Shown here: positions 1 to 64,000 of the stretch, in pieces
Layout: each line of letters begins with the position of its first letter
Position numbering within the stretch: the stretch's first letter is position 1
Source of the DNA: Bacteroidetes bacterium GWF2_41_31
GTDB lineage: Bacteria > Bacteroidota > Bacteroidia > Bacteroidales > F082
Direction of reading: 5' to 3'
Assembly (NCBI GenBank): GCA_001769215.1
Contig: MEOL01000050.1
Span: 124,001 to 188,000, forward strand
DNA: 64,000 nucleotides
Notes under the pieces: model-generated
Seen by the model: the letters and a program-made list of their open reading frames with translations, nothing else
What the model was told of the DNA's origin: nothing
Database searches by the model: none
Translations under genes and position numbers: made by a program

Positions 1-1593
1 GAGGTATTGATACAAGTCTTTCCAGATATTGAACACATCGGCACCCACTCCTGCAGAATAATTGGTGAGGTAGGCAATGGCAGCCGTTTTATCTTTGTCG
101 ATTAAAGCCAGGGCCCCGGCATCAACAGCCGGTACTGTGTTGATGAAACCAGTTTCGAGATCTGTTTGAACCTTTTGAATTTCAGGATGGATGGCATTGT
201 AACGGGTGTAAGCAAAGTTTTGTACCTGGTTAAATATCCAAAACCCTGAAGTTTCTGACCATTCCATCATGGAACCATTGCCCACAGCATAGTTGATTGG
301 AACTTCGGTAATGCTGGAATACATGGGCATATATACGCTGCCTGAAGCATCGTCAACCCCAAACCAGAAAATTCCTCCAATGGCATCAGGAAGCCAGCTT
401 CTCGACTGTGTGACGAATGAAAATCCAGTCTGTTGGGTGGCTGTAGCGCGCTCGTTACAGTAGGCTACACTATCAACTTCCCAGGTGAGTGGACGCCAGC
501 GGTAAGGAACGCCATAAGCTCCGGCACCTACATCTTTGCTCATATCCAGCTCTGTATTTTCGAGGTGGTCGCGCATGAAATTCATCATGTCGTGAACACT
601 CACTTTTTTTTCGGGTTTTATCCATAGCGGCATGCGGTTGGTTGCATAATGGTTGGGATTGGCATCGCCGTTGGCAAACTTATCCTGATGTTCAACATTC
701 CCTTTTACGTATTCCCAGTAGTTGTCCATTCCACCGGCAACCTTGTTAAACATGCTCCATACACGAATTTCACAAAAGCGTGCTCCTCCAAAATTGACCG
801 GTGCATAGGTATCACTGAACGAAAAATCTTTGTCATCACCGGTATACCAGCCTTTGCCGCGGGCAAAAGAAACCACATCAGCCGCGTATACACATTCAAT
901 TGCAGGATCATTAATTTTATCCAACTCATTGGAAGAAATGGCGTTGTCTTTCAAGGATTGTGGAAAGGTGGTAATACGTGCCTGGTTGGCATGGCCCGAA
1001 ACATATCCATCAGGAATAAGCAGGGCTACCCAAACAGCTCCTTTTTCACCTTGTCCTTTGCCTATCATTTCTAAAATCCAGACTTCGTTTTTGTCAGAGA
1101 TGGAAAAAGACTCTCCTGAACTGGCATATCCATATTCAGACACCAGATCGCCCATTATTTTAATGGCATCACGGGCAGTGGTGGCGCGTTGAAGGGTGAG
1201 ATATATCAGGCTGCCGTAATCAACAATGGCTCCAGGTTGGGTGGCCAGTTCTTCGCGTCCGCCATAGGTAGTTTCACCAACAGCCACCTGATGCTCGTTC
1301 ATGTTGCCAATCACGTTGTAAGTTTGTAGTGCTTGTGCTATTTTACCCATGTATTTTCCTGTGTCCCATTCATACACATCAAGCATGGTGCCCACAGGGT
1401 AGGTGGCCGCAGGCCAGTGGTACAATTCGCCATACAGCACATGTGAATCGGCGGCATATGAAATCATGGTAGAACCATCAGTGGAGGCCCCTTTGGTAAT
1501 CAGATAATTGGTGCAGGCAAAGGTATGAGTTGAAAAGGCAACCAATACCAGGGTGGCCATAAAAAGACCGGTGAATTTCTGTTTCATATTCAT
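1..1593 (-). CDS. secreted C69-family dipeptidase, 3' end cut by window edge
   Basis: The frame is open from an ATG at 1593 through the window edge (531 codons, no stop), so the C-terminus is missing. The protein starts MNMKQKF, has a hydrophobic signal sequence and then a Cys at about residue 27 (TFACTNY), followed by a TDGSTMISYAADSH-like stretch. An N-terminal-nucleophile Cys directly after a signal peptide, then a threonine- and glycine-rich segment, is the hallmark of peptidase family C69/U34 (PepD-like dipeptidases). Maturation should remove the leader and expose this Cys. Later segments include a Trp- and Tyr-rich core (YRWRPLTWEV, FWFGVDDASG) typical of secreted Bacteroidota C69 proteins of about 550 residues. 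An alternative ATG lies two codons downstream at 1587. Likely role: periplasmic or outer-surface dipeptide hydrolysis. Confidence 0.85.
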   Translation of the reverse strand, partial: MNMKQKFTGLFMATLVLVAFSTHTFACTNYLITKGASTDGSTMISYAADSHVLYGELYHWPAATYPVGTMLDVYEWDTGKYMGKIAQALQTYNVIGNMNEHQVAVGETTYGGREELATQPGAIVDYGSLIYLTLQRATTARDAIKIMGDLVSEYGYASSGESFSISDKNEVWILEMIGKGQGEKGAVWVALLIPDGYVSGHANQARITTFPQSLKDNAISSNELDKINDPAIECVYAADVVSFARGKGWYTGDDKDFSFSDTYAPVNFGGARFCEIRVWSMFNKVAGGMDNYWEYVKGNVEHQDKFANGDANPNHYATNRMPLWIKPEKKVSVHDMMNFMRDHLENTELDMSKDVGAGAYGVPYRWRPLTWEVDSVAYCNERATATQQTGFSFVTQSRSWLPDAIGGIFWFGVDDASGSVYMPMYSSITEVPINYAVGNGSMMEWSETSGFWIFNQVQNFAYTRYNAIHPEIQKVQTDLETGFINTVPAVDAGALALIDKDKTAAIAYLTNYSAGVGADVFNIWKDLYQYL

Positions 1594-1703
1594 TTATTTA
1601 TGTTGAATTACTTTCAATTGACCACAAAAATAGTGGAAAAAATCACATGGTAAGTTTTGTAGCCAAGGGTAGTTTTTTTAAGAACCATCTCCCAGATGAG
1701 AAT

Positions 1704-2627
1704 TTACAACAAGGTCATGGCCTTTATCTTGTCTTTGGCCAACTGTATCTTAAGGGCATCAAGACTTTCAAATTTCTTTTCGTCGCGCATGCGATCGACA
1801 AACGAAATGGTGATTTCCTGTCCGTAAAGGTCCTGATCAAAATCAAAAATATTCACCTCAATGGTTAGCTCACCATGATCGACCGTTGGCCGAAACCCGA
1901 TGTTACTCATACCTTTGTAAACCACGTTTTTATGGATCACCCGGCAGGCATATACACCTACCGCAGCGATGAGTTTGAAATGATCGGCCACTTTGATGTT
2001 GGCGGTTGGAAATCCCAAATCACGGCCAATAGATTTTCCTTTTACCACGGTTCCGGTAATCGAATATTCGTGTCCAAGCAATTGGTTGGCTTCCCTTACC
2101 CCGCCCTCTTTGAGCAGATTTCGGATTTTTGTGGAACTAACGGTAGTTCCGTTGATACTTTGGGCTTCCACCATATCCACATCAAAACCAAATTCCCGGC
2201 CCAGGTTTTCGAGCAACTGTATGCCACCGGAACGGTCTTTGCCAAAATGGTGGTCATACCCGATGATAAGTGCTCTGGGCTTAATTTTTTCAACCACCAG
2301 TTTTCTGATAAAATCTTCGGAAGAAGTGGCAGCAAATTCCCTGGTAAATTCTACCACAATGAGGTGATCGATTCCGGCTTGTTCAATTTCATGGATTTTA
2401 CGTTCCTGGGTTTTAATAAATCGAAGTTCGGTATTTTCAGGTTCGAGCACGATGCGCGGATGCGGATAAAAGGTAATCACAACGGTTTCTCCATCCAGCT
2501 TTTGTGCTTCTTCTTTCATTCTTTCAAAAATGGCACGGTGTCCCAGATGGGCACCATCAAAAGTTCCGATGGTTACAACCGGGTTATGAACAGGTTTAAA
2601 GTCGGCAATACAATGATAAATCTTCAT
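1704..2627 (-). CDS. ribF: bifunctional riboflavin kinase / FAD synthetase
   Basis: RibF makes FMN from riboflavin and ATP, then FAD from FMN and ATP. The N-terminal half is a nucleotidyltransferase fold with VTIGTFDGAHLGH, whose HxGH motif binds ATP, and later GYDHHFGKDRSG. The C-terminal half is the flavokinase domain, with GRDLGFPTAN (the PTAN ATP/Mg motif) and the conserved NIGFRPT and EVNIFDFDQDLYGQ segments. A longer frame extends upstream to 2666, but it would run into asd. The ATG at 2627 (MKIYHCIADF) gives 307 residues, normal for RibF, and leaves 4 bp after the asd stop. This implies translational coupling and co-transcription with asd. Confidence 0.93.
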   Translation of the reverse strand: MKIYHCIADFKPVHNPVVTIGTFDGAHLGHRAIFERMKEEAQKLDGETVVITFYPHPRIVLEPENTELRFIKTQERKIHEIEQAGIDHLIVVEFTREFAATSSEDFIRKLVVEKIKPRALIIGYDHHFGKDRSGGIQLLENLGREFGFDVDMVEAQSINGTTVSSTKIRNLLKEGGVREANQLLGHEYSITGTVVKGKSIGRDLGFPTANIKVADHFKLIAAVGVYACRVIHKNVVYKGMSNIGFRPTVDHGELTIEVNIFDFDQDLYGQEITISFVDRMRDEKKFESLDALKIQLAKDKIKAMTLL

Positions 2628-2631
2628 AAGT

Positions 2632-3618
2632 CTAAACCAGTTTTTTGAAAAGCAGGAATTCGGCAATCTGGACTGCGTTGGTTGCTGCCCCTTTGCGCAA
2701 GTTGTCGGAAACTACCCACATGTTCAGGCAGTTTTCGCGTGAAGTGTCCCTGCGAATACGGCCAACAAACACTTCATCTTTACCTTCGGCCAGAATGGGC
2801 ATCGGGTAGAGATTGGCCCCGGGAAAGTCAAGAACCACCACGCCGGGCATACCTCCCAACAAACGCTTTACTTCAGGCAAGGTAAAATCATTTTCAAATT
2901 CAATATTAACGGCTTCAGAATGACCTCCTTTTACAGGAACGCGCACAACGGTGGCAGTTAACAAAATAGCCGGATCAAGTATTTTTTTTGTTTCGTTAGT
3001 GAGCTTTATTTCTTCCGATGTATTTCCATCATCATCAAAATCACCGGCGTGCGGCAACACGTTCATATCAATTTGATGTGGATAAAATTTGTTGTGCGGG
3101 ATATTTTTACGCTCGTTCATCAACTGATCGATTCCCTTTTTTCCACTTCCCGAAACGGACTGGTATGTGCTAACAACAACTCGTTTAATGCCATATTTAT
3201 GATGAAGCGGAGCCAGGGCCATCACCAGTTGGATGGTTGAACAGTTTGGATTGGCTATGATATGATCATCCCTGGTCAACACGCTTCCGTTCACTTCCGG
3301 AACCACCAGCGGGATGTTGTCGTGCATCCGCCAGGCCGATGAATTGTCGATAACTTTGGCGCCGTAAGCCGCAAATTGAGGTGCCAATTCCAACGAAACG
3401 CTTCCCCCTGCGGAGAACAGCACGATTTCAGGCTTTTGCCTTAATGCTTCCTCAGCTGAAACCACGGCAATGTCCTTCCCTTTAAATGAAACGTGCTGCC
3501 CGACAGATCCTTTTGACGCCACGGCAATTAACTCGTTAACCGGGAAATTTCTCGATTCCAGCACTTTTATCATTTCGCGGCCGACCAGTCCGGTGGCACC
3601 TACAACAGCTACTTTCAT
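2632..3618 (-). CDS. asd: aspartate-semialdehyde dehydrogenase
   Basis: This enzyme reduces aspartyl phosphate with NADPH to aspartate semialdehyde, the branch point for lysine/diaminopimelate, threonine and methionine. The 328-residue protein has the Rossmann NADP motif GATGLVGREM at residues 7-16, the catalytic Cys126 in NPNCSTIQL, and the acid/base His233 in VKGGHSEAVN. Length and motifs fit the bacterial Asd family. It is the first gene of a two-gene minus-strand unit with ribF. The 150-bp gap upstream is shared with the divergent lamin-tail gene at 3769. Confidence 0.95.
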   Translation of the reverse strand: MKVAVVGATGLVGREMIKVLESRNFPVNELIAVASKGSVGQHVSFKGKDIAVVSAEEALRQKPEIVLFSAGGSVSLELAPQFAAYGAKVIDNSSAWRMHDNIPLVVPEVNGSVLTRDDHIIANPNCSTIQLVMALAPLHHKYGIKRVVVSTYQSVSGSGKKGIDQLMNERKNIPHNKFYPHQIDMNVLPHAGDFDDDGNTSEEIKLTNETKKILDPAILLTATVVRVPVKGGHSEAVNIEFENDFTLPEVKRLLGGMPGVVVLDFPGANLYPMPILAEGKDEVFVGRIRRDTSRENCLNMWVVSDNLRKGAATNAVQIAEFLLFKKLV

Positions 3619-3768
3619 TTGACTTTACTTTTTTCAGAGCGACCTGAATTAATTGCAATTCGGATTATTTAGCTCTTTTAGAAGGAAATTCTTATTTCAC
3701 TTGTTGAACTATCAACGCGAAGTTGTATATTTACCTACCCAAAAAAGTTTCAGCAAAAATATCAAAAA

Positions 3769-6360
3769 ATGAAACAACTTTTTTTTATCCTGCTGTGGTT
3801 TCCCGTCTTGCTTTTTGCACAGGTTTCGGATGATTTCTCGGATGGTAATTTTACCGAAAACCCGGTCTGGACCGGAGACCAGAATAAGTTCGTTGTAAAC
3901 GACAATTTCCAGTTGCAACTCATGGATACGGCTGCAGGAGCCTCCATGCTGGCAACGGCCAATCAATTTGTTGGAGAAACCGAATGGAGGTGTTTCATCC
4001 GCCTGGCCTTTAGTCCGTCTTCGAACAACAATGGACGGTTTTACCTCATTAGCAACCAACAGGATCTGCATCTGCCTTTGCAGGGATATTTTCTGCAACT
4101 GGGAGAATCGGGAAGCAGCGATGCATTGGAAATCTTTCGTCAGGATGGAGAATCTGTTACTTCTGTATGCCGTGGTACCGAAGGATTGATCGCGTCTTCT
4201 TTTTCAATCCGGGTAAAAATCACCAAAAGTACCGATGGTTTGTGGAAAATGTATGTGGATCCGCAAGGCGGTGAGAATTTTCAGTTCGAGACTCAGGGAA
4301 CTGATAACACGTTTCAGCAAACCAACGCTTTGGGGTTCCTATGTATCTATACCGTGAGCAACGACGATAACTTTTACTTTGATGATGTGTATGCCGGTCC
4401 GGTCATTGTCGACAATACACCTCCCGTCTGGCTTACCACTTCCGTCACTTCCGACAGTACCTTGTTGCTTGGTTTTGATGAGTCGCTGAATGCAGCAAGT
4501 GTGGCAACACTCACAAACTACGAAGCTAATAATGGCATTGGTAGTCCAGCTTCTGCGGAATTGGTAACCGGAAATCCGACCAACATCCAACTGGTATTTA
4601 GTCAGAAATTTCCATCGGGACAGATGAACCGGCTATCGGTATCCGGCATTCGCGATTTGGCTGAAAACCTGATGGATCCCGGGTCGCAGGACTTTGTTTT
4701 TTACAGGGCACAAGCTGGTGATGTGGTCATCAACGAAATTATGGCCGATCCCAATCCTGAGGTGGCTTTGCCTGATTTTGAATACCTCGAGTTACTCAAT
4801 CTCACAGCTAACAGCATTGATTTAACCGACTGGACATTAACCCTTGGTACCACAGTAAAAGTATTTGATTTTGTGGTGATTCCGGCCAATGGTTATTTAA
4901 TTGTATCGAAAGAGGAAGCAGAATCTGAATTCACCTCCTATGGACTATTTTACGGATTTAGCAGCGTGGCCCTCACCAATGCAGGGCAAACCGTTACGCT
5001 GGCCAACAATGAAGGCATGCTCATCAACCAGGTTACCTATTCGGACGATTGGTACAAAGATCCTGATAAAGAGGATGGCGGCTGGTCGCTGGAGCAGATG
5101 AATGCTGACAATTATTGTTCCGGTGGAGAAAACTGGAGTGCCTCTATCAGCAATCTCGGGGGAACACCCGGAACACAGAACTCCGTTTTTAACGATCAAA
5201 TCCTAATTCCGGCACCCTTAAAACTGGTCATCGTGGCCAACAACATCCTCCAACTGACCTTTAACCAGATGATGGACGAATCGGCTTTACAGATATTAGA
5301 GAATTACGAAGTGGATCAGGGCATTGGAAACCCGCAATACACTTACCTTGTGGTGGATGATTCCCGAAAAATAGAGCTCTATTTCGCCGATCCATTCGTC
5401 GATGGTCAACTGTACGCTTTGACCGTAAAGCAAAGCCTGATGAACTGTGCCGGAATACCCATGAAATCAGATACCGTAATTTCGTTTGGGTTGCCCGAAA
5501 CAATAGCGGCTCAGGAGATTGTAATTAACGAACTGCTTTTCAACCCCTGGACCAATGGTTCAGATTATGTGGAGTTGTACAACCGTTCGCAAAAAGTGCT
5601 GGATTTGGCGACCCTCCTGCTGGGAACCATCAAACAAAGTCCGCCAAATCCACCCGACACAGTTTTTTATCCATTGCTGGAAGAGCAACAATTGATGGTA
5701 CCCGGTGAATATTTGGTGTTGACGGTTTCGCCCGATGTGGTGAAAAATCAATATTACACCCAAAATCCGGAGGCCTTTTTAAAAGTGGATCCCTTCCCTT
5801 CCTTCAACAACGATTCAGGAACAGTGCTGTTGATCACCAATGAGAACATGGTAGTGGATCTCTTTAAATACAATGAAAACATGCAGTTTCCATTGTTGAG
5901 TTATGTGGACGGAGTGGCTCTGGAACGCATCAATTCAAATGTTCCCACAAATCAAACAAACAATTGGCATTCGGCTTCCGAAAGTGTGGGTTTTGGAACA
6001 CCTGGCTATCTAAATTCACAAGATGTTAGTCAACAGGTTGAAGATAAATCCATTCAAATAGTGCCGGAGATTTTTTCTCCCGACAACGATGGTTATCAGG
6101 ATGTTTTGAACATCATGTATACATTTGATGAACCGGGATATATGATGACCGTGAAGATTTTTAATGCCTGCGGATATCCTGTCCGCAAACTGGTGAACAA
6201 CCAATATCTGGGTACTTCGGGAATGGTGAGCTGGGATGGAATTCAAGATGACCATTCGAAGGCTCCTGTTGGAATTTATGTGTTTTATGTGGAAGTTTTT
6301 GATTTGAACGGAAACGTTAAAAAATACAAAAAAGTCGGGGTATTAGCCACTAAGCTATAG
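3769..6360 (+). CDS. secreted multidomain protein with lamin-tail domains and FlgD/CHU_C-like C-terminus
   Basis: An 863-residue exported protein with signal peptide MKQLFFILLWFPVLLFAQ. Residues about 20-215 look like a concanavalin/LamG-type beta sandwich. Two segments with Ig-like character (about 220-310 and 480-575) contain the pattern NY...GIG.P of SbsA-type Ig domains. Two lamin-tail domains follow the pattern VVINEIMADPNP...YLELLN at about 320-450 and EIVINELLFNPW...YVELYN at about 585-740. The last 100 residues (PEIFSPDNDGYQD ... PVGIYVFYVEVFDLNGNVKKYKKVG) match the FlgD-like/gliding-motility C-terminal region of Bacteroidota surface proteins, consistent with type IX secretion. There is no enzymatic motif. 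Likely a cell-surface adhesin or scaffold; the substrate is unknown. It is monocistronic; a -7-like element (TATATTTA) lies at 3726-3733. Confidence 0.8.
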   Translation: MKQLFFILLWFPVLLFAQVSDDFSDGNFTENPVWTGDQNKFVVNDNFQLQLMDTAAGASMLATANQFVGETEWRCFIRLAFSPSSNNNGRFYLISNQQDLHLPLQGYFLQLGESGSSDALEIFRQDGESVTSVCRGTEGLIASSFSIRVKITKSTDGLWKMYVDPQGGENFQFETQGTDNTFQQTNALGFLCIYTVSNDDNFYFDDVYAGPVIVDNTPPVWLTTSVTSDSTLLLGFDESLNAASVATLTNYEANNGIGSPASAELVTGNPTNIQLVFSQKFPSGQMNRLSVSGIRDLAENLMDPGSQDFVFYRAQAGDVVINEIMADPNPEVALPDFEYLELLNLTANSIDLTDWTLTLGTTVKVFDFVVIPANGYLIVSKEEAESEFTSYGLFYGFSSVALTNAGQTVTLANNEGMLINQVTYSDDWYKDPDKEDGGWSLEQMNADNYCSGGENWSASISNLGGTPGTQNSVFNDQILIPAPLKLVIVANNILQLTFNQMMDESALQILENYEVDQGIGNPQYTYLVVDDSRKIELYFADPFVDGQLYALTVKQSLMNCAGIPMKSDTVISFGLPETIAAQEIVINELLFNPWTNGSDYVELYNRSQKVLDLATLLLGTIKQSPPNPPDTVFYPLLEEQQLMVPGEYLVLTVSPDVVKNQYYTQNPEAFLKVDPFPSFNNDSGTVLLITNENMVVDLFKYNENMQFPLLSYVDGVALERINSNVPTNQTNNWHSASESVGFGTPGYLNSQDVSQQVEDKSIQIVPEIFSPDNDGYQDVLNIMYTFDEPGYMMTVKIFNACGYPVRKLVNNQYLGTSGMVSWDGIQDDHSKAPVGIYVFYVEVFDLNGNVKKYKKVGVLATKL

Positions 6361-6448
6361 GAAGTTAACTCTAAAATAAATCGGGTATGATTTCCGTGAA
6401 ATAATTGCCCTCAAATATATTTGTTACTTTGTGTTTTTATCTTTGTTT

Positions 6449-8275
6449 ATGACCAGTAACAAATTGCCTGCATCAGCGTTCGAACAACGCCTTAACCGAT
6501 ATGAGGAAAAATTAACTCTGATAAAAAAGCAGATACGCACCACCTCTATCCTGCGTCTGGTGGTGTTTTTCTCTACTGTGGTCGGAATTTATAGTTTGTC
6601 TTCGGTGAGTTATATACCCGTTACCCTGCTGGGAATAGCCGGTTTGGCCGCTTTTGTTTATTTAATCCGGAAACACCAGGCTCAGGAACTTAAAAAAGCG
6701 CGTTATCAGGCTTTTGTTGAAATTAACCATCAGGAACTTGAATTTTTGAAAAAGAATACCGGGTCGGCAGATCCGGGTATCAACTTTGTGCCATTGGACC
6801 ATCCTTATGCCGATGATCTGGACCTATTTGGAAAACGCTCATTATTTCAGCTTATCAATCGTTCCGCGCTGGTATCTGGAAAAAACAAGGTGGCAGAAAG
6901 ACTGTTAACGCCCATTTTGGACGAAAAGTTGCTTTTACAACGACAAGAAGCCATTGCCGAATTAAGCACCAAACTATCCTGGCGACAGGAATTTCAGGCT
7001 GTAGGCCTTCTATCAAAATATTTGTCTGGTGAAAAGCCGGAAGATCAAAATGATTTGCCCGGTTTATTAAACTGGGTAACAGAAACCACGAAAATCTACG
7101 ACACCTGGTTTTTTCGTTTTTTGTTGGTACTAAATCCATTAATTGGATTTTTTGTTGTTTTTGCCATTGTTTTACATTGGATTCCACCCGTTTACTTTTT
7201 ACTCTTTTTGATGCTGCCTTTGAGCATACTTGGACCTAAGTTGAGTGAACTGGGCCGAATACATGAACGGCTCACAAAAAAGAATAACCTGCTCAGCAAA
7301 TATGCACGCTTATTCAGGATGGTTGAAAATGAAAAGTTTACATCGGATTTAAATCAGGAAACCCGCGACATAATTGTTGAAAAGGAAGCCGAAGCAGGTA
7401 AAGAAATTGAACATTTGTCGGCTATTGCGGCAGCTTTCGATTACCGGTTAAATATCTTAATGGGAATCTTGCTGAACGTCTTCTTGCTTTGGGATATACT
7501 GCAAACCATCCGGCTTGAACGGTGGAAGTCAAAAAACCAGCAACTTATACATCAATGGTTCAACGCGTTGTCAACTTTCGATGAACTCAGCTCGTTTGCC
7601 GGGTTTGCCTTCGGAAATATCGAAAGCACCTTTCCATCAATCATTTCGGGTGATTTTAAGGTGGAAGGTCACAACATAAAACATCCCCTTATTTCTTCAG
7701 AAAACTGTGTTGGCAATCCTGTTAAGTTTACCGGATGGCAACAGTTTCAGGTAATTACCGGTGCCAACATGGCCGGAAAAAGCACCTATTTAAGAACCGT
7801 TGGAATCAACCTGGTTTTGGCCATGACAGGTGCTCCTGTATTGGCAAAATCGTTTGAATTTAAGCCTGTTCAGTTGTTTACCGGAATTAAAACCAGCGAT
7901 TCGTTGCAGGATGGCGAATCGTACTTTTATGCCGAATTAAAACGGTTGAAGGAATTAATTGATCGCTTGAAGAGAGACCAATCACTATTTATCATTCTGG
8001 ATGAAATTCTTCGGGGAACCAATTCTGCTGACAAGCAAAAAGGATCCAAGGCATTGATCACACAATTGATTTCTTTTCATTGTTCTGGCATGATTGCAAC
8101 TCACGACTTGACATTAGGCGAGCTGGCTCTTAGGTTTCCGGAATATGTTTCTAACAAACGCTTTGAAGTGGAGATCCAAAACGACAACCTGAAGTTTGAT
8201 TATTTGCTGAAGGATGGAATTTCCGAAAATCTAAATGCCTCATTTTTAATGAAAAAAATGGGCATTACTGTATAA
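6449..8275 (+). CDS. membrane-anchored MutS-family ATPase
   Basis: This 608-residue protein has the MutS C-terminal ATPase: Walker A GANMAGKSTYLRT at about residues 438-450, the MutS loop KTSDSLQDGESYFYAEL, Walker B LFIILDEILRGTNS at about 512 and the downstream ATHDLTLGEL His motif. Unlike MutS or MutS2 it lacks the mismatch-recognition domain and begins with two hydrophobic helices (about 34-50 and 55-75). A second hydrophobic pair lies at about 215-262 and another segment at about 345-362. Such MutS-related transmembrane proteins are a Bacteroidota group of unknown role. A GTG at 6431 could start the frame, but the ATG at 6449 (MTSNKLPASA) is preferred. DNA repair should not be assumed. 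Confidence 0.8.
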   Translation: MTSNKLPASAFEQRLNRYEEKLTLIKKQIRTTSILRLVVFFSTVVGIYSLSSVSYIPVTLLGIAGLAAFVYLIRKHQAQELKKARYQAFVEINHQELEFLKKNTGSADPGINFVPLDHPYADDLDLFGKRSLFQLINRSALVSGKNKVAERLLTPILDEKLLLQRQEAIAELSTKLSWRQEFQAVGLLSKYLSGEKPEDQNDLPGLLNWVTETTKIYDTWFFRFLLVLNPLIGFFVVFAIVLHWIPPVYFLLFLMLPLSILGPKLSELGRIHERLTKKNNLLSKYARLFRMVENEKFTSDLNQETRDIIVEKEAEAGKEIEHLSAIAAAFDYRLNILMGILLNVFLLWDILQTIRLERWKSKNQQLIHQWFNALSTFDELSSFAGFAFGNIESTFPSIISGDFKVEGHNIKHPLISSENCVGNPVKFTGWQQFQVITGANMAGKSTYLRTVGINLVLAMTGAPVLAKSFEFKPVQLFTGIKTSDSLQDGESYFYAELKRLKELIDRLKRDQSLFIILDEILRGTNSADKQKGSKALITQLISFHCSGMIATHDLTLGELALRFPEYVSNKRFEVEIQNDNLKFDYLLKDGISENLNASFLMKKMGITV

Positions 8276-8325
8276 ACAACTCGATTATTTTTCCAATAAG
8301 CACAATGTTTCCTTTCTGGTATGCG

Positions 8326-8357
8326 TTTGCATTTAAAACTGAATGTAATTAACTTTG
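8326..8357 (+). promoter_or_regulatory. Bacteroidota-type promoter
   Basis: TTTG at 8326-8329, a 20-bp spacer, then TAACTTTG at 8350-8357. This matches the Bacteroidota sigma-ABfr consensus TTTG-N19-21-TAnnTTTG exactly. It lies 18 bp before the ATG at 8376, so the leader is very short. Confidence 0.75.
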
Positions 8358-8375
8358 CATTCTAATAGATAGCAT

Positions 8376-9302
8376 ATGGAAAAGCAAGGAAATGAAATAA
8401 AAAACAGCCCTAAAGGGAATTCCAGTTTATGGATGTACATCGTCCTGGGAATACTGGCTGTGGTCATTATTGGCCTATCTGTTTGGTTGATTTCGGTAAA
8501 AAGCAACATGAAGGAGTTGCTTACTGAAAAGGAAATTCAAAAAATAGAATTGCAAAATGAACTTGATTCAGTAATCCTTCAGCACGACAGAATAAAAGCG
8601 GCTTATGGCGAGATTTCTGATTCGTTGGTGTCGATGGATAGTATCATTCAGGCCAATGCCAAGGAAATCAAGGAAATGTTGAATTTTAAATGGGAATACT
8701 ACAAGATTAAAAAGAAGCTTTCGCGTTTACAAGTGGTGGCCCAGGGTTACGTCCGCCAGATGGATTCCATTGTGACAATCAATCATGAACTTACCGAGGA
8801 GAATTTACAGATAAAGGAAGAAATAATTATTGAAAAGCGAAAAAGTCGCCAGCTTGAAGAAAAAACAGAAGTGCTTACCGGAATAGTTACCGAAGCCGCT
8901 GTTTTAAAGGTGTATAACCTCACCGCTTCTCCGATGCATGAAAAAGGAGGTGGAAAACAAGTGGAAACTGATAAAATCAAACGGACCGACCTTGTAAAAG
9001 TCTGTTTTACGCTGGGTGAAAATAGTGTTGTGGAACCTGGAAACAAGGCGCTTTACGTGCGTATTGCCGAGCCGGGTCAGGAAATATTAACCATGGGAAG
9101 GGGCGAAGAATATTCGTTTATGTTCAAAGGCGAGCAATTGCAGTATTCAATTACTGAAACAGTGGATTATCAAAAAATTGCTCAGGAAGTATGTATGACA
9201 TGGAATAAACGCGCCAGCAAAGAGTTGAAACCCGGTTTGTATCATGTGGAGATTTTCCAGGGTGATAACATCATCGGACACACCTCTTTTACCCTGAAAT
9301 AG
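8376..9302 (+). CDS. inner-membrane anchored coiled-coil protein, function unknown
   Basis: A 308-residue protein with a short cytoplasmic N-terminus, one membrane segment at about residues 19-41 (WMYIVLGILAVVIIGLSVWLI), and a long charged heptad-rich region at about 42-190, probably a coiled coil (RKSRQLEEKTEVLTG). The C-terminal part (about 192-308) looks like a beta sandwich, with VKVCFTLGENSVVEPGNKALYVRI and a final GLYHVEIFQGDNIIGHTSFTLK. The topology suggests a single-pass protein with a periplasmic stalk and a small globular domain. No family with known function was recognised. It is preceded by a strong promoter and ends just before a hairpin shared with the convergent lipoprotein gene. 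Confidence 0.75.
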   Translation: MEKQGNEIKNSPKGNSSLWMYIVLGILAVVIIGLSVWLISVKSNMKELLTEKEIQKIELQNELDSVILQHDRIKAAYGEISDSLVSMDSIIQANAKEIKEMLNFKWEYYKIKKKLSRLQVVAQGYVRQMDSIVTINHELTEENLQIKEEIIIEKRKSRQLEEKTEVLTGIVTEAAVLKVYNLTASPMHEKGGGKQVETDKIKRTDLVKVCFTLGENSVVEPGNKALYVRIAEPGQEILTMGRGEEYSFMFKGEQLQYSITETVDYQKIAQEVCMTWNKRASKELKPGLYHVEIFQGDNIIGHTSFTLK

Positions 9303-9316
9303 CAATTTAGTACAAC

Positions 9317-9760
9317 CTATTCTGAACGCCGGGCAGATATTCCAACACTGGAAATGCCCGGCGTTTGTACTTTCGACATTTTATTCTCAACGCGTACCTT
9401 ACAAATACCCGATGCTCCAAACTTCATTTGTTTACGAATTGAAAATACCTGACTTTTTCCTGGTACATCAGATAGAGATTCTTTATCGAGTTTAAAGGTA
9501 TAATCCGATGAAAGCATGCTGCCATCAGGTGGATAAAAGGAAATGTTGGCGGTTAGTTCATCCCAGGGATATTCTTCGGTATATCCGACAATCAGGTCGA
9601 AATCAAGTAATTCATTTTCGGTTACAGGAACTTCAAACATCAGAAAGTTGAAACGGTTCCAGATATTGTGGTCCATCTCCACTTTTCCTTCAAAAACAGG
9701 AGTCTGAGTGCAACTAAATAAAACCAAAACAAGATAAATCAACAACCCTATTTTTATCAT
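9317..9760 (-). CDS. lipoprotein, weakly GldH-like
   Basis: A 147-residue protein with a lipobox (VLVLFSC, Cys at about residue 17), so probably an outer- or inner-membrane lipoprotein. The body contains [14 protein letters not shown], a [27 protein letters not shown] segment and a later DYTFKLDKE. Their order resembles the beta-sandwich core of GldH, a gliding/T9SS lipoprotein, but the match is weak and the name is not assigned. Its ATG overlaps the cysNC stop as ATGA (9757-9760), so it is translated after cysNC. The last codons lie within a strong hairpin. Confidence 0.6.
9325..9365. terminator. long hairpin between convergent genes
   Basis: AACGCCGGGCA at 9325-9335 pairs perfectly with TGCCCGGCGTT at 9355-9365. 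The loop holds a second short stem, TTCCA/TGGAA with a four-base ACAC loop. It lies after the + gene ending at 9302 and inside the 3' end of the minus-strand lipoprotein gene. There is no long T-run on either side, so it may be a bidirectional transcript-end structure rather than a classical intrinsic terminator. Confidence 0.6.
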
Positions 9761-11661
9761 GATGCAGGATAAATATTGTTCTTTTCAAGATATTGAAAAA
9801 CAGTTTCTGCCTGGTGCGATTTTTCCAGGGCATTTAGTGTTAGTTGTGTATTTTGTGGAATATCGTATTGCATATCAATGCCCGGGATATGCTGAATTTC
9901 ACCACGATCAGCTTTTTCGTAAATTTCATATTGATCATTCGATTTACAAAAATTAATTGTTGCTTCCAGGTAGATCAGGTGGAATTTATCCGGTCCGATA
10001 ATTTGAGCAATTTGTTCCCGGACTGCATTATCGGGCGATACAAACGAGCAGATCACCAACATTCCCTGATCGTTGAGCAAACGGCACATATGGGCCACAC
10101 GGCGCAAGTGTTCCGCTCGGTCAGAAGGGGAGTAGTCCAACTCGCGTGAAAGACCTGCCCTGACTGATTTTCCATCCAGTAGAATGGGTGTAGCTCCCTG
10201 TTGGAATAACTCCCTGTATAAAGTATAGGCCAGCTCATTTTTCCCTGATCCGTGCAGGCCTGTTATCCACAAGGTGTGCGCTTTTTGGTTAAACCGTTTT
10301 TCCTTTTGAGCAGGATGGATCAGCAATTCACCCTGAGCCACTTTTTGTAGTTCAACTTCCGTTATTCTGTGTGTTTGACGGGCACTGATTTTGTCTATAA
10401 TCATACCTACAGCCACAGTGTGGTGTGTCCGGGGATCGATGAGGATGAAAGCACCGGTTTGCCGGTTTTTTTTGTATGCATCAAAAAACAGGGGCTTGGC
10501 TGTGGTAAGGGTTACGTTACCGATTTCATTTAATTGAAAGGTTCTTGCGTCAAAATTTTCCAATGTATTGATATTCACCATGTGGTTGATCGAATCAATG
10601 CGGGCTTTGGTGTTATTTGTAGTATGTTTGATGAGAAATTGAGTGTTCAGATCCATTGGTTTTTCATCCATCCAAACCAGCATGGCTTCAAAATGTCTGG
10701 AGATGCTGGGCAGGTTTTTCGGGTGAACCAGCATGTCGCCGCGTGAAACATCAATTTCATTTTCCAAAGTAAGTGATACCGATTGAGGTGGAAAAGCCTG
10801 TGAAGGAGAGCCGTCGTATGTAACTATTTCTTTTATCCTGGAAGTTAATCCAGAAGGCAACACCATCATTTCCTGGCCTTGTTTTACTATGCCGGAAGAA
10901 ATTTTGCCGGCGAAAGCGCGATAATCATTGCCGGGGCGCACAACATATTGCACCGGAAAGCGGAAATCTTCAAAGTTACGGTCGCTGGTAATGTGAATGG
11001 TTTCAAGGTACTCGAGTATACTCTTACCATGATACCAGGGCATTTTATCGGAGAGGTCTACCACGTTTTCACCCTTCAATGCCGACATCGGGAAAAATCG
11101 CACGTCCGGGATTCCCAGCGGAGTGATAAATTCTTTGTAATCATCACATATTTTGTTGTACACTTCTTCGCTGTATTCCATTAAATCCATTTTGTTAACA
11201 GCCAACGCCACATGCTTTATACCCAGCAACGAAACCAAAAAAGTATGCCGTTTGGTTTGGGTAATGACTCCTTTTCGGGCATCGATCAGGATGATGGCCA
11301 GGTTTGCCGTGGAGGCGCCTGTTACCATGTTTCGGGTGTACTGTTCATGCCCGGGCGTATCGGCTATGATAAACTTACGTTTGGCTGTGGAAAAATACCT
11401 GTACGCCACATCGATGGTAATGCCCTGCTCACGTTCGGCTTTCAATCCATCAAGTAACAAGGCGTAGTCAATTTCTTCGCCGGCGTGCCCCTCACGTATG
11501 CTGTCGCGCTCCAACGCAGAAAGCTGGTCTTCGTAAAGTTTTTTGCTATCGAAAAGCAATCGTCCAATCAGCGTTGACTTTCCATCGTCCACACTACCGG
11601 CTGTAAGCAACCGGAGGAGGTCTTTTTTTTGATCCTGGTCGAGAAATTCTTTTATTTCCAT
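9757..11661 (-). CDS. cysNC: bifunctional sulfate adenylyltransferase subunit 1 / adenylylsulfate kinase
   Basis: The N-terminal GTPase part drives formation of adenylylsulfate with CysD, and the C-terminal kinase phosphorylates it to PAPS. Residues about 15-440 show the translation-factor GTPase motifs [26 protein letters not shown] and NKMD, plus beta-barrel domains. The APS-kinase domain (about 465-634) has [33 protein letters not shown] and [14 protein letters not shown]. Its P-loop has Asn where Ser or Thr normally follows the Lys, which could weaken Mg-ATP binding. It sits 26 bp after cysD. No PAPS reductase or sulfotransferase is visible in the window. Location after a polysaccharide operon suggests sulfation of a surface glycan, but sulfate assimilation is equally possible. 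Confidence 0.92.
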
Positions 11662-11687
11662 GTTGGGTTAATATTTCCTGTTTTATC

Positions 11688-12602
11688 TTAAAAATACCCT
11701 TCTCTCTTCTTCTGTTCCATTGAGGCTTCCTGGTCGAAGTCGATGACGCGGGTGGTGCGTTCGCTTTTGGTCACGGTCATCATTTCTTCCACAATTTTTT
11801 CGATGGTATCTGCTTCCGATTCTATCGCTCCTGTGAGGGGATAGCAACCCAACGTCCGGAATCGTATCATGCGCATTTCTGCTTTAGCTGCCATTTCTTT
11901 TGGCATCCGGTCATCATCCACCAAAATAAAATTTCCATCAACGTTTACCACAGGTCGCATTTTAGCGTAATACAAAGGCACTATCGGAATGTTTTCGAGC
12001 CGGATGTATTGCCAAATATCCAGTTCTGTCCAGTTGCTGATAGGAAATACCCTTATACTTTCGCCTTTCTGCACTTTTGCATTATAAATATCCCACAATT
12101 CGGGGCGCTGGTTTTTGGGGTCCCATTGGTGAAATTTATCTCTAAACGAGTAAATGCGCTCCTTGGCACGTGATTTTTCTTCGTCTCGACGTGCTCCGCC
12201 AAAAGCGGCATCGAATTTATATTTATTCAGTCCCTCGAGCAAGGCCTGGGTTTTCATCACATCCGTGTGTACTTTACTACCGTGGGTATATGGTCCAACC
12301 CCTTCTTCAAAAGCTTTTTTGTTATAATGCACAATCAAGTTCCATCCCATCTCTTTGGCATATTTATCGCGAAAAGCAGTCATTTCCCTGAATTTCCATT
12401 TGCTGTCGATGTGCATGAGCGGAAATGGCACTTTACCTGGAAAAAAGGCTTTTTCGGCCAACCTCACCATTACTGAACTGTCTTTTCCAATGGAATAAAG
12501 CATCACCGGGTTTTCAAATTCCGCGGCCACTTCACGGATAATGTGAATGCTTTCAGCCTCCAGTTCTCTAAGGTTGTTAATATGATAAGAAGGTATGTTC
12601 AT
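11688..12602 (-). CDS. cysD: sulfate adenylyltransferase subunit 2
   Basis: CysD is the PP-loop ATP pyrophosphatase subunit that adenylates sulfate together with CysN. The 304-residue protein has the PP-loop [18 protein letters not shown], the [11 protein letters not shown] segment and [20 protein letters not shown], all diagnostic of CysD. The ATG at 12602 ([14 protein letters not shown]) is chosen over an upstream alternative at 12632, because that ten-residue extension ([10 protein letters not shown]) is encoded by an inverted repeat and promoter sequence. cysD and cysNC form one minus-strand unit. Confidence 0.94.
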
Positions 12603-12603
12603 G

Positions 12604-12629
12604 TGCAGACGTTTAGGTCTGCAAAAATA
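12604..12629 (-). promoter_or_regulatory. cysD promoter -7 element with perfect inverted repeat
   Basis: On the minus strand TATTTTTG (12622-12629) matches TAnnTTTG. It overlaps a perfect 7-bp inverted repeat, TGCAGAC at 12604-12610 and GTCTGCA at 12617-12623, with a 6-bp centre, which ends one base before the cysD ATG. No clear -33 TTTG was found. The repeat lies at the expected transcription start and could be an operator or an RNA hairpin masking the start codon. Confidence 0.5.
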
Positions 12630-12667
12630 CAATTCTTTCTTGTTTTTGTTGGATGATATTGGTTAAG

Positions 12668-13174
12668 CTACTTGATTACCTTTAACTTGTTTTTAGGAAT
12701 CTGGAGCGTAATGGATTTATTCACCACATCGATGCGGATTTTTACTCGTTCTTTTCCGTTCAGCTCAATGAGTTCGCCTTTTAAACCTGTCAGATTGCCC
12801 AGAATGATTTCTACTTTCATTCCTTTTTTCATTTCCATCTCATCTACTTGTGGAGGGTTTATTTCTTCCAGAAAGTATTTAATGGCTTCAATTTGTTGGG
12901 GCGGAATGACTACTGCTTTACCTTCAAATGAAATATACCGAACTGAATTTGGGATGTTTATTGCCTTGTAAAATTCAGATTGGTCGATGTTTACGAAAAT
13001 ATAAGATTTGAAAAGAGGTTCTTCGATCCATTTTTTTCTGTCCGACCATGTTTTCAACACCCTGATAATTGGAAGATAATAATCGATACCGGTAGCATCG
13101 AGCTCAATCGCAACCTTTTTTTCGGATCGGGACCTCACATAAATGGCATACCAGTTTTTATTGCTTTCGATCAT
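12668..13174 (-). CDS. NusG-like (UpxY-type) transcription antiterminator
   Basis: A 168-residue specialised NusG paralogue. The NGN domain spans about residues 6-110 (NWYAIYVRSRSEKKVA, PLFKSYIFVNI) and the C-terminal KOW domain about 120-168 (MKKGMKVEIILGNLTGLKGELIEL). In Bacteroides, UpxY proteins load onto the polymerase in the leader of a capsule operon and prevent early termination. Here the gene lies inside the polysaccharide block, directly after the sugar dehydrogenase gene (5-bp gap) rather than at its start. It is distinct from housekeeping NusG, which is normally next to ribosomal protein genes. Confidence 0.85.
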   Translation of the reverse strand: MIESNKNWYAIYVRSRSEKKVAIELDATGIDYYLPIIRVLKTWSDRKKWIEEPLFKSYIFVNIDQSEFYKAINIPNSVRYISFEGKAVVIPPQQIEAIKYFLEEINPPQVDEMEMKKGMKVEIILGNLTGLKGELIELNGKERVKIRIDVVNKSITLQIPKNKLKVIK

Positions 13175-13179
13175 GGAGG

Positions 13180-14142
13180 TTAAAGCAAGCTTTTTAGTAA
13201 GGGGTGATAATCTGATGTTTTCCCGGAGATTTGCGCATTTCGGATGTCGTGTGCAATGTTGATGCTATTGCGGGCATGTGCAATTCCAAATCCTTTGCCA
13301 GCCAGAATTTCCTGGTAGCTTAATGTATGGAGGTCGGTAAAACCTCCGCTAAACTCAATTTCTTTCCCATCTACCATGATCGTTCGATAGGTAGACAGTT
13401 GTTTTTCTTTTGCCGGAACCGGAAGATCGTTTGCATCGATGCTTAAAAACCATCGAACATTGGCATTTTTTAACTGCAGTAACCCGGACGCTTTGTTGTC
13501 TTCCATCAAATGTACCGTGTTGGTAACCGGCTCTCCAAAAATCCAACTTAACATATCAAAAAAATGAATTCCAATATTGGTCACCACACCTCCGGATTTT
13601 GATTTATTGCCTTTCCAGGAATAATGATACCATTTTCCGCGCGAGGTAATGTAGGTTAAATCAACATCATGAACACGGGATTTTTTTTGATCGAAATCGT
13701 TTTTAAGTTGAAGTATGGAAGGATGGTGCCTGAGCTGAAGAATGTTAAAGATTTGTTTTCCGGTCTCGTGTTCTATTTCCTCCAGGTTATCAAGGTTCCA
13801 GGGATTTAATACCAGGGGCTTTTCGCAAATAGCGTGTGCATCGTTGCGTAGAGCCATGCGGATATGTGCATCATGCAAAAAATTGGGGGAACAAATACTC
13901 ACGTAGTCGACTTTACTGATTACAGATCTGCGTAGCTTATCCAGGTGCCGGTCCATCCGTTCCGGTTCGATAAAAAAATCGGCATCCGGAAAAAAACTGT
14001 CGATAATTCCTACGCTATCTTTGGGATCAAGTGCCACCACCAGCTTGTTCCCGGTTTCTTTAATCGCTTTCATGTGCCTCGGGGCAATGTAGCCGGCGGC
14101 TCCAATCAACGCAAAATTCTTTTGAAGTTGTTCCATGCTCAT
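13180..14142 (-). CDS. Gfo/Idh/MocA oxidoreductase, WlbA/WbpB-like UDP-sugar dehydrogenase
   Basis: A 320-residue NAD-dependent sugar dehydrogenase. The N-terminal Rossmann motif is written FALIGAAGYIAPRHMKAIKE, followed by VALDPKDSVGIIDSFFP and ERMDRHLDKLRR. These are characteristic of WlbA/WbpB, which oxidise C3 of UDP-N-acetylglucosaminuronic acid on the way to 2,3-diacetamido sugars. The EKP motif (CEKPLVLNP) and a GVVTNIGIHFFDMLSWIFG helix with the catalytic-region His follow. Context between a Wzc-like protein and an antiterminator supports a role in making a sugar for an exported polysaccharide. The partner aminotransferase and acetyltransferase are not in the window. Confidence 0.85.
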   Translation of the reverse strand: MSMEQLQKNFALIGAAGYIAPRHMKAIKETGNKLVVALDPKDSVGIIDSFFPDADFFIEPERMDRHLDKLRRSVISKVDYVSICSPNFLHDAHIRMALRNDAHAICEKPLVLNPWNLDNLEEIEHETGKQIFNILQLRHHPSILQLKNDFDQKKSRVHDVDLTYITSRGKWYHYSWKGNKSKSGGVVTNIGIHFFDMLSWIFGEPVTNTVHLMEDNKASGLLQLKNANVRWFLSIDANDLPVPAKEKQLSTYRTIMVDGKEIEFSGGFTDLHTLSYQEILAGKGFGIAHARNSINIAHDIRNAQISGKTSDYHPLLKSLL

Positions 14143-14220
14143 AGCAGATAAAGATGAACGTGCACCCGAAGATAAACTGTTGAGTTTTATGGTATTAAAC
14201 CAAACTCAAACCGATTCCTT

Positions 14221-16698
14221 CTAAAGCTTATTAAATAATCGTTTGGCAAACGACTTCTTTTTATCCGGTTTATCATCGGTATAGTATCCGTATCCATAGC
14301 CGTACCCATATCCATATCCGTACCCGTAACCATAGCCGTATCCATAGCCGTAACCATAGCCATAGCCATAACCGCCCCCGGAGAGTTTTATATCGTTGAT
14401 TACGATACTCATTTTCATGCCACGGGCCTCTATGTCACCAATGATGGAGGAAAACACTTTTTTATGAGTAACTCCCTGACGTACAAGGAAAATATTTACA
14501 TCGGTATGTTCCATCAAAAGGAAAGCATCTGTCACCAGACCAACAGGAGGGGTGTCGATAATGATGTAGTCGTAGCGTTCTCTCAGTTCTTTAAACAGTT
14601 GGGTACATCTTTCTCCAGCAATCAACTCCGCAGGGTTAGGGGGCACGGGCCCGGCCATAATCATGTCCAGGTAATCGTTAACCCCGGAAGGCTGGATGAT
14701 ATCATCGATGGTGGCTTTGTTAATCAGGTAAGTGGTTAAACCTTTGCTGTTCGACAAACCAAAATCCTGATAGATTTTTGGTTTACGCAGGTCGAAACCA
14801 AGTAATACTGTTTTTTTACCATATTGGGCGTAAATACTGGCCGTATTGATAGATACAAAGGTTTTTCCGGCACTTACCATATCAGCGGTAACCATGATAC
14901 AAAGCTGATCTTTTCCTTTGGCTACATATTGAATGTTGGTTCTCATGCTTCGGAACGCCTCGCTCACACTCGATTTAGGTGATTCCAATACCACGAGTTG
15001 AGTTTCTTTGCTGGAGTGGAGAAGTTGCCCGATAATGGGAAATTTGGTTGCGTTTTCGACATCTTTTTTCTCGATAATGGCATCGTTAAAATAGTCTTTT
15101 CCAAGCACATATACTACAGGAAACACCAGACCCAAAATGAGGGCGATCATGTAATTGAGTGATTTTTTAGGAAATACCTGTTCTCCAAGTTCTTCTCTTG
15201 CCACGTCGATCACTTCATTATCAGGCAGGTTGGACGCTTTCGTGATTTGTGCTTCAGAACGCTTTTCTAACAGATAAGTATAAATATTGTCGGCCAGTTG
15301 AAACTCGCGCTGAAAGCCAATCAACTTACGTTGGGTAACAGGTAAATAGCTTGCCCGGTTGGTGACCTCAGTGATTCGCTTATCAATTTCCGCCAGTGCC
15401 TGATTTGAATTTTGGATGATGTTGTTGATGTTTCCCAGAATGGCATTTTGCGTACTTCTGATCTGGGTGTTCATACTTAAAATGGTTGAACTTTTCTCGG
15501 TTAAATAGAGTAAGTTCTCGGTTTTTTTATTGTACAAGGCAATCAATTCCCCAACAAGGGTATTCAAAACAGGATCTTCTATTCCCATGGCAGAGGGGGC
15601 CACCAACTCATCTATATTTTCCGAATTTTTAACAATGTAGTTCTTGAGGTTATTGTAATATCTTGATTTTACTTCTAGCTCGGCTTGTTGTTTTTGCAGG
15701 TCTTCGATGTACTGAAAAACCTGTTGGGCCTGAAAGCTCATGTCCATCACCTCGTTTTTAGACTGAAATTCCTGAAGATTAATCTCGGCGCTACTTAACG
15801 AATCGGAAATAATGTTGAGTTGATTATCAATAAAACGGATGGTATTGTCAGCAATTTGATTTTTTTGCTCCAGGCTTCTGGTAAGATAAATATAGGTGAG
15901 CATATTTAGAAAGTCCACCGCCTTATGAATATTGTCTTTTTTCATTTTAATATTTAGGATAGAGGCTTCCCTGTTGATGGGTTCAATATCAAATCCCCTG
16001 AATTGCTCCGTCAAACTGTAATAATCACTGAAAATGAAGTTATAGTTTTCTTTCAGGTTTAATTCTGGATCAAACGAATTGGTTAGAATCACGGTGAATT
16101 TCGCGAATGGAGTTTCAATGAGCTCCCCAAAAGCATATTCTCCCGACCAGTTGATCCGTTCGATCACCCCATCATCATATTTATTGGTACCAAACACGTA
16201 TTTTTTAATCAGCTCGGCCTCGGCATCAATCTTGAAAGTATTTTTGTTGATAAATTTCAGGTCATATTTCAATCCAACGGCCTGGGCTACAGAAGTATCG
16301 AACACCACCTCAAAAGGAGAATTTTTATATAGTTCCTTGCTCACCAGCCCTTCATCAATAAAATACGAGACTTCAAAACCGAGATTTTGAATCGATCTGT
16401 ATGTAAGTGAGAACGAGGAGAGAATCCCGATTTCGTTTTCAACGTTTTGTTGGGTATTGCTTAATCCAATTCCAAGCATTGCTGAAGGGTCGAGTTTAGA
16501 TTTATCATCTTTAACCAGGACGGAGGTGCTGACTTCAAACACGGGATTCGTGTATTTATTGAACAAGAAAGCCACCACGAAGGCCACAAAAACGGTGAGG
16601 GCAAACAGGTACCAATACCTGACGAACTTATAAAACAGAGCCCTTAAATCAATGGTTTCTTCTTGTGGCTGAATACCGTCAAAATTTTCTACTGCCAT
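14221..16698 (-). CDS. polysaccharide co-polymerase with C-terminal tyrosine autokinase (Wzc-like)
   Basis: An 825-residue inner-membrane protein controlling polymerisation and export of a polysaccharide. It has a cytoplasmic N-terminus, a membrane segment at about residues 30-50 (WYLFALTVFVAFVVAFLF), a Wzz domain and long periplasmic coiled coils (about 60-500), and a second membrane segment at about 515-535. The BY-kinase domain has the Walker A-like VTADMVSAGKTFVSINTA, Walker A' VLLGFDLRKP and Walker B DYIIIDTPP. The Walker A departs from the canonical GxxGxGKT. The C-terminus is a run of 15 Gly-Tyr alternations plus one more Tyr (16 Tyr), before a basic tail. The gene follows the Wza-like gene by 17 bp. 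Confidence 0.92.
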   Translation of the reverse strand: MAVENFDGIQPQEETIDLRALFYKFVRYWYLFALTVFVAFVVAFLFNKYTNPVFEVSTSVLVKDDKSKLDPSAMLGIGLSNTQQNVENEIGILSSFSLTYRSIQNLGFEVSYFIDEGLVSKELYKNSPFEVVFDTSVAQAVGLKYDLKFINKNTFKIDAEAELIKKYVFGTNKYDDGVIERINWSGEYAFGELIETPFAKFTVILTNSFDPELNLKENYNFIFSDYYSLTEQFRGFDIEPINREASILNIKMKKDNIHKAVDFLNMLTYIYLTRSLEQKNQIADNTIRFIDNQLNIISDSLSSAEINLQEFQSKNEVMDMSFQAQQVFQYIEDLQKQQAELEVKSRYYNNLKNYIVKNSENIDELVAPSAMGIEDPVLNTLVGELIALYNKKTENLLYLTEKSSTILSMNTQIRSTQNAILGNINNIIQNSNQALAEIDKRITEVTNRASYLPVTQRKLIGFQREFQLADNIYTYLLEKRSEAQITKASNLPDNEVIDVAREELGEQVFPKKSLNYMIALILGLVFPVVYVLGKDYFNDAIIEKKDVENATKFPIIGQLLHSSKETQLVVLESPKSSVSEAFRSMRTNIQYVAKGKDQLCIMVTADMVSAGKTFVSINTASIYAQYGKKTVLLGFDLRKPKIYQDFGLSNSKGLTTYLINKATIDDIIQPSGVNDYLDMIMAGPVPPNPAELIAGERCTQLFKELRERYDYIIIDTPPVGLVTDAFLLMEHTDVNIFLVRQGVTHKKVFSSIIGDIEARGMKMSIVINDIKLSGGGYGYGYGYGYGYGYGYGYGYGYGYGYGYGYYTDDKPDKKKSFAKRLFNKL
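14281..14379 (-). repeat. Gly-Tyr codon repeat encoding the Wzc tail
   Basis: Thirty-three consecutive codons encode three Gly, then alternating Tyr and Gly, ending Tyr-Tyr. The 16 Tyr codons use both TAT and TAC, and Gly uses all four codons, so the array is not a perfect DNA repeat. Protein-level selection has kept the Tyr-Gly pattern while synonymous sites drift. Confidence 0.9.
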
Positions 16699-16715
16699 TT
16701 TTTTTTAATTGATGG

Positions 16716-17507
16716 TTACTTAACAAAATTAATGATCAGGATGGTTGATGAAATAAACCCGAATAGAATTGCATAGGGGAATTCGGCAAAAGTAAACTGT
16801 TTGCCTTTAACAGGCTGAACATAAACGATGTCGTTGGGTTTTAGGTAATAATAGTCTGAAAGCAAGATGTCGCGTTTGGTCAAATCCACATACACTACTT
16901 CTGATCCGGTTTTGTTTTGTCGGATAATAGCTATTTTATTGCGGTTGGCATAATCGGTCAGGTCACCCGACATCGAGACGGCTTCAAACAAGTTGATATT
17001 ATCCTGATATACTTTATACTGCCCGGGCCTGCTCACCTCGCCAAGCAAGGTAATATTGTAATTCACTAGTTTTACAATCACAACAAATTCCTTCAGGTAA
17101 ACCCTAAGTTTTTCCTGAATGGTGGTTTTTACTTCATCAATGCTCATGTTTTTCACAAAAACCTCCCCGGTCATTGGAAAATCCAGATTGCCATCCTCGC
17201 TTACGGTATAACTAGTGAGATAAATAGAAGCGTCTGATTGACCAATATAATTGGAACTACCTCCTGATAAAGGGTTTAGCAACAGAGTTGTCTGTTCATC
17301 CAATGTCACCACCCTGATATATAAGTTGTCACCCGGTTGTACGCGGTAATCAATTTTACGTTCGTTGTTAAATGAGGATAGGGTATCCGCTTCATCGTGG
17401 ATTTGCAGGTAAAGCATCTTCTTTTGCGGAATGCAAGATGCAAACATGAAAGCCAATATCGTTATCCAGATGAGCGATCTGAACGTGATTAAAAAAGAAT
17501 TCTTCAT
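16716..17507 (-). CDS. polysaccharide export outer-membrane lipoprotein (Wza-like)
   Basis: A 263-residue lipoprotein with lipobox FMFASCIPQKK (Cys at about residue 25). The Poly_export domain is at about 50-145 (YRVQPGDNLYIRVVTLDEQ, then YTVSEDGNLDFPMTGEVFVKNMSIDEV). An SLBB-type domain follows (VVIVKLVNYNITLLGEVSRPGQYKVYQDNINLFEAV). A C-terminal hydrophobic segment (about 243-260) could be the transmembrane helix that forms the export pore in Wza proteins. It is the first gene of the wza-wzc-wlbA-nusG run and has a candidate promoter about 50-75 bp upstream. Confidence 0.9.
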   Translation of the reverse strand: MKNSFLITFRSLIWITILAFMFASCIPQKKMLYLQIHDEADTLSSFNNERKIDYRVQPGDNLYIRVVTLDEQTTLLLNPLSGGSSNYIGQSDASIYLTSYTVSEDGNLDFPMTGEVFVKNMSIDEVKTTIQEKLRVYLKEFVVIVKLVNYNITLLGEVSRPGQYKVYQDNINLFEAVSMSGDLTDYANRNKIAIIRQNKTGSEVVYVDLTKRDILLSDYYYLKPNDIVYVQPVKGKQFTFAEFPYAILFGFISSTILIINFVK

Positions 17508-17553
17508 GAATGATTAGTTTCTAGGGTTATAGATAACATTTGGAAAATTTTGG

Positions 17554-17583
17554 CAAATGTACCGTTTTTTTTAAACAGGCAAA
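17554..17583 (-). promoter_or_regulatory. promoter for the polysaccharide operon
   Basis: On the minus strand TTTG (17580-17583), an 18-bp spacer and TACATTTG (17554-17561) fit the Bacteroidota promoter with a spacer one base short. It lies 47 bp upstream of the Wza-like ATG. The remaining gap (17584-17774) shows no other gene. Confidence 0.55.
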
Positions 17584-17774
17584 TACATTAATAGACGTGA
17601 CGTCCTTTTTCATCAGATTTTGCATGTTTATCATATCAATATGGTGATCATTCCTTTAAAATAGTCGATTTTTAAAGAGATGTATTGCGGGTGCAAACAT
17701 AATACAATCGAACCACATTTCCTGAAACAAACAAAAAGGTTGTTATTGATCGCGTACAAGGGTTAGTATTTAAG

Positions 17775-17782
17775 TATATTTG
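17775..17782 (+). promoter_or_regulatory. -7 element before the phosphatase-like gene
   Basis: TATATTTG matches TAnnTTTG and lies 23 bp before the ATG at 17806. No -33 TTTG sits at the right distance. Confidence 0.45.
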
Positions 17783-17805
17783 ATTGTCGTTAAACCCTGA
17801 TACCC

Positions 17806-19716
17806 ATGCATAAATTTATTTCCTTTTGCATTATATTCTCTTTGTTTGAGATTCCAATAGGTATTGTTGCCCAATCTTTCCAGTTGAATCAATTGGTTCC
17901 ATCGGTTTACTCTGGCATCCTGCCTGACAAAAACGGTCAGCTTTTCTTTCTGCCGGTTACTTCGGGAGATACCAGCTGGATCAAAAACGATTCTTCATTT
18001 TATGTTCCCAATCACCTGATGACGGAACCAAAAGGAACACAAAAGGGTTTGTTCTTCGACTTCAAAAACAAGGATTTTTATGGAAACCTTTATTACGGAC
18101 CATTTCCTGATGAGCCGACCCGGTTTTCATTGCCCTTGTTTTCAAAAAGCACCCGAATTATTGCAGGCATCGCCAATCTTGATTGTTCACCGTTTTTTGA
18201 CCCAAACACATCCGATACTCCCCAAAATATAAAACTCGCCTTCCGGATTGCTGATCAATATGGTCAAATGTTGTATGATGGAACAATCCGCGTCAATAAA
18301 GAGGAACAAATAATACCTGCAATCTCGATTACGGAAGGACCTTTTGTTAATAGGGTTGATCACCACAGTGCTTACATCTCATTTACCACTAATCAGCGTT
18401 GTAGTTCCCGGGTAGTTGTTGATGGTCGTGAATTTAGAACAGTTAGTATGTTGGCCAATGTGCAGGGAGATAAAATTCATGTAATCAAAATCGATCAGTT
18501 ACTTCCTGAAACCAACTACCAATATGAAGTTCATTTTGGGAGTTTTGTTGAGACCTATTCTTTTACAACAGCGCCAATACCCGGAAGCAGAAATTCTTTT
18601 GTGTTTGCTTTTACTTCTAAAACGCAGTCCGGCTTTGGTGGTGGTGAGAGCGAGTTCCTGGGAGTAAATCGGCTTTTGTTACAAAAAGCATCAGTGTTGG
18701 CAGCTCATGAAAACGCCGTTTTTTTTCAATTCTCAGGCAATCTGATCAACGGGTATGTTTCGGAGGTGGGGGAGGCCGATCAACAGTATTTTAACTGGAA
18801 AAAGGCGGTGGAACCTTTTGGGCATTATATACCATACTATGTCGGTTTAGGCGATCACGAGGCGGTGGAGCACGTTTTCGACGATGGCAGCAAATATGGA
18901 CTGGCAGTTGATAAGTTCCCTTTTGCTTCCTCTTCTGCGGAGGCCATTTTTGCATATCATTTTGTTCAACCCGAAAATGGTCCTCAAAGTGAAGATGGTT
19001 CTGTTTACGATCCTCATTTAGAGGCAACCGACTTTCCTTCCTATAAGGAAAATGTTTATTCTTATACCTACGATAACCTCGCTGTAATTGTGCTCAATTC
19101 AACTTATTGGTACACGCCTTCAGCCAAAGCGGTGTCGATGATAGGTGGTAATCCTTCCGGCTATATTATGGATAACCAAATCAAATGGCTGTCAACTACC
19201 ATCGATCAATTGGAGCAGGATGATCACATCGATCACGTTGTGGTGGTTATTAATTCTCCGGTTTTCCCAACCGGGGACAACAGCAAATCAGGAATGTGGT
19301 ATGCTGGTAATAACGCCGTCAGGCCGATGGTGGCTGCTGAAAAAGTGAGTAAAGGAATCATTGAACGCAGGGACGAATTGTTAGATGTGCTGATCAACAG
19401 GAGTTCAAAAACGAAAATCATTCTATCCTCTGATGAGCATGGTTATTCGAGGTTGGCCATCCATCCGGAACTGGATTTGTACCCTGAGGGCTACCGGGGT
19501 AAGATTTTACATCTGAGTCGCAGTTTAACTCAAATAACGTGTGGATTGAGTGGGCAGGTTGACGAAAAACTGACGGATTTACCCTGGTCAGGTTCTATTG
19601 AAAAATCGTCTTCACAACCTGCAGTTGTCTTTATTCAGGTAACAGGGAAACAGATTTTGTTGCGTGCAATAAACCCGCAAACCATGGAGAAAATTGAAGA
19701 AGTTAATGTTAAGTAG
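17806..19716 (+). CDS. secreted purple-acid-phosphatase-like protein with altered metal site
   Basis: A 636-residue exported protein (signal MHKFISFCIIFSLFEIPIGIVAQ). An FNIII-like domain at about residues 160-260 (ITEGPFVNRVDHHSAYISF ... TNYQYEVHFG) precedes a calcineurin-like fold. The expected metallophosphoesterase landmarks are present in order but substituted. The first Asp motif reads TSKTQSG, GDxxxxG reads SGNLINGY, GNHE reads GLGDHEA, the metal His block reads INSPVF, and the GHxH-type end reads SSDEHGYSRL. Several metal ligands therefore appear lost, and activity is doubtful. The fold assignment is from motif order. It stands alone between the polysaccharide block and topA. Confidence 0.75.
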   Translation: MHKFISFCIIFSLFEIPIGIVAQSFQLNQLVPSVYSGILPDKNGQLFFLPVTSGDTSWIKNDSSFYVPNHLMTEPKGTQKGLFFDFKNKDFYGNLYYGPFPDEPTRFSLPLFSKSTRIIAGIANLDCSPFFDPNTSDTPQNIKLAFRIADQYGQMLYDGTIRVNKEEQIIPAISITEGPFVNRVDHHSAYISFTTNQRCSSRVVVDGREFRTVSMLANVQGDKIHVIKIDQLLPETNYQYEVHFGSFVETYSFTTAPIPGSRNSFVFAFTSKTQSGFGGGESEFLGVNRLLLQKASVLAAHENAVFFQFSGNLINGYVSEVGEADQQYFNWKKAVEPFGHYIPYYVGLGDHEAVEHVFDDGSKYGLAVDKFPFASSSAEAIFAYHFVQPENGPQSEDGSVYDPHLEATDFPSYKENVYSYTYDNLAVIVLNSTYWYTPSAKAVSMIGGNPSGYIMDNQIKWLSTTIDQLEQDDHIDHVVVVINSPVFPTGDNSKSGMWYAGNNAVRPMVAAEKVSKGIIERRDELLDVLINRSSKTKIILSSDEHGYSRLAIHPELDLYPEGYRGKILHLSRSLTQITCGLSGQVDEKLTDLPWSGSIEKSSSQPAVVFIQVTGKQILLRAINPQTMEKIEEVNVK

Positions 19717-19804
19717 CAGAAAACGGACTCAATTGAAATGTGTTGATTGTTAACTGGTTTTTTTGGTAAAAATCAATCTTTCTGCCCATCAATTCAATTT
19801 ATAT

Positions 19805-19812
19805 TACTTTTG
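19805..19812 (+). promoter_or_regulatory. topA promoter -7 element
   Basis: TACTTTTG matches TAnnTTTG, 44 bp before the topA ATG. The -33 region is not clear. Confidence 0.45.
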
Positions 19813-19856
19813 CAGCTTCAAAAAATACCTTTAATACAATCAATTAATCGTTAAAG

Positions 19857-22178
19857 ATGGCAAAAAACCTCGTGATTGTCGAATCACCGGCAAAGGCAAA
19901 AACAATTGAAGGTTTCCTTGGGAAGGATTTTGTGGTGAAATCCAGCTTTGGACATGTGATGGACCTGAACAAGACGAAACTAAGTGTGGATGTTGAACAA
20001 AATTTTGAACCTAAATTTGAAGTAAGTGCTGATAAAAAAAAGCTTGTTGCGGAGCTGAAAAAATTGGCTAAAGAAGCCGAAATGGTTTGGCTGGCCTCCG
20101 ATGAGGATCGTGAGGGAGAAGCCATTTCATGGCACTTGTTCACCGCATTGGGATTAAAAGAAAACAAAACAAAGCGCATCGTTTTTCATGAGATTACCAA
20201 AACCGCCATTTTAACTGCAATCGAAAACCCGCGAAACATAGACCGAAACCTGGTTAGTGCCCAACAGGCACGCAGGGTGCTCGACCGATTGGTTGGTTAC
20301 GAACTTTCGCCCCTGCTCTGGAAAAAAGTAAAACCTTCGCTCAGCGCAGGTCGCGTTCAGTCAGTGGCCGTGAGGTTGATCGTGGAACGCGAAGAAGAGA
20401 TTAAGAATTTCAATAGTAGTCCTTCGTACCGCACTGTAGCTGAATTTGTGTTGTCTGATCAAAAGGAAAAGCAAGCCTTTCAGGCAGAATACCCCATTCG
20501 TTTTGAAAAGCATGATCAGGCCCTGGAATTTTTGCAACAGCAAATGAATGCCTCCTTCGTGGTGAAACAGGTTGAAACAAAACCAGCAAAGAAATCGCCG
20601 GCAGCTCCATTTACGACCTCTACTTTGCAGCAGGAAGCAGCACGCAAACTTGGCTTTTCTGTGGCCAACACCATGCGGGTGGCACAAAATCTTTATGAGT
20701 CAGGTAAAATCACCTATATGCGTACCGACTCCGTAAATTTGTCCGGCTTTGCTATTAACATGGCTAAAGATGAAATTACTTCGGCTTATGGTAAGGAGTA
20801 CGTAAAAACACGAAAATACACAACCAAAACAAAAGGTGCCCAGGAAGCCCACGAAGCAATAAGGCCAACCTATATGAATCAGTCGTCTGTTAGCGGAAAT
20901 GCTGATGAAAAGCGGTTGTATGAACTGATCTGGAAACGCACCATTGCATCCCAGATGAGTGATGCCGAACTGGAAAGAACCCAGGTAAAGATTGCCTCCT
21001 CCAAGGCAAACGACCTATTTGTTGCTTCTGGTGAGGTTATTAAATTCGATGGTTTTTTAAAGGTCTACCTCGAAAGTTCTGATGATGAACCTACTGATCA
21101 GGAAGGCATACTTCCGGCTATGAGAGCAAACGATTCGTTAGACCTGATCCAAATGACTTCCCGTGAGCGGTATTCAAAACATCCGCCACGTTACAGTGAG
21201 GCAAGCCTTGTTAAAAAAATGGAGGAACTGGGAATAGGCCGTCCTTCTACCTATGCTCCTACCATTTCTACCATACAAAAACGTGAATACGTTGTAAAAG
21301 AAACCCGTACCTCTGAAAAAAGAAGCATTCAACTGCTGGTTTTAAAGGGGAATAAGATTTCCGAAAAAACACTTTCTGAGAATGTTTCATCTGAGCAAAC
21401 CAAATTATTCCCAACCGACGTTGGATCGTTGGTAAACAAATTCCTGATGCAGTATTTTGACGATATCATCGACTTCAATTTTACTGCCAATGTAGAAAAG
21501 GAATTCGATGAAATAGCGGATGGGTTAAAAGAATGGAACCAGATGATCAAGGAGTTTTATGGCCCTTTTCATAGTAAAATAGAGCAGACAGAAGAAAACT
21601 CAGGGAAATTCAGTGGCGAAAAATGTTTGGGAGTTGATCCCGAATCGGGTAAAAAAATCTATGTGAAAATTGGACGATTTGGACCACTGGCACAAATAGG
21701 TGATACCGATTCAGAAGAAAAACCCCGTTTTGCAGGTCTGCGCAAAACCCAAAGTATCGAAACCATTACTTTGGAAGAAGCACTCAAACTATTCGATTTC
21801 CCAAGAACTCTTGGAGAATATGAGGAAAATGAGGTTTCTGTTGCCATTGGACGCTTTGGTCCCTACGTGAAATTCGACAGCAAATTCTATTCTTTGAAAA
21901 AGGATGACAACCCGGCCGATATTTCGTTGGACCGTGCCATCGAAATTATCCTTGAAAAGCAACAGGCCGAAAGGGAAAAGCTGATCAAGAAATTCGATCA
22001 GGATGAAGATGTACAGCTACTTAATGGCCGTTATGGCCCGTATCTTGTGATTAAAAAACAAAATTTTAAACTTCCCAAAGGAATCGATCCCAACTCGCTG
22101 ACGCTTGAAGAATGTTATAAAATTTCAGAAGACCCTAAAAACATGCCTAAAAAACGGTTTGTGAAAAAGAAAAAATAA
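19857..22178 (+). CDS. topA: DNA topoisomerase I (type IA)
   Basis: Relaxes negative supercoils through a transient 5'-phosphotyrosine link. The 773-residue protein has the Toprim acidic motif SDEDREGE at residues 81-88, the arch and ring domains, and the catalytic Tyr287 in GKITYMRTDSVNLSG. HEAIRPT is at about 340. Instead of zinc fingers the C-terminus has three lysine-rich Toprim_C repeats built on IGRFGP or NGRYGPY (about residues 595-770), ending KKRFVKKKK. This architecture is common in Bacteroidota. The start follows a -7 element by 44 bp. Confidence 0.97.
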   Translation: MAKNLVIVESPAKAKTIEGFLGKDFVVKSSFGHVMDLNKTKLSVDVEQNFEPKFEVSADKKKLVAELKKLAKEAEMVWLASDEDREGEAISWHLFTALGLKENKTKRIVFHEITKTAILTAIENPRNIDRNLVSAQQARRVLDRLVGYELSPLLWKKVKPSLSAGRVQSVAVRLIVEREEEIKNFNSSPSYRTVAEFVLSDQKEKQAFQAEYPIRFEKHDQALEFLQQQMNASFVVKQVETKPAKKSPAAPFTTSTLQQEAARKLGFSVANTMRVAQNLYESGKITYMRTDSVNLSGFAINMAKDEITSAYGKEYVKTRKYTTKTKGAQEAHEAIRPTYMNQSSVSGNADEKRLYELIWKRTIASQMSDAELERTQVKIASSKANDLFVASGEVIKFDGFLKVYLESSDDEPTDQEGILPAMRANDSLDLIQMTSRERYSKHPPRYSEASLVKKMEELGIGRPSTYAPTISTIQKREYVVKETRTSEKRSIQLLVLKGNKISEKTLSENVSSEQTKLFPTDVGSLVNKFLMQYFDDIIDFNFTANVEKEFDEIADGLKEWNQMIKEFYGPFHSKIEQTEENSGKFSGEKCLGVDPESGKKIYVKIGRFGPLAQIGDTDSEEKPRFAGLRKTQSIETITLEEALKLFDFPRTLGEYEENEVSVAIGRFGPYVKFDSKFYSLKKDDNPADISLDRAIEIILEKQQAEREKLIKKFDQDEDVQLLNGRYGPYLVIKKQNFKLPKGIDPNSLTLEECYKISEDPKNMPKKRFVKKKK

Positions 22179-22239
22179 CCCCGGTTCATCGGGTTCATAA
22201 TTTATTTATTTTCGTTCCTCAAAGCATGATAGCCCTGTT

Positions 22240-23415
22240 ATGGAAATAAACCACTATTTTCAGCCAATTGATGTTGATTGGATCGAGTCCCTGCAAAATT
22301 CAGGAAGGAAACGACTTGGGGATGTGATTGTTGCACATACTTCTTCAGGTGCCATGCCCGATCCTGAACAATTTAGCCTGGCCATTATCGGTGTTCCCGA
22401 AGACCGGGGAACCGTTACAAACATGGGTTGTGCTCAAGCTCCGGATGAGGTGCGAAAACACTTGTACCGTCTGTTCTCCCATTGGAATCAGGTGTCTATT
22501 TGCGATTTGGGCAACCTGAAAAACGGACACCGGCTAGAAGACACTTATTTTGCTTTTAAGGAAGTAGTGGCAGAACTTGTCCGCAATAAGGTGATCCCAA
22601 TTGTTATTGGTGGGAGTCAGGATTTAACTTATGCCAATTATCTGGCGTACGAAAATGTGGGCAGAGTAATCAATATTGCTGCCATCGACCCCATGTTCGA
22701 CCTGGGCCATGATGAACATGAGTTGAACAGCCAGAGTTATTTGAGTCGCATTATCTTGCATCAACCCAATTTTTTGTTCAACTACACCAACATTGGATAT
22801 CAAACTTATTTCGTTGATCAGGAATCGCAAGTGCTGATGAAAAATTTGTATTTTGATGTGTTTCGCCTGGGAAATGTTCGTGCTAACATGGAAGAGGTAG
22901 AACCAATGGTGCGCAATGCCGATATCCTGAGCATCGATTTGGCTTCCATACGCCATTCAGAAGCCCCGGCCAGCGAGCAATCGTCACCCAATGGATTTTA
23001 TGGTGAAGAAATGTGCCAGATTTGTCGCTATGCCGGATTAAGTGATAAACTCACCAGCATCGGGTTTTATGAGCTAAACCCATCGCTCGATCATCAGGGG
23101 CAATCGGCCTTCTTATATGCTCAAATGATCTGGTATTTTATTGATGGATTTGTGAACAGACAACATGATTTTCCTGAACAGGACAACGATGATTTTGTGA
23201 AATTTACACTCCACGTGGAGGATTTTGACGAGGAACTGCTCTTTTTGAAGAGTAAAAAATCCAGCCGATGGTGGATGGTGGTGGGTGTAAAAGATGTGGT
23301 GAGCAAGAAATATCGCCGACATCAGTTTGTTCCTTGTTCATACGACGATTATCAGGCAGCACTTAACCAGGAAATCCCCGATCGCTGGTGGAAGGTGCAA
23401 CAAAAATTAATGTAG
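22240..23415 (+). CDS. ureohydrolase-fold (formiminoglutamase-like) protein with altered metal ligands
   Basis: A 391-residue protein related to arginase/agmatinase/formimidoylglutamase. The fold is suggested by IVIGGSQDLTYANYLAYE, AIDPMFDLG, the SIDLASIRHSEAPA segment and a GFYGEEMCQICRYAG helix. In true ureohydrolases these sites read GGDH, DAHxD and SxDxDxxDP and bind two Mn ions. Here the His and several Asp are replaced (GGSQD, DPMFD, SIDLAS). This sequence type is, as far as I know, a conserved Bacteroidota family often named formimidoylglutamase, but catalysis is unproven. It lies 61 bp after topA and has no histidine-degradation neighbours. Confidence 0.7.
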   Translation: MEINHYFQPIDVDWIESLQNSGRKRLGDVIVAHTSSGAMPDPEQFSLAIIGVPEDRGTVTNMGCAQAPDEVRKHLYRLFSHWNQVSICDLGNLKNGHRLEDTYFAFKEVVAELVRNKVIPIVIGGSQDLTYANYLAYENVGRVINIAAIDPMFDLGHDEHELNSQSYLSRIILHQPNFLFNYTNIGYQTYFVDQESQVLMKNLYFDVFRLGNVRANMEEVEPMVRNADILSIDLASIRHSEAPASEQSSPNGFYGEEMCQICRYAGLSDKLTSIGFYELNPSLDHQGQSAFLYAQMIWYFIDGFVNRQHDFPEQDNDDFVKFTLHVEDFDEELLFLKSKKSSRWWMVVGVKDVVSKKYRRHQFVPCSYDDYQAALNQEIPDRWWKVQQKLM

Positions 23416-23416
23416 G

Positions 23417-23965
23417 TTATTTCTTTTCACGGGATGGATTGTCTTGCAAGAATGATTTCCATCCGCTATAACTTTTTTCAGAGGAGGACGTTTTACCCTG
23501 GAAAAAATGACAAACAGCCGCGGCCAGCCCATCCGTAGCATCCAAATATTCCGGATCTTCAACAAATTTAACCAGATTGGCCAGCATGCCGGCTACTTGT
23601 TCTTTACTCGCATTCCCGTTTCCGGTGATCGATTGTTTTATTTTTTTTGGTGAATACTCAAAAATAGGAATGTCTTTATAAAGACCGGCGGCCATGGCTA
23701 CACCCTGTGCCCTGCCCAGTTTTAACATCGATTGTACATTTTTTCCAAAAAAGGGTGCTTCCAGGGCCATTTCGTCAGGATGGTACTGCTCAATTAATCC
23801 TAGCGTTCGTTCAAAAATCTTTTTTAACTTTAGCGCATGGTTTTCGTACGATCCCAGCTTGAGTACACCCATGGTTACCAATTCGATGGCGTTTCCATGT
23901 TGATGTATGAGTCCGTAACCCATAATGTTTGTCCCGGGGTCAATGCCAAGAATAATCCGTTCCAC
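23417..23965 (-). CDS. ruvC: crossover junction endodeoxyribonuclease RuvC
   Basis: RuvC is the dimeric Holliday junction resolvase working with RuvAB. The 182-residue protein has the first catalytic Asp in [14 protein letters not shown], Glu in [11 protein letters not shown], and the C-terminal acidic pair in [17 protein letters not shown]. Length and motifs fit RuvC, with a short extra basic tail. It converges with the ureohydrolase-like gene (1 bp between stop codons) and is divergent from the flippase-like gene, 18 bp away. Confidence 0.95.
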
Positions 23966-23983
23966 CAGCCGATTGATTTTTAA

Positions 23984-25009
23984 ATGATGATTGCAAAACT
24001 ACGTAAAACAACCAACACGCTCATCAAACTTTTGGTGGTTGTACTCACATTGGTGTTTTTATACGATCAGCTGTTTATTCGCCACGACATGGAAAATATC
24101 ATGGCCTTTTTTCCATTGATTTACGAAAAGCAAAACGTGTTTTTCTTGTTGTTGCTAGTTGGTTTGTTGACAGTACTTAATTTCTCACTCGAAACACTGA
24201 AGTGGCAGCTTATTATTTCAAAACTTGAAGAAATACCCTTTCTTCGCTCCGCGAAAGCAGTCCTGGCTGGTATGGCCGTGAGTATGTTTATGCCAAACCG
24301 GGTGGGCGATTATTTGGGCAGGGTATTTATCCTGAAACATGCAGACAGGATACAGGCAGTACTGGCTACCATTCTGGGAAGCATGGCACAGCTGATAACG
24401 ACCTTATTATTTGGCATGGTCGCACTCTTGTTTTATTACCCTTTTCTATTTGATGTGCATGTCCTTTTTCATGGATGGATTTTTTCCGGATTGATACTTG
24501 GAGTCATGGTCACCTCTTTTTTAATGGTATTTGTTTACCTCAATTTCAATTCGTTTTCTCTTGTCATCAAGCGAATTAGTGGGAGAGGATACCGGAAAAT
24601 AAAAAAATATGCCGAAGTATTTTCGATGTATTCTTTTGGCGAACTTTTTGGCATATTGCTCATCAGTATAGCAAGATACATGGTGTTCTCGTTTCAATTT
24701 TATTTGTTATTAAAGGTCTTTCAGGTACCGGTGAATTATCCTGAGTCCATGATGTTGGTGAGCATGGTCTATTTGTTTATGACCGGGATCCCTACCATTG
24801 CATTGACTGAATTTGGTGTTCGGGGTACGGTGAGTCTGACCGTTTTTGAACAATATTTTGTAGCAATAGGTTGTTGGAATGAAGATCTGACACTTGGCAT
24901 CGTCGCCGCATCGTCCATGTTATGGGTAGTCAATATCGTCTTCCCGGCAGCTGTTGGTACCGTTTTTGTTTTTAGTTTACGATTTATCAGAAGAAACCAT
25001 GTGGATTGA
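23984..25009 (+). CDS. UPF0104/LPG-synthase-TM-domain family membrane protein
   Basis: A 341-residue polytopic protein of the lysylphosphatidylglycerol synthase transmembrane (AglD/YbhN) family, with about eight hydrophobic segments. Family signatures include [11 protein letters not shown], the [18 protein letters not shown] loop and [11 protein letters not shown] near the end. These proteins are suspected lipid flippases or accessory factors for glycolipid transfer. The gene overlaps the next GT2 gene by 11 bp, so they are translated together and probably work on one lipid-linked glycan. MMIAKL has two possible starts; the first is given. Confidence 0.82.
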
Positions 25010-26135
25010 ACTACTTTCTATTGTCGTGTTGGTCATAAGCATGGCTTATCTATTGGTCATGATTATCATTACGATCGGGTGGTTTAGTCTTGACAAGTCA
25101 GTTCCTCTGTCTGGAAATGCCCAAAAGAAGGTGACCGTGTTAGTCGCCGCGCGAAATGAAGAACACACGATTGTAAATTTGCTGAAAAGTCTTGAACAGC
25201 AGCATTATCCCAAAGCTTTATTCAAGGTAGTTATTGTTGATGATCATTCCACGGATCAGACTTTTGAAGTGATTACAAATTTTGCGCAAACTCATGCGGG
25301 TTTAAATATCAAGGTGATAAAAGCCATTGGGCATGGGAAAAAAGCTGCTCTTAAGCAAGGGATGTCTCTTACAAAAACGACTTATGTAGTAACCACCGAT
25401 GCAGATTGTATTGTGCCCCCGGGTTGGTTACAAAATTATGCCAATGCATTTGATAATGAAGAAGTTTCGTTGATATTGGCCCCGGTTGTTTATCAGCAAA
25501 AAAGGAGGATACTTCAAAAATTGATGACTCTTGAATTCTTTAGCCTGGTTGCCTCAGGAGCAGGAGCGGCAGGAATCCGGTTGCCTTTCATGGGAAACGG
25601 GGCTAACATGGCCTTTACCCGCCAGGTGTATGAGTCGGGGGTGGAAGATAAAGGTTATCATCGGTACACCTCGGGCGATGATGTTTTTCTAATACATCAT
25701 ACATTCAGGTATTTTGGAAGAAAAAGTATCCGTTTTTTGCTTAAAAAGGAAGTGCTTGTTGAAACACCACCTCCTGACTCGCTGAGTCAGTTTATAAAGC
25801 AAAGGTTAAGATGGGCATCAAAGGCCAAAGGCTATCAATCGCCTGTTGCCATAGTAGTTTCTTTGGTTGTTTTGTTGACTAACAGTATGTTGGCCACCTT
25901 GTTTTTTTCCGGCTTTTGGATGAATTGGCTATGGTGGATTTATACTTTGCTGATGTTGATGAAAATATTAATCGACATGCCGCTGGTATATGGCTATGCA
26001 GGTTTTGCTCAACGAAACGACCTGAAAAAGTGGTTCATTCCATTTAGTTTTATCTACCCGTTTTATGTCGTTTTGGTCGGTATGGCCTCGCTGGTGGTTA
26101 GCATTAGCTGGAAAGACAGGAGGTTTTCAAGATAG
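24999..26135 (+). CDS. membrane glycosyltransferase, GT2 family
   Basis: A 378-residue processive-type GT2. One N-terminal membrane segment ([20 protein letters not shown]) is followed by the catalytic domain with VVIVDDHSTDQT (Asp for the nucleotide), TTDADCIVPPGWL (DxD metal motif), SGDD and the QxxRW box QFIKQRLRWASK. Two or three C-terminal membrane segments follow. The family adds sugars from UDP- or GDP-sugars to lipid or polysaccharide acceptors. The frame is open from 24954, but the ATG at 24999 fits the membrane anchor and overlaps the upstream stop by 11 bp, a usual coupled arrangement. Confidence 0.88.
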   Translation: MWIELLSIVVLVISMAYLLVMIIITIGWFSLDKSVPLSGNAQKKVTVLVAARNEEHTIVNLLKSLEQQHYPKALFKVVIVDDHSTDQTFEVITNFAQTHAGLNIKVIKAIGHGKKAALKQGMSLTKTTYVVTTDADCIVPPGWLQNYANAFDNEEVSLILAPVVYQQKRRILQKLMTLEFFSLVASGAGAAGIRLPFMGNGANMAFTRQVYESGVEDKGYHRYTSGDDVFLIHHTFRYFGRKSIRFLLKKEVLVETPPPDSLSQFIKQRLRWASKAKGYQSPVAIVVSLVVLLTNSMLATLFFSGFWMNWLWWIYTLLMLMKILIDMPLVYGYAGFAQRNDLKKWFIPFSFIYPFYVVLVGMASLVVSISWKDRRFSR

Positions 26136-26137
26136 AC

Positions 26138-26818
26138 TTACAAAGCTTTTTTTACTCTGTTTTTCAGGATGATTTCGGCCATTTGTAAGTCATTGGGTGA
26201 GGTGATTTTGATGTTTTCTGTTTCCCCTGGAATTAAGATGACCGGGTATCCCAAACTTTCTAAAACGGAGGAATCGTCGGTAAATTTTTCTTCCCATGAT
26301 TGCCTGTAAGCCTGAAGAATCAGGTTACTTTTAAAAACCTGTGGAGTTTGAACTGCCCTGTATTGCTCGCGCGCAACCGTTTTGTTGTGAGGCCCGGATA
26401 CATACCTGATGGAATCAGTGAAAGGGATAACGGGAACCGCACAGCTCTTAAACTCCGCAATTTTGAAACAGGATTGTATTAATTCAGCCGACACAAGTGG
26501 ACGAACAGCATCGTGTATGGCTATCAACGAAGGATTTGAAACCAACGTGAGCCCGGCCTGTACCGAATGAAAGCGGGTGAGACCTCCTACTACCAGGCGG
26601 TGTGGGATTTTGAAAGCGTATTCCTGACACAGATTGTTCCAATGTTGATGCCAGTCCTCGTTTAATATTAAAACAAATTCAGCATCTTCAACCTGGCTGA
26701 ATGCTTCAAAAGCATGCATTAACATTGGCTTTCCGTTCAATAATGCGAACTGTTTTGGTAATTCCGACTCAAAACGTTTTCCTGCCCCTCCTGCTAAAAT
26801 CAGTATATATTTTTTCAT
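26138..26818 (-). CDS. ispD: 2-C-methyl-D-erythritol 4-phosphate cytidylyltransferase
   Basis: Third step of the MEP isoprenoid pathway, joining CTP and methylerythritol phosphate. The 226-residue protein has the nucleotide-binding LAGGAGKRFESELPKQFALLNGKP, the substrate segment GGLTRFHSVQAGL, AIHDAVRPLVS and the VAREQYRAVQTPQVFK block, then DDSSVLESLGYPV. This is a complete IspD. It converges with the GT2 gene (2 bp between). An intrinsic terminator of the upstream queA gene lies just before its start. Confidence 0.94.
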   Translation of the reverse strand: MKKYILILAGGAGKRFESELPKQFALLNGKPMLMHAFEAFSQVEDAEFVLILNEDWHQHWNNLCQEYAFKIPHRLVVGGLTRFHSVQAGLTLVSNPSLIAIHDAVRPLVSAELIQSCFKIAEFKSCAVPVIPFTDSIRYVSGPHNKTVAREQYRAVQTPQVFKSNLILQAYRQSWEEKFTDDSSVLESLGYPVILIPGETENIKITSPNDLQMAEIILKNRVKKAL

Positions 26819-26830
26819 TTGATAAAGTAA

Positions 26831-26861
26831 AAAGAGAAAAACCCGGTACAGTAACCGGGTT
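26831..26861 (-). terminator. intrinsic terminator after queA, just before ispD
   Basis: On the minus strand the hairpin arms AACCCGGT (26854-26861) and ACCGGGTT (26840-26847) form an 8-bp stem with a 6-base loop, followed by a T-rich run to about 26831. The end lies only about 12 bp from the ispD ATG at 26818. ispD transcription must therefore start within or read through this element. Confidence 0.75.
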
Positions 26862-26889
26862 ATAACGAAAATTTTGTTTTTTTATTGAC

Positions 26890-27939
26890 CTAAAGAATCA
26901 ACATGGCATCGCCATAAGTAAAGAACTTGTATTTTTCTTTAATGGCGACATCGTAAATTTCTCTCAGAAAATCATATCCAGCGAAAGCCGATACCATCAT
27001 CATCATGGGGGACATAGGCAGGTGAAAATTAGATACCATCGAGTCGGCAGTTTTAAACTCATAAGGTGGATTGATAAATTTATTGGTCCATCCTCTATAA
27101 GGTTTAATTTGTCCGGTAATGCTAACGGCTGTTTCCAACGCTTTCAGGCTGGTGGTTCCAACAGCACAGACCTTATGTTTATTTTCTTTGGCAGTATTGA
27201 TAATATCGGCCATTTCCTGCAGAACGAACATCTCTTCGGAATCTACTTTGTGCTTTGTCAAATCTTCAACTTCGATGGAGCGGAAATTTCCAAGCCCGGT
27301 ATGCAGGGTGACTTCTGAAAAGTTAACGCCTTTTATTTCCAGACGTTTCATTAGTTCACGTGAAAAATGCAGCCCGGCGGTAGGAGCGGCAATGGCGCCT
27401 TCGTGTTTGGCATAAATTGTTTGATAACGTTCGTCATCAACGGGTTCGATGGGTCTTTTATGGATTTTTGGAAGCGGTGTTTGTCCAAGAGCCTGAATGG
27501 TATCTTTAAATTCATCATAGGTGCCATCGAATAGAAAACGCAACGTTCTGCCTCGCGAAGTGGTGTTGTCGATTACCTCAGCAACCAGTTCTTCGTTTTC
27601 ACCAAAATACAATTTGTTACCAATGCGGATTTTTCGGGCAGGATCGACCAACACATCCCACAAACGGCTTTCCCGGTTAAGTTCCCGAAGTAAAAAAACT
27701 TCAATTTTTGCTCCGGTTTTTTCTTTTTCACCATAAAGCCTGGCAGGGAATACACGCGTGTTGTTAATCACAAAAACATCCCCCTCAAAAAAATAATCCT
27801 GGATGTCCCTAAATATTTTATGCTCGATGGTGTGTGTGCTCCTGTTGATTACCATCATTCTCGAATCATCTCTGTTTTTTGGAGGATGGTCAGCAATCAA
27901 CTCCCTTGGTAAATCAAATTTAAATTGGGATAATTTCAT
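26890..27939 (-). CDS. queA: S-adenosylmethionine:tRNA ribosyltransferase-isomerase
   Basis: QueA transfers and isomerises the ribosyl part of SAM onto preQ1 in tRNA to make epoxyqueuosine. The 349-residue protein begins [20 protein letters not shown], with later [68 protein letters not shown] and a final [12 protein letters not shown]. All are QueA signatures and the length is normal. A good promoter lies 57 bp upstream and a terminator follows. Confidence 0.96.
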
Positions 27940-27995
27940 GTATGAATATTTAAATTACTTTTAGTACCTTTTGTCCCTTCAGGGGAAAAAGTTTG

Positions 27996-28027
27996 CAAAG
28001 ATACGGTTTCCTTGCCATAAAGTCAAG
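27996..28027 (-). promoter_or_regulatory. queA promoter
   Basis: On the minus strand CTTG (28024-28027), a 20-bp spacer and TATCTTTG (27996-28003) fit the Bacteroidota consensus. The leader that follows contains a small hairpin with a TCCC/GGGG-type stem at about 27969-27991. Confidence 0.65.
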
Positions 28028-28074
28028 TAAAGTAATGGTAAAAACCTATTTATCAATCAAATGGTTTGATATTT

Positions 28075-29073
28075 CTATGATTTTCGGTAGATTTTATACC
28101 AGGTGAATGTCGCCAGGGAACTTAGTATCAATACCAATAAAAACCAGCCGGCCAACTGCATCAAATGCTGTGTTTTAAATAGGACGGTGGAGATATTTCC
28201 GATAATCAGCCACTGGAAAATATAAACCGAAGTTACCCTTCTTCCAAGCCATTCAATGAAATTTATTGCCACATTATTGACATGAAGTGTGGTCTGGTGG
28301 AAGGAAATTAACCAGAAAAGCATAAAAACGGTGGTGAAACCAAAAAACAACATTCCATGATGATAGTATTGCTCCAGGTGTGAAGAAATGTCGATTCCAT
28401 ATCTTAAAGTAAAAACTAAAACAATGGCCGTTACAGCAAAAATTGGCCATTTGAATTGATAATAGATTGTCTTCAGGTTTTCTTCGAGGAGATTGAAAAG
28501 AAGGCCTGTCAGGACATAGGCAAGCCATGGGACAACCGGAAAATACGACCACCAGCTTTCCGAATAAACATATGCCCAAAAATACGCTGAAACGCCATCT
28601 GCGGAGATGGGTTTAAACACTTCCGGTATCGCAATGGTAATCAATAATAGAGCCAACCAGGGCCAGATTTTGTTCTGAAAGAAATGTTTTATCAATCCAA
28701 TGATGATGACCGATAATCCGGCTAAAAAAAGAATGTCCACACCAAATAAATATTCCCAGGGACTCAATTGAAATGCACCTGTGTAGATGTGATAGAAAAG
28801 GTTGAGGTTAAGCCCGATATTCAATGCAAAACCCCAGATAATTAGTTTGAACCCTCGTTTAACGTCGAACAGCAATCCTCTTTTCGAGAAAGCCAGAAAA
28901 TAACCCATTACCGCCATAAACACCGGGGCAGCAGGTGGCCCGCCAAGGAAAAGCAGGAGTTGCCCTAAAAAGCTGTCGTAAATTTCAGGCGTAGCAAAAA
29001 GTTCTACCAGATGAACCTGAATCATCAGGATTACAGCCATGCCTTTGAGTAAGTCGGCAGTTCGGACGCGCAT
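28075..29073 (-). CDS. polytopic acyltransferase-like protein (DUF1624/HGSNAT-like)
   Basis: A 332-residue integral membrane protein with about nine to ten hydrophobic segments. The N-terminus RTADLLKGMAVILMIQVHLVE, with a GPPAAPVFMAVMGYFLAFSKRG loop, resembles the heparan-alpha-glucosaminide N-acetyltransferase/DUF1624 group, which acetylates sugars across membranes. The substrate is unknown. It starts 8 bp after the S46 peptidase gene and is probably co-transcribed with it. Confidence 0.65.
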   Translation of the reverse strand: MRVRTADLLKGMAVILMIQVHLVELFATPEIYDSFLGQLLLFLGGPPAAPVFMAVMGYFLAFSKRGLLFDVKRGFKLIIWGFALNIGLNLNLFYHIYTGAFQLSPWEYLFGVDILFLAGLSVIIIGLIKHFFQNKIWPWLALLLITIAIPEVFKPISADGVSAYFWAYVYSESWWSYFPVVPWLAYVLTGLLFNLLEENLKTIYYQFKWPIFAVTAIVLVFTLRYGIDISSHLEQYYHHGMLFFGFTTVFMLFWLISFHQTTLHVNNVAINFIEWLGRRVTSVYIFQWLIIGNISTVLFKTQHLMQLAGWFLLVLILSSLATFTWYKIYRKS

Positions 29074-29081
29074 ATAGTTGA

Positions 29082-31307
29082 TTACTGAACAACAACGGGT
29101 TCAATGAAAGCCGCATTGGTGTTCACATCAATAACTTCATCCGCATGTCCCGGTTTTTCACTTACCAGCGTCATTTCATCAATCAGGTTTTTTGCACCGG
29201 CAAATTTATCGATGATGAACAACACATACCTGATATCCACATTGATGGTGCGTTGTAATTCGGGTTCAAAAGCAATGTCGCCACTCATGGCTTCCCAGTT
29301 GCCGTCAAAAGCAAGTCCCAGAAGTTCTCCATTTGCATTCATCACCGGACTTCCGGAATTTCCGCCCGTAATATCGTGGTTGGTCAGGAAACAAACCTTC
29401 ATTACCCCGTCATCACCATAAGGGCCAAAATCCCTGGCTTGGTATAGTTCTTTGAGTTTGGCAGGAACAATAAATTCAAAATTATCGGGATCTTCTTTCT
29501 GCATGATACCGTCCATGGTAGTGAAATATTCGAAGTGGATGGCATCGGCAGGATAGTAATCCTGAACGGTGCCGTAGGTTAAACGCATGGTGAAGTTGGC
29601 ATCCGGAGCGTAATTTGTTTCAGGGTTCATTTCGCGTAACCCGGCAATAAGCAAGCGATTGCCTTTGGCCAGGTTGGCATAGGCCTCTTTTGTTTTGGCT
29701 GCCATGTTGCGATAATTGTCAAAAAAGGCGTTAACGGCCTCAAAAGCAGGATCTTTATCCAGCACTTTTTTATTGGGTCTTGCCAAAAATGCAGTTACTT
29801 TTTCTTTGCTGGCGAACATAGATTTAGCAAAAACATGGTCGGCATATTTGTTATAATCGCCTTTAAATTTCTTATCCATCTTTAAAAGATAAGCAGGTTG
29901 TTGATCCAAGGGTACATTTTCATGGTACATGCGCATCATGGATGCAAGCAGGTTGCGGTCGATGGCATCGTTATAATCTTTAAAATATCCGTCAACACCT
30001 TCTTTTATTTGGTTTACGGCCTCCTGAATAGCAGCAGGATCTTCCTTTTTGGCATGAAGTAATTTAGCCAGTTTATTAAACTTGTTGGCAGCTCCAAGTA
30101 TTTCAGGTCCGCGATAAATGGCTTCCATAAAATAGTAACGTGCCGGAACGTATCCCCCAATCACTTCGTAGGCATTGGCAATCAGTGTGATGGCCTGACC
30201 ATATTTTTCTTTTTCTATTGGGTTGTGATTCAGCCAGTTTTCGAATTCAGCTTCCAGCTCTTGTTTTTGTCCCTTTACATTCAGTCGTTTCAGCCCTTTG
30301 GTTTGTCCGATAAAATATTTCCAGTAATTGGCGGTACGTGCATATTTCGATGAATATTGTAACCTGACGGCCTCATTGGCATCCATCCCTTCGCGCATGA
30401 GGCGAAGTTTTTCGGCACGGATATCCACAATGGTAGGATTGGATAGGTTGATAGCCTGATCAACACCAAAGGACGACAGATAACGGTCGGTACTGCCCGG
30501 AAATCCCATAATCATGGCATAGTCACCCTGATCCACGCCGGCAATGTTGATTGGAAGGAAATGCTTCGGTTTCATGGGTATGTTTTCCATGGCGTATTTA
30601 GCGGAAGTTCCATCGGGTGCCGTATACACGCGGAACATAGAAAAATCGCCGGTATGACGGGGCCACATCCAATTGTCGGTATCGGCTCCAAATTTTCCAA
30701 TAGATTCAGGAGGAGTACCTACCAAACGTATATCGTTATATACTTCATATACAAACAGGTAATATTCATTTCCACCGTAAAACGATTCCACAATTCCCCT
30801 GAACTTGGTGTCTTTGGTGGCCTCTTCAATAATAACCTTGTTGTTTGCATCGATCATGCTGTCGCGTTGGGTCAAGTTCAGGTCATTGGTAACTCCTTTC
30901 AGGCTTTCGGCAGTTACCTCTTTCATGTATTGAAGAAATTGTACTTTAAGCCCTTCAACAGGGATTTCTTCGTCTTTGTTCATGGCCCAGAAACCATTGT
31001 CCAGGTAGTTGTTTTCGGGTGTGCTCACTTGCTGAATGGAACCGTATCCACAGTGGTGGTTGGTCAGAATCAGACCTTCGGGGGAAACAATTTCTCCGGT
31101 ACATCCACCACCAAAAATGATGACTGCATCTTTCAAACTGGAATGGTTAATGCTGTAAATGTCTTCAGCCGTGAGTTTTAACCCCAGTTTTTGCATCTCA
31201 GCCATATTTTTATTGATTAACAGAGGTATCCACATGCCTTCATCGGCACGAGCCAAAGTGCTTATTCCCATGGAAATGGCCACTATGATAACGAGAATTT
31301 TTTTCAT
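29082..31307 (-). CDS. S46 dipeptidyl-peptidase, DPP7-type
   Basis: A 741-residue periplasmic exopeptidase releasing dipeptides. After the signal (MKKILVIIVAISMGISTLARA) come the catalytic His in LTNHHCGYGS (residues 84-85), an Asp region around FGADTDNWMWPRHTGDFSMFRVY, and the Ser in GGNSGSPV. The residue 18 positions after that Ser is Gly (AFDGNWE). In this family Gly here marks DPP7, which prefers hydrophobic P1 residues, whereas Arg marks DPP11 (Asp/Glu). S46 peptidases are hallmarks of asaccharolytic or protein-degrading Bacteroidota. It follows manC by 20 bp. Confidence 0.95.
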   Translation of the reverse strand: MKKILVIIVAISMGISTLARADEGMWIPLLINKNMAEMQKLGLKLTAEDIYSINHSSLKDAVIIFGGGCTGEIVSPEGLILTNHHCGYGSIQQVSTPENNYLDNGFWAMNKDEEIPVEGLKVQFLQYMKEVTAESLKGVTNDLNLTQRDSMIDANNKVIIEEATKDTKFRGIVESFYGGNEYYLFVYEVYNDIRLVGTPPESIGKFGADTDNWMWPRHTGDFSMFRVYTAPDGTSAKYAMENIPMKPKHFLPINIAGVDQGDYAMIMGFPGSTDRYLSSFGVDQAINLSNPTIVDIRAEKLRLMREGMDANEAVRLQYSSKYARTANYWKYFIGQTKGLKRLNVKGQKQELEAEFENWLNHNPIEKEKYGQAITLIANAYEVIGGYVPARYYFMEAIYRGPEILGAANKFNKLAKLLHAKKEDPAAIQEAVNQIKEGVDGYFKDYNDAIDRNLLASMMRMYHENVPLDQQPAYLLKMDKKFKGDYNKYADHVFAKSMFASKEKVTAFLARPNKKVLDKDPAFEAVNAFFDNYRNMAAKTKEAYANLAKGNRLLIAGLREMNPETNYAPDANFTMRLTYGTVQDYYPADAIHFEYFTTMDGIMQKEDPDNFEFIVPAKLKELYQARDFGPYGDDGVMKVCFLTNHDITGGNSGSPVMNANGELLGLAFDGNWEAMSGDIAFEPELQRTINVDIRYVLFIIDKFAGAKNLIDEMTLVSEKPGHADEVIDVNTNAAFIEPVVVQ

Positions 31308-31327
31308 TATTTATTTAAGTTATTGAT

Positions 31328-32422
31328 TTAAACGTATTTTTCTCCTTTTTCCACTTTCACATCGGTAACGATCTGCCGGATTTGCTGCTCATCTTCTTTG
31401 CGACAAATGAGCAGTGTATTGTCCTCTTCAACCACGATGTAATCACGAAGCCCTTGCAATACCACCAGTTTGTCCTTGGGCATATTGACAATGCAATCTT
31501 TGGTATCGTATAGCATTACCTGGTTGCCCACCACTGCATTTTGGTTGACATCTTTGTCCCGGATGGTATAAAGTGATCCCCAGGTACCCAGATCCGACCA
31601 ACCAAAATCCACCGCCAGTACATACACATTGGAAGCTTTTTCCATGATGCCGTAGTCGATGGAGATATTTTTACAAACCGCGTAGGTGGTTCGTATAAAG
31701 GCGGTTTCATCAGGCGTATTGTATTTTCCGATACCGGCAGCAAAAAGTGAATCTACCTCCTCGAGCAAGGTGGAAAATGCAAACATGATGTTTTTTACCG
31801 ACCAGATAAAAATGCCTGAATTCCAAAGAAAATCACCACTGGCTAAAAATGACTCGGCAATTTCAAGATTGGGTTTTTCGGTAAAAGTTTTTACTTTGTG
31901 AAGCATGGGATTTTCCGGGTAAACCTGATCATCCGTAAACTGAATATATCCGTATCCGGTATCGGGCCGGCTGGGTTGAATTCCCAGAGTTAACAGCCAA
32001 TCGTTTTCTTTTGCTGCCTTAAGGGCGGTTTGTATATTGCGTACAAATTCTTCTTCTTTAAGAATAATATGGTCCGAAGGAGCCACTACTACCAACGCCT
32101 CTGGATTTAATTCTTTGATTTTATAATTGGCATAGGCCACACATGGTGCGGTATTCCTGCGTGCAGGTTCGCACAACACCTGGTTTTCCGAAAGAGAAGG
32201 TAATTGTTCTAAAACCAGGTCTTTGTATATATCATTGGTAACCACAAAGATATTTTCAGCGGGGCAGATTTGAGTAAAACGCTCAAAGGTTAACTGGATG
32301 AGTGTTTTACCGACTCCCAGAATGTCGATAAATTGTTTTGGTCGCGAGGTCTTGCTCATGGGCCAGAAACGAGCTCCGACGCCTCCCGCCATGATCACGC
32401 AATAATGATTCTTTTTTTCCAT
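31328..32422 (-). CDS. manC: mannose-1-phosphate guanylyltransferase
   Basis: Makes GDP-mannose for surface glycans. The 364-residue protein has the nucleotidyltransferase signature VIMAGGVGARFWPMSKTSRPKQF, VVAPSDHIILKEEEF, the FTEKPNLEIAESFL segment and WSDLGTWGSL. There is no fused phosphomannose isomerase domain, which is normal for this shorter form. The gene name ManC/RfbM is by function. A -7 element lies about 60 bp upstream at 32480. Confidence 0.93.
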   Translation of the reverse strand: MEKKNHYCVIMAGGVGARFWPMSKTSRPKQFIDILGVGKTLIQLTFERFTQICPAENIFVVTNDIYKDLVLEQLPSLSENQVLCEPARRNTAPCVAYANYKIKELNPEALVVVAPSDHIILKEEEFVRNIQTALKAAKENDWLLTLGIQPSRPDTGYGYIQFTDDQVYPENPMLHKVKTFTEKPNLEIAESFLASGDFLWNSGIFIWSVKNIMFAFSTLLEEVDSLFAAGIGKYNTPDETAFIRTTYAVCKNISIDYGIMEKASNVYVLAVDFGWSDLGTWGSLYTIRDKDVNQNAVVGNQVMLYDTKDCIVNMPKDKLVVLQGLRDYIVVEEDNTLLICRKEDEQQIRQIVTDVKVEKGEKYV

Positions 32423-32479
32423 TTCTTTTGGTTTGACGTGCTTTCCAATATATTGGTGAAGCAGTATTTAAATCGTTTG

Positions 32480-32487
32480 CAAAAATA
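32480..32487 (-). promoter_or_regulatory. manC promoter -7 element
   Basis: TATTTTTG on the minus strand matches TAnnTTTG, 57 bp before the manC ATG. No convincing -33 element is seen. Confidence 0.45.
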
Positions 32488-32524
32488 GTAAAGTCGTTGG
32501 TTTATTACTTGTTGTGTACTGGCT

Positions 32525-33325
32525 TTATTTGACTTTTGAAATTTTTTTCAGCTCTGCTAAAGTTGCTTTTCCAACACCTTCTGCCGATTGAGGGTTTTGT
32601 CCTGTTACCAATCTTTGGTCAACCGTAACGTGCTTTTGCCAAAGTCCTGATTTTTCAAAAATGGCCCCACGTTCTTTTAGTTTACTTTCAAGAAGAAAAG
32701 GAACTACATTTTCCAGTTTTACTGCTACTTCTTCTTCGTTAGTAAAGGCATTGACTTTTTTCCCGTCAACGAGATATTTCCCATTGCTTAGTTTGATGTT
32801 TACAAGTCCTGCCGGACCGTGGCAAACAGCACTTACAACTCCGTTGTTTTCGTAAATTATTCTTGCTATTTCAGCAATTTCTTTGTTATCCGCAAAATCC
32901 CACATTGTTCCGTGTCCACCTGCATAATGGATAGCAATGTAGTCATTTGGATTAATTTCAGATGGTTTTAGGGTATTTTCAATCTTACTTCGATAGGTAG
33001 CATTTTCCCAAAACCTTTTATTGATTGGGTCGTCCATATTAAATCCATCAACAGGTGCTTTCCCGCCTTTTGGACTTACAAAGTCAATTTCATAACCTGC
33101 GGAATGAAGTACTTCCCAAGGGTGTGATACTTCGCTTAAATAGTATCCTGTTTTTTCGCCGGTGTTGCCTTTTTGGTCGTGACTTGTAACCACGAATAGA
33201 ATTTTCTTTTCCATTTTATTTTGATTATTTGTCTGGGAGGTTGTCTTGTTGAAAGCGGTAAAAATGGTGCATCCAACAATAACCATTAAACCTGCTGAAA
33301 TTGTTTTGATTAACTTTCTCATCAT
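32525..33325 (-). CDS. exported DJ-1/PfpI family protein (Hsp31-like)
   Basis: A 266-residue protein with an N-terminal hydrophobic leader (LIKTISAGLMVIVGCTIF), so probably exported or a lipoprotein. The DJ-1/PfpI fold begins at about residue 38 (KKILFVVTSHD). The nucleophile is in VVSAVCHGPAGL with the preceding YAGGHGTMWDF, matching the Hsp31/class I glutamine-amidotransferase-like group that includes glyoxalase III and holdase chaperones. A second ATG before KKILFVV would remove the leader. Function as glyoxalase or protein/aldehyde protection is inference. Confidence 0.85.
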   Translation of the reverse strand: MMRKLIKTISAGLMVIVGCTIFTAFNKTTSQTNNQNKMEKKILFVVTSHDQKGNTGEKTGYYLSEVSHPWEVLHSAGYEIDFVSPKGGKAPVDGFNMDDPINKRFWENATYRSKIENTLKPSEINPNDYIAIHYAGGHGTMWDFADNKEIAEIARIIYENNGVVSAVCHGPAGLVNIKLSNGKYLVDGKKVNAFTNEEEVAVKLENVVPFLLESKLKERGAIFEKSGLWQKHVTVDQRLVTGQNPQSAEGVGKATLAELKKISKVK

Positions 33326-33377
33326 TTTTATTTTTATTTATTGTCAAGTTTCACAAGGTTGTTTATGATAACTTGTG

Positions 33378-33995
33378 TTAAATTTCTTTTTCCGGGAAAA
33401 CAGGAGTCAGTGCATGAACTAGATATGTTTTTTTGTTATTCATATTCATGCATTTATAACGGGTTCTTCTTTTTTCCCCTTTTTTGAAAACCATTCCGTT
33501 TTCGATCAAAAACAGGCTTCCTTCCGAGAGATCTTCCAGCAACGGCATGCGGAATCCGGTATCGTATTTCTTTAGCAAGCGCGAAAGCATTATTTCAGAG
33601 GTGCTGGCCGCCTTTGAATTGAGGATGCTTTTTTCGAGTTCCAGACGGATGTCATCCGGGAACGAACCTGTATGGATGATTTGTGTCATCAGATCCCGAT
33701 AAGCAGCTTTCCATTCTTTTCCATGTGGCTGGGCTTTTCGCTCATGTTTTTCCCAGGTGAGCAAATGCGCATATTCGTGCACAAAAGTGATCAGAAATGA
33801 ATAAGTGTTTAAGTTGTGATTTACGGAGATGCGGTGGTTGCCATGACGAATGGGAGGACGGTAATCACCCAGTTTGGAGCTGCGGTCCTTGCTGATGCGA
33901 AAATGCACCTTTTTATGCTCGATCCACTCAACAACGGTGTCAATCGCTTGAACAGGAAAGTATTGGACGAGTTTTTTTATGTCCTCAGGATGCAT
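33378..33995 (-). CDS. SprT-like zinc metalloprotease domain protein
   Basis: A 205-residue protein with the zinc-binding HEYAH motif in TFVHEYAHLLTWEKHERKAQPHGKEW, where the third ligand is probably a downstream His. This is a SprT-like domain, as in the repair protease SPRTN and bacterial SprT. The C-terminal part has KGEKRRTRYKCMNMNNKKTYLVHALTPV, a small beta ribbon typical of the family but with only one Cys, so the usual zinc ribbon appears lost. It is 14 bp after the small lipoprotein gene. Confidence 0.8.
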   Translation of the reverse strand: MHPEDIKKLVQYFPVQAIDTVVEWIEHKKVHFRISKDRSSKLGDYRPPIRHGNHRISVNHNLNTYSFLITFVHEYAHLLTWEKHERKAQPHGKEWKAAYRDLMTQIIHTGSFPDDIRLELEKSILNSKAASTSEIMLSRLLKKYDTGFRMPLLEDLSEGSLFLIENGMVFKKGEKRRTRYKCMNMNNKKTYLVHALTPVFPEKEI

Positions 33996-34009
33996 AGTAG
34001 ATTGCTATA

Positions 34010-34186
34010 TCAGACAAATGAGGCTGTTTTTGGTGTTGGTTGTAAATTCAGAGGCAGATAACTCCAGCGCGGACAATCGCAGTCTTTTTTCGAGCGCTTG
34101 GGAGGACGATATCCTGTTTTTTGGGTGGCACACGAAGCACTCAAAACAGCTATCAATACAATGGTAATCAAGAATCCTGGTTTCAT
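34010..34186 (-). CDS. 58-residue small lipoprotein
   Basis: ATG at 34186 to TGA at 34010-34012 encodes a 58-residue lipoprotein, MKPGFLITIVLIAVLSASC, with lipobox Cys at residue 19. The mature part has a TQKTGYRPPKRSKKDCDCPRW segment with a CDC motif and an aromatic/basic mix, then YLPLNLQPTP. Small Bacteroidota lipoproteins with this CDCP(K/R) pattern recur but have no known function. It lies between truB (48 bp) and the SprT-like gene (14 bp) on the same strand and is probably in the same operon. It was found by direct translation. Confidence 0.7.
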   Translation of the reverse strand: MKPGFLITIVLIAVLSASCATQKTGYRPPKRSKKDCDCPRWSYLPLNLQPTPKTASFV

Positions 34187-34234
34187 TTATCTTACCTGTT
34201 TACTAACCTGCGACAAAGATATACTCTTTTTTGT

Positions 34235-34969
34235 TCATGAGGTTTCTATCGAAGGGTTTATCAGTCTCTCAGGAAAGGGAGATTGTGAAGCAATTTCCTG
34301 TTTTATTTTTTCCAGGGTCCAGGCGTTATCAACCGAAAAATCTCCAATCAGGGTGCGGCGCAAGGCGGTGAGGCAGGCTCCATTGTTTAAAGTTTTACCA
34401 AAATCGTATACCAAAGAACGGATGTAAGTGCCTTTGCTGCAATGTACCACGAAGTCTGCATCAGGTAAGTTGATGTTTAATACAGAAAACTGACGGATGG
34501 TCACCTGGCGCGATTTCATGACTACTTCTTCATGATTACGGGCATATAAAAAGGCCCGTTTTCCGTCAATTTTTAAAGCTGAATAGATGGGTGGTATTTG
34601 CTGGATATCTCCGATAAATGAATTCGTCGCCTGAACTAATTGTTCCGGTGTTAAACCGGAAATATCAAACGTCTGATCAATTTCGGTTTCCATGTCGTAG
34701 GTTGGGGTTGTTGCACCCAATCTCATGCTTCCCTCATACACTTTGTCGAGTCCCTGATAGGTATCAATGTGTTTGGTTAATTTTCCGGTACAGATGATCA
34801 GCAAACCACTGGCCAAAGGATCCAGCGTTCCGGCATGACCCACCTTTATTTTTTTAATGTTGTAGGCTCGTTTGATAAACGACCGCAAATGGTTTACCAC
34901 ATCAAACGAAGTCCACTTCAGTGGTTTATCGATGAGCAAAACCTCTCCTTCTTCAAAATTGAACGTCAT
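34235..34969 (-). CDS. truB: tRNA pseudouridine-55 synthase
   Basis: Converts U55 to pseudouridine in the T loop of tRNAs. The 244-residue protein has the catalytic Asp in KVGHAGTLDPLASGLL, then PPIYSALKIDGKRAFLYAR and CSKGTYIRSLVYDFGK. Length is normal for bacteria lacking the extended PUA domain. It overlaps the uppP stop by one base (TAATG) and so is translationally coupled. Confidence 0.96.
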   Translation of the reverse strand: MTFNFEEGEVLLIDKPLKWTSFDVVNHLRSFIKRAYNIKKIKVGHAGTLDPLASGLLIICTGKLTKHIDTYQGLDKVYEGSMRLGATTPTYDMETEIDQTFDISGLTPEQLVQATNSFIGDIQQIPPIYSALKIDGKRAFLYARNHEEVVMKSRQVTIRQFSVLNINLPDADFVVHCSKGTYIRSLVYDFGKTLNNGACLTALRRTLIGDFSVDNAWTLEKIKQEIASQSPFPERLINPSIETS

Positions 34970-35748
34970 TATGAAATGGTTAAGTCAACACCAACAAAAT
35001 ACAGTACCAATATGATTACTCCGATTGCGATGCGGTAATATCCAAAAAGTTTAAATCCATGTTTGGTTAAAAAGGTGATAAACGATTTGATGGCTATGAG
35101 GGCAACAATAAAAGCCACCACGTTACCAAATATCAGGATATCAATGTTTTCGGTGGTGATGGAAGTGTAATTTTTCGTTAATTTATAACCCGAGGCGGCA
35201 AACATGGTGGGAACTGCCAGGAAAAAGGAAAACTCTGCGGCAGCTTTTCTGCTTAATTTCTGCGACATCCCGCCAATGATGGTAGCTGCTGAACGCGACA
35301 CACCCGGTATCATGGCAATCACCTGAAACAAACCGATTTTTAAAGCTATTGGATAAGTAATTTCCTGATCGTCACTTACTTTATTGTACCACTTGTCGAT
35401 AAACACCAGGACAATTCCTCCCAGGATGAGTACCACGGCTACCACATACACACTTTCAAGTAACATGTCGATGTAATCGCTAAGCAATAAGCCAAAAACC
35501 GCAGCGGGTAAAAAAGCCACAAAGAGTTTATAATAAAATTTCATGGTTTGAAAAAAGCGTTTCCAATACAGGACCACTACCGATAAGATGGCTCCAAACT
35601 GAATGTTAATGATAAAAGCCTGAATAAAATCATTGCTTTTCATTCCCATGATGCCTTCTGCCAGGATCATATGACCAGTAGAGGATACGGGTAAAAATTC
35701 GGTGATACCTTCTACAACAGCGAGAATAAATGCTTCGAACCAGGTCAT
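34969..35748 (-). CDS. uppP: undecaprenyl-diphosphatase
   Basis: UppP (BacA) recycles undecaprenyl diphosphate at the inner membrane for peptidoglycan and polysaccharide synthesis. The 259-residue polytopic protein has the two signature loops [15 protein letters not shown] (catalytic Glu, Ser, His) and [13 protein letters not shown]. It is in a ftsX-DUF3098-uppP-truB run that is conserved in Bacteroidota, coupling envelope growth genes. Confidence 0.95.
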
Positions 35749-35889
35749 AATTATAAATTGTTAGCTAAAGAGGCTTGTGAGCAAACCATGTTTTTAAAGA
35801 TAAAATGAACAGGATCATTAATCAACAGAGCCATTCAAATCCGGTTGAGTTGTTTATAATGACCTCCACAAAGGCAAACCAGATGTGGG

Positions 35890-36153
35890 TCAGGCTTCTT
35901 GGGGGCGGTACATAATCGCAACAATCTCAATTACATATCCCAACAATATCAGGATGGGGGAAAGGGTCAGCCTGCCAAAACTAAACAATCCTTCACTAAA
36001 AACATCGGGATCTTCTGAGCCTCCGCCAATCATCAGTAAGAATCCCAGCAGGAGCAAAATAAGCCCGGTAATTAACAACAGGTAATTTACTTTTTGAAAA
36101 GCAAAACCGCGGATTTCTTCTTTGTTGGTGTTTTTTTGCACATTCGTTGCCAT
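35890..36153 (-). CDS. DUF3098 small membrane protein
   Basis: An 87-residue protein with two hydrophobic segments (LLLITGLILLLLGFLLMIG and LSPILILLGYVIEIVAIMY) separated by a GGGSEDPDVFSEGLFSFGRLT loop. This is DUF3098, a Bacteroidota-specific protein usually next to ftsX and uppP, as here. The function is unknown but probably concerns the divisome or envelope. Confidence 0.85.
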   Translation of the reverse strand: MATNVQKNTNKEEIRGFAFQKVNYLLLITGLILLLLGFLLMIGGGSEDPDVFSEGLFSFGRLTLSPILILLGYVIEIVAIMYRPQEA

Positions 36154-36257
36154 GGTATTATTTTTTTGTCAAAAATAGCAGAAATAACTTTTCACCGTTT
36201 CTTCCCGGTCGATTTTACATAGAACCAGTTCATAAAGGTTGTTAAAAGGCTCCGTTG

Positions 36258-37142
36258 TTAACCATAAAACTGATCCGATTTCATGTGAAGAAACTTTGAA
36301 ACGGCCACATAAGTCGATACCGATGTAATAATCATCCCGGTGAGCAAAATGAAAAGGTAAAGATAAAGACGGGTTACAGGACCGGTAAGCACCGAAAGTT
36401 CAGGTACCTGGTTCAGTAAGGTTTCCATTATTCCATATAAAAGTAAACCAGCCAATATGGCACTCACCGCACCCTGAGCAATTCCGATGAGTAAAAACGG
36501 TCTCCGTATAAAATTTTCAGTAGCTCCCACCAATTGCATGCTTCGGATAATAAACCGCTTGGAAAACACCGATAGCCGTATCGTGTTGTTTATCAACGCC
36601 AAAGCAATAACGAACAACAACAAACTGAAAGCGATGAGTGCCAGGGTTATTTTATGCAGGTTGTTGTTGATCAGGTGCACCATTGACTTTTGGTAGTAAA
36701 CTTCCTTTACCCGCGGGTTGGCCAATATCAGCTGCTCAATTTTAGCGATGCTGTCGCTTTTGGCCCAGGCGGCTTTAAACCTGACATCGATGGAAGGCAA
36801 TAACGGATTGTCGGCATCACCCAAAAATCCGGTGAACTCTTTCCCTAACAAGTCAGTAAGTCTTTTGGTGGCTTCTTCTTTGGTGATGTATTCAGTCGAT
36901 TTTACAAAAGGTTGTGCATCCAGTGATTTTTGCAATTGCAGGATTTCCGCTTCTTTCACTTTGTCAGTCATGATGATTTCGAAACCGATGTGCTCCAGGA
37001 TATAATCCGATAAATTTTGGGCATGTAACAGAACCATCCCCAGAAATCCCAAGGTAAACAACACCAGCGTTATACTGATAGCAGAGGTAACATAGGCGCT
37101 GCTGACACGGCGTTGTTGGTTGTGATCGTTTTTAATACCCAT
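36258..37142 (-). CDS. ftsX: cell-division ABC permease FtsX
   Basis: FtsX couples the FtsE ATPase to peptidoglycan hydrolases during division. The 294-residue protein has an N-terminal membrane segment, a periplasmic domain (about 45-160) and three C-terminal membrane segments (LALIAFSLLLFVIALALINN, FLLIGIAQGAVSAILAGLLLYG, YLYLFILLTGMIITSVSTYV). The IRSMQLVGATENFIRRPFLLIG loop is the conserved FtsX/MacB-like permease motif. FtsE is not adjacent, as usual in this phylum. It is the first gene of the minus-strand run to SprT. Confidence 0.92.
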   Translation of the reverse strand: MGIKNDHNQQRRVSSAYVTSAISITLVLFTLGFLGMVLLHAQNLSDYILEHIGFEIIMTDKVKEAEILQLQKSLDAQPFVKSTEYITKEEATKRLTDLLGKEFTGFLGDADNPLLPSIDVRFKAAWAKSDSIAKIEQLILANPRVKEVYYQKSMVHLINNNLHKITLALIAFSLLLFVIALALINNTIRLSVFSKRFIIRSMQLVGATENFIRRPFLLIGIAQGAVSAILAGLLLYGIMETLLNQVPELSVLTGPVTRLYLYLFILLTGMIITSVSTYVAVSKFLHMKSDQFYG

Positions 37143-37370
37143 AGTGGTGGCTAAAGTACTAAATTATTAAATAAGGAATTGGCCGGTAATCATGAAATGA
37201 ATCGTTAAGGGTTGACCGCAAAAATCGGCTTATCATCTTAGGTGTATTTTTCATTATTCATATTTAGACCTTGTATAAATTGACCCTATCATGCATTATA
37301 TCATATCTAACTATGTGAATATGAGCATTTATTGAAGTTACTTTATCAAATATGAACTAAAGCCAATGAA

Positions 37371-37997
37371 ATGAATGTTAATTTGAGAAGTAAGAAGAGC
37401 AGGAAAAACGATAATACCTTGTTTATTTGGAACTTTAAAATAATACTTTTTTCATGCATATTCCTTTTCTTTAATAGCTGCAGCAGAGATAATTCCATCA
37501 TAGAGGGTAACGAGGAAAACAGAACCCTGCCTGAAATAATGAGGTCTGATGCGATTAATCAAGGTGATAATTTGTATGCTGTGAAGGCTCCTCCTTTTTC
37601 CGAAGACATATTCCCCTGCTCGGGATGCCATGCTGACGAGGAACCCAATCCAAACAGAAGACAACTGGTTGATATGCATGATGATATTGATGCCATATTT
37701 AGTCATGACAGGGAAAATAGGTGGTGTCTTGATTGTCATAGCATCGATACCAGGGATTCATTAAAGCTTGCAAGTGGAAAACTGATCGGTTTTGACGAAT
37801 CGTATAAATTATGTGGACAATGTCACGGCGATAAATTAAGGGATTGGAAAGTAGGGGTTCATGGAAAACGCACCGGCGAATGGAATGGGAAAAAACAATA
37901 TCTTCTGTGTGTGCATTGCCACAACCCTCATTCGCCTAAATTTAAAGCAATAAAGCCGTTACCTCCTCCGGTTCAACAAAAGGATATTCAATTATAA
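37371..37997 (+). CDS. tetraheme cytochrome c lipoprotein (module 1)
   Basis: A 208-residue exported protein with lipobox FNSC (Cys37) and four c-type heme sites: CSGCH 83-87, CLDCH 119-123, CGQCH 148-152 and CVHCH 180-184. Additional His residues (DMHDD, FSHD, VGVHGK, NPHS) could give bis-His ligation, typical of low-potential multiheme cytochromes. It heads a + strand cluster of cytochrome, Tat protein, Fe-S protein and NrfD protein. It probably accepts electrons from the Fe-S subunit or hands them to periplasmic carriers. The 228-bp gap upstream shows no clear promoter. Confidence 0.9.
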   Translation: MNVNLRSKKSRKNDNTLFIWNFKIILFSCIFLFFNSCSRDNSIIEGNEENRTLPEIMRSDAINQGDNLYAVKAPPFSEDIFPCSGCHADEEPNPNRRQLVDMHDDIDAIFSHDRENRWCLDCHSIDTRDSLKLASGKLIGFDESYKLCGQCHGDKLRDWKVGVHGKRTGEWNGKKQYLLCVHCHNPHSPKFKAIKPLPPPVQQKDIQL

Positions 37998-38020
37998 CCC
38001 GATCAAAAACCAGATAAATC

Positions 38021-38260
38021 ATGTCAAAAACCAGCCACACGCCAAGAAGGAATTTTTTAAAAATGATACCCGCGGCGCTCATTTCAATGGGTGTATTTTC
38101 GTTTTTCAAGGTTAAAAAATCCATTAAATATTTAGATGAGAGTTTTCATGGTTTGTCAAAGTTTGAGGCAGATGAGATTATCAGGAATAACCAGTTCCCG
38201 GTTTCGACGCGAATGAAACCCGCACCGGCTCCTATGGCACAAAAAAGTATTCAGGGATAA
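38021..38260 (+). CDS. 79-residue Tat-targeted small protein
   Basis: Begins with a twin-arginine signal (RRNFLKMIPAALISMGVFSFF, Arg pair at residues 9-10). The mature part is only about 50 residues: a helix GLSKFEADEIIRNNQ and a PAPAP tail. The helix shares LSKxExDEI(I/V)+N with the N-terminal stalk of the next Fe-S protein. No cofactor residues are present. It may be an extra accessory subunit that helps dock the Fe-S subunit. The gene is 23 bp after the cytochrome and 10 bp before the Fe-S gene. Confidence 0.7.
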   Translation: MSKTSHTPRRNFLKMIPAALISMGVFSFFKVKKSIKYLDESFHGLSKFEADEIIRNNQFPVSTRMKPAPAPMAQKSIQG

Positions 38261-38270
38261 TAATTTCACT

Positions 38271-39191
38271 ATGAACCCAATTTCGCAAAGTATGCAGAAA
38301 GAAGAAAAGAGTAATTCACGGCGGGAGTTTTTGAAAAAATTACCTGTTTTGGCTGTCGGGGCTGCCGCATTGGGAGGTTGTAGCCCGGAAGAGATTGAAG
38401 AATATTTCCAACAAAATTTCAAAACATTATCGAAGGAAGAAAAAGACGAAATCGTAAAGAATCTGGAGAAAAAGTATTCTGAAAAATATGGAAAGGAATT
38501 CACTGTTTCTGATTCACCTGCAACCGAGGGGATTTTATTTGGATATGCCCTCGATTTATCCCGATGTATAGGATGCAGAAAATGTGTATATGCCTGTGTT
38601 GAAGAAAACAATCAATCGCGTGACCCTCAAGTTCATTGGATTCAGGTGCTTCAGATGGAAAAGAAAAAAGGCATCGACCTGGTTCATGCAGATGTTCATT
38701 ATAATCCGGAAAAAGTTCCGGAGGAAGGTCATTTTTATATGCCGGTTCAATGTCAGCAATGCAGGAATCCCCAATGTGTATCGGTTTGCCCCACAAAAGC
38801 AACCTGGCAGGATGAGGATGGGATAGTTGTAGTAGATTATAATTGGTGCATTGGGTGCAGGTATTGCATGGCGGCATGCCCTTATGGTGCAAGGCATTTT
38901 AATTGGGGCGAGCCAAATATACCCGATGAAGAGATCAACCCGATCACCCATTATTTAGGAAATAGGCCCCGGACTAAAGGGGTTGTCGAAAAATGCACTT
39001 TTTGTATACAACGCGTCAGAGAAGGAAAATATCCTGCCTGTGTTGAGATATGCCCGACGGGATCAAGGAAATTTGGAAACTTATTGGATCCGGACAGTGA
39101 AATAAGATATATACTCGAAAATAAACGTGTGCTTGTTTTTAAAGAAGAACTGAACACCCAACCAAAATTCTATTATTTCTTCGGTGTATAA
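38271..39191 (+). CDS. Tat-exported four-cluster [4Fe-4S] protein, NrfC/DmsB-type (module 1)
   Basis: A 306-residue electron-transfer protein. The N-terminus has a Tat motif SRREFLKK followed by a lipobox-like LGGCSPEE (Cys37). A helix (about 45-75) precedes four cysteine groups typical of DmsB/NrfC/PsrB proteins: Cys 99, 102, 105, 109; Cys 161, 164, 169, 173; Cys 193, 196, 199, 203; Cys 242, 245, 257, 261. The groups fold into two interlaced ferredoxin pairs, giving four [4Fe-4S] clusters. It would sit on the periplasmic face between NrfD and the cytochrome. Confidence 0.92.
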   Translation: MNPISQSMQKEEKSNSRREFLKKLPVLAVGAAALGGCSPEEIEEYFQQNFKTLSKEEKDEIVKNLEKKYSEKYGKEFTVSDSPATEGILFGYALDLSRCIGCRKCVYACVEENNQSRDPQVHWIQVLQMEKKKGIDLVHADVHYNPEKVPEEGHFYMPVQCQQCRNPQCVSVCPTKATWQDEDGIVVVDYNWCIGCRYCMAACPYGARHFNWGEPNIPDEEINPITHYLGNRPRTKGVVEKCTFCIQRVREGKYPACVEICPTGSRKFGNLLDPDSEIRYILENKRVLVFKEELNTQPKFYYFFGV

Positions 39192-39228
39192 TTTTATACT
39201 TTTTAAGTCATGAAATACCTTTAAAATT

Positions 39229-40482
39229 ATGAATTTCTTACGGTTTTTATTCGGATGTTTTAAAATCATTACAAAAGGGGGAAGGGTATATTACTCCAGC
39301 TTATTTTTTCTTCTCGTATTAATTGTATGGGGCGGATTGGGTTATCTTGATCAATTGCAAAATGGCTTGATTATGACCAATATGAGAGATTCTGTTTCCT
39401 GGGGCTTTTATATTGGAAATTTTACATTCCTGGTCGGAGTGGCCGCTGCTGCCGTTATGCTTGTGATTCCTGCCTACATTTACGACTGGAAACCAATAAA
39501 GGAGATTGTTATTTTTGGTGAGATACTGGCTATTTGCGCTGTTATCATGTGTTTGTGTTTTATCGTTGTGGATATTGGCAACCCGCTTCGTTTTTGGCAC
39601 ATGCTTCCATTTGTTGGCACCATGAATTTCCCTTATTCGATTTTATCGTGGGACTTCTTTGTATTGTTTGCTTATTTCCTTCTCAACATAGTAGTTGTCA
39701 CCCATTTGTTGTATAAACAGTTTTTTAAGAAACATTACAACAAATCAATCATCCTGCCATTGGTACTATTGAGCATCCCTGCTGCCATTGCCATTCATAC
39801 CGTTACAGCATTTCTCTACAACGCTTTACCGGCACGCCCATATTGGAATAGTGCTTTGCTTGCCCCCCGGTTCCTGACAACGGCTTTCTGTTCCGGCCCG
39901 GCCGTACTCATACTCCTCTTTCAGGTACTTCGAAAAACCACGAAATTTGAAATTAAGGATGAAGCCATTTTTACCATTGCAGAACTCATGGTTTATGCCA
40001 TGTTTATCTACCTGTTTTTTACCATTTCTGAGTTTTTCAAAGAATTCTATTCGAATACCGAACACATCGTTTATTGGGATTATTTATTGTGGGGAGCTGA
40101 GAAAAACAAGGAGATTGCTATCTATAGTTGGGCCTCCATTATTATGGGCACCTCTGCGTTTATCCTTTTTCTAATACCGAAAACCCGGAAAAACCTGCTC
40201 ACATTAAATATAGGTGCCGTGTTAATTTACTTTAGTGTTTATTTGGAAAAAGGCATCACGTTAATTATCCCCGGATTTACCCCGGATACACTGGGACAGT
40301 ATTTCTTTTATGTTCCTTCTGAAACAGAAATACGCACCGCCGCCATGATATTCTCAGGGGGGGCGTTGCTCTTTACTTTTATTTCGAAAATTGCCATTGC
40401 TATTCTTTTTGAGGGATTTAGTATTGATAGTTTAGAAAAAAAAGCAATCACTGAATTGAAGAATAAACCGGTTGCCTTATGA
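39229..40482 (+). CDS. NrfD/PsrC-family quinone-binding membrane subunit (module 1)
   Basis: A 417-residue protein with about nine hydrophobic segments (YSSLFFLLVLIVWGGLGYL, ITPIK..EILAICAVIMCLCFIVVDIG, NFPYSILSWDFFVLFAYFLLNI, and others). The pattern PYSxLSWD and the Gly-rich helix starts are usual for NrfD/PsrC proteins. These oxidise menaquinol and pass electrons to a periplasmic Fe-S subunit, or the reverse. It starts 37 bp after the Fe-S gene and ends module 1. Confidence 0.9.
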   Translation: MNFLRFLFGCFKIITKGGRVYYSSLFFLLVLIVWGGLGYLDQLQNGLIMTNMRDSVSWGFYIGNFTFLVGVAAAAVMLVIPAYIYDWKPIKEIVIFGEILAICAVIMCLCFIVVDIGNPLRFWHMLPFVGTMNFPYSILSWDFFVLFAYFLLNIVVVTHLLYKQFFKKHYNKSIILPLVLLSIPAAIAIHTVTAFLYNALPARPYWNSALLAPRFLTTAFCSGPAVLILLFQVLRKTTKFEIKDEAIFTIAELMVYAMFIYLFFTISEFFKEFYSNTEHIVYWDYLLWGAEKNKEIAIYSWASIIMGTSAFILFLIPKTRKNLLTLNIGAVLIYFSVYLEKGITLIIPGFTPDTLGQYFFYVPSETEIRTAAMIFSGGALLFTFISKIAIAILFEGFSIDSLEKKAITELKNKPVAL

Positions 40483-40597
40483 CCTGGTTTAGTTTGGTAA
40501 ACAGTACTTTTTTATTTCAGAATCAAATCAACTCGTTCATAACATCCATTAAACCTAACAATTTGACGCAACTTAATCATTTAAAATTCAATTTATT

Positions 40598-41038
40598 ATG
40601 CCACTTCAAGTAAAACGATTATTGCTGGTGTTTGCCATATTTATCGGGATCATGTTGGTTCTGAAATATGTATTAACCCCCGATTCATGGAGGGAGTATG
40701 GGCCTTACCGCGGGAATGCCATTGGTGAAATAGCCAGTCAACAGGCTAAATATGTACAAAAAGAATCCTGTGCCGATTGTCATGACTCCATTGCCGAAAT
40801 AAAATCCCTGGGCGAGCACATCAATCTCCAATGTGAAATTTGCCATGGTCCCGGCTACCAGCATGTTGACGATGAAAATTTCAAGATGGAGATTACTAAA
40901 AACAATGCACTTTGCTTGCGATGTCATACAAAGAATGCCGCCAGCCCTAAAAATATCATTAAACAGATTGATGCTATTGAGCACAACGAAGGTGAAGAAT
41001 GTATAACTTGTCATAATCCACATCAGCCATGGCTATAG
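40598..41038 (+). CDS. membrane-anchored tetraheme cytochrome c (module 2)
   Basis: A 146-residue protein with an uncleaved N-terminal membrane helix (LLLVFAIFIGIMLVLKYVL) and four heme sites: CADCH 58-62, CEICH 79-83, CLRCH 106-110 and CITCH 135-139. It is compact, with short spacers. The size and organisation resemble the tetraheme CbcS subunit of the Geobacter Cbc4 complex, which is also encoded with Fe-S and NrfD-like proteins. It overlaps the next gene by 10 bp. Confidence 0.9.
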   Translation: MPLQVKRLLLVFAIFIGIMLVLKYVLTPDSWREYGPYRGNAIGEIASQQAKYVQKESCADCHDSIAEIKSLGEHINLQCEICHGPGYQHVDDENFKMEITKNNALCLRCHTKNAASPKNIIKQIDAIEHNEGEECITCHNPHQPWL

Positions 41039-41793
41039 AAAAAGAAAATTTCTCAAGACGCGATTTCATTAAGAATTCGAGCATGTTTGCAGGGGGAGTC
41101 GTGTTTGCCTCCCTAATAAATCCATATAAATTCGTGTTTGCCACAAAACAACCAAAAGGAAAAGGAAAGTGGTACGGAATCGGCATTGACATTGAAAAAT
41201 GCATTGGCTGTGGAAGTTGTGCCAGGGCCTGCAAAATAGAAAACGATGTGCCTGATGATCCATTTTTCTTTCGTAACTGGGTGGAACAATATACCATAAC
41301 GAATGATGAAAGGATATTGGTTTCTTCTCCCAATGGGGGTATTGATGGATTTAAACAGCCTGTTCCCGATGAAGACATCTACAAAACCTTCTTTGTGCCC
41401 AAAATGTGCAACCATTGCGCAAAATCACCTTGCACACAGGTCTGTCCCGTGGGAGCCTCTTTTGAATCTCCCGAAGGGCTTGCCTTAGTTGACCAGAGTT
41501 ATTGTATCGGTTGTGGTTATTGTGTTCAGGCTTGTCCTTATGGTTGTCGGTATATTGATCCTTTAAAAGGGGTTGTTGATAAATGCACCCTCTGTTACCA
41601 CCGTTTAGAAAAAGGGTTGGATCCTGCATGTATGATGGCTTGTCCTACCGGGGCGAGAGTGTATGGTGATTTAAATGATAAAAATAGTGCAGTGTCTCTT
41701 TTTCTAAAAGAGCACAATTGTGCTGTGCTAAAACCACAATTAAACACCGAATCAAAATTATTTTATAACGATTTAAGTCAGGAGGTACACTAA
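41029..41793 (+). CDS. Tat-exported four-cluster [4Fe-4S] protein (module 2)
   Basis: A 254-residue protein with Tat signal SRRDFIKNSSMFAGGVVFAS and four groups of cysteines: 58, 61, 64, 68; 127, 130, 135, 139; 159, 162, 165, 169; 186, 189, 201, 205. They form four [4Fe-4S] clusters of DmsB/NrfC type. It is shorter than its module 1 paralogue because it lacks the stalk and lipobox. Its stop (TAA) abuts the ATG of the NrfD gene, and its start overlaps the cytochrome gene, so the three are translated as a unit. Confidence 0.92.
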   Translation: MAIEKENFSRRDFIKNSSMFAGGVVFASLINPYKFVFATKQPKGKGKWYGIGIDIEKCIGCGSCARACKIENDVPDDPFFFRNWVEQYTITNDERILVSSPNGGIDGFKQPVPDEDIYKTFFVPKMCNHCAKSPCTQVCPVGASFESPEGLALVDQSYCIGCGYCVQACPYGCRYIDPLKGVVDKCTLCYHRLEKGLDPACMMACPTGARVYGDLNDKNSAVSLFLKEHNCAVLKPQLNTESKLFYNDLSQEVH

Positions 41794-42999
41794 ATGGATA
41801 AAATTCAATCACTGTATGAAGCACTCACCAAAGTAGATGGCTTTATTTATCCCAACGAACTTGCTTTAAACTGGGATATGCTTATTGTAATGTACCCTTA
41901 TATTACAGGACTCGTTGCCGGAGCTTTTATCCTGGCCTCCTTAAACAGGGTTTTTGATATTAAGGCGTTACGACCTACTTATGAGCTTTCTTTGCTAACG
42001 GCATTATCCTTCATGTTGGTGGCTACCATGCCATTAATTACTCACCTTGGTCAACCATTTCGGTTCTACGAAATGCTGATTACACCCCATCTGACTTCCG
42101 CCATGGCCATTTTTGGTTTCGTGTATTTGTGGTATTTGATGGTCGTTTTATTACTTGAAATATGGTTTGATTACCGTTACGACATGGTAATCTGGTCGCG
42201 TGAGAAGAAAGGGTTTATGAAGTTTTTTTATAAAGCACTGACTTTATGGGTCAGCGATACCTCACCCGAATCGAGAAAAACGGATGAAAAAATCGGCTAT
42301 TTTATTACCGTGGTAGGTATTCCCTCTGCATTTTTATTGCATGGATACGTGGGGTTTATCTTTGGTTCCATTAAAGCAAATCCCTGGTGGTCAACCGTTA
42401 TGATGCCCGTTATTTTCCTTTTTTCTGCCATGGTTTCAGGCATTGCCCTGGTGATGTTTATTTATATGGTGGTTTCATATCTGCGAAAACAGAAAATAGA
42501 CATGAATGCATTGGATACCATTGCAAAATATTTATTTTATATCTTAATTATCGATTTTACCCTGGAGAGTCTGGACCAGATACACCGGATTTACGAAGCG
42601 GATGAATCGTTTGATATATTAAAAATACTGGTTCGTGGTAAACTGTTTTTCACTTTCTTTATCATGCAGATTGGGGTTGGGGTAGTCATCCCTCTGGCTA
42701 CTTTAGGTTTTCTGCAATTTAAAAAGCCACGGGTAAGAATCAGAAAGCTTATTTATTGGATTATCAGCATCTGTGTGTTGGTTGGCATCTTCTATATGAG
42801 ATGGAACGTGGTAATAGGTGGTCAGCTCTTTTCAAAAAGTTTCTATGGTTTCACCAGCTATAAGGTCAATTTAATTGGAGGTTCAGATGTTACCTTATCC
42901 TTGTTGTGGTTCATTGTCCCCTTCTTTATTTTGGCGTTTTTGCTTTGGTTGTTACCGCCATGGAAAAAGGCTCCCCCAATTGAAATTCCGGAGGAATAA
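41794..42999 (+). CDS. NrfD/PsrC-family quinone-binding membrane subunit (module 2)
   Basis: A 401-residue polytopic protein with about nine hydrophobic helices. The N-terminal NELALNWDMLIVMYPYITGLVAGAFILASL and the VATMPLITHLGQPFRFYEMLITPHLTSAMAIFGFVYLWY region fit the NrfD family. It probably exchanges electrons between the menaquinone pool and the Fe-S protein. It is paralogous to the module 1 protein but clearly divergent, suggesting an ancient duplication or a different quinone/potential. It is followed by a strong hairpin. Confidence 0.9.
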   Translation: MDKIQSLYEALTKVDGFIYPNELALNWDMLIVMYPYITGLVAGAFILASLNRVFDIKALRPTYELSLLTALSFMLVATMPLITHLGQPFRFYEMLITPHLTSAMAIFGFVYLWYLMVVLLLEIWFDYRYDMVIWSREKKGFMKFFYKALTLWVSDTSPESRKTDEKIGYFITVVGIPSAFLLHGYVGFIFGSIKANPWWSTVMMPVIFLFSAMVSGIALVMFIYMVVSYLRKQKIDMNALDTIAKYLFYILIIDFTLESLDQIHRIYEADESFDILKILVRGKLFFTFFIMQIGVGVVIPLATLGFLQFKKPRVRIRKLIYWIISICVLVGIFYMRWNVVIGGQLFSKSFYGFTSYKVNLIGGSDVTLSLLWFIVPFFILAFLLWLLPPWKKAPPIEIPEE

Positions 43000-43036
43000 G
43001 GACTCAGATAGCGATCGGGGGAAGTGATTGAATATT

Positions 43037-43084
43037 GGCCCTGATTATTATCGGGGATTATTAACGTGGATAATGATCGGGGCC
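43037..43084. repeat. 16-bp stem hairpin after module 2
   Basis: GGCCCTGATTATTATC (43037-43052) and GATAATGATCGGGGCC (43069-43084) pair over 16 bp with two G-U pairs when transcribed, with a 16-base loop. There is no T-run, so it is not a classical terminator. It may protect the 3' end of the module 2 mRNA or lower expression of the downstream gene. Confidence 0.65.
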
Positions 43085-43123
43085 AACACTGCAATAAGAG
43101 GTTTAACATATAATCTATGCCTT

Positions 43124-44782
43124 ATGGACTCAGACTCTACTGAATTGAATAACAGTGAAATAACACGAAGACTCGATGCGCTTGAATTGCGCATTGCACA
43201 GCTTGAGTCGGTTCAAAAAATGGTTCCTGCAAAGCCGTTAGAGAATGATGAACCGGAGCTTTTCGATCAATTTAAAGGCCTGTCAGTTGGATCGCTGCTT
43301 GAATCAAAAGTGGGCGAGTACGGACTTTCGTGGCTGGGCAACATTGTCCTTTTCTTTGGAATTATTTTTCTTGTTGAATACATTCAAAGTCAGGGCTATC
43401 AAATTGCGTCTTCTGTTTTTGGATTTATAGCCGTTGCCGGGATCTTTCTTTTAGCCCGTTTCATGAAATCAATGTATCCGAAAATAGCCGCCGCCTTTAG
43501 TCTGAATGCGTATTTACTTCTTTTTTACGTCACGCTAAGCCTGCATTTTTTTACCGCTACCCCGCTTGTCAACGACAAATCAATTGGGCTTCTTTTAATT
43601 ACCCTTGTTGCATTGATCCAATTGGTTAGTTCGGTCAGGAAGAAATCCACTTCTTTGGCAGGAGTAGCTTTGGTACTTTTAAGCATTGTGGCCATCATTG
43701 GCGATACAACACATTTTACATTGTCCATGTCAGTTGTGATAGCCTCCATTGCTGTTTTCTGTTTATTTCGTTACGGTTGGATCCGATTGCTCATGTTTTC
43801 AATTTTTCTGGTTTATTCAATCCAATTGTTTTATTTTTTGAATAACCCATTGATGGGACATCAGTTACAGGCTATAAAGATTCACAACTTTGGAACTGTT
43901 TATCTTTTCGTTATCGCGGCCATATACTCGCTGATGGCTTTGGTAAGGAAATCGGAATCATCCGCTGATACGGGAATTGTGGGATCTGTTTTGTTGAATG
44001 GAATGGGTTTCTCGATGCTGTTTGCATTGTATGTGGCTTCTTTTTTTAAAACCGATTACATGTTGTTAATGGGTTCTGTCTCTGCATTTTGTCTGCTTTT
44101 TTCTGTGCTGCTGCAGCTCAAATCCGATTGGAAGATAACAGCAGCGTTCTATGCCTTATTTGGTTTTGTCACCATGAGCGTGATGGTTCATGGCTTTTAC
44201 GATTTTCCACGCGCTTATTTCTTTCTGGCTCTTCAAAGTTTCCTGGTGGTTTCGATGGCCGTTTGGTTTAGGAGTAAGTTTATCGTAGTGATGAACACGT
44301 TGCTTTTTTTGACAATTGTATTGCTTTATCTGAAGACATCCGAACTTATCGATGGCGTAAATATTTCTTTTTCGTTGGTTGCCCTGTTGACAGCAAGGTT
44401 ATTGAATTGGAAAAGAGATAGTCTGACAATCAAAACCAATTTATTGAGGAATGTATATCTCATTATCGCTTTTTTCATGGTGCTTTTAACACTTTATCAC
44501 CTCATTCCCGACAGGTACATCACGTTATCCTGGACAGTGGCGGCCGTTGTTTATTTTGTGTTGAGCCTATTATTGAAAAATGTGAAATACCGCTATATGG
44601 CACTTGGCACCATGATTGCCGCGGCCTTTTACTTTTTCATTATCGACCTGGACCGCGTCGAATTGGTATTTAGAATCATAGCCCTGATGTTTCTTGCCTT
44701 TATATCCATAGGACTTTCCATTTATTACTCTAAAAAAATCAAGAAGAAACAATCAAATGAGCCAGAATCTGCGCAACAATGA
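43124..44782 (+). CDS. DUF2339-like polytopic membrane protein
   Basis: A 552-residue protein starting MDSDSTELNNSEITRRLDALELRIAQLES, a short helical coil, followed by a conserved ESKVGEYGLSWLGNIVLFFGIIFLVEY segment and about 14 or more hydrophobic helices. The ES.VG..WL.. entry followed by helices is the DUF2339 layout. The function is unknown; it could be a transport or envelope protein. The frame is open from a TTG at 43028, but that extension would be inside the hairpin, so the ATG at 43124 is used. The tail is polar (KKIKKKQSNEPES). Confidence 0.7.
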   Translation: MDSDSTELNNSEITRRLDALELRIAQLESVQKMVPAKPLENDEPELFDQFKGLSVGSLLESKVGEYGLSWLGNIVLFFGIIFLVEYIQSQGYQIASSVFGFIAVAGIFLLARFMKSMYPKIAAAFSLNAYLLLFYVTLSLHFFTATPLVNDKSIGLLLITLVALIQLVSSVRKKSTSLAGVALVLLSIVAIIGDTTHFTLSMSVVIASIAVFCLFRYGWIRLLMFSIFLVYSIQLFYFLNNPLMGHQLQAIKIHNFGTVYLFVIAAIYSLMALVRKSESSADTGIVGSVLLNGMGFSMLFALYVASFFKTDYMLLMGSVSAFCLLFSVLLQLKSDWKITAAFYALFGFVTMSVMVHGFYDFPRAYFFLALQSFLVVSMAVWFRSKFIVVMNTLLFLTIVLLYLKTSELIDGVNISFSLVALLTARLLNWKRDSLTIKTNLLRNVYLIIAFFMVLLTLYHLIPDRYITLSWTVAAVVYFVLSLLLKNVKYRYMALGTMIAAAFYFFIIDLDRVELVFRIIALMFLAFISIGLSIYYSKKIKKKQSNEPESAQQ

Positions 44783-44889
44783 TTTTGTTTCAGGGTTTTC
44801 AAGTTTGAAGCTCCCAATCGTTCATCAACTTCTGATGAATTTGAAAGCAAATTTCAATAACAGCATCAGATTGATTGTTATGTAATGCT

Positions 44890-45222
44890 TTATTCATCAA
44901 TGGTTTTTCTTTCAAACTCATAATCCGTTTCCACTTTGGCAATGCGGGTTTTAAACCTCTGGTACCAGACATTTCTGCCTTGGTTCCTGGCAAAGGTGTG
45001 TTCAGTATTTTTTTTCCAATTTTTTATGGATTCCAGGTCTTTCCAATATGAAACCGTTATGCCAACTTCCTCTCTGGCAGATTCAACTCCCAGAAAGCCC
45101 TCCTGGAGGGCAGCCAGCGCAACCATTTTGTCGGCCATTTCGTTATAACCCTGATCGCCAGGCGTACGAACCGATGTGAAAATCACGGCATAATAAGGAG
45201 GAGAGGGTGTAGAAGCAATCAT
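44890..45222 (-). CDS. antibiotic biosynthesis monooxygenase (ABM) domain protein
   Basis: A 110-residue ferredoxin-like ABM protein. Landmarks are YYAVIFTSVRTPGDQGYNEMADKMVALAALQEGFLGVESAREEVGITVSYWKDLESIKNWKKNTEH, which matches the cofactor-free monooxygenase/heme-degrading superfamily fold. The role is probably quinone or small-molecule oxidation; no substrate can be assigned. A short downstream minus-strand stretch (44799-44889) encodes nothing convincing. Confidence 0.82.
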   Translation of the reverse strand: MIASTPSPPYYAVIFTSVRTPGDQGYNEMADKMVALAALQEGFLGVESAREEVGITVSYWKDLESIKNWKKNTEHTFARNQGRNVWYQRFKTRIAKVETDYEFERKTIDE

Positions 45223-45350
45223 ATTTGTTTTCTTTTAAATCATCGAATGGTGAAAGTCTTTATTCTTGTGAAACCGTTTTTTATCATAGCTTTCATACAG
45301 GTGTTTGATGAAAGGGGATATGATAGCAAAACTAGTCGATTATTACATTG

Positions 45351-46330
45351 TTTTAAATGAGTATCCGGTTCTGTACCTAATCGATAAAAACAAGGCAAAA
45401 GATTTTACAAATTCATCCGAAGCTTTAATTTACTCACTCTACCCTCCTGATTTTCTGGCGATGTCTCCAATCTTCGCGAAAAGAGGGGCCGGGGGTGAGT
45501 TGAGTGAAGTCAGTTTGAATGATTAAGTGCTAAAACGGATACTCAAATTATTTATATACATATAGGGTTTTTTATATTGGATTTATGACCCCTATCCCCC
45601 GCCTTTCCCCAAAAGGGAAAGGTGATAATTTATTCTAATTTGAACCATTAAACCTTAATAAAATACACTCATAAGCTTAATATACAATGTTTTATCACTC
45701 CTCACCTTTGGGGAGGAGCGGGGAGGAGGGGTTATAAACCAGCATATTTTTTTTAAATGAGTATCTGGTTCTGTACCTAATCGATAAAAACAATGCAAAA
45801 GATTTTACAAATTCATCCGAAGCTTTAATTTACTCACTCTACCCTCCTGATTTTCTGGCGATGTCTCCAATCTTCGCGAAAAGAGGGGCCGGAAGTGAGT
45901 TGAGTGAAGTCAGATTAGAATGATTAAGTGCTAAAACGGATACTCAAATTATTTATATACATATAGGGTTTTTTATATTGGATTTATGACCCCTATCCCC
46001 CGCCTTTCCCCAAAAGGGAAAGGTGATAATTTATTCTAATTTGAACCATTAAACCTTAATAAAATACACTCATAAGCTTAATATACAATGTTTTATCACT
46101 CCTCACCTTTGGGGAGAAGCGGGGAGGAGGGGTTATAAACCAGCATATTTTTTTTTTAAATGAGTATCCGGTTCTGTACCTAATCGATAAAAACAATGCA
46201 AAAGATTTTACAAATTCATCCGAAGCTTTAATTTAACTCACTCTACCCTCCTGATTTTCTGGCGATGTCTCCAATCTTCGCGAAAAGAGGGGCCGGAAGT
46301 GAGTTGAGTGAAGTCAGTGTGAATAATTAG
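45351..46330. repeat. three tandem copies of a 400-403 bp unit, last one truncated
   Basis: Unit starts (ttttaaatga) are at 45351, 45751 and 46154, giving periods of 400 and 403 bp. Units 1 and 2 are nearly identical. Unit 3 stops after about 180 bp. Each full unit has two C/G-rich arms, near 45589-45620 and 45696-45735 in unit 1 (CCCCTATCCCCC, GGGGAGGAGCGGGG), which form an imperfect inverted repeat. Short reading frames in the units are interrupted or differ between copies, so no gene is called. The region 45223-45350 shows nothing else. Confidence 0.85.
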
Positions 46331-46802
46331 GTACAATATCCGATACTCATTTTGTTTTATACATTTTCAGTATAAGTGAAACGACTAAATTTTTTTTGTT
46401 TAGGTCGTTCGTTATACAATTATATATTTTATATTTGAAGCGTATTAGCCCTGACGCTATGCCTAAACTACTTACTTCCAGAACTACTAACAATTAAGAT
46501 AAAGTGACATTTGGTGATGTAAACAGAAATAAATGAACATCAATGAACCTTAATACACGCACTCATGAAGAATCCTGCGTTCTTGCCTGTGTGGATATTT
46601 ACATTAAGTGAGAACATTTACCAGGAAGGCGAAAATTAAAAGATAGAACAGTCAAACTAAGGGCTGACCTCCCAAAGTGACAAGATAAAAGCAAAAGTGG
46701 GGACCAGAAACCACTTTAAACCTTTGGATAATAACCAATGGTTTGAAAAAACAGGGATGACTCTTTAAAGCCAATTGAATACAAAAACTTAAAAAAAGTA
46801 CC
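46331..46802. other. intergenic region before OMP gene
   Basis: A 472-bp stretch without a gene. It holds a possible stem (ACGACTAAA at 46381-46389 against TTTAGGTCGT, with one bulge) and a -7-like TATATTTG at 46430-46437. No convincing -33 partner or ORF is seen. A long 5' leader of the OMP gene is possible. Confidence 0.4.
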
Positions 46803-47447
46803 ATGAAAAAACTGATTATTTTTATTGCTGTAGCCGTATTGTTCACCTATAGTGCAGATTCGTTTGCTCAAACATTTGGTGTTAAAGCTGGATTCAACCT
46901 GACAAACATGTTATCAAAAGATGATGATCATACCCTTAGTGATGAATTCAAAACCATAGTGGGTTTTCATATTGGCGGAACAGCCGAGTTTGAAATAACA
47001 GACATGTTTTCGTTCGAAACAGGTCTTTTTTTGATGACAATGGGATATAAAACTGAGGTAGATGTCGATTTTTTACACTCCGACAACAATTACACAATAA
47101 ACCTACTATATCTGAATATACCAATTACCGCAAAAGCCAGGTATGAGTTAGATAATTTTAGCCTGTATGGTCTTTTCGGCCCCTACATTGGCTTGGGTTT
47201 AAGTGGTAAATACAAGGCTGATGATAACAGTGAGGATATTAAATGGGGATCTGGTGATTCAGATGATATGAAAAGGCTTGATTACGGATTGACCATTGGT
47301 GCCGGTATAGAGTATAAAGCCTTTATGGCAGGTTTGTCGTATAACCTGGGGTTAGCAAACATTGCCGCTCAGACAGAGGGTGGTTATATGGCAAAAAACC
47401 GGGCATTTTTGATCTCGGTGGGATATAGATTCGGTGTAAATAAGTAA
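46803..47447 (+). CDS. outer-membrane beta-barrel protein (PorT-like)
   Basis: A 214-residue outer-membrane protein with signal MKKLIIFIAVAVLFTYSADSFAQ and a beginning of the mature part (FGVKAGFNLTNML) typical of Bacteroidota PorT-type barrels. Alternating hydrophobic strands include TAEFEITDMFSFETGLF, YTINLLYLNIPITAKARYEL and LYGLFGPYIGLGLSGKY; the last strand ends FLISVGYRFGVNK. Probably eight strands. Function unknown; could be a structural barrel or part of a surface complex. Confidence 0.8.
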   Translation: MKKLIIFIAVAVLFTYSADSFAQTFGVKAGFNLTNMLSKDDDHTLSDEFKTIVGFHIGGTAEFEITDMFSFETGLFLMTMGYKTEVDVDFLHSDNNYTINLLYLNIPITAKARYELDNFSLYGLFGPYIGLGLSGKYKADDNSEDIKWGSGDSDDMKRLDYGLTIGAGIEYKAFMAGLSYNLGLANIAAQTEGGYMAKNRAFLISVGYRFGVNK

Positions 47448-47464
47448 CGGTCCCTTACTAAAGT

Positions 47465-47584
47465 GTAGCAGTAATCAGGGTGGTTGAGGGATTTAAGCTC
47501 CCCAAGGAAGCTATCGGGATTTCCCGGATATACAGTTTTTTCGGCGGATCAGAACCAATCTCTCAACCACCTTTCTACTGTTAC
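47465..47584. repeat. long imperfect palindrome between convergent genes
   Basis: GTAGCAGTA...GGTGGTTGAGGGATT (47465-47493) is repeated in inverted orientation as AATCTCTCAACCACC...TACTGTTAC (47557-47584). The arms of about 28 nt are separated by 63 bp, and the centre has a small CGGGA/TCCCG stem (about 47516-47527). It sits between the OMP gene and the sulfite-oxidase-like gene. Could be a REP/MITE-like element or bidirectional terminator. Confidence 0.6.
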
Positions 47585-47630
47585 ATATTGCGCCGTTTAC
47601 TAAAACCCGGTTTATCCAAATTTGAAAAAC

Positions 47631-48689
47631 TTACTCCAAAAAAAAGTAAATCTCTACCAGGTTCTTGACCGACATATCGGCATAAAAACTGCCGGGATGG
47701 TAAATTCGATAGTATCCGCTTTTATCTGCATGATCTGGCGTGGCCAGAATGGGTTTTACCTGATCGACTCTGTTAAACAACTCACTGTAGCTATAAATAA
47801 CCCGGTACCCATCGATTCCCGTGAAGCATACCAAACCACTTGCCATCCAACGCGTGACATCTTCAACTATTTTCTGTTCAATCAAGGTTTGTAACCCAAT
47901 TCCATTAAAAACAGGAATTGGATGATAGCCCATCCCCATTCCATAAAATACCGACTTGTATTCCTCTTGAGGCGCGGAAAGGTTGTTGGGTTCTATTGTC
48001 ATTACAAGTTGGTTATTTACCATTACATCCACCTGTTTGCTGAATGAATTTCGCAATTCCCTGTTGATGGCATATTCCTTTTTGTCGAATGTTTTAACAG
48101 TAATTCTTACCGGATTTTCAAGCATACGTCCGTTTACCAGGTCGTTTGCTGAAACCACCTTCCAAAGCATACCAGTTGGATAATCCACTTCAAACCTGTG
48201 TGGTTCAATAGGTGCCGATTCGGTGGCAATGATGATCTGGTGTGGGATATTGGTGAAAAAAACCTCGGCCCAGGAGAAGGTCACTTTTTCACCCCGATCG
48301 TTCTCGATGATGATGTATACATCAATTTCAGGGCGAAAAGTGTCAGCGTTCTTTTTTTTCAGGATAAAGCCATTTAACAAGTCGAAAAGCGAGTAGCCGC
48401 TGTATCTGTAGGCTCCTACAAAAACAACTTCTCTCTTATTGTCATACTTCGCTTCCTTGCAAAACACCTCACGCTTGTAAAAACTCTCCAGACTAACCTT
48501 TCCCGGATTTTCAACCTCTCCTTCAACCAGGAGCTCACCCACTTTTAAACTGGTTTCCTCAGTTCGGTGATACAGGCTGTTCCCGGTTTGTTTGTAGCCC
48601 GATGTAGCTCCAGATACGGCATCGGGATTTTGATTGTAGGATGCCAGCGTCGCGGTTATGACCACTACCAATAAAAATACTTTTTTCAT
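47631..48689 (-). CDS. secreted sulfite-oxidase-fold-like protein without visible Moco cysteine
   Basis: A 352-residue exported protein (signal MKKVFLLVVVITATLASYNQ). The pattern LLVEGEVENPGKVSLESFYKREVF...VFVGAYRYSGYSLFDLLNG and FSWAEVFF resembles the oxidoreductase molybdopterin-binding (sulfite oxidase, SUOX) fold. The later VDYPTGMLWKVV matches its substrate/cofactor region. The Cys that ligates Mo in true SUOX proteins (in a C-x-NGx context) was not found, though Cys in FCKEAKY and LVCFTGI exist. It follows a tungstate/molybdate transporter on the same strand, hinting that it handles Mo/W, but cofactor content is unproven. Confidence 0.55.
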   Translation of the reverse strand: MKKVFLLVVVITATLASYNQNPDAVSGATSGYKQTGNSLYHRTEETSLKVGELLVEGEVENPGKVSLESFYKREVFCKEAKYDNKREVVFVGAYRYSGYSLFDLLNGFILKKKNADTFRPEIDVYIIIENDRGEKVTFSWAEVFFTNIPHQIIIATESAPIEPHRFEVDYPTGMLWKVVSANDLVNGRMLENPVRITVKTFDKKEYAINRELRNSFSKQVDVMVNNQLVMTIEPNNLSAPQEEYKSVFYGMGMGYHPIPVFNGIGLQTLIEQKIVEDVTRWMASGLVCFTGIDGYRVIYSYSELFNRVDQVKPILATPDHADKSGYYRIYHPGSFYADMSVKNLVEIYFFLE

Positions 48690-48721
48690 GTTCCCGGGAT
48701 ATTGATTGTTTAAGAAGACCT

Positions 48722-49783
48722 TTAATTTTTTATAAAATGAATCGAACTGGCCTTGAAACTTATCCAGACCTGCTTTCCGACACGTAATTGCAATTTCTCG
48801 AATGAAAAATTGGAAATTTTTGCGGTTAATTCAACGCCAATATCCACCACAATTTCCAATCCGCTTCGGGTTTGATAAATGTCTTTTATGGTTCCCCGGA
48901 AGTTGTTTATTGCACTCGAATGAAGCATTTCGTCTGAAATGAAAATTGCTTCACCCGGAATCATAATATATCCTTCGGAGTTTTCTTCTTCCCTGGTATT
49001 TGTAAAGAATTTTATGTCAGAGGTTTTGAAAAATTTAAGATCTGACTGATGTTCGGAGGCTAGTATCTGTCCTTTAAAAAAATTCCCAATACCAATAAAA
49101 TGAGCTATAAAAGCTGATTTTGGATGTTGAAAAACTTCCTGTGGTGTACCTGTTTGAATGATGGATCCATGTTCAATAATGGCAATTTTATTCGTCAGCG
49201 AAAGGGCTTCCTCGTAATCGTGAGTGACGTGAATGATGGTTTGCCCTTGTTGGTTTAGTTTTCTTAATAAGGCCAGTATTCCCCGTTTTAGCTGAACATC
49301 GAGATACGACAAAGGTTCATCAAGCAAAAGAATTTCAGGATCTGTTGCCAAAGTGCGGGCAATCGTTACCCGTTGCATTTCACCTCCTGATAAGCTGCCT
49401 ATATTTCTTTTTAAAAGATGGGTGATTTCAGTATCTTCAGACAATTGCTTTACCTTGATTTTAATTTCTTCCTTGCTGAACTTTTTTATTTTTAAAGGAT
49501 AGGCGATATTATCAAAAACCGACATGTGGGGGAAAAGTGTGGGTTTCTGATATACAATGCCCAACTTTCGTTTTTGAGTGGGCGTATTGAGGATACTTTT
49601 TTTATTCAGTAAAATATTCCCGCTGTCAGGAGCAATAATTCCTGTAATAATCTCTAAAAGCATCGATTTACCAGCACCCGATTCGCCAATTAGGGTAAAA
49701 TAATCGCCTTTACCGACGGTAAAATCAATATCGACAAGTGAAAAGTTACCTGCCTTTTTATTAATTTTCTCCAGTTTCAGCAT
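48722..49783 (-). CDS. molybdate/tungstate ABC transporter ATP-binding protein
   Basis: A 353-residue ATPase with Walker A GESGAGKSMLLEIITG, the ABC signature LSGGEMQRVTIARTLA and Walker B ILLLDEPLSYLD, then HVTHDYEEALS. The C-terminal part (about 290-353) is a TOBE-like domain (TARSGLEIVVDIG..LTAKISNFS) that binds oxyanions in ModC/WtpC. The ATG overlaps the permease gene by 23 bp. It energises import of the oxyanion delivered by the WtpA-like protein. Confidence 0.88.
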   Translation of the reverse strand: MLKLEKINKKAGNFSLVDIDFTVGKGDYFTLIGESGAGKSMLLEIITGIIAPDSGNILLNKKSILNTPTQKRKLGIVYQKPTLFPHMSVFDNIAYPLKIKKFSKEEIKIKVKQLSEDTEITHLLKRNIGSLSGGEMQRVTIARTLATDPEILLLDEPLSYLDVQLKRGILALLRKLNQQGQTIIHVTHDYEEALSLTNKIAIIEHGSIIQTGTPQEVFQHPKSAFIAHFIGIGNFFKGQILASEHQSDLKFFKTSDIKFFTNTREEENSEGYIMIPGEAIFISDEMLHSSAINNFRGTIKDIYQTRSGLEIVVDIGVELTAKISNFSFEKLQLRVGKQVWISFKASSIHFIKN

Positions 49784-50558
49784 GGTTGGTTTTTTTAGAA
49801 ATAACCTTCATGGCTACGAAAATGGCCAGACAAATAGAGATAAACAGCACAGTGACCGGTGTAGCGTATTGTAACCCGTAAGAGCTAAACCGTTCAAAAA
49901 TCATAACGGGAGTAATCATGGGGTGATAGGCGATAATGATAACGGCCCCAAATTCACTTAATCCCCGTCCCCACATCATGATTAATCCGGTGAGGATGCT
50001 CCTCCATGCCAGGGGCAATGAAATAGTGAAGAAAACCCTCGACTTGGAAGCTCCCAATGTGAGGGCTACTTTTTCGAGCCGCTCCGGCACACTAATAAAA
50101 CCATCTATGGCAGCGTTTATTAAATAGGGAAGACTCACAAAAGCCATGGCAACCATGATTCCTGCAGGATTGTTGACAAAACTAAACCCCAGCGACTCTG
50201 CGATTTTACCCAACAGGGTATCTCTCGAAATAATTCCCAACAAGGCAATCCCTGCCGCCGAGTGCGGTATAATCACCGGGATATTGATGATTCCTAGCAA
50301 GACTCTCTTGAAAATAAATTTCTTTCTGGCCAACAAATAGGCCAGAGGAATGGCTCCTATAGAAAAAATGAGGGTGGCAGCCATGGACGAAGAAATGGTT
50401 AACCAGATGCTTTTCTGTACTTCCGGTTCCAGTGCTGTTTCAAACAGGCTGAAGGGAGTAGTTGAAAGAAACAGCCCGATTAGGGGTGCAAGGATAAACA
50501 ACAAGAGCAAACCTGCCAGAAAAATAAAGACTAAACTGATATTGTCAGTTTTTTTCAT
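49761..50558 (-). CDS. molybdate/tungstate ABC transporter permease
   Basis: A 265-residue permease with six hydrophobic segments. The EAA-like cytoplasmic loop KVALTLGASKSRVFFTISLPLAWRSILTGLIMMWGRGLSEFGAVI is typical of ModB/WtpB. The IPHSAAGIALLG segment also fits. With the ATPase and substrate-binding proteins it completes a transporter. It starts just after a YD-repeat lipoprotein gene, which separates it from wtpA. Confidence 0.88.
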   Translation of the reverse strand: MKKTDNISLVFIFLAGLLLLFILAPLIGLFLSTTPFSLFETALEPEVQKSIWLTISSSMAATLIFSIGAIPLAYLLARKKFIFKRVLLGIINIPVIIPHSAAGIALLGIISRDTLLGKIAESLGFSFVNNPAGIMVAMAFVSLPYLINAAIDGFISVPERLEKVALTLGASKSRVFFTISLPLAWRSILTGLIMMWGRGLSEFGAVIIIAYHPMITPVMIFERFSSYGLQYATPVTVLFISICLAIFVAMKVISKKTNHAETGEN

Positions 50559-50588
50559 TATCGAAATACTATGGATGAATGGTTCATT

Positions 50589-51350
50589 CTATTTAAAATA
50601 TTCAATTTCCCTTTCCAGGATATTTACTGCTTTCCCCTCATCAAAAGTTGTTTTTTTTATCCAGTTGTTCTGGTCATCATATTCATAACGATATACAAAT
50701 CTTCTGCTTAACGAGTTATCTGGATTAAAGGATGATTCATCAATGAGGTTATTGTGTACATCGTAGTGAAAGGTGGTTCTCCTTTCCGGATTTCCATCGG
50801 AACCAAAAAGGCTGGTTTCAATTTTGTTTCCCGACCCATCGTATTTGTATAGATATTTTTTACCCGGTTTTCCATCTTTTCCGTAACTGTTGTCTTCGGA
50901 AATATTACCATTGTCATCATAGGTAAAAATGATTTTTTTACCCGGGTTACCCTCTCCGTCTATGCTGCTGTCTTCAATTAAATTTCCATTTAAGTCATAT
51001 TTGTAAGAGATGGTCCTTAAAAGGTTCCCGCCGGAATTAAACTGGATTTCCTCAATTCTTCTGTTATTGCTGTCGTAGATATATTTGTAGTCCCTGGCGA
51101 CTTCTCCATTTGGTAAATATTCGGTGTCAACAATCTTATTACCAAAATGGTTGAACTCATTTAAGTAATAATATTCAAGGGTATCTTTTGTGGCGTGATC
51201 GCTTTTAACAGAAAAGGAAGTCTCTTTTATCTTCTTAACTTTTGCTTTTAGGTTCCACCTGGAGTAATCGTTTTTTTGACCGCAGGTAAACAGGGGAATC
51301 AAAAAAATTAAGAAGCAAATTTTGAATCTCCATGCTATTTTTAAACTCAT
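50589..51350 (-). CDS. YD-repeat-like lipoprotein
   Basis: A 253-residue protein with lipobox LFTCGQKN (Cys about residue 23) and about six repeats of about 22 residues of the form YKYDxxGNLIEDSSxDxxGNPGKK (for example YDLNGNLIEDSS, YDDNGNISEDNS, YDGSGNKIETSL, YDVHNNLIDESS). These are short RHS/YD-type repeats which form a beta ribbon on the surface. No enzymatic motif is seen. Its position inside the Mo/W transporter operon, between the substrate-binding and permease genes, is unusual. It may have been inserted or may help capture the substrate. Confidence 0.75.
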   Translation of the reverse strand: MSLKIAWRFKICFLIFLIPLFTCGQKNDYSRWNLKAKVKKIKETSFSVKSDHATKDTLEYYYLNEFNHFGNKIVDTEYLPNGEVARDYKYIYDSNNRRIEEIQFNSGGNLLRTISYKYDLNGNLIEDSSIDGEGNPGKKIIFTYDDNGNISEDNSYGKDGKPGKKYLYKYDGSGNKIETSLFGSDGNPERRTTFHYDVHNNLIDESSFNPDNSLSRRFVYRYEYDDQNNWIKKTTFDEGKAVNILEREIEYFK

Positions 51351-51358
51351 TTTATCTA

Positions 51359-52351
51359 CTATTTTTTTGTTTCTGATGCAAACGGTTTTAGTTCTTCAGG
51401 TAATCTATCGTAACTTTCTGTGGCAGAGGGAACCACTGAAGGTTGTCCGAGTAGTTCCATTATTTCCATTCCTTTATCTTGTGTTAGTAGAAATTTCAAA
51501 AAAGCCGTGGCAACTAATTTATTCGGTGCCTCTTTTGGTATGGTAATTCCATAAACCATGGGTTCACCCTTTTGAGTAATTTTCTCGGTTGGTGTTTTCC
51601 CGTTTATTTCGACCGAAACGGATTGGTACAATGTAAAGTAGGTAGGGTTTTTTAAATTGATTTCGTCGGGGAGCAGGATGTAGCTAAGGTGGTGCTGTTC
51701 TGCCACCGAACGGTATAGAAAGATATAATCCACATTTCCTGTTTCAAGCAAGGCAATCAGGTCCGTTTCTTTAGGGCGGATATTGTTCTTGTTTTTAATT
51801 AATAGCTGATCGGCTAATGTGCTCTTTTTATAATATTTTTCCGCCAATTTAGAAACGAGCACTGCCCTGTAACCACAAGGGTCGGAATTGGGATCGGCAC
51901 GGCCAATTTGAATGTTTTGGTCCAGCATGATTCGATACCAGTTGTCCTGGTTTATTTCATTGCTTCTTCTTGATTTTTCGGTGAAAACGATGGCCATTTC
52001 ATTGGATGCGAACCTGATGTTCCAGTCGGCAAATTTTGGTATCAATAATTTGTCGATGATGGTATAATCGGCCGATGCCATAATATCACATGGTTTTTTC
52101 AGTTCAGTAATTTTACGGGCACATTCAACGCTGCCGGCAGCTTCCAACATCACGTTCACCCCGGGGTTTTCATTGGTAAAGGCTGCGGTTATTTCTTTCA
52201 TTGGAACGGATAAACTTCCTGCATGAAAAATAATCAGATCGCCTGATAAAGAATTACTAATTCCATCGCTTCTGTTGGGAGTCCCCACCTGGGCTTGAAC
52301 ACAAAAAAGTGACCATAGGAGGACAATAAAGAGGCTTACCGTTTTCAACAC
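51359..52351 (-). CDS. tungstate/molybdate-binding periplasmic protein (WtpA-like)
   Basis: A 330-residue substrate-binding protein with signal MLKTVSLFIVLLWSLFCVQA. The core LIIFHAGSLSVPMKEITAAFTNENPGVNV, EAAGSVECARKITELKKPCDIMASADY and IQIGRADPNSDPCGYRAVL match the WtpA/ModA family, and the GSLS and ADPNSDPCGYR pieces are most like WtpA, the high-affinity tungstate/molybdate binder. It heads the minus-strand operon and has a strong promoter. Confidence 0.9.
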   Translation of the reverse strand: MLKTVSLFIVLLWSLFCVQAQVGTPNRSDGISNSLSGDLIIFHAGSLSVPMKEITAAFTNENPGVNVMLEAAGSVECARKITELKKPCDIMASADYTIIDKLLIPKFADWNIRFASNEMAIVFTEKSRRSNEINQDNWYRIMLDQNIQIGRADPNSDPCGYRAVLVSKLAEKYYKKSTLADQLLIKNKNNIRPKETDLIALLETGNVDYIFLYRSVAEQHHLSYILLPDEINLKNPTYFTLYQSVSVEINGKTPTEKITQKGEPMVYGITIPKEAPNKLVATAFLKFLLTQDKGMEIMELLGQPSVVPSATESYDRLPEELKPFASETKK

Positions 52352-52388
52352 ATTTAATTTTAGCGATATGAAAATGATTTCATAACGA

Positions 52389-52418
52389 CAAAAATATGGA
52401 ATTTTTGTTGTATTTCAA
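52389..52418 (-). promoter_or_regulatory. wtpA operon promoter
   Basis: On the minus strand TTG (52416-52418), a 19-bp spacer and TATTTTTG (52389-52396) match the Bacteroidota promoter pattern. It lies 37 bp before the ATG at 52351. Confidence 0.65.
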
Positions 52419-52929
52419 CCGCATAAATCTAAAGTAAGGCACTAAGGATACCAAAGATAATAGCAAGCCAAATTTTTCTGAAGCTCAGGATCAGGGGCTA
52501 AGTTCTGATGGTACTCCACTTTTGTAGCAAATTAATTCTATTAAATTAAAACGATGGAACAAAAACCTAAAAGGTGATTATCGGCAGTATCGTTAAATGT
52601 GAATTCGTGTTGATTAACATCATATTCTCCCAATCAACCCATCTTGGACAATATTGTAAGCTAATACTGGGTCATAAACAGAATCAGGTCTTAGTATAGT
52701 TTTCGTATCGCCTAAGATCCATGAGAGTAAATTTTTGCACAAGGTAGTGATTTTCGATACTTATCGCAAAATATTACTTTTTTTTCTGCTTTTATAATAG
52801 GTAAACATACATGACAAAAATAGAATTTATTGAAACATAGTCGAAATTCATATAGTCTCAGGAAGTATAGTTAAAGATAGGGTCAACCGTAATCCGGGAA
52901 TTTGCAATTAAGGGTCACACAATAATTTG
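52419..52929. other. AT-rich non-coding stretch before hipBST
   Basis: No gene or RNA was recognised in this 511-bp stretch. Base composition is AT-rich and differs from the housekeeping genes to the left. It marks the start of the accessory region. Confidence 0.5.
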
Positions 52930-53066
52930 TACCCGAAAAGGGTATGACCTGAGTATTTTGCGCATATTTATACCCTAAAAGGTATAATACTTAATATTCT
53001 TAATAAACGCATACCCGAAAGGGTATATTTATACAATATTGTATTATATTTGTACCCAAAAGGGTA
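52930..53066. promoter_or_regulatory. four evenly spaced operators and -7 element of hipBST
   Basis: Four copies of the palindrome TACCC-N4/5-(G/A)GGTA lie at 52930-52944, 52971-52984, 53012-53025 and 53053-53066. Their centres are 40.5, 41 and 41 bp apart, about four helical turns, so all are on the same DNA face. A perfect -7 element TATATTTG (53045-53052) abuts the last copy, so that operator covers the predicted transcription start. This is expected for autorepression by the HipB-like protein, which recognises palindromes as a dimer. Confidence 0.8.
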
Positions 53067-53071
53067 TAAAT

Positions 53072-53278
53072 ATGAACTTGGCAACTTTTGTAAAGGAAAA
53101 ACGTAATTCAGTTCAGCTCACACAGCCGGAGTTGGCAGAGAAAGCGGGTGTTGGCTTACGTTTTATAAGAGAACTGGAACAAGGAAAGGAAAGTATGCGG
53201 TTAGATAAAGTAAATCAGGTGCTGCTACTTTTTGGATATGAAGTAGGCGCTGTTCCTGCTAAAAAAGAAAATGAGTGA
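53072..53278 (+). CDS. hipB: HipB-like antitoxin/repressor (HTH)
   Basis: A 68-residue XRE-type helix-turn-helix protein (VKEKRNSVQLTQPELAEKAGVGLRFIRELEQGKESMRLDKVNQVLLLFGYEV), of the y4mF/HipB kind. The ATG at 53072 is used; the open frame extends upstream to 53039, but that part contains the last operator. It overlaps the next gene by one base (TGATG). It is expected to bind the four upstream operators and to neutralise the toxin complex. Confidence 0.88.
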   Translation: MNLATFVKEKRNSVQLTQPELAEKAGVGLRFIRELEQGKESMRLDKVNQVLLLFGYEVGAVPAKKENE

Positions 53279-53607
53279 TGAGAAAGGCTGCCATAAAAAT
53301 AGATAAACAATTGGCCGGATGGCTTACGCAAGATGAAGGTGGATATCATTTTGTGTATGATAAAGCCTATTTAGTTACCTCACATCCCAGGCCGGTTAGT
53401 CTTACATTGCCCTTGCAGGAAGCCACAACTACCTCCAATGTGTTATTCCCGTTTTTTGACGGTCTCATTCCTGAAGGATGGTTGTTGGATATAGCTGAAA
53501 AAAACTGGAAGCTAAACCCCAGGGACAGAATGGGTATACTGCTGGCTTGTTGTAAAGATTGCATTGGGGCTGTAAGTGTGGAAGAAATTAAGGAGGATAA
53601 CGAATGA
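53278..53607 (+). CDS. hipS: HipS-like protein, HipA N-terminal subdomain
   Basis: A 109-residue protein equal to the N-terminal subdomain of HipA (GWLTQDEGGYHFVYDKAYL, PRPVSLTLPL, FPFFDGLIPEGWLLDIA). In E. coli O127 the separate HipS protein is the antitoxin that blocks the HipT active site. Trp68 in PEGWLL could play the role of the Trp known there, but this is inference. The ATG at 53278 overlaps the hipB stop, so the three genes are coupled. Confidence 0.82.
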   Translation: MRKAAIKIDKQLAGWLTQDEGGYHFVYDKAYLVTSHPRPVSLTLPLQEATTTSNVLFPFFDGLIPEGWLLDIAEKNWKLNPRDRMGILLACCKDCIGAVSVEEIKEDNE

Positions 53608-54545
53608 ACCGTTGTTTATACTGTTACAAGTTGTTGGAAAATAGAGAACAGGACTTTCACTCCTCCTGTTCTAAAAAAATATTTGGTCAACCAAACCCTC
53701 CGGCATTACTTTATTCGGAAGCAGATTTAGATTCTTTGGCAAGAGAGGTGATACAAAGCCAAACGGCTGTAACCGGTGTACAGGCAAAAATATCGCTACA
53801 CATTACAGGAAATATGAATGATCAGAAAGGACGAAGGTTTACCATTGTAGGACTGTGGGGTGGTTATATATTAAAACCACCTACTGCAATGTATCCTCAT
53901 TTACCAGAAGTGGAAGATGTTACCATGCACCTGGCTGAGCAGGCAAAAATAAGAACAACTCCGCATAGTTTAGTTCGGCTGGCATCGGGCAATCTGGCGT
54001 ATATCACCAAACGGGTCGACCGGACAAAAAATGGAAAACTGGCCATGGAGGACATGTGTCAGTTAACAGAGCGGCTTACAGAAGATAAATATCAGGGTAG
54101 TTATGAGCAAATAGCTAAGGCGATTCAGAAATACTCATCTACACCAGGTTTGGATGTGGTGAATTTTTTTGAGTTGGTACTATTCTCCTTTTTAACCGGT
54201 AATGCCGACATGCATCTGAAGAATTTTTCCTTGTTGGAACAGCCGGGTTTAGGAATGATTTTATCTCCGGCCTACGACCTGGTTAATACAACACTGGTAA
54301 ATCCTGATGATGATGAAGAGTTGGCGCTAACTTTAAATGGCAAAAAGAAAAAAATAAAGAAACAGGATTTTGTTGCAGCTATGAACACCATGAAAATGGA
54401 AGAAAAACAGCAAGAGAATATTTTTAATAAAATGGAAAAGGTTCAATCCAAATGGATGGAGCAAATAGAGGTCTGTTTTTTGAGTAATGAATATAAACAG
54501 CAATATAAAAGTCTCATTTTGGAAAGATTTAACAGAATGTTATAA
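53604..54545 (+). CDS. hipT: HipT-like serine/threonine kinase toxin
   Basis: A 313-residue kinase corresponding to HipA without its N-terminal subdomain, overlapping hipS by 4 bp (ATGA). The N-terminus has a zinc-finger-like pattern C4-x2-C7...H19-x2-C22. The glycine-rich loop reads AVTGVQAK (55-62). Catalytic D202 and N207 are in GNADMHLKNFSLL, and the metal Asp225 in SPAYDLVNTT. HipT kinases phosphorylate tRNA synthetases (TrpS in the E. coli O127 system) and stop growth. The autophosphorylation motif, SxS in E. coli HipT, is AVT here. Confidence 0.88.
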   Translation: MNRCLYCYKLLENREQDFHSSCSKKIFGQPNPPALLYSEADLDSLAREVIQSQTAVTGVQAKISLHITGNMNDQKGRRFTIVGLWGGYILKPPTAMYPHLPEVEDVTMHLAEQAKIRTTPHSLVRLASGNLAYITKRVDRTKNGKLAMEDMCQLTERLTEDKYQGSYEQIAKAIQKYSSTPGLDVVNFFELVLFSFLTGNADMHLKNFSLLEQPGLGMILSPAYDLVNTTLVNPDDDEELALTLNGKKKKIKKQDFVAAMNTMKMEEKQQENIFNKMEKVQSKWMEQIEVCFLSNEYKQQYKSLILERFNRML

Positions 54546-55107
54546 GAAGTGAGACAACAGATTTTAATCCTTCCTGCGACCTTGCTTTGTCATGGTAATC
54601 GCTTTCTCGTTGCTTCCCGTCACCCGTAGATCCCCCAGCATTTGAAACAGCTTTGCAAGCAGATTCAAATTCTGACGCTGCTCATAGTTTATGCTCGCCT
54701 GCGGTCGCTTCCAGCTGCGTTGCTGTCATGGTTTTTGTACTACCCGAGGCTTACCCCAGAACAAAAACAACGCCAGCGCCTTGCGTAAACGTAGTGGAAA
54801 ACGCCTTCGGCTCCCTTTTCCACACCGGAAGCTCAACTCGCGGGCGGCTCACGTTGGGAATATTAAGTATATTCGGCAGCGTTTTCTTCTTACAGGTGTT
54901 TGTATCGGTAATATTTTCCACGCAGTATTGTAGGTTGGTTTTTTGTAAATGTCCTTTTATTATGTTTAATTTAAACATTTATGATAATTCATATAAAACT
55001 GATAACCAGCGTATATCAAATGTATGATAAAATTAATATTAACTTATGGTTAAAGTTATTGTTTTTTGTCGTATACTTGCAAAGAATTTTATTGAAAGGT
55101 GGATGTT
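54546..55107. other. non-coding stretch with a GC-rich patch
   Basis: No gene is supported here. The part from about 54560 to 54920 is clearly richer in GC than the AT-rich flanks, and contains short palindrome-like pieces, while overlapping reading frames lack conserved character. From 54930 to 55107 it becomes AT-rich, with a -7-like TATACTTG at 55072-55079 before the next gene. Confidence 0.45.
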
Positions 55108-55878
55108 ATGAGAAACTCTTTTGTTGAGAATGATTTAGTGACCCTTGGTTCCTTGGTTTTTAATGAATCACTGCCTTCATATGATTGTGACTTACGCGAA
55201 AATATCTTGCATTTTAGTGTGGCAAATAGGGTCTTCTCAAATAGTTTTCCTAGGAATGAGGAAGTATCATTCAATTTTCCTTTTGTCTTTCATGATCTTA
55301 AGAAAGAGATTCCCTTAGCACCATTTTTTAAGAAAAATCAGCTCGCTAAACCGGACGATACTTCTAATTGGTTTGTTAAAAGTAGTGATGTTGAAAACAG
55401 CCAATTTATTTATGAAAATCGTAGTTTACTTGTAAAGCTTGAGGAAAAGAAATTAGAAAAGCAAAATAGACTATTGCAGCAAAGTATTTCTGAGCTTAAT
55501 TCTGATTTCTTTTTTCAAGAGAAGCATAATCAAAATGACTATTATGCTTGGAACCCATATTTTAGTATCCATGAAGCTAAGAGTTTCTTTGAAGCCCTAA
55601 CTGAGTTTATTTGTTATAAGGTAATTTCCAATAGGGATGAAATTAGTACTCTTAAAAGTCTTTCTAAATGGCTTAAGATCAGCCTTAAAAAGATCGCCTT
55701 AAGATTTAAGCTGTTATGTTTAGATATTAGATCCACTTTCAGAAAAATTATTCAAATTATTTTCAAAAATCTGGATGATTCACATGATAAGTTTGTTGAA
55801 AATTTTGAAATCAACAAATTAGTAACATTTAATCTGATACCTTATCATGAAAAAAATAAAGAAAGAACTTTTAGTTAA
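55108..55878 (+). CDS. unknown AT-rich accessory protein, helical C-terminus
   Basis: A 256-residue protein not recognised. The ATG at 55108 (MRNSFVENDLV) is preferred over a GTG at 55099. The N-terminal half (about 1-110) is mixed polar with FDF-like repeats and looks globular beta; the middle has a probable coiled coil (about 112-140, KLEEKKLEKQNRLLQQSISEL). The rest is helical, with WLKISLKKIALRFKLLCLDIRSTFRKIIQII, basic and amphipathic, and perhaps membrane-associating. It overlaps the next gene by 32 bp. Base composition is AT-rich, unlike core genes, suggesting horizontal transfer. It could be the effector of a toxin-antitoxin or defence cassette; this is inference. Confidence 0.6.
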   Translation: MRNSFVENDLVTLGSLVFNESLPSYDCDLRENILHFSVANRVFSNSFPRNEEVSFNFPFVFHDLKKEIPLAPFFKKNQLAKPDDTSNWFVKSSDVENSQFIYENRSLLVKLEEKKLEKQNRLLQQSISELNSDFFFQEKHNQNDYYAWNPYFSIHEAKSFFEALTEFICYKVISNRDEISTLKSLSKWLKISLKKIALRFKLLCLDIRSTFRKIIQIIFKNLDDSHDKFVENFEINKLVTFNLIPYHEKNKERTFS

Positions 55879-56047
55879 TGCTCTTAACTCAATAATAAAT
55901 AATGAAAACAACAGTGTTTCAATTAATGATAAAGAAATACTCAAAATATACAGAGATCAGTTGATCTTTGAAAACAATATCGATAAAATAACCAAAATTG
56001 TCCTTGCATTAAGCAAATGGTTTGTGTTGATTATGACTAATGATTAA
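55847..56047 (+). CDS. 66-residue unknown protein of accessory cassette
   Basis: A small protein, MKKIKKELLVNALNSIINNENNS..., helical, acidic/basic mixed, with a hydrophobic C-terminal patch (KIVLALSKWFVLIMTND). The start overlaps the upstream gene by 32 bp and ends 12 bp before the HTH gene. The overlap suggests a tight functional unit. Function unknown; an antitoxin-like or adaptor role is possible. Confidence 0.5.
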   Translation: MKKIKKELLVNALNSIINNENNSVSINDKEILKIYRDQLIFENNIDKITKIVLALSKWFVLIMTND

Positions 56048-56059
56048 ATTTATAATGAT

Positions 56060-56353
56060 ATGAATGTCGGAGCGACTATTAAACGTTTAAGGAAAGACAG
56101 AAATTGGACTCAAGAATATTTTGCAAGTGAGATTGGTATATCGGTGACATCACTTTCTCTAATTGAATCTGGATCAACACGTCCAAACAAAAGCACAATG
56201 AATAAAATTTGTGAAGTTTTTGGCATCGCTGAATCATTTCTATATGTAATGAGTATTTCTGAAGAGGATGTTCCAGATAATAAGAAAGAAGTATATCGAA
56301 TATTAGCTCCAAATTTGAAAATTATTGTTGAGCAGCTTACTGAAGGCAATTGA
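56060..56353 (+). CDS. XRE-family HTH regulator
   Basis: A 97-residue protein with an N-terminal HTH of the Cro/C1 type (GATIKRLRKDRNWTQEYFASEIGISVTSLSLIESGSTRPNKSTMNKICEVFGI) and a 30-residue C-terminal part (DVPDNKKEVYRILAPNLKIIVEQL). It ends the cassette and probably represses it or senses a signal. The C-terminal tail may bind the upstream proteins. Confidence 0.82.
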   Translation: MNVGATIKRLRKDRNWTQEYFASEIGISVTSLSLIESGSTRPNKSTMNKICEVFGIAESFLYVMSISEEDVPDNKKEVYRILAPNLKIIVEQLTEGN

Positions 56354-56591
56354 TATTTATTGTGTTTATACCCCATTTATGTTAAGACATATCTCCCAGT
56401 CGGATTTCATCCTCCCTCTGGAAGACCCTCCCTCAGTCGCAACGGTCGCAGGAATAGTTAGTGTCAGGAGAGGAATTTGAAAGACAAATCTTCCTGTCCA
56501 CTACGATTTATATTTGGAACTAAAATACTCATTTTCATAACGTAACCCGCCATAAAATATAAGCACCTTCAATATTACAAGCGACTAACTA

Positions 56592-59500
56592 TCAAAAAAG
56601 TATCACCTTCCGATATATGTTTCTATTGTTGATTACAAACTTCAAGTAATAGGTTCCTGTTGGATTGTTGCTAATATCAATTGTAATCTCAAAGTTATCA
56701 ATTGTGTTTATTAATTTCTTTTGAAGTATAATCTGTTCTACGGAATTCATCACGATCAGATCAACATCATCAGTTGTCCCTTTGATTGCAATATTAAAAC
56801 GACCATCGGATGGGTTTGGTGAAATGTTAATTTCAGGCTCTTTGATGCTAAGATCTCTAATTGTAACAGGGCTAACACTTATTCCTAATGTATCTGAAAA
56901 TTCTTCTCCACATTCATTTATTGCTCCAACATGAACGTACGCAGACAGACCAGCATAGCCAGAATTCCAATATACCGTTCCAATAGTGTCAGCACCTTCA
57001 ATTATTCCAGCCGTGTAAGGCTCAAGAAACCACTCATAACTTGTGGAATTTGTAGCTTGCGTAATCGTATACTCAGAAGTTTGTGTAGCATCCAGATCGA
57101 TTGCTATTGGTCCTGCCGGGATTTGAGGTTGTTCGGGATAATAGTTGAAAAAGAGTTCTAACGTATCAACTTGTTCACCTATACAAGGTAAATTAGCATA
57201 AGCGATTAGAACAAGATCAACAGTACCGGCGTTAAAATCATTCGTTCCGGGATAATAAGTAGGTGTTAATATTCCTGGATCATCAAAAGAACCATCGCCT
57301 GAAGTTGTCCAATAAATGCTTGAATAGTTCCCTGCATCTCCGGATAATAAGATTGAATCACCTTCACATATCTGAACATCTTCCCCGGCAAAGGCTGTAG
57401 GTGGATGTTGTAAAGTCAGGTTCAATTCAATAATGGAATCACATCCTGTTGAATTGGGAAGTACGCAGGTAGCTGAATCTATACTTTCGTAATAGGTAAT
57501 TCCATTGATCCATACCAGAGAATCGCAGGCTATCAATGTATCATAACTGTAGCTGGTGTAATTTACAATTAGGTTATATCTTATAACACTGTCGCAACCT
57601 GCAACAGTTGCAATTGTATCGAAATAAGCTCCGGTGCTGTCCCAAATATGTAAACCACTTGGTGACAGAAAGGAATCACATATTGTGGTATCGATTTTCA
57701 TAATATTACTTTGGAAAACACGGATCTGGCCTGATTGGTCTCCATTTCCATCATTGTGTGGAGCACTAACTGCCAGGATATTTCCCTCAGCGGATAGGCC
57801 AATGGAATATCCACAAAGATCACCTTCGGCATCACCAAGTATACTTCTGCCTAATTGTACCCAATCATTATTAATATTTTCAAATACTCTGACTTGACCG
57901 GAGTTGGTTCCGTTCTCATCATTATTATATGAATCCACTGCAACTATTTTTCCATCAGAAGACAATCTCACATCCGTACCCGACCAATCCTGTATACCTT
58001 CTCCATCTATATCCTGACCAATTTGCATCCAGGCATTATTAGCATATTCAAACACCCGAACATGACCGGATCCTGACCCATTTTCTCGATTTAAATAACC
58101 ACCTACGGCAACTTCATTTCCATCAGAAGATAAATCTACCGATATTCCAAAGTTTTCACCTGCGTACTCTCCATCAAGGTCCTGACCAATTTGCACCCAT
58201 GTTCCGCTAACAAATTCATATATCCTTGCATGACCTGACCGAGGACCGTTACCGTCATTCTGCACGGCACCAATTGCCACCCTAAGACCATCACCGGAAA
58301 TACTCACAGATGACCCTGAGCCATCACCTGGTGCTTCTCCAATTATGTCCTGGCCTAGCTGATCCCAGGATCCATTAAGAAATTCATAAACTTTCACACA
58401 TCCTGAACCAATACCTCCCCCATCATTACCTGCAGCACCAACAGCCAATATATTCCCAACTGAAGACAAAGAAACTGAATTTCCAAAGAATTCATATGAA
58501 GCTTCCCCATCAAGGATTTGTCCCATTTGAACCCAAACACCGTTAATATACTCAAACACATATACCCTGCCCGTAAACGTTCCAACGGTATAATGATATA
58601 TTGCGCTAATTGCCACAATATTTCCATCTGCTGATAAACTTATGGAACATCCAAAATTATTATCCGTTTGATCTGTAAAAATCTTCTGACCCATTTGTAC
58701 CCAGTTACCATTTACCCTCTCCATAGCTTGAACATAGCTTGAATCATGAAGTTGTTGGAGTTCAAACATACTCCTATAGGCCATTATATTTCCATCTGAA
58801 GACATATCAAGTGCAAATCCAATTTTACTGTTTTCCTGATCTCCATAAATATCCTGACCCAATTGTCGCCAATTATCTGATGATTTGTTCACCGCAAGAT
58901 TTATCATGATGATGCTATCGCAACCCAACATATTGTTCAGGGTATCATAAAATATACCACTATCCAAAAACTTTTTACCACTGGGAGAGATATATGAGTC
59001 ACAAACTACAGGATAGATGGTATCATAGGAAGTTGAGCAGTTATCAAAAATCTCAAATAAACAAATATCTTTATCTCCATAATTAAATGGTATATCGCCC
59101 TCATAGGAATTTGTGATTCCAATAATTGTGTAAATATTTTCTTCAGTTTCTAAAACATCACTAGACCTATCATCACCCCAACCTCCAATACATTTTTGCC
59201 ACATTATATCGTGTTGGGAATCAATCTTTAAAATCCAGATGTCAACTTGACCATGAAGCCCAGATACATCACCATCATTTGACCACGTATTACCTGTTAT
59301 TATTAAATTCCCATCTATAGTTAAACGAATTTTAACTGGTTGATCAGTTAGGCTGCCACCATAACATTTTTGCCATTCGATATTTCCAAGATTATCAATC
59401 TCAAAGACCCATAAATCATATCCACCATTATTGTTTGTTATATCGCCATCTTCAGAACCTGTATATGCAGCTACTATATATCCATCATTCCCTTTCCTAA

Positions 59501-60368
59501 TAATATCAGATGAGTAATCATTATCAGAACCTCCAAAACATTTATTCCACTCTATATTTCCTGTAGCATCTAGTTTTAAAATCCAACAATCAGTTCCTCC
59601 CTTGAAACCAGTAACATCACCATCGTTTGAATAAGTCGTTCCAGCAACAAGGTATCCTCCATCATTTGCTTCCATTACATTATTCATGACATCTTCGTGA
59701 TATCCTCCATAGACTTTATACCATTCAATACTGCCCAAACTGTCTAATTTCATGATCCAACTATCAGAACTACCATTATTTCCTGTAGCCGTTCCATTAA
59801 TATAATTTGATCTGCTTGATCCAACGACTAAATATCCACCGTCATTAGTTTGACAAATGTCTTGGAAATATTCTGATTGCTCTCCCCCATAACACGATTG
59901 CCAAAGAATATTCCCATCTAGGTCTAATTTTATAAGCCATCCATCATAATCACCATGATTTCCAGTTACATCACCATCGTTAGATTTTGTAGTTGCAAGC
60001 ACCATATAACTAGTATCATTTAGATAGAATATTTTGCTTCCGTGTTCCCAATCAGAACCTCCAATGCATTTTTGCCATTCTATTTCCCTTTGGCTGGTCA
60101 ATTTGACTACCCATACATCTCTTTCTCCGTTATTGCCAGAAACATTTATATCATTTGAGTGTGTCCAACCGATAAAAATGTATCCATCATCGATTGTTTG
60201 CTGCACTTCTGAAGATCCATCCCAACCGGTTCCTCCATAAATATCTATCCAAGTAATATCCTGCTGTCCATATAAATTATTAATATGAAAACAAACTATG
60301 ATTATTAAAATGTATATATGTCTCATATGTCTTGATTTGTGTGAATTTTTTATCTTATCGTTTTTCAT
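56592..60368 (-). CDS. giant secreted T9SS substrate with repeated beta-propeller-like segments
   Basis: A 1258-residue exported protein. An N-terminal signal (MRHIYILIIIVCFHINNLYGQ) is preceded by 14 residues; the start could be 60368 or 60326. The first part (about 40-450) contains about seven repeats of about 55-60 residues with the theme GGYxVxGxxxSNDGDVTGxxGxxDxWxxKLDxxGNIxWxKCxGGSxxD. A CDSYISPSG-type SprB-like segment occurs twice (about 455 and 915). Between them are FG-GAP-like repeats (GxDIDGE...FGxSVSLSSDGNIVAVGAxxNDGNGxxSGHVRVFE). The last 75 residues (NISPNPSDGRFNIAI ... PTGTYYLKFVINNRNIYRKVILF) are a type A T9SS sorting domain. It is probably surface-bound; ligand unknown. Confidence 0.88.
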   Translation of the reverse strand: MKNDKIKNSHKSRHMRHIYILIIIVCFHINNLYGQQDITWIDIYGGTGWDGSSEVQQTIDDGYIFIGWTHSNDINVSGNNGERDVWVVKLTSQREIEWQKCIGGSDWEHGSKIFYLNDTSYMVLATTKSNDGDVTGNHGDYDGWLIKLDLDGNILWQSCYGGEQSEYFQDICQTNDGGYLVVGSSRSNYINGTATGNNGSSDSWIMKLDSLGSIEWYKVYGGYHEDVMNNVMEANDGGYLVAGTTYSNDGDVTGFKGGTDCWILKLDATGNIEWNKCFGGSDNDYSSDIIRKGNDGYIVAAYTGSEDGDITNNNGGYDLWVFEIDNLGNIEWQKCYGGSLTDQPVKIRLTIDGNLIITGNTWSNDGDVSGLHGQVDIWILKIDSQHDIMWQKCIGGWGDDRSSDVLETEENIYTIIGITNSYEGDIPFNYGDKDICLFEIFDNCSTSYDTIYPVVCDSYISPSGKKFLDSGIFYDTLNNMLGCDSIIMINLAVNKSSDNWRQLGQDIYGDQENSKIGFALDMSSDGNIMAYRSMFELQQLHDSSYVQAMERVNGNWVQMGQKIFTDQTDNNFGCSISLSADGNIVAISAIYHYTVGTFTGRVYVFEYINGVWVQMGQILDGEASYEFFGNSVSLSSVGNILAVGAAGNDGGGIGSGCVKVYEFLNGSWDQLGQDIIGEAPGDGSGSSVSISGDGLRVAIGAVQNDGNGPRSGHARIYEFVSGTWVQIGQDLDGEYAGENFGISVDLSSDGNEVAVGGYLNRENGSGSGHVRVFEYANNAWMQIGQDIDGEGIQDWSGTDVRLSSDGKIVAVDSYNNDENGTNSGQVRVFENINNDWVQLGRSILGDAEGDLCGYSIGLSAEGNILAVSAPHNDGNGDQSGQIRVFQSNIMKIDTTICDSFLSPSGLHIWDSTGAYFDTIATVAGCDSVIRYNLIVNYTSYSYDTLIACDSLVWINGITYYESIDSATCVLPNSTGCDSIIELNLTLQHPPTAFAGEDVQICEGDSILLSGDAGNYSSIYWTTSGDGSFDDPGILTPTYYPGTNDFNAGTVDLVLIAYANLPCIGEQVDTLELFFNYYPEQPQIPAGPIAIDLDATQTSEYTITQATNSTSYEWFLEPYTAGIIEGADTIGTVYWNSGYAGLSAYVHVGAINECGEEFSDTLGISVSPVTIRDLSIKEPEINISPNPSDGRFNIAIKGTTDDVDLIVMNSVEQIILQKKLINTIDNFEITIDISNNPTGTYYLKFVINNRNIYRKVILF

Positions 60369-61140
60369 GATTTAGGCTATTATTATTTCACTAGAAGTTA
60401 ATTTGGTATTTTTAAATGCGCTCCTAACGGGAAGCATATGCTTTGTGGCGACGAATTCCCCATAAAGTTTATGTATAAACTGCTCTGCATGATTCCTTGG
60501 TTAATTCAGTTTGTTCAAGCCCTGTTCTAGTCGGTTAGTTTTGAAGCAGAACAAATGTAGTAATATTTAGGATGTGCGTATGATTTCAGATGAATTTTCT
60601 CATATTCCCCTCTTGCAACATGCGCCTGAGAACTACCACATTATACCCACAAACATTTGTAAATAGATTTTGGCTTGTTGACGTTCGGAGGGAGTGATCG
60701 TGAGCCCGTGATTTGAGTACTCAGAAAGATTTTACCCCTTGCGTGTTTTAATAGCCAGACACTCTGTGCCGGAAAACCAAACTCATTTTGGGGTATAAAT
60801 TGTATCGTTGAAGTGACGATTTCACCTCTGTAAGCGAAGATAGCTGCGTGCGGCCATTCCTCAAGGGTATATGAATGCGGTTGGAAGAGTTGGTGAGATG
60901 GTATTGAAGAGGAGATAGTCGCACCCTTGACCAATAGCCTCACTCCGCAGGAAGGATGCTAAGAGGTGAAATCGGAAGAAGTGTGAATTTATTAATTTTG
61001 AATTTTTATTACTAACCAGTCTGGTTCTTTGAAAAGAATTTCGGAACAAATTAGGGTCAAATCATCCCTTAACTTGAACCGTACCTTGCACGCAAGTAGC
61101 TTAAAAGATGCAGTTCTTTAGTTAAAAGATTGATATTCAG
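60369..61140. other. gene-free stretch left of the attachment-like region
   Basis: About 770 bp with no convincing gene. Reading frames on the minus strand (for example at 60641-60943 and 60861-61049) overlap each other, lack recognisable domains and have odd composition, so they are not called. There may be remnants of mobile DNA, but no transposase was recognised. Confidence 0.4.
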
Positions 61141-61288
61141 TCTCCCCGACAGGGCTTCCCGATATCGTACCTCATCGGGACAGGCTTCTCGCCCAGATAA
61201 TTATTCTTAAAAAGTCTCCCCGACAGGGCTTCCCGATATCGTACCTCATCGGGATAAACTTCTCGCCCAGGAGTTTGTTCTTAAAAAG
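61141..61288. repeat. two tandem 74-bp repeats
   Basis: A 74-bp unit starts at 61141 and 61215 with TCTCCCCGACAGGGCT, and a third copy of this first 16 bp is the start of the tRNA 3' fragment at 61289. Units carry an internal inverted pair (CCCGAT/ATCGGG). The period is exactly 74 in both cases. They look like attachment-site derivatives or integration scars. Confidence 0.7.
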
Positions 61289-61335
61289 TCTCCCCGACAG
61301 GGCTCGAACCTGTGGCCCGCTGATTAAGAGTCAAC
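61289..61335 (-). pseudogene. 3' fragment of tRNA-Lys(CTT), probable att site
   Basis: Read on the minus strand the 47 bases give a tRNA from the anticodon stem (GTTGA, loop CTCTTAA, TCAGC) through variable loop, T arm (ACAGG-TTCGAGC-CCTGT) and acceptor 3' strand (CGGGGAG with a final A). The anticodon CTT means lysine. The D arm and 5' half are missing, so it is not functional. Integrative elements often target tRNA 3' ends and leave this kind of duplicate next to the integrase, which is 155 bp away. The intact tRNA should be at the other end. Confidence 0.8.
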
Positions 61336-61406
61336 ATTTTTGTGATATTACTTGAATCAATAGAATCTAAAATAACTCATAAACAGTAATTTATAATTCA
61401 TATTAT

Positions 61407-61474
61407 TTTGTATTTGTTCATATTATTTGTACTTTTGTGTGCAAATGGTGTGCAAATGATAAGGATTTGCACAC
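61407..61474 (+). promoter_or_regulatory. integrase promoter with direct and inverted repeats
   Basis: TTTG (61407-61410), a 19-bp spacer and TACTTTTG (61430-61437) fit the promoter consensus perfectly. Right after lie two tandem copies of GTGTGCAAATG (61437-61447 and 61448-61458) and an inverted copy ATTTGCACAC (61465-61474). These cover the transcription start and could be sites for integrase or repressor binding. Confidence 0.7.
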
Positions 61475-61490
61475 ACCTAAAAGGCAGTAT

Positions 61491-62708
61491 ATGAGTACAA
61501 ATATAAGGATTGTATTAGATACAAGATTCGAAAAAGTAGACCAAACCTACCCGTTGATCATTAGAATCTCGCATAACCGGAGAAATGTCTCTATTCCATT
61601 GGGATATTCATTGCTCGAAAAAGACTGGAATGAACAATCCAAGGAGGTGAAAAGTTCTTTCAAAGGAGTGTCAAATGTCACCCGCTTAAATAAACTTATC
61701 CAGCAAAAAAAAATCAACGCAATGGATATTGTAAATCAATTGCAAGATAGCGGTGAAATTGAAAATCTTACGGTCAAAGAGATCAAATCTCGCATTATTA
61801 GCCAGCAGAGTGAACAAACAGTTTTTTCATTTACCGAACAACTGATCGCTGAATTAAAAGATGCGGGACGCTATGGATATGCAAGATCAATAAATAACAC
61901 TTTACAAGCAATTAGAAAGTTCTCTTCAGCAAAGGACTTCACATTTAAACAACTAAATTATCAGTTTTTAACGAAGTTTGAAAACTCCTGTCTTAAAGAC
62001 GGTTTAAAGATTAACTCCATTGCCGTATACATGAGAACCACAAAAATGATATACAATCGGGCAATAAAAGCAGGTATTGTAAAAAGAGAACTGTATCCGT
62101 TTCTGGGGTTCACTATTAAAACAACAAAAACAATGAAGCGGGCTGTAAGACGTGAGGTTATTGAGCTGATCGAGAAATTTGAACCTGCGGTAAATACGCG
62201 AATTTGGCATGCCAAAAATTACTTCTTGTTTAGCTTCTATGCGATGGGTATCAACTTTGCCGACTTAGCTCGTTTAAAAAAGAGCAATATTGTTGAAGGA
62301 CGTTTAGAGTTTACCAGGCAAAAAACAAAAAAGGATTACAGTATAAAAGTCAATAAGGCAATTCAAGAAATACTTGACCTTTATTGCACCAATAAACAAG
62401 AGGATGACTATATCTTTCCAATTATTACCAGAGCGGGAAATCGCGAATTAGAATATCGTGATGTATCAGAAAAGCGCAAGATATATAACCAAATGCTCAA
62501 AGAAATAGCCAACCTTTGTGGAATAGAAAGCAATCTGACCAGTTATGTTGCCCGCCATTCCTGGGCAACCATAGCAAAAAGAAAAGGAGTTCCTGTTGCC
62601 GCCATAAGTGAGGGAATGGGGCATGGAGATGTCAAAACCACTGAGATCTACCTTGATAGTTTTGATAAAGAAGTTCTGGATGATTTTAATGATTTGATTA
62701 CCGGATAA
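61491..62708 (+). CDS. tyrosine recombinase / integrase
   Basis: A 405-residue phage/ICE-type integrase of the Bacteroidota group with a SAM-like core-binding domain (about 100-200) and catalytic domain. The catalytic Arg occurs in GINFADLARLKKSNI, the YVARHSWATIAKRKG box stands for the HxxR motif (Tyr for His, common in this group), and GHGDVKTTEIYLDSF contains the nucleophile Tyr. The frame is open from 61437, but the ATG at 61491 (MSTNIRIVLD) is used because upstream codons lie in the operator region. It should catalyse integration and excision of the element at the tRNA fragment. Confidence 0.92.
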   Translation: MSTNIRIVLDTRFEKVDQTYPLIIRISHNRRNVSIPLGYSLLEKDWNEQSKEVKSSFKGVSNVTRLNKLIQQKKINAMDIVNQLQDSGEIENLTVKEIKSRIISQQSEQTVFSFTEQLIAELKDAGRYGYARSINNTLQAIRKFSSAKDFTFKQLNYQFLTKFENSCLKDGLKINSIAVYMRTTKMIYNRAIKAGIVKRELYPFLGFTIKTTKTMKRAVRREVIELIEKFEPAVNTRIWHAKNYFLFSFYAMGINFADLARLKKSNIVEGRLEFTRQKTKKDYSIKVNKAIQEILDLYCTNKQEDDYIFPIITRAGNRELEYRDVSEKRKIYNQMLKEIANLCGIESNLTSYVARHSWATIAKRKGVPVAAISEGMGHGDVKTTEIYLDSFDKEVLDDFNDLITG

Positions 62709-62734
62709 AAAAAATGCCCTATTCAAAGGGCATT
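62705..62734 (-). terminator. intrinsic terminator of radC
   Basis: On the minus strand AATGCCCT and AGGGCATT form an 8-bp stem with a 6-base loop (62713-62734), followed by a T-run of about eight bases. The stem includes the radC stop codon region. On the plus strand it ends the integrase gene region as well. Confidence 0.8.
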
Positions 62735-63177
62735 AATCCATTATCTGCAAAAGAATATTGAGATTCGTCTGTGAGAATGATGTGATCCAGAACTGAAATT
62801 TCCAGTAGTTTGCCTCCTGAAATGACTTTTCTTGTGAGCGAAATATCTGCTTCACTGGGAGCAGTATTTCCAGATGGGTGGTTATGCGATAGGATTAAAC
62901 CACTAGCATTGGCTTTTAATGCAATTTGGAAGATCATCTTCGTATCGACAACTGTTCCAGAGGTTCCTCCTTTGCTAATGAGAGTAAATCCCAAAACCCT
63001 GTTTGCCCTATTGAGTAGGAGGATTACGAATTCTTCACGATACTGCATTTGATCACTCCATACTGAGCGTAACAGATTCACTGCATCCCCAGAACTTGAA
63101 ATTTGTTTCATTTCACGATACTTAACTGGATTCTTGTACAAAACACTGATTTCTGAAATAACTGAAAGATTACTCAT
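62719..63177 (-). CDS. mobile-element-type RadC (JAMM/JAB domain)
   Basis: A 152-residue protein with the JAMM motif H98-x-H100...D111 in LILSHNHPSGNTAPSEADISLT, the fold of RadC. The size and lack of the HhH part are characteristic of RadC-like proteins on integrative elements and prophages (role in DNA repair disproven for housekeeping RadC, function unknown). The frame is open up to 63393, but the ATG at 63177 (MSNLSVISEISVLYKNPV) is the family start. It converges with the integrase (10 bp). Confidence 0.9.
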   Translation of the reverse strand: MSNLSVISEISVLYKNPVKYREMKQISSSGDAVNLLRSVWSDQMQYREEFVILLLNRANRVLGFTLISKGGTSGTVVDTKMIFQIALKANASGLILSHNHPSGNTAPSEADISLTRKVISGGKLLEISVLDHIILTDESQYSFADNGLMPFE

Positions 63178-63601
63178 TGATATTTGCCGTTGCCCTACGG
63201 ACTTATGTTGGCATCTGCCTATTTCGGCAGACAGGTCTGGCTCGCCGGTTATGAAGAAAATTTTCGGCGATTCACTAACCGGAGCAATCATTTTTGAACA
63301 AGGATTCATGTCATGATTTTCTTTTTCAGAAAATCTGAACGAACCCGAAGGGCAAGGAAAGTTGTCCTGTTTCCTACAACTTTCCGCAGTCATTAGAGAG
63401 AAATATTATTGTGAGGTTATCTTTGCCTTAAAATTATCTGCATTCCCATCCTCACCACTTGTACGTTTTGTATCATTATTAGGCACTCAAAATATTACTA
63501 ATCTACTTTTAATGCAGGTCTTGTGGCGGATTTGAGATGTACTGATTTAAGTAATATTCTTATTAAGACTTATTCTATATTTCTATTATTAACAAAATAA
63601 A
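63178..63601. other. gene-free stretch upstream of radC
   Basis: This 424-bp stretch has no convincing gene. It contains a small palindrome TCTGCC/GGCAGA (63214-63219 and 63226-63231), similar to short REP-like pieces in Bacteroidota. Confidence 0.4.
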
Positions 63602-63634
63602 TTTGGATCGTAATTACAATACACAGTATATTTG
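63602..63634 (+). promoter_or_regulatory. promoter for the lipoprotein at window end
   Basis: TTTG (63602-63605), 21-bp spacer and TATATTTG (63627-63634) match the consensus. The ATG is 197 bp further on, giving a leader of about 190 bases. Confidence 0.6.
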
Positions 63635-63830
63635 ATTCTAATTAGAAAAAGGACAAGGAGATTATTCTCCTAACAATTGGTATAGCCGACATAAATAAAT
63701 AACAAGCGAAATCCAGATTTTCGCCTTCATTGTATAACAACATCATAAAACAATGATGTTAATGGCAGAGAAATAATCTTCAAAGATGTCACAATAATTA
63801 GAATAATAGTATGAACCAACAATTAAACAA

Positions 63831-64000
63831 ATGAAAAAAATCAGTTACAACAAAGTAGTAAAAACGACAATGTTTATAGGGGGAGCGGTACTGCTTCTTG
63901 CAGGAATCGTTTCAACAAACGGGTGTAAAAAGGACACCAACAAGTTGTCGGAGATTAATGCCAATTCTGATAACTTAAAAGCTTCAATTGTAATGACAAA
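63831..64000 (+). CDS. lipoprotein, 5' part only
   Basis: Open frame from ATG at 63831 to the window end (56 codons). The signal (MKKISYNKVVKTTMFIGGAVLLLAGIVS) ends in a lipobox-like STNGC, with Cys at about residue 32, followed by KKDTNKLSEINANSD. A longer exported lipoprotein probably continues to the right. Family unknown. Confidence 0.65.
   Translation, partial: MKKISYNKVVKTTMFIGGAVLLLAGIVSTNGCKKDTNKLSEINANSDNLKASIVMT

Follow-up and report, generated by a model that had tools for sequence, protein, structure and literature searches.

The window (the whole 64-kb stretch of DNA that was analysed) contains an intact hipB-hipS-hipT operon with four TACCC-N4/5-(G/A)GGTA palindromes on its 5' side. 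The features of the locus are as follows.

52930..52944, no strand: distal operator (fourth from the gene), TACCCGAAAAGGGTA, with N5 and one additional A; from the sequence
52971..52984, no strand: third operator, TACCCTAAAAGGTA; from the sequence and relatives
53012..53025, no strand: second operator, TACCCGAAAGGGTA, directly 5' of the expected -33 region; from the sequence and relatives
52945..53052, no strand: region containing the three spacers between the operators, 26, 27 and 27 bp long; the -7 box forms the end of the third
53045..53052, plus strand: putative sigma-A -7 box, TATATTTG, fitting TAnnTTTG; from the sequence consensus
53053..53066, no strand: proximal operator, TACCCAAAAGGGTA, over the expected transcription start, between the -7 box and the ATG; from the sequence and relatives
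53072..53278, plus strand: hipB, encoding a 68-residue Y4mF-type helix-turn-helix protein (TIGR03070 above cut-off, HTH_3)
53278..53607, plus strand: hipS, encoding a 109-residue homologue of HipA N-subdomain-1, the antitoxin (TIGR03071, PF13657)
53604..54545, plus strand: hipT, encoding a 313-residue HipA_C kinase (PF07804, E 4e-47)

The three genes encode the parts of a HipBST module: a helix-turn-helix HipB, a separate HipA N-subdomain-1 (HipS) and a HipT kinase lacking this subdomain. HipB has a relative in the PDB, HipB(Lp) (8ezt), and the nearest solved relatives of HipS and HipT are HipS(Lp) (7vkb_B, E 1.5e-16) and HipT(Lp) (8ezr, E 1e-49). In the alignment with 8ezr, the HipT motifs TGVQAK, GNADMHLKN and SPAYDL are all intact; the protein thus has the Gly-rich loop region, the catalytic D in GNxDxHLKN and the metal-binding D in SPAYDL. 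At both the hipB-hipS and the hipS-hipT junctions, the stop codon of one gene overlaps the start codon of the next. Judged by its gene content, the locus is a hipBST tripartite toxin-antitoxin operon. By the definition of such a module, HipS would neutralise HipT, and HipT would phosphorylate a tRNA synthetase. The same genome contains two further, distant hipS-hipT pairs, both belonging to a second hipBST lineage (see below). HipT residues 1-30 (window 53604-53690) form a Cys-rich segment, MNRCLYCYKLLENREQDFHSSC, that resembles a small zinc-binding motif. Just 3' of hipT, window 54590-54900 is GC-rich in AT-rich surroundings and is present as a single copy in the genome.

The centres of the four operators are separated by 40.5, 41 and 41 bp, as a sequence-only reading of this DNA had described. 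The odd distance of 40.5 bp arises because the distal site holds one additional A. Its counterpart in a near relative (L006) has N4, and the distal site of the window, carrying the extra base, may be weak. In the whole 64-kb window 0.24 matches to the palindrome pattern are expected and nine strand-wise matches were found, a number reached in none of 100 dinucleotide-preserving shuffles. The fifth matching position, 50207-50220, falls within a permease gene and does not belong to the array. Elsewhere in the genome, matches to the 14-bp pattern occur at background frequency (16, compared with 12-16 per strand in a reversed control), and the same search revealed no second array. A wider HipB regulon was rejected because TACCC sites are no more frequent than background in the rest of this genome, and HipB most likely controls its own operon alone.

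The -7 element had been said to abut the last palindrome, and TATATTTG indeed adjoins the proximal operator, which sits in the 19 bp between this box and the hipB ATG at 53072. Only 5 bp separate the operator from the start codon. TAnnTTTG is the sigma-A -7 consensus of Bacteroidota (PMC7366714; PMC9723704), and it is found immediately 5' of the proximal site in 34 of 98 relatives in strict form and in 35 more in loose form. In Flavobacterium the -7 box is located at -12 to -5 (PMC9723704). If the same applies here, transcription is predicted to start near 53057, within the proximal operator, and the leader would be about 15 nt long. The hipB promoter, assigned by consensus only, is accompanied by several palindromic sites, one of which overlaps the core promoter or start point.

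In the sequence-only reading, lack of conservation in close relatives was one outcome that would count against the idea. We collected hipB upstream regions from 198 relatives, from 395 genomes sampled across the phylum, and from 80 named genome contigs and six viral contigs; with near copies removed, 120 such regions of Bacteroidota and Chlorobi hipBST operons were kept. Allowing up to two arm mismatches, these contain 360 sites versus 9.4 expected from mononucleotide shuffles, although the 120 loci have a common ancestry and the counts are not fully independent. The spacing is kept phylum-wide, and the idea was not refuted by this check. Using the 14-bp form only (n = 236 gaps), 143 gaps are 41 bp, 77 are 40 bp and seven are 42 bp long; there are two gaps each of 39 and 43 bp, and five of other lengths. 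Thus, 220 of the 236 gaps are 40 or 41 bp and 231 fall within 39-43 bp. The rare gaps outside this range include 50 and 20 bp, and gaps of 30-31 and 51 bp are nearly absent. The longest regular run comprises three sites in 74 loci, four or more in 21 and two in 16; three is the usual number, and the four sites of the window are a minority form seen in roughly one in six loci. A motif-free autocorrelation, counting per locus the 14-bp segments that repeat at a given lag, gave 49 loci at lag 40 and 85 at lag 41, with further peaks at lags 80-82 and 123; the remaining lags averaged 1.3. Chance occurrence of the array is ruled out by the window shuffles, the site counts in relatives and this autocorrelation.

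What lies between the sites is poorly conserved. The distal spacer cores show 33% identity between loci (0.327), compared with 31% (0.310) after shuffling each, whereas operator identity is 74%. How far the last site lies from the start codon differs among loci, with a standard deviation of 16 bp. Given near-random spacers, a loose distance between operator and ATG and a fixed spacing, only the inter-site distance is held, and this pattern indicates that the distance is under selection. The base composition of the spacers is modulated in step with the sites: the middle of the spacer, 20 bp (two turns) from the sites, is AT-rich and positions about 15 bp from the sites are GC-richer. Distal and proximal spacers both show this profile (p = 0.0002, the smallest value attainable with 5000 shuffles).

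Two groups of records in this collection deserve mention. hipBST operons are also present on contigs classed as viral in IMG/VR (L115-L119), and the three of these kept in the analysis (L115, L117 and L118) have operator arrays of 40-42 bp spacing; a search of the phage GenBank collection gave no match. Records L047, L066, L078 and L112 are titled Rhizobium, Caenarcaniphilales, Sericytochromatia and Ruminococcus and contain a Bacteroidota-type hipBST; these assemblies are probably misbinned or mislabelled.

One group of HipB proteins, in which the helix GVALTVIRKIEQ replaces GVGLRF(I/V)RELEQ, has promoters without TACCC sites. These promoters carry ATATG-N6-CATAT sites instead, three of them near -89, -49 and -9, 40 bp apart, in most of the nine promoters examined, the site calls being noisy for such an AT-rich motif. 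On sequence grounds, the operator sequence follows the DNA-reading helix while the number, position and spacing of the sites are unchanged. The tracking of the recognition helix by operator sequence, and not by spacing, ties the sites to HipB.

The second hipBST lineage (L002, L003 and L182-L241, with G000:C50:238635 and G000:C48:32599 as the members in the window's own genome) likewise has evenly spaced operators 5' of hipB, but differs in HipB classes, operator sequences and spacings. In the motif-free test of 58 non-redundant promoters, 27 loci showed a lag of 61 bp, nine of 122 bp and ten of 71 bp; in 40 shuffles no lag exceeded six loci. Gaps are mostly 60-62 bp in the AGTGC-N8-GCACT class and 61-62 bp in the CATTATAATG class. 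In the latter, the palindrome nearest the gene has its centre 2 bp 5' of the start codon, and the ATG itself therefore lies within the operator (L200, L215, L219, L230, L232, L235 and L239-L241). The TACYG-N6-CRGTA class has 18 gaps of 70-73 bp and three of 61 bp; gaps of both 71 and 61 bp, one helical turn apart, occur in the promoter L209. On a HipB tree built from few columns the 40-41 bp class clusters, with 5 changes as against 33 after shuffling. The 71 bp class is not distinct on this tree when a crude motif-free label is used, and a clean clade-by-clade map of spacing was dropped for this reason; motif-based gaps separate the classes better.

The class means of 40.7, 61.1 and 71.1 bp fit a common period of 10.17 bp. 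When three spacings are drawn at random, a common period of 10.0-10.8 bp to within 0.05 turn is obtained in 1.5% of draws, and the three means were picked post hoc, so that a common period of about 10.2 bp for hipBST spacings is suggestive only. It does not extend to every Hip system. E. coli K-12 MG1655 hipBA was correctly said to have four operators of another sequence and spacing: there are four TATCCN8GGATA sites with measured gaps of 28/39/28 bp, which do not match this period. The unsplit hipBA loci of Chlorobi (L270-L281) have upstream lags of 27, 54 and 108 bp, regular yet unlike those of hipBST. A universal whole-turn rule is ruled out by these two systems. The upstream regions of plasmid hipBST operons from Gammaproteobacteria and Arcobacter are few and too AT-rich for spacing calls.

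The idea that the sites, about four helical turns apart, lie on one face of the DNA holds strictly only if the helical repeat is close to 10.2 bp. With 10.5 bp per turn, steps of 40-41 bp fall short of four turns by 34 to 69 degrees (34 degrees for 41 bp), and the 122.5-bp array of the window accumulates about -120 degrees. For strict alignment on a single face, the repeat would therefore have to be tighter or the DNA path wrapped; a repeat of about 10.2 bp, such as left-handed wrapping would give, could make up the difference.

We think it likely that the palindromes are a HipB autorepression array whose spacing sets adjacent HipB(ST) complexes in register for cooperative repression, probably involving bending of the DNA. 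We infer HipB binding, cooperativity, a contact or bend and a response to HipT as parts of this scheme. HipB dimers, alone or as HipB-HipS-HipT complexes, would occupy each site. The complex at the proximal site would cover the edge of the -7 box, the start point and the 5' end, blocking RNA polymerase; that at the second site would sit near the -33 region, and the upstream sites would bring in further complexes. A spacing of 40-41 bp, four turns of about 10.2 bp, would give neighbouring complexes an equal rotational register, in which they could bind cooperatively, either through direct contact or by following a common, smoothly bent path of the DNA. The outcome would be a steep, dose-sensitive autorepression that reads the HipT:HipS:HipB ratio. 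Because gaps of 30-31 and 51 bp are nearly absent, a same-face requirement is insufficient by itself and distance probably matters as much as phase; a fixed distance in turn suggests contact between adjacent complexes or a defined DNA path. The rare exceptions tend to differ by roughly one or two turns (gaps of 50 and 20 bp in this class, or 61 for 71 bp in the TACYG class), a sign that phase matters too. The in-step GC profile of the spacers is what would be expected of smoothly bent DNA; it may have other causes, such as a -33 element in the proximal spacer.

The same data can be read in other ways. Multi-site autorepression is frequent in toxin-antitoxin systems, and the sites might simply be independent, redundant operators that increase local occupancy or summed affinity, their spacing being inherited without any contact or cooperativity. 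It would fit with this that HipB of Legionella binds single-site fragments individually, and that the authors of that study took their gel shifts to reflect possible intermediate occupancy, not strong cooperativity (PMC10653801). However, neutral insertions and deletions would have widened the gap lengths in spacers that are otherwise near random; the distance to the ATG varies widely in those same loci, and the spacing persists even where the operator sequence has been replaced. We consider redundancy unlikely. Less probable still is DNA looping, in which HipB tetramers or HipT-HipT contacts would bridge distant sites, for example the first and the fourth. Looping, too, needs helical phasing, and the sites are about whole turns apart. 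However, 40-41 bp is far under the persistence length of DNA, so that a loop between neighbours would be very costly; the sequence-only reading had raised looped binding, which is implausible for neighbouring sites 41 bp apart. Moreover, most loci carry just three sites, and loops would allow many whole-turn distances, whereas this class uses only about 41 bp.

It is very improbable that the sites serve another regulator, or form RNA hairpins or terminators. The palindromes can be drawn as hairpins and there is one weak terminator-like match on the minus strand, but three of the four sites lie 5' of the promoter and, if transcription starts from it, cannot form part of the hipB mRNA. Matches resembling terminators are no more frequent than in shuffles, and a terminator or hairpin function was rejected. 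Against another regulator, the operator sequence shifts with the HipB helix class and the array is seen nowhere else in the genome.

A cooperative HipB array, our preferred reading, might be one case of a broader rule, which we put forward tentatively and regard as rather doubtful: that each HipB class has its own operator and all arrays are even, with spacings of four, six or seven turns of about 10.2 bp each, owing to a regular HipB(ST) filament that bends or wraps the promoter DNA. If this were true, the in-step changes of AT and GC content in the spacers would serve as the signal for bending. The spacing itself yields a concrete prediction for the packing of HipB-kinase complexes on promoters, and the array is a simple sequence signature with which to find hipBST promoters and assign their operators.

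The hipBA operon of E. coli K-12, for which autorepression by HipBA is known, resembles the window in having four HipB-type palindromes (O1-O4) 5' of hipB. Its arrangement of TATCC-N8-GGATA sites at 28/39/28 bp is not that of the window: the sites are paired, with no even array and no whole turns, and the partner is an unsplit HipA, whereas the window has split HipS and HipT. The hipBST operon of E. coli O127 shares its gene order and split kinase with the window (PMC10627512, PMC6581861). HipB is reported there to be necessary and sufficient to repress the promoter, with HipT strengthening repression (PMC10627512); the portions of the two papers covered here do not describe operators.

As far as we found in a partial literature search, even hipBST operators had been described only for Legionella. 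In L. pneumophila, three evenly spaced inverted-repeat sites (O1-O3), conserved in 28 species, are bound by HipB(Lp) in vitro, and HipT and HipS-HipT join the HipB-operator complex (PMC10653801). As in the window, the even operators precede hipB-hipS-hipT and the proximal one overlaps the promoter. The Legionella sites are 18 bp long and separated by gaps of 53 bp, giving 71 bp between centres (PMC10653801), or about seven turns; the window array is also even, but at 41 bp, or four turns. The operator sequences are unrelated, and the proximal Legionella site is 24 nt from the start codon, compared with 5 bp in the window. The principle of even spacing thus extends, with a different and very rigid distance, from an array known in one genus to one that spans a phylum, and a second lineage in that phylum has yet other spacings.

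Follow-up and report, generated by a model that had tools for sequence, protein, structure and literature searches.

A rare Bacteroidota operon, probably related to the helper genes of type VI retrons but without a reverse transcriptase

Introduction

Type VI retrons, a class reportedly named by Mestre et al. in 2020, carry an XRE-family regulator between a small protein of 68-84 aa and a retron reverse transcriptase (RT). XRE regulators also occur in type II toxin-antitoxin systems such as HigBA and the HipBA-like systems. In the literature searched, which did not extend to the founding paper, we found no effector described for type VI retrons, and the parts of the literature within that scope (PMC8541194, PMC8934634 and PMC12548924 included, most subscription papers beyond it) yielded no RT-less relative of these retrons.

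Here, we describe a three-gene operon (the trio) that, of all known systems, comes closest to the type VI retron. In both, a small protein (SP) with a hydrophobic C-terminal helix is encoded directly 5' of a related XRE that has ~92-111 aa and a C-terminal extension similar in the two systems, and the SP profiles match; in contrast to the retrons, the trio has no RT nearby, carries a further gene (gene 1) upstream, and its XREs fall outside the retron group in a phylogenetic tree. With type II toxin-antitoxin systems (HigBA, HipBA-like) it shares a short operon, an XRE protein and, among trio relatives, a promoter palindrome, but it shows no known toxin fold, comprises three genes and has its SP-XRE pair in common with retrons. 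Judged by these sequence comparisons, the trio is conserved, lacks the RT and is related to the helper genes of type VI retrons, and we place it among the relatives of type VI retrons with high confidence; because the RT is absent, it is not itself a type VI retron.

The trio locus

The window, meaning the whole stretch of 64,000 nucleotides analysed from Bacteroidetes bacterium GWF2_41_31, contains the trio, whose three genes form an operon and share one promoter region:

55108..55878, + strand: gene 1 (P0001, 256 aa), with an N-terminal part without relatives, a C-terminal basic helical segment and the tail motif FKNLDDSH
55847..56047, + strand: gene 2, the small protein SP (P0002, 66 aa), with a hydrophobic C-terminal helix
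56060..56353, + strand: gene 3, an XRE-family regulator (P0003, 97 aa; HTH_3, E 7e-15)

Genes 1 and 2 overlap by 32 bp, and a gap of 12 bp separates genes 2 and 3. This layout agrees with an earlier note on the same DNA in coordinates, lengths, overlap and gap, and two features of the surroundings reported there are likewise correct, namely the AT-richness (28.7% GC in the kilobase at 55-56 kb, the lowest in the window, against 34.5-46.2% for the remaining 63 kilobases) and a hipBST operon directly 5' of the trio (53039-54545), identified by Couple_hipA and HipA_C matches. Further along, a tyrosine recombinase gene occupies 61437-62708. The first two proteins had gone unrecognised, and profile searches of Pfam, PHROGs, NCBIfam and PADLOC also gave no significant match for either, the best of the weak matches having E-values of 0.025 and 0.0009, of which the second falls well short of its family cut-off. 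Among 198 relative genomes, gene 1 and gene 2 found only weak matches outside the window, and P0001 alone found zero relatives in 84,980 species.

Distribution of trio and retron loci

The trio operon is rare but conserved, and scattered across Bacteroidota: its gene order recurs in 16 other loci (15 distinct), and every identified host is a member of this phylum. Including the window there are 17 trio loci, of which 16 are distinct because L073 repeats L060. The earlier note had proposed a compact unit and named absence of co-occurrence in other genomes as the finding that would speak against it; the three genes do co-occur elsewhere, so the proposal stands, and each of the 16 distinct XREs classed as trio-type is directly preceded by a small gene and a larger one.

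These loci were gathered mainly through the XRE. At E 1e-12, P0003 matched three proteins outside its own genome among the 198 genomes, each within an operon that combines an XRE with a retron RT and a protein of 72-80 aa, which PADLOC labels HTH_VI, RT_VI and SP_VI, respectively. An XRE profile matched 16 of 395 phylum genomes, comprising five trios (window, L057, L059, L060, L062), ten retrons and one other locus (L063), and a species-wide scan with trio XREs returned 12 loci, ten of them trios (L065-L074) and two with other XREs. Furthermore, a trio XRE profile matched 10 of 395 class genomes, comprising three trios (window, L062 again, L079) and seven retrons (two already seen). Viral contigs gave no match with the first XRE alignment; a larger XRE profile recovered five loci from the viral collection, one a trio (L091) and four with weak XREs. 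XREs of neither trio nor retron kind (L063, L075, L076) came out of the same searches.

Searches of plasmids with the XRE gave at least two records with a neighbour annotated as reverse transcriptase. For example, an Aureispira plasmid (L086, NZ_AP026869.1 37540-43821) carries a type VI retron-like operon of small protein, XRE and RT, near a recombinase and a MazEF-like pair.

Absence of the reverse transcriptase

An RT profile run on both strands matched 18 of 18 retron loci (three of them, L006-L008, having trained the profile, and L086 coming from a plasmid), none of the 16 other trio loci and nothing in the window; the sequence covered reached ~1.5 kb past the XRE match in L057, L059, L060, L062 and L079, and 0.5 kb in L091. 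The genome of the window has no RT_VI match at all. This absence, together with the homology of the SP-XRE pair, is what would be expected if the trio were a type VI retron whose RT had simply been lost in this genome. We regard such a loss as highly improbable, as all 16 other trio loci are RT-less as well and have gene 1 in common in place of the RT, and trio XREs lie outside the retron group.

The XRE regulator

P0003 matches the PADLOC model HTH_VI with 69 bits over residues 2-92, within the 58-79 bits of trio XREs. These scores are not proof of retron type, since three control XREs that are neither trio nor retron reach 52-56 bits; the scanned trio XREs match to near the C-terminal end of the model, whereas the controls stop earlier. 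Phylogenetic analysis places the 15 trio rows and the 12 retron rows on opposite sides of a branch with support 97/94 (L082, whose operon is cut by a contig start, was left out of the XRE tree). With outgroups added, and with L073 omitted for having the same XRE as L060, the retron rows stay together (93/75) and trio rows form clade A (100/97) and clade B (96/87). The window falls in neither clade, with a weakly supported placement, and no single clade of all trio XREs receives support.

The small protein

Trio and type VI retron SPs are linked by profile comparison, with a probability of 91% (P 9e-7) over 57 columns and a score of 34.9, compared with a maximum of 14.2 across 60 column-shuffled controls; for a smaller set the probability was 73%, over 26 columns. 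The comparison was made without L073 (XRE identical to that of L060) and without the SP of L074, and the SPs of L052, L054 and L064 were left out of one SP alignment, that of L074 out of another. Moreover, the C-terminal hydrophobic segment is similarly placed in the SPs of trios and retrons, and the SP of L067 matches SP_VI directly (E 0.002). P0002 itself matched neither the profiles of other SPs nor any PADLOC model, and is placed as SP by its position, length and C-terminal hydrophobic segment.

Gene 1, a fast-evolving protein

At least two types of gene 1 can be told apart among the trio loci. Members of type A (window, L057, L062, L065-L068, L071, L072) have in common only a helical, basic stretch and a tail, FxFKNLDDxH, which ends gene 1 in the window and eight other trio loci. 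Type B (six distinct: L059, L060/L073, L069, L070, L074, L079) has an IF2_N-like domain at the start, the fold comparison covering L069, and a HYYIFTDDED-like stretch near the end. Gene 1 of L091 is a third form, placed in neither type, and types A and B show no profile similarity to each other (probability 1.3%). No publication was found for the letters of the tail motif, most subscription papers being beyond the scope of that search.

A type A profile built from the eight other proteins, with the window left out, placed P0001 at the top of 3158 frames (E 1.9e-7). This value is softer than it appears because the match carries a large bias term of 14 bits; the runner-up frame was at E 0.0056. 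At E 0.001, the gene 1 profile matched 4 of 395 class genomes, namely the window, one trio (G315) and two others that were set aside as chance, L090 resembling a sigma factor region and L089 a TPR protein by their listed frames. No relative of gene 1 was found among plasmids with P0001, among phages with the L065 protein, or among viral contigs with either type.

AlphaFold modelled gene 1 from seven sequences with a mean pLDDT of 46.5, too low for the model to enter a fold search, and two of the alignments left out L057 and L062. The predicted structure of the type B protein of L069 was confident in the N-terminal part only. The top structural matches of L069 were IF2 N-terminal domains (Z 6.1 over 69 residues, rmsd 2.9, a Z that can be commonplace), the IF2_N sequence match of this type being weak (E 0.052), and Foldseek with L069 gave no match at E 0.001. 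A PDB sequence search with profiles of gene 1 type A, gene 1 type B and SP returned nothing convincing (best E 0.28, 0.032 and 0.22, respectively). Taken over family, structure and PDB searches, no enzyme motif or fold was found in gene 1.

With mean best z of -2.2 and -2.5, upstream folding is alike in trios and retrons, so that a leftover ncRNA is conceivable in the trio loci; an Rfam search of the window gave no match. In retrons, the non-coding RNA is expected upstream of SP, which is the position of gene 1, and gene 1 itself could be read as a retron-like msr-msd RNA in which the open frame arose by chance. The codon data contradict this, leaving it barely credible: in relatives, gene 1 has dN/dS of 0.25 and 0.29 with third-position changes dominating, the tail motif is conserved as protein while synonymous codons vary, and the 256-codon frame is beyond chance, the longest in 1000 dinucleotide shuffles of 54900-56360 being 155 codons. 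Gene 1 in the relatives is protein-coding and under purifying selection, and it is a fast-evolving protein.

Promoter region

Two candidate elements lie upstream of gene 1 in the window:

55039..55053, no strand assigned: candidate operator TTAACttatgGTTAA, with 5-bp arms, weak alone
55072..55079, + strand: candidate -7 box TATACTTG, with one mismatch to TAnnTTTG

TAnnTTTG is the -7 box consensus; of the 15 other distinct trio loci, 14 have it in the 80 bp 5' of gene 1. A palindrome, AAGTnnnACTT, is found in the same 80 bp in 8 of the 9 clade-A loci other than the window, 22-41 bp 5' of gene 1 and mostly overlapping the TAnnTTTG box, against a background of 0.0015 per 80 bp; the exact palindrome is absent from the window and from L062. 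Its presence at the promoter of these eight loci suggests that the operon is probably autorepressed, with gene 3 as the putative promoter-binding protein.

Proposed function

A toxin-antitoxin-like defence module would be the likeliest reading of the trio. We propose, with confidence a little short of even, that it is an RT-less sister of type VI retrons, toxin-antitoxin-like and probably anti-phage, in which gene 1 replaces the RT-msDNA. How the labour might be divided is a more tentative matter. Gene 3 would repress the operon, and SP, with its hydrophobic C-terminal helix, would be a growth-arresting, probably membrane-acting effector, a role it may also have in type VI retrons. Gene 1 would act as sensor and controller in place of RT-msDNA: a phage or stress cue would be met by the variable N-terminal part, and SP or gene 3 would be contacted by the conserved tail at the C-terminus. 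SP would then be set free by a phage that interferes with gene 1 or with the repressor.

The toxin-antitoxin or defence reading of the earlier note fits the link to retron helper genes and the promoter palindrome of the relatives; the note had missed the relationship to type VI retrons and the attC-like site described below, and its order of large effector and small partner may be reversed. Kept as it was, that order gives a type II-like toxin-antitoxin system with gene 1 as toxin, SP as antitoxin or folding partner and gene 3 as autorepressor. We consider this rather unlikely: it would suit the compact operon, the palindrome in relatives, the adjoining hipBST and the standing of gene 1 as the largest and most divergent product, but type VI retrons retain SP and XRE without gene 1, so that these two form the shared pair, and the family, structure and PDB searches found no enzyme motif or fold in gene 1.

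That the RT-less sister retains both SP and XRE points to these two as the working core. It is conceivable, if doubtful, that this core exists in two forms, checked either by RT and msDNA, as in type VI retrons, or by a fast-evolving protein. If so, a toxin-like core would predate type VI retrons, which would represent one of its plug-ins, and the trio would show that core under a different guard. An RT-less sister would also make the role of msDNA in type VI retrons directly testable through a controller swap.

Neighbourhoods of the trios

Among 50 of the 57 listed neighbouring proteins, from ten trio loci, a scan identified a CBASS set (all beside L072), a CHAT protein and a Vsr endonuclease, plus housekeeping genes, and several trios adjoin housekeeping rather than defence genes. 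The trio of L091 stands near a CI-like repressor in a contig of the viral collection. XRE and small proteins are common in phages, and with this copy they could suggest a regulatory or accessory module of a mobile element, concerned with lysogeny or transfer control rather than defence. Most copies, however, sit on bacterial contigs in dissimilar places with few phage genes noted, and the trio is tied to retron helper genes; we judge the mobile-element reading improbable next to a toxin-antitoxin-like defence module.

In L072 (4617-7900), the CBASS set of 2TM effector, cyclase and E2, with a LexA/S24-like gene, is directly 3' of the trio, at a distance of ~1.2 kb. The trios of L057, L067 and L071 lie directly 3' of an S-adenosylhomocysteine hydrolase gene (for L057, from the tail of the upstream frame), possibly an insertion hot spot.

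An attC-like site and its genomic context

Behind the window's trio lies a repeat with 43 matches in the same genome:

56434..56578, + strand: decayed attC-like recombination site, oriented like the trio and scoring 82.9 bits against a model built from 18 copies in the genome

Several of its stem pairs are broken, and it begins ~80 bp 3' of the trio. Cassette ends complementary over at least 8 bases and starting with GTT were found for 8 of 14 neighbouring repeat pairs less than 2 kb apart, versus 1.1% of 910 others; from such features of the letters, we class the genome repeat as an attC-like integron site. The trio resembles integron gene cassettes in having this site behind it in the same orientation and in belonging to a genome with cassette arrays, but it does not now qualify as one, the site at its 3' end being decayed and no attC-like site matching just 5' of it.

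With TIGR02249, the integrase encoded at 61437-62708 scores 38 bits where the cut-off is 265, so by this model it is no integron integrase, and no integrase in the genome reaches the integron cut-off. A second, short attC-like hairpin (60418-60488; 25 bits, E 0.0002) is located ~950 bp 5' of this tyrosine recombinase gene. More broadly, integron cassettes form a scattered array in this Bacteroidota genome, which has no canonical integron integrase; examples are at L021 (7148-16366), L022, L023, L025, L027 and L028, and several contigs of the genome end within the array.
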